Assembly (NCBI GenBank): GCA_001313085.1
Contig: BBFE01000075.1
Span: 1-8,195, forward strand
Length of the DNA: 8,195 nucleotides
Source of the DNA: Paenibacillus sp. JCM 18996
Lineage (GTDB): Bacteria; Bacillota; Bacilli; Paenibacillales; NBRC-103111
Direction of reading: 5' to 3'
The notes beneath the pieces are model-generated. The model was not told the origin of the DNA. It saw only the letters and a program-made list of their open reading frames with translations, and searched no databases. Shown piece by piece: positions 1 to 8,195 of the stretch. How positions within the stretch are numbered: the first letter of the stretch is position 1; the number at the start of each line of letters is the position of its first letter. A program made the position numbers and the translations under genes.

Positions 1-44
1 AGTTATGGCGACATAAAAAATACCGCGGTAATCGGATTAGGAGA

Positions 45-983
45 TTATACCGCAGCAAGAGCAAGCTCATATGCTTTATCAATTAACGGGTTGCCTTCCA
101 TCGTTCTCATGAACTGGTTTTCCCTAAAAGTCGCTGTTTCTCTCAGTGGCTTTGAGTGTGTAGCAAAGTCCGATACAGCATTTACGAACCGGTACGCATT
201 CTTCCCAACATGATCGAGGTCAGGAGCTTCGAAATACCTTAATTGCATACCATCTCGAAGCTGATGGACATTTTTTCTCCTGAAGCTTGCTCGGATTATC
301 GGGCATTGGGATGAGCATTTCGATGTATTCCATAATTTTATTATCAGTTAGTTTTATTTTATTTAATCGCTCAGCTTCTTCTCCTAGCCTGTCCATGTAA
401 AATTCAGCAAGCAATAGTGTCTTTTTTAGCTTCTTCCAACTTGGACTTCATATCCCCTTTATGTGTAGTTGACCAAATCCTCTGAGCATTGTTAAGCGCA
501 AGGTTAAGCGTATTCTGACAAACTATCCGGATAGGTGTCATTGCAACTTTGATGCTTCCACTACCATCATGGCTGTTGGAGAATACCAAATAAGGTGAAA
601 CACTGTCCCCAGCGATTATGTAATTATTTGGTAGTTTTGCTAATAACCAAACTTTTTTTTCCATTTTGCAAGCTCCCTGCAGTTTCATATTTCACTCCTT
701 CCCCTAATAGTTCATCAGTGAAAGCAAAAGCCTCCTGATTTTGAACGATCTTGTAGCGATCCGTAACAACTCCTAAAACTCGTTGGTCCGATGCACGAAT
801 GTTTGCTTTATACCCTGTGATATCGACTTGATTATCTGTTCGAATAGGCCGCTGAATTACTTTCCAGTCCAATTCAGCTTCCACTAAAGCTTCTTCTGAA
901 CAAATTGCCTGCTCTACTCGTCGTCCAAGTCCGTGCCAAGGTGCTTCTCTTACATAGAACATGGTTTCAACATTTGCTGCCAT
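45..983 (-). CDS. DUF932 (phage/plasmid-like, TIGR03299-type) protein, frameshifted
   Basis: The repaired reading is 311 aa, starting MAANVETMFYVREAPWHGLG and ending YELALAAV. The opening, with WHGLG close to the N-terminus, and the later FSNSHDGSGSIKVAMTPIRIVCQNTL segment broken as SHDGSG and RIVCQNTL are hallmarks I associate with the DUF932 family. That family is common on plasmids, phages and integrative elements and has no settled biochemical role. The start is ATG at 983 with GGGAGTG seven bases upstream. Three frameshifts interrupt it, all in A/T runs (653-660, 422-427, 271-276). Removing one base from each leaves 936 nt, a whole number of codons. It follows the defence operon but is separated from it by a terminator, so it is probably its own unit and an element cargo or maintenance gene. 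Family assignment is firm; function is unknown. Confidence 0.85.
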
Positions 984-1006
984 TACGCAACACTCCCTTG
1001 ATTAAG

Positions 1007-1012
1007 ATTATA
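1007..1012 (-). promoter_or_regulatory. Candidate -10 box upstream of the DUF932 gene
   Basis: On the minus strand the hexamer is TATAAT, about 24 bases before the ATG at 983 and just ahead of the ribosome binding site. No good -35 hexamer lies at the standard spacing, so this is a weak promoter call supported mainly by its position right after the upstream operon's terminator. Confidence 0.4.
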
Positions 1013-1055
1013 ACCAGCCTCTTCAGTGTATTTTCTTGTGCTGACAAGTAGGACG

Positions 1056-1096
1056 AATAAAACAAAAGCCGAACACCATTACTCGTGTTCGGCTTT
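1056..1096 (-). terminator. Intrinsic terminator of the defence operon
   Basis: A perfect 12-bp inverted repeat (AAAGCCGAACAC at 1065-1076 with GTGTTCGGCTTT at 1085-1096) encloses an 8-base loop. On the minus strand it is followed by a T-rich tail (TTTTGTTTTATT). It sits between the nuclease stop codon at 1191 and the DUF932 gene, and so separates the two units. The AT-rich stretch 1097-1190 shows nothing else I can identify. Confidence 0.88.
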
Positions 1097-1190
1097 GTAT
1101 TTTAGGACTATCTATCAGCATAGATATCAAATGTATAATATATAATTAATGGTTTGTATTTTGCGAACTATATCATTGCAAAATTTACAA

Positions 1191-2082
1191 TTAGTTTGGT
1201 TGCATTTCAGCATCAACAATATAATCAGGTATTAAACACTTTCGGTCCAAATTTATTAATGTTGACTCCCATTCACCTGTTCCTCTATTCTGTGGTATGT
1301 GTTGACTTATCGAGTCTGCATCCAATAAATAAAGTTTATAAGGCATATTTGTTGCCACTTCCCAAACATGAAAAAATATACCTTTGGCTTGATTGGGATG
1401 CAACCTCCCATTCATTTTTTTAGAGACGTGAATACTAATCTTCTCATTAAGCCACTTGTTGCCTTTACTTCAATCATTAGTGGAGTGTTATCATCCTTGC
1501 CTTTTTTTTGAGACAAAATATCGTAACCAGAAAAGTTAGATTCAAGTGACTGCCAGGTCGGCTGAACCCCTACTCTTTGTCCTTCATATTCCATTGATAA
1601 TCGTTCTCCTTTTCTACCAAACAAAAGAAGAGTTTCGTTTCCATGAGCACGAGCATATGATCCTAGTTTATCCCACCATGATACAATATCCTCTGTCATA
1701 CCCTTAAGTAACCCAGCTTCTTCAAAACATTGATACACATCCGGCTTAAAATACTTTACCGCTTCAGATCTACCATAGTGTATAACTGATGCCCAGGTTG
1801 GTTTTTTTCTATCATAATCAAATGTAAAATTTGAATTCTGAGCCGTTCATCATAATTCTTTGCTTGAAGTATCTCTTTCCCTTTAGATGTTAATAATAGC
1901 CTGTCATTCAAATCCAGTGTAACCCACTGAGTTTGAATGCTTGTCTGTAAGATAAGTTTTGAGGAGGCTACACCATATATGTTAAAAAAAACCTTTGGAA
2001 ATTCAGATGCTTTTAAAGGGGATACCGACAATAAATTAAGAAAGTCTTGAGTTGAATAGAGTAGACCTACCGAAAAGCTCAC
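1191..2082 (-). CDS. DUF3883-type PD-(D/E)XK nuclease, last gene of the operon, frameshifted
   Basis: The repaired product is 297 aa. The second half carries the DUF3883 pattern: GRKGERLSMEYE (about 156-167), SGYDILS (185-191, candidate catalytic Asp188) and MIEVKAT (203-209, candidate Glu205 and Lys207), a PD-(D/E)XK active-site layout. A basic helix-like stretch (SKKMNGRLHP) and a final strand-rich part follow. The first 110 residues resemble no domain I know. The start is GTG at 2082, which overlaps the helicase stop as GTGA and has AGGGGG eight bases upstream, so translation is probably coupled. Two one-base losses are needed, near 1829-1832 and near 1454-1457; after them 894 nt close exactly. 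Role by inference: DNA cleavage subunit working with the helicase. DUF3883 is known near helicases and methyltransferases in defence loci. Confidence 0.8.
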
Positions 2083-3869
2083 TGGTATGGCCCCCTCAAG
2101 TGATGAACGAAATCCAATAAATCATCATCATTGAAATCATCGCTCATCGTTTCCTCATCCCCATATTCAGGCTCAATTTGGAGAGATCTATCATTCAACA
2201 CTTCCGCCATACGGTTAATTTTGAGCTGAAGCCTTCTTTCAACTGACTCATCCACGCTTTCAGGACAATAAACAATTTCCACATTCGTATCTATATTACG
2301 CGGTAAACCTAAACGATGTATTCGATCAACAGACTGAAGAAAATGTGCCGCGTTATAACTTCTATCGAGATAAATTGTGTCATGACAAACAGTATGCAAA
2401 CTTATTCCTTCTGATGCGGCTGCAGGGTTAGCGATTAATACAAAGCATTTGTCATCGTCATGGAACCGCTTAATTTTTTGCTTCCCTAGTGTCGAGATCA
2501 TCTTCACTACCAGCGTCAACACCACCGTGAATATATTCAGCTCCAAGATCTCTTAGCCTTAACGCTAATAGTTCTACATTCTCCACGAACGTTGACCATA
2601 CTAATGTTTTTTTTGTTTTGAGATGCAAGTTGTCGTACTCTTTTACAAATATATTTTATTTTTTTGACTATCTCCTTCAGCTAAAACATCCTTTAATACG
2701 TCAGAATGATTTAATTCTTCTCGGGCTAGAAGAGCAGGATTTGATGTAACTTGCAGCATCCTCATAATAGATCTACCCATTGCCCTTAGTCTAATCCTAT
2801 CTATAGCGTGTAATTCAGTCAGTTGTCGAGCTCTTCAAATCTTAAGAGATCATACAAACGTCTCTGTGCAACACTCATTTGAACAGGTGTTAGTATAAAT
2901 CTAGGTTTTTTTGAGTCCAAGTTCCTCTTTGGTTGTCCGAACATATACAGGTCTTATGTGATCAACAATATTTTCAGCATCTACCTAATCTCTGGATATA
3001 AAAAAAGTTAAACTGTGACACTAAATCCAAGGATGAGTTTGGTAAAGGTGTACCTGACATAATTAGCTTATAGTCTGGAATGTGGGAAATAGACAGAATT
3101 GCTCTACCTATCACACCGTCATTTCCTCGTTTAATCCTATGGCTCTCGTCCAAGAACATGAAGGCTGGATATTTACTTATATAATTACCTATCATATGTA
3201 TTACATTTGGAAGCTGTTGGTAAGTGATTAACATTACCTCAGGCTCTTGAGAAAGTAAGTGTTCTATCGCCCTTGTTCCTCCACGAAGGCGAACTATTTG
3301 GGGCCCTCTGGGATTACAAATGTTAATTTGTTCTTCCCAAGCAGCAAAAGCGTTTTTTTCGGCGCAACAATTAGTAATCTGGCATTCTCAATTCTTTTTT
3401 TTAGAAAAAAACAATGCCAAGCTTCAGTGGTTTTTTCCGGCACCAGGTACAGAAAAAGTCGCCCCAGCTGTCAGTGCTGCTAATCTTGAAACATTCCTTA
3501 CTTGATGTTCAGTCAACGGTCTCTTGAAACCAACTTCGGATAGCTTATCTAAAAGTTCTTTATCTGATATAGGACTTGAGGCAATTGCTTCTCTGTATCC
3601 ATTAGTTTTTTCTGTTCGACTCTCTTAATAACCGCTCAACATTAGGATCAACTGAAAGTTTGATATTAAACTTCCGGAGAGTTAGTCTTAGCAAATCCTT
3701 ACAGTTCAAAAAAAGACCACCATGGTAATTGAAGACTGTTTGCTGAATTAACTGTTACATCCTTAGAGTTTTCTATAAATACACGTCTTATTTCACCCCA
3801 AGCCGTAAAGTCACCTTCTAAGCTTATCTTTGCTGAATAGGACTCAGGTATAAAGTTAATTACCAGCAT
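2079..3869 (-). CDS. SNF2/DEAD-like superfamily 2 helicase, frameshifted
   Basis: The repaired reading is 596 aa. ATP-motor motifs appear in order: a Q-like LTEHQ (118-122), Walker A PGAGKTTE (141-148), DESHR (240-244), SGTPLPN (271-277), then in the second RecA lobe ASEGISLH (485-492) and QSVDRIHRLG (512-521). This is the SNF2 version of SF2; the usual Gln after HRxG is replaced by Leu. An N-terminal region of about 115 aa is unassigned and the C-terminus is acidic (DDFNDDDLLDF). The ATG at 3869 lies inside the end of the ParB-like gene (14-base overlap) with GGGAG upstream; the stop overlaps the next start. Ten frameshifts are needed (near 3708-3714, 3606-3611, 3431-3436, 3353-3359, 3000-3006, 2984, 2906-2912, 2830, 2654-2657, 2474-2479); their net is zero, matching 1791 nt. 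Likely role: ATP-driven translocation on DNA for the defence complex. Confidence 0.88.
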
Positions 3870-5149
3870 GTGATTCATACATCTCCCGTAAGTTACGTAC
3901 TGAACGCTCTATCGCATCTAATTGTTCTTTTAGTCCCTTTGTTGTAGAATTCTCATCAAAGCCCATTACCGCTTCGGTTAATAACGTATTTGCTTTCTGG
4001 ACTCTGTTCATCACATAGTCCTGATTATTTTTTTTCTTTTTTCCCTCTCTTTTTTCTTCTTGAATTACATCAATAACCACTTGATATACAGTATCTTGAA
4101 CTTCCGGGTTGGCTATTTGAATGGCAAGGTTTTCAAGACGTGAGTCCTCTCTATATCCCCCTAACAAGTCAAGATCATCTTCGTTAAGGGTGTCTTCAAT
4201 ATGCAATTCTCTTTCTAATCTTTCAATAATTTGTGGAAGAAACTCATTCACTTCAGGTATCGTTTCATATCTACGACCAGCAGTAGCAGGAGTATCAATT
4301 ATGCAGTATGCAACGTTCGTAAAAAATCTCTTTCTGCATATGATCTTTAATTTTTTTGCTCTATTTTTTTTCAGTTGCTGGAACGCAAATTCCTTTTTTT
4401 TCTCAACATCGTCATATTCCTTGGCTTTATTTCTGCTTCGAAGAAATGTATCAACATGTTCAAGAAGGTCAATTTTTTTCCTCAACTTCTTTTTTTCTTT
4501 AAGATCGTACAGTGTTGCAATATCCTCATAACTATAACCATATTTTTTCCTGCTTTTTTACGTAACATACATGCTTCACTTACCCATGTATAGTTAGATT
4601 TGATATCTTTTTTTTATTTGTAACTGTGCCTCTAGTTCGTCAATATCCTTCTCATCACAAGGTGGAAGTATTATTACATCAATGTATTGAAAACGATCAT
4701 ACAATTCACGGTTCGAATCTTTATGTTTTTTTCTCGCACTTCCCGCATAGCACATAACCGTCTATTGCCGTTTATCACGAATCCAAGATGAGATAGTATC
4801 AAAGGTTCTTCTTGAATGTTATCCACAAAGAATTCCCGAAGATCGGCATTCGGGTTTTTTAAGCATTTGCTTAAGTAAATCGTGCTGGATTTCTAGAGCT
4901 TCTATTGATTCTAAATCCCTTTCAAAAAAAATCTTGCGGTAATTCTTCATGTTTAGATAAGTATTCTTCTTGTGCAGCTTGAGTTCTTCCGTTAGCCAAT
5001 CTATATTTAGGCATATCGATTGGAACACGATACATGCTAAATTGACGCATTTCCTTTAGGAACTTTTGTTGAACCTTCTTCTCCGTTGGAGTGGATAACA
5101 ATTCTTGAATTAGTACTCTTCTCTTTGGTAATGGCCAGCCTAGTTCCAT
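3856..5149 (-). CDS. ParB/Srx-fold-like protein of the defence operon, frameshifted
   Basis: The repaired reading is 430 aa. The N-terminal half has a ParB-like signature: YRLANGRTQ (49-57), an EPLIL strand and then NGNRRLCAMRE (126-136), comparable with the GERR box of ParB-type proteins. After it come a DEKDIDELEAQLQ segment, a SYEDIATLY helix that could be helix-turn-helix, and a charged, helical C-terminal half. It is not a chromosome-partition ParB; the family I recall sits beside restriction genes, and its activity is unknown (DNA binding, nucleotide binding or nicking are all possible). The start is ATG at 5149, five bases after the BglII-like stop, with AAGGAGG overlapping that stop region. 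Five shifts are needed (4924-4931, 4855-4860, 4726-4732, 4608-4615, 4543-4548), giving 1293 nt. A compensating pair around 4351-4357 and 4321-4326 is also likely, because it replaces an odd basic stretch by KDHMQKEIF. Confidence 0.72.
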
Positions 5150-5154
5150 ATGGA

Positions 5155-5628
5155 TTAATCCTCCTTATTATCGCCTTCGAATCCAATTACGACTATTGGC
5201 ATTGTAATAACTTTATTAAAACTTTCCAATTCTCGAGTCATACGTTCATACTGTGCAATGTTGTCTCCTATTACTCTTGCAGCTATCTTTGTCGGGACTA
5301 TATAAATTGCCGACTTCGCTTTACCCTTTACGTATGTTGCTTGTAGCTTTAAAAGATCAGCATAAAATCTACTCATATTGCCGGTTTGTAAACAGAGGGC
5401 AACACCATTTTTGGTTGATGTGATTGTAATCCCCTTATCCTTATCTATTCTAACTGCACCGGACCAACCAAAACGTCGAAACTCTTCCAGGAATGCCTCT
5501 CGTAAATTACTTCCACAACCCTTCTTAATTTCATAAGAAGTGCCTTGTACAACTTCCAAAATTGGTTGGAGAACGTCGGGTTCTAATGCATGCTCTCCAT
5601 AGTTATGCGAATACAATTTTATTTTCAT
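5155..5628 (-). CDS. Small BglII-like restriction endonuclease family protein, catalytic acids apparently missing
   Basis: This 157-aa protein is the only accessory gene with an uninterrupted frame. QTGNMSRFYADLLKLQ (81-96), AIYIVP (107-112) and ITMPIVVIGFE (141-151) resemble the core of BglII/BamHI-type restriction enzymes that recognise GATC-centred sites. It is shorter than BglII (about 223 aa). In BglII the core is Asp84, Glu93-x-Gln95; here the matching place reads CLQ (79-81), keeping Gln but with Cys for Glu, and no Asp lies at the matching earlier place (TITST). It may therefore bind a site without cutting, or use another acid. The start is ATG at 5628 with AGAGGA nine bases upstream. 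It opens the four-gene operon. Alignment is by eye, so both the family and the missing residues need checking. Confidence 0.65.
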   Translation of the reverse strand: MKIKLYSHNYGEHALEPDVLQPILEVVQGTSYEIKKGCGSNLREAFLEEFRRFGWSGAVRIDKDKGITITSTKNGVALCLQTGNMSRFYADLLKLQATYVKGKAKSAIYIVPTKIAARVIGDNIAQYERMTRELESFNKVITMPIVVIGFEGDNKED

Positions 5629-5663
5629 GTTAAAATATCCTCTTTAAAGACGTTTATTTTTTA

Positions 5664-5692
5664 ATTATACAACACAAATACAAATACCCTAA
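5664..5692 (-). promoter_or_regulatory. Candidate promoter of the four-gene operon
   Basis: On the minus strand a perfect TATAAT (5664-5669) lies 35 bases before the ATG at 5628, in an AT-rich gap after the methyltransferase terminator. The hexamer 17 bases upstream is a poor TTAGGG. An alternative TTGACT with TATTAG at 17-base spacing lies further upstream (about 5691-5719). A promoter here is likely; the exact boxes are uncertain. Confidence 0.5.
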
Positions 5693-5728
5693 TATAGTTT
5701 CAAAAAAATATAGTCAAATTTTTTTTAT

Positions 5729-5760
5729 AAAAAAAACAGTAGGGAGCACTGTCCCTACTG
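5729..5760 (-). terminator. Intrinsic terminator after the methyltransferase gene
   Basis: A perfect 9-bp stem (CAGTAGGGA with TCCCTACTG, 5737-5760, 6-base loop) is followed on the minus strand by eight T (5736-5729). It begins seven bases after the methyltransferase stop codon, so modification and the downstream genes are transcribed as separate units. Confidence 0.9.
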
Positions 5761-5766
5761 AATAAA

Positions 5767-6740
5767 TTAATGGCTTTGAGAACTCAATAAATCTTCCCAC
5801 TCTTTTGGGAATTGCGCTACCTTCTCATTTCCTGTTGGTTTGTATACCTCTTTCCCTAAAGGTCGGATTTTTTTAGAGTTTCATTAAAGAACGCCTGAAT
5901 TCGTTCTTTGCCAGTTTCAACATAGTTGATTTCTTTTTTTCTATTCCTATAGCTTTACGATTATGACGTAGAGTTGCAATTAATGTAGATGCTACACCAG
6001 CATAAGGGTCAAGTACCCAATCCTCCTCATTTGACAATGCCAAGACACATCGTTCTACCAATTCAATTGGGAATTGACATGGATGACTCGTTTTCTCAGG
6101 ATGATTTGCCTTTACGTTTGGTATTTCCCAGAGTTCCTTATCCCACTCGTTTTCGAGAAATTCCCAAACATCGGCAGGATTTTTTTTACCTAATGGATTT
6201 CCTGTAGGCTTCCCCTTTTTTTTCACCCTTATATCCTCTTTTACCTGGATATTTAGCTGGAATACGAACAGAATCTAAATTAAAAGTGTAATCATTTGAT
6301 TTTGTAAACCATAGTATGGTTTCATACCTTCCAGAGAATCTCTTCGAGCATGAAGACCATGTCCAAAATGCCAAATAATGCGATTTCTTAGAGAGAGACC
6401 AAGCTCTTTGAATATATTGTAATAATATATATCAAGGGGGAATATCTCTCCGTTATTAACATAATTGCCAACTTGCCAGCAAATACTTCCGTTTGGACTT
6501 AGAATCTCAACAAGTTGTTTTATCACTTCTTTTTTGTGTTTCTAAGTAATTTTCAATTGAAGTCTTTGTCTCGTATTCCTTACCAACGTTATATGGAGGG
6601 GACGTAATGATGAGTTTTACGGATTCTCTTGGAAAGTCACTAAGAAACTGCAACGTGTCTCCTTGGTGAAGAACTATATTGCTATCCTCTTGAAGAAAAT
6701 TATCTATACGCACATCATTATTGGCATTAATCTGGTTCAT
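5767..6740 (-). CDS. Site-specific DNA methyltransferase, beta class (N4-cytosine or N6-adenine), frameshifted
   Basis: The repaired reading is 324 aa. The catalytic motif IV TSPPYN (46-51) precedes the SAM-binding motif DPYAGVASTL (244-253), the order of beta-class amino-methyltransferases. GRYETILWFTKSNDYTFNLD (137-156) and IPNVKANHPEKTSHPCQFP (206-224) are strongly conserved in this group. The region between about 125 and 200 probably holds target recognition. SPPY is common in N4-cytosine enzymes but also occurs in N6-adenine ones, so the base is undecided; M.BamHI and M.BglII are N4-cytosine enzymes, which would fit the BglII-like neighbour. The ATG at 6740 is preferred over upstream ATGs because AAGGTGTGA precedes it at seven bases. 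Five shifts (6530-6535, 6343-6344, 6216-6223, 5934-5940, 5868-5874) bring 974 to 975 nt, restoring the tail IEKKEINYVETGKERIQ and ending LSSQSH. Role: protects host DNA. Confidence 0.9.
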
Positions 6741-6894
6741 TATTATATCACACCTTCTACTCGTCATCTTCAAGATAACTATATCATAATACTGCTTAAA
6801 GATCTACTTTTTTGAGATTCAAATAATAAAAGAATATACCAAGAACGTCACATAGAAAAAAATTGAATTGTCCCACGCTCGTCAAGTTTCCTTA

Positions 6895-6969
6895 TTGTAG
6901 ACAACTTGTCTACAACATTTTTTTGCTACCCGCCTCTTATAACACTCTCGTCTATTTTTTTGTCTACAA
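6895..6969. repeat. Three copies of the 10-mer TTGTCTACAA in the gap between island and ssrA
   Basis: One inverted copy (6895-6904) and one direct copy (6906-6915) form a perfect palindrome around a single C. A second direct copy lies at 6960-6969. Each 10-mer is itself a near palindrome (TTGT-N2-ACAA). Possible readings are an operator for a GntR-like repressor, arm or core sites of the island's recombinase, or, as T8 follows the palindrome at 6919-6926 region on the plus strand, a weak terminator. The rest of 6741-6987 is AT-rich non-coding DNA upstream of the methyltransferase, without a convincing promoter. Confidence 0.6.
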
Positions 6970-6987
6970 TTTAAGAAAAGGAAAGGC

Positions 6988-7015
6988 AAAAAACCCGCTC
7001 ACTGAGCGGGTTTTT
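6988..7015 (-). terminator. Intrinsic terminator of ssrA
   Basis: CCCGCTCA (6994-7001) and TGAGCGGG (7003-7010) are inverted repeats, flanked by A6 on the left and T5 on the right, so the hairpin has a T-run on either strand. It starts four bases after the mature tmRNA 3' end and would end ssrA transcription; it could also block plus-strand entry from the island. Confidence 0.9.
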
Positions 7016-7019
7016 AGTA

Positions 7020-7380
7020 TGGAGACGAGGGGAGTCGAACCCCTGTCCGAAGATAACGCCACATAAGCTTCTACGGGTGTAGCCACGGTTTTGATGTCAC
7101 CCGAGCAGCGCCCCGTAACCGGCTCTGCTTTGGGTCAGCCTGATTGTCTTCTTCCGTCCGACCCCAGGCGGAGACCGAGCGGCGTATCCCACTTAGAGTG
7201 AGCCCCTATCCTGGCACATGGGCGATGCGAGGTAGAAGCTTAGCGAGTCAGGTTATTAAGCTGCTGCTAAAGTTGTACGTTGGTTGCCATTTAATAGGCT
7301 TTAGCGTTGATGAAGCGGACGCGTCCCCACTACCCGCTACTCATGCTCGAACTACCCCCGTCGAATCCAATAACGCCCCC
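7020..7380 (-). ncRNA. ssrA: Transfer-messenger RNA (tmRNA)
   Basis: The gene is 361 nt. The 5' end GGGGGCG pairs with CGTCTCC at the 3' end to form the acceptor stem. The conserved GGATTCGAC follows near the 5' end, and a T-arm (AGGGG TTCGACT CCCCT) lies near the 3' end. The discriminator A is at 7020; CCA is not encoded and must be added. The tag reading frame runs 7288-7256: GGC AAC CAA CGT ACA ACT TTA GCA GCA GCT TAA, giving GNQRTTLAAA after the alanine carried by tmRNA. It rescues stalled ribosomes together with SmpB, encoded just upstream. The 3' end of ssrA is a classic integration site, and the AT-rich accessory block begins directly beyond it. Confidence 0.97.
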
Positions 7381-7428
7381 GTGTTAGAAAGCGCTCATGA
7401 ATGACTTGGTCATTTGAGCAAGGTAGAT

Positions 7429-7452
7429 GCATAGAGGCTGTGCCTCTGATGC
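7429..7452 (-). promoter_or_regulatory. Hairpin in the ssrA 5' leader / smpB-ssrA gap
   Basis: GCATAGAGGC (7429-7438) pairs with GCCTCTGATGC (7442-7452) through ten base pairs with one bulged G and a three-base loop. There is no T-run after it on the minus strand, so it is not a standard terminator. It lies between smpB and the mature tmRNA 5' end and would be part of the precursor leader if transcription starts upstream. Confidence 0.45.
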
Positions 7453-7460
7453 GTACTCTT

Positions 7461-7466
7461 ATTATA
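7461..7466 (-). promoter_or_regulatory. Candidate -10 box for ssrA precursor
   Basis: TATAAT on the minus strand lies 80 bases before the mature tmRNA 5' end. A leader of that size would have to be removed by RNase P, as is normal for tmRNA. No clear -35 hexamer is seen at the right distance, so this is tentative. Confidence 0.35.
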
Positions 7467-7535
7467 TCATATTACGCGGCTTTCCGCTTGATGAAACAGA
7501 TGGTGAAGCTGGAAATCATACCTGAGCGGGAGACT

Positions 7536-8019
7536 TTAGCGCGCAACCTTCTGTCTATCGCGCAGAGCGCGTTGAATATCTCTCTGAGCATCACGCTTAG
7601 CGGCGGTTTCCCGCTTGTCGTACTGCTTCTTCCCTTTACCTAAGCCCAGCAAAAGCTTGGCAAATCCATTACGGATATAAACCTTTAACGGCACTAAGGT
7701 GTAGCCTTCCTGCTTGGACGCGCCGAGCAGCTTGTTGATCTCTACCTTTTTTTCAGCAAAAGCTTGCGGGCCCGCGTTGGATCCGTCGGGTTGCTGCGAT
7801 TGCCCTGCTCGAACGGGGAAATGTGCATATTGTGCACAAAGCTTCGCCGTTGCGAATGGTCGCGAAGCTGTCGGAAAGATTGGCTTTTGCCTGGCGTACC
7901 GACTTGATTTCCGTGCCGGTGAGCACGATGCCGCACTCATACGTATCCTCTATAAAATAATCATGGGAAGCTTTCTTGTTCTGGGCCAGAACCTTGTTCC
8001 CATCACTCTTCTTCGCCAT
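7536..8019 (-). CDS. smpB: SsrA-binding protein SmpB, two apparent frameshifts
   Basis: The repaired product is about 161 aa, the usual size for SmpB. It opens [20 protein letters not shown], continues with [15 protein letters not shown] and [12 protein letters not shown], and ends with the basic [15 protein letters not shown] tail that reaches the ribosomal decoding centre. SmpB binds the tRNA-like part of tmRNA and delivers it to stalled ribosomes. The start is ATG at 8019, with AGAAGGAGT seven bases upstream; an in-frame ATG at 8028 falls in that Shine-Dalgarno region and is rejected. Two shifts break the frame: a missing base at 7838-7840 (after RNGEA) and a length change in the T7 run 7747-7753 (before VEINKLLG). 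As this is a conserved housekeeping gene, sequencing error is the simpler explanation. It lies between rnr and ssrA, as in many Firmicutes. Confidence 0.95.
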
Positions 8020-8055
8020 GAATATCACTCCTTCTACAGTGGCGGCGACAACTAG

Positions 8056-8084
8056 AGCTGCACAGCGAACTATACTGTGCAGCT
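8056..8084. repeat. Inverted repeat between rnr and smpB
   Basis: AGCTGCACAG (8056-8065) and CTGTGCAGCT (8075-8084) form a perfect 10-bp stem with a 9-base loop. No T-run follows on the minus strand, so it may attenuate or stabilise the rnr-smpB message rather than terminate it. Confidence 0.6.
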
Positions 8085-8131
8085 AATTGTATCAACTGAA
8101 ACGGCGGAAATCAAGGGATTGCGCATTATAG

Positions 8132-8195
8132 CTATTTTTTCCGCTTCTTCCCGCCCCAGAAGCGGCTCTTGCCGGCGCCGCGGCCCCACCGCCAA
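8132..8195 (-). CDS. rnr: Ribonuclease R, C-terminal tail only
   Basis: Only the last 20 codons are in the window, ending SRFWGGKKRKK and a TAG stop at 8134-8132. A Gly/Arg/Lys-rich tail with FWG and a terminal lysine cluster is typical of RNase R in Paenibacillaceae, and rnr directly upstream of smpB is the common Firmicutes order. RNase R is a processive 3'-5' exoribonuclease that also degrades non-stop mRNA in tmRNA rescue, which fits its neighbours. The call rests on this short tail plus gene order. Confidence 0.75.
   Translation of the reverse strand, partial: WRWGRGAGKSRFWGGKKRKK

Follow-up and report, generated by a model that had tools for sequence, protein, structure and literature searches.

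The window analysed here, the whole stretch of 8,195 nucleotides from Paenibacillus sp. JCM 18996, carries a cassette of five genes, all on the minus strand from about 6740 to 1191 (Table 1). They encode a beta-class DNA methyltransferase (MTase), a BglII-like protein, a ParB-like protein, a SNF2-type motor and a DUF3883/NOV_C protein, the proposed nuclease. The original prediction had named these five genes from the letters of the DNA, and all of them proved real. Pfam backs four of the five: PF01555 matches the MTase pieces, PF09195 the BglII-like gene (E 1.2e-9), PF00176 the SNF2 pieces and PF13020 the NOV_C gene (E 1.4e-5). For the SNF2 gene PF00271 fell slightly below the cut-off, and tblastn with relatives agrees with the assignment. 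The ParB-like gene is supported by tblastn with relatives, matching its counterpart in locus L008 at 65% over 75 aa and 45% over 368 aa. The window MTase, in which the TSPPY motif IV precedes motif I, matches the MTase of the same locus at 59% over 209 aa (tblastn). The close coupling first described for the last four genes was exact on recheck: five bases separate the BglII-like stop from the ParB-like ATG, the ParB-like gene (stop 3856) and the SNF2 gene (ATG 3869) overlap by 14 bases, and the SNF2 and NOV_C genes share a GTGA at 2082-2079.

Table 1. Positions of the genes discussed, in the window unless a locus is named.
Feature	Position	Strand	Remarks
Beta-class DNA methyltransferase	5767..6740	-	several frame pieces; 5767 end read by eye
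BglII-like protein	5155..5628	-	intact, 157 aa; proposed non-cutting recognition subunit
ParB-like protein	3856..5149	-	frame-broken; about 420 aa in relatives
SNF2-type motor	2079..3869	-	frame-broken; about 590 aa in relatives
DUF3883/NOV_C protein, proposed nuclease	1191..2082	-	D...ExK; frame-broken
Split gene near the cassette	404-983	-	
tmRNA gene	7020-7380	-	
smpB	7536-8028	-	pieces; named by eye
ZorA, ZorB, ZorC, then SNF2 protein	L007:2204-9963		Zorya type I genes (PADLOC)
Longer BglII relative	L056:14335-14988		D...E kept
Longer BglII relative	L048:11762-12430		D...E kept
Fused ParB-like and SNF2 protein	L050:1817-4891		one open frame, 1024 aa
ParB-like gene	L077:7460-9028		profile match 6.9e-53
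Cys-rich protein of about 285 aa in BglII slot	L022:599-1558		alphaproteobacterial plasmid
Cys-rich protein of about 285 aa in BglII slot	L023:5516-6382		alphaproteobacterial plasmid
Cys-rich protein of about 285 aa in BglII slot	L025:5495-6337		alphaproteobacterial plasmid
Cys-rich protein of about 285 aa in BglII slot	L026:5495-6340		alphaproteobacterial plasmid

Every cassette gene of the window except the BglII-like one is split into frame pieces. These breaks look technical, that is, like assembly errors, because the lengths of A/T runs differ from those of intact relatives and the neighbouring smpB is also frame-split. Positions 1191-6740 hold 2 A/T runs of exactly 5 bases and 28 of 7-8, against 18-27 runs of 5 and 1-7 of 7-8 in four intact relative regions of 2.8-5.2 kb. 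A set of true pseudogenes was rejected on the same statistics, and the work at the protein level was based on intact relatives of the window genes.

Such relatives are widespread. After repeat contig copies were dropped, 17 distinct loci with a BglII-like gene remained (the window, L001-L011, L015, L021, L045, L076 and L080). A profile search with the BglII-like protein gave seven genome loci and four viral loci; the ParB-like profile found five viral contigs and the SNF2 profile four, one of them new, and each viral contig found in this way has a BglII-like gene in front. Further loci came from one plasmid and from whole-genome searches. The hosts include Bacillus pumilus, Robertkochia, Winogradskyella, Chitinophaga and Caulobacter, and further loci stem from a Planctomycetota MAG, a Sphingomonas MAG and a plasmid of Paracoccus denitrificans. 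The same gene order, which the original prediction proposed to look for, was thus recovered in other genomes, with one correction: what recurs as a fixed unit is a core of four genes, and the MTase is exchangeable. The order BglII-like, ParB-like, SNF2, NOV_C is complete in 15 of the 17 loci, among them the frame-broken window and L080, whose SNF2 gene lies in two frames; the two incomplete loci, L008 and L045, are cut off by a contig border. Since all clade relatives not truncated by the end of a contig show the order, it is beyond chance. Moreover, pairwise distances of the four core proteins across 13 loci correlate at r 0.86-0.96, a value reached for none of the six protein pairs in 5000 permutations. 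At the level of sequence divergence, this correlation shows joint descent of the core, not contact between its proteins.

The MTase is present in 16 of the 17 loci, and its kind and place vary. A beta-class enzyme lies directly upstream in 12 loci, L001 has a convergent beta-class MTase of 481 aa (PF01555), and a convergent C5 MTase is found in L006 (PF00145) and, by profile, in L007 and L015. Beyond the C5 MTase of L006 and L007 stands a gene that was judged Vsr-like by eye. On the 11-kb contig of L045 no MTase was detected with profiles. Judged by gene content, then, the MTase is exchangeable and the fixed core comprises the other four genes. All 15 beta-class MTases inspected contain TSPPY, a motif typical of N4-cytosine enzymes, and together with the C5 enzymes it hints at a target site containing cytosine. 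The nearest solved relatives of the cassette MTase include those of RsrI and MboIIA, which are adenine enzymes, so cytosine is no more than the probable base.

The motor and the putative nuclease both retain their signatures. The SNF2 motifs PGAGKTT, DE(S/C)HR, (S/T)GTP and QSxDRIHR are kept in all ten relatives aligned, and so are the NOV_C residues D186, E202 and K204. A PDB search with the NOV_C profile returned no convincing relative. The SNF2 gene of L007 is included in the SNF2 alignment and is blank in the 45-locus table, where the frame picked for it begins too far upstream.

The reading favoured here, and held with rather more confidence than doubt, is that the cassette encodes a restriction-modification system of several subunits that depends on ATP. 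The MTase would mark the host site, probably on cytosine. The BglII-like protein, with a BglII fold and without the catalytic acids, would recognise the unmodified palindrome without cutting it, and a ParB-type clamp, probably nucleotide-dependent, would be loaded there together with the SNF2 motor. The motor would then move along or remodel the DNA and switch on the NOV_C nuclease, which would cleave after movement or collision; an anti-phage effect would be expected. If this is right, ParB clamps, familiar from the partition of chromosomes and plasmids, have a second use in DNA restriction, and the fold of a textbook restriction enzyme has been turned over to recognition alone. The modular set also yields direct predictions on the site, the nucleotide and the nuclease.

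The identity of the ParB-like protein is the least obvious of the five. No match was found for it in Pfam (L003, L009) or in PADLOC and NCBIfam (L001, L003, L009), a PDB search with its profile gave no convincing relative, and hhalign of the family against two ParB-type proteins of B. pumilus reached a probability of only 6.6%, with GNRR aligned to GERR. Two related plasmid proteins bear the RefSeq name ParB/RepB/Spo0J family. The label given to the gene at the outset, out of reach for Pfam, is upheld by the predicted fold. A model of the relative P0121 (pLDDT 88) shows the N-terminal plus helix-turn-helix fold of ParB; VIA-align scored KorB at 10.2, ParB at up to 9.2 and Noc at up to 8.5, and the first 16 rows were all ParB kin, several of them with high rmsd. 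Foldseek gave a best E of 2e-3. Kinship to ParB is thus weak in sequence, and the predicted fold argues in favour of it. The fold is shared with the ParB, Noc and KorB clamp family, whereas profile similarity to that family is not detectable, the length is about 420 aa, the partner is a SNF2 motor and the nucleotide motif GERR of the ParB CTPase clamp, present in both B. pumilus proteins, is replaced by GNRR. The latter occurs in all 78 aligned ParB-like proteins (72 hand-picked for diversity among 120 matches listed of 298, plus six locus proteins) and in 42 of 45 loci. As the Glu of GERR matters for CTP hydrolysis, the replacement means that nucleotide hydrolysis by the ParB-like protein may differ.

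Alternatively, the effector could be the ParB-like protein itself. Acting perhaps as a nuclease or as an enzyme that degrades nucleotides, it would be activated by a BglII-like/SNF2 sensor, with an abortive outcome rather than cleavage of foreign DNA alone. In the context of defence, the available parts of two papers discuss ParB/Srx-superfamily proteins that have nicking or NTPase activity (PMC12839542, PMC10853773). Nevertheless, this alternative is unlikely, as the P0121 model shares the domain arrangement of ParB (the partition type), Noc and KorB across as many as 200 residues and NOV_C already supplies a nuclease signature.

In the reading favoured here, the BglII-like protein would bind without cutting. 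Its predicted structure has the BglII-type fold, and the protein aligns overall with BglII, BstYI and BamHI. The acids Asp and Glu that serve catalysis in BglII and BstYI are, however, not both preserved. In an alignment of 83 sequences (82 hand-picked for diversity among 120 matches listed of 616 homologues from a profile search) the catalytic Glu column holds Cys in 81, Ala in one and Asn in one, with an acid in none, and the divergent proteins of L021, L045 and L076 have Gln there. Column 70 is T, S or A throughout the 83. At column 62, which has the spacing of the BamHI Asp, D occurs in 44 of the 83, so that some members of the family may have kept one acid. The loss is specific to this short family, because longer BglII relatives in L048 and L056 keep D...E and are possible active endonucleases. 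These longer relatives adjoin C5 MTases in ParB-SNF2 neighbourhoods. The BglII-like protein matched one plasmid record and no phage record.

It is nonetheless conceivable, if quite improbable, that the BglII-like protein does cut, as a type II endonuclease whose active site is unusual, and that the ParB-like, SNF2 and NOV_C proteins assist it or add a second layer of defence. Besides the fold and the Asp at column 62, this view can draw on Gln81, Asp91, Lys94 and Glu133, which are invariant in the alignment and could form a shifted site, and on the database name type II restriction endonuclease borne by some homologues. It has to contend with the missing Glu and with the fact that in every uncut locus, unlike in BglII, BstYI and BamHI, motor and nuclease genes accompany the protein, including a separate one with an intact D...ExK. 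Should the non-cutting role prove right, some of the 616 homologues that databases name as type II endonucleases may not cut.

The genomic setting bears on a third view. The window cassette lies directly 3' of the tmRNA gene, and tmRNA genes are common integration sites; a search of the rest of the window turned up no repeated copy of the tmRNA 3' end. Relatives of the cassette occur on plasmids and viral contigs. Near the window cassette there is also a split gene, which we take to resemble a DUF932-type phage or plasmid protein. In L007, Zorya type I genes and a SNF2 protein stand directly before the cassette, and flanking proteins of L002, L003, L004, L008, L009 and L011, one from each, had no PADLOC match at 1e-8; among the loci whose flanking proteins were scanned, a defence-island setting, judged from these matches, is thus seen in L007 alone. 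That the set maintains or regulates mobile elements (through segregation, transcription or protection of element DNA) instead of serving restriction is very unlikely: the tmRNA, the plasmids and viral contigs, and a ParA-type gene close by in six wider-family neighbourhoods from Bacilli (one scanned) would suit it, but the nuclease signature in ten of ten aligned NOV_C proteins, the changing MTase partners with Vsr-like and C5 MTase neighbours, and the Zorya genes beside L007 speak against it.

With restriction as the preferred role, the question is whether the system has been described. It had been proposed that the cassette resembles a restriction system with a motor, distinct from BREX, DISARM and Dnd. 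The gene anatomy bears out the resemblance, refined by a BglII-like protein without its catalytic acids, and the suggested search against defence-system profiles (PADLOC, NCBIfam) matched no named system. Pfam recognised N6_N4_Mtase, BglII, SNF2/Helicase_C and NOV_C in the L003 operon, and nothing for the ParB-like protein. The operon proteins of L003 and L009 had no match to the marker genes PglZ/BrxL of BREX or DndCDE/SspBCD of Dnd/Ssp, the only BrxH match being a weak cross-match of SNF2. For DISARM DrmA, DrmB and DrmC, the same two loci gave just weak DrmA/DrmD cross-matches of the SNF2 protein, and NCBIfam DrmD fell far under the cut-off on cassette proteins. ZorA and ZorB are absent from the operon, where the SNF2 protein alone cross-matches ZorD; the ZorABC genes beside L007 are a set separate from the cassette. 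PADLOC cross-matches were rejected as a mark of system identity, since they reflect shared SNF2 or MTase domains.

Closer likenesses come from the literature, each taken from the available parts of the source. CglI and NgoAVII combine an MTase with separate helicase-like ATPase and nuclease proteins, as the cassette does, and need ATP hydrolysis for cleavage (PMC4267653, PMC5737866). There, however, one R protein recognises and cuts and the ATPase is of the DEAD family, an arrangement not found by Pfam in the L003 operon, whereas in the cassette the BglII-fold, ParB-like, SNF2 and NOV_C proteins are encoded separately. Restriction-modification operons with SWI2/SNF2 helicases and MORC-type ATPases likewise bring a SNF2 helicase, DNA methylases and Vsr-type and other nucleases into one neighbourhood (PMC2292703); they have GHKL/MORC ATPases, and the parts available mention no ParB-like or BglII-like proteins. 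Fusions of SNF2 with DUF3883, called a novel REase domain, occur in restriction-modification operons with HEPN/AAA+ proteins (PMC3710099). The link between motor and DUF3883 is shared, but the cassette has two genes for it and adds the ParB-like and BglII-like proteins. No description of the BglII-like/ParB-like/SNF2/NOV_C set was found in the accessible open literature, a scope that leaves out REBASE and most preprints and subscription papers. As a restriction system directed at foreign DNA, the set seems to be of a kind not described before.

Beyond the BglII-type loci, the pairing of ParB-like protein and motor extends to a wider family. With a cut-off of E 1e-10, matches to the ParB-like profile were present in 16 of 398 genomes from the B. 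pumilus class, 7 of 385 from the Caulobacter class and 7 of 395 from the Robertkochia phylum, the centre genome being included by design in each sample. Of 27 further neighbourhoods, 25 have a SNF2 gene next to the ParB-like gene and on its strand, and in L050, one of these, the two share a single open frame; the exceptions are L045, at a contig border, and L077, where no SNF2 gene was detected near the ParB-like gene. Profiles found an MTase in 13 of the 27. Absences in the 45-locus table, which uses profiles built in this analysis, are weak. L074 and L075 have MTase, ParB-like, SNF2 and NOV_C genes and no BglII-like gene, by tblastn as well, so some relatives replace the BglII-like subunit or do without it. 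In four alphaproteobacterial plasmid loci its slot holds a protein of about 285 aa that is unrelated to the BglII-like protein by alignment and, in the three loci scanned, has no Pfam match. ParB-like, SNF2 and DUF3883 genes come after it, and three of the four loci have an annotated C5 MTase nearby. In L052, L056, L083, L084 and L085 a C5 MTase is accompanied by a protein of about 325 aa, with NOV_C seen by scan in L056 and by profile in L085. Nine Bacilli loci pair the ParB-like protein with a SNF2 protein of 849-887 aa; the one scanned, in L048, has a PLD match, and HxKx5D, a form not covered by the PLD pattern of the 45-locus table, is present in all four helicases viewed from these loci. 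A positive PLD pattern in L002 is probably chance, as no PLD domain is otherwise indicated there.

These arrangements could belong to a widespread restriction class built on a ParB-type nucleotide-switch clamp and a SNF2 motor, into which a recognition subunit (a cutting-dead BglII fold or the unrelated protein of about 285 aa), an MTase (beta-class or C5) and a nuclease (NOV_C, or PLD on the motor) would be plugged as modules, with nucleotide-gated clamp loading at unmethylated sites. The generalisation is tentative, and its chances are put somewhat below even. If true, such loading would be a new way of licensing restriction. On a Streptomyces plasmid, the ParB and helicase genes alone are annotated. 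In six Bacilli neighbourhoods (L047, L049, L051, L054, L055 and L058) a ParA-type gene, its identity scanned in L051, precedes the ParB-like gene and a SNF2 gene for 854-887 aa.
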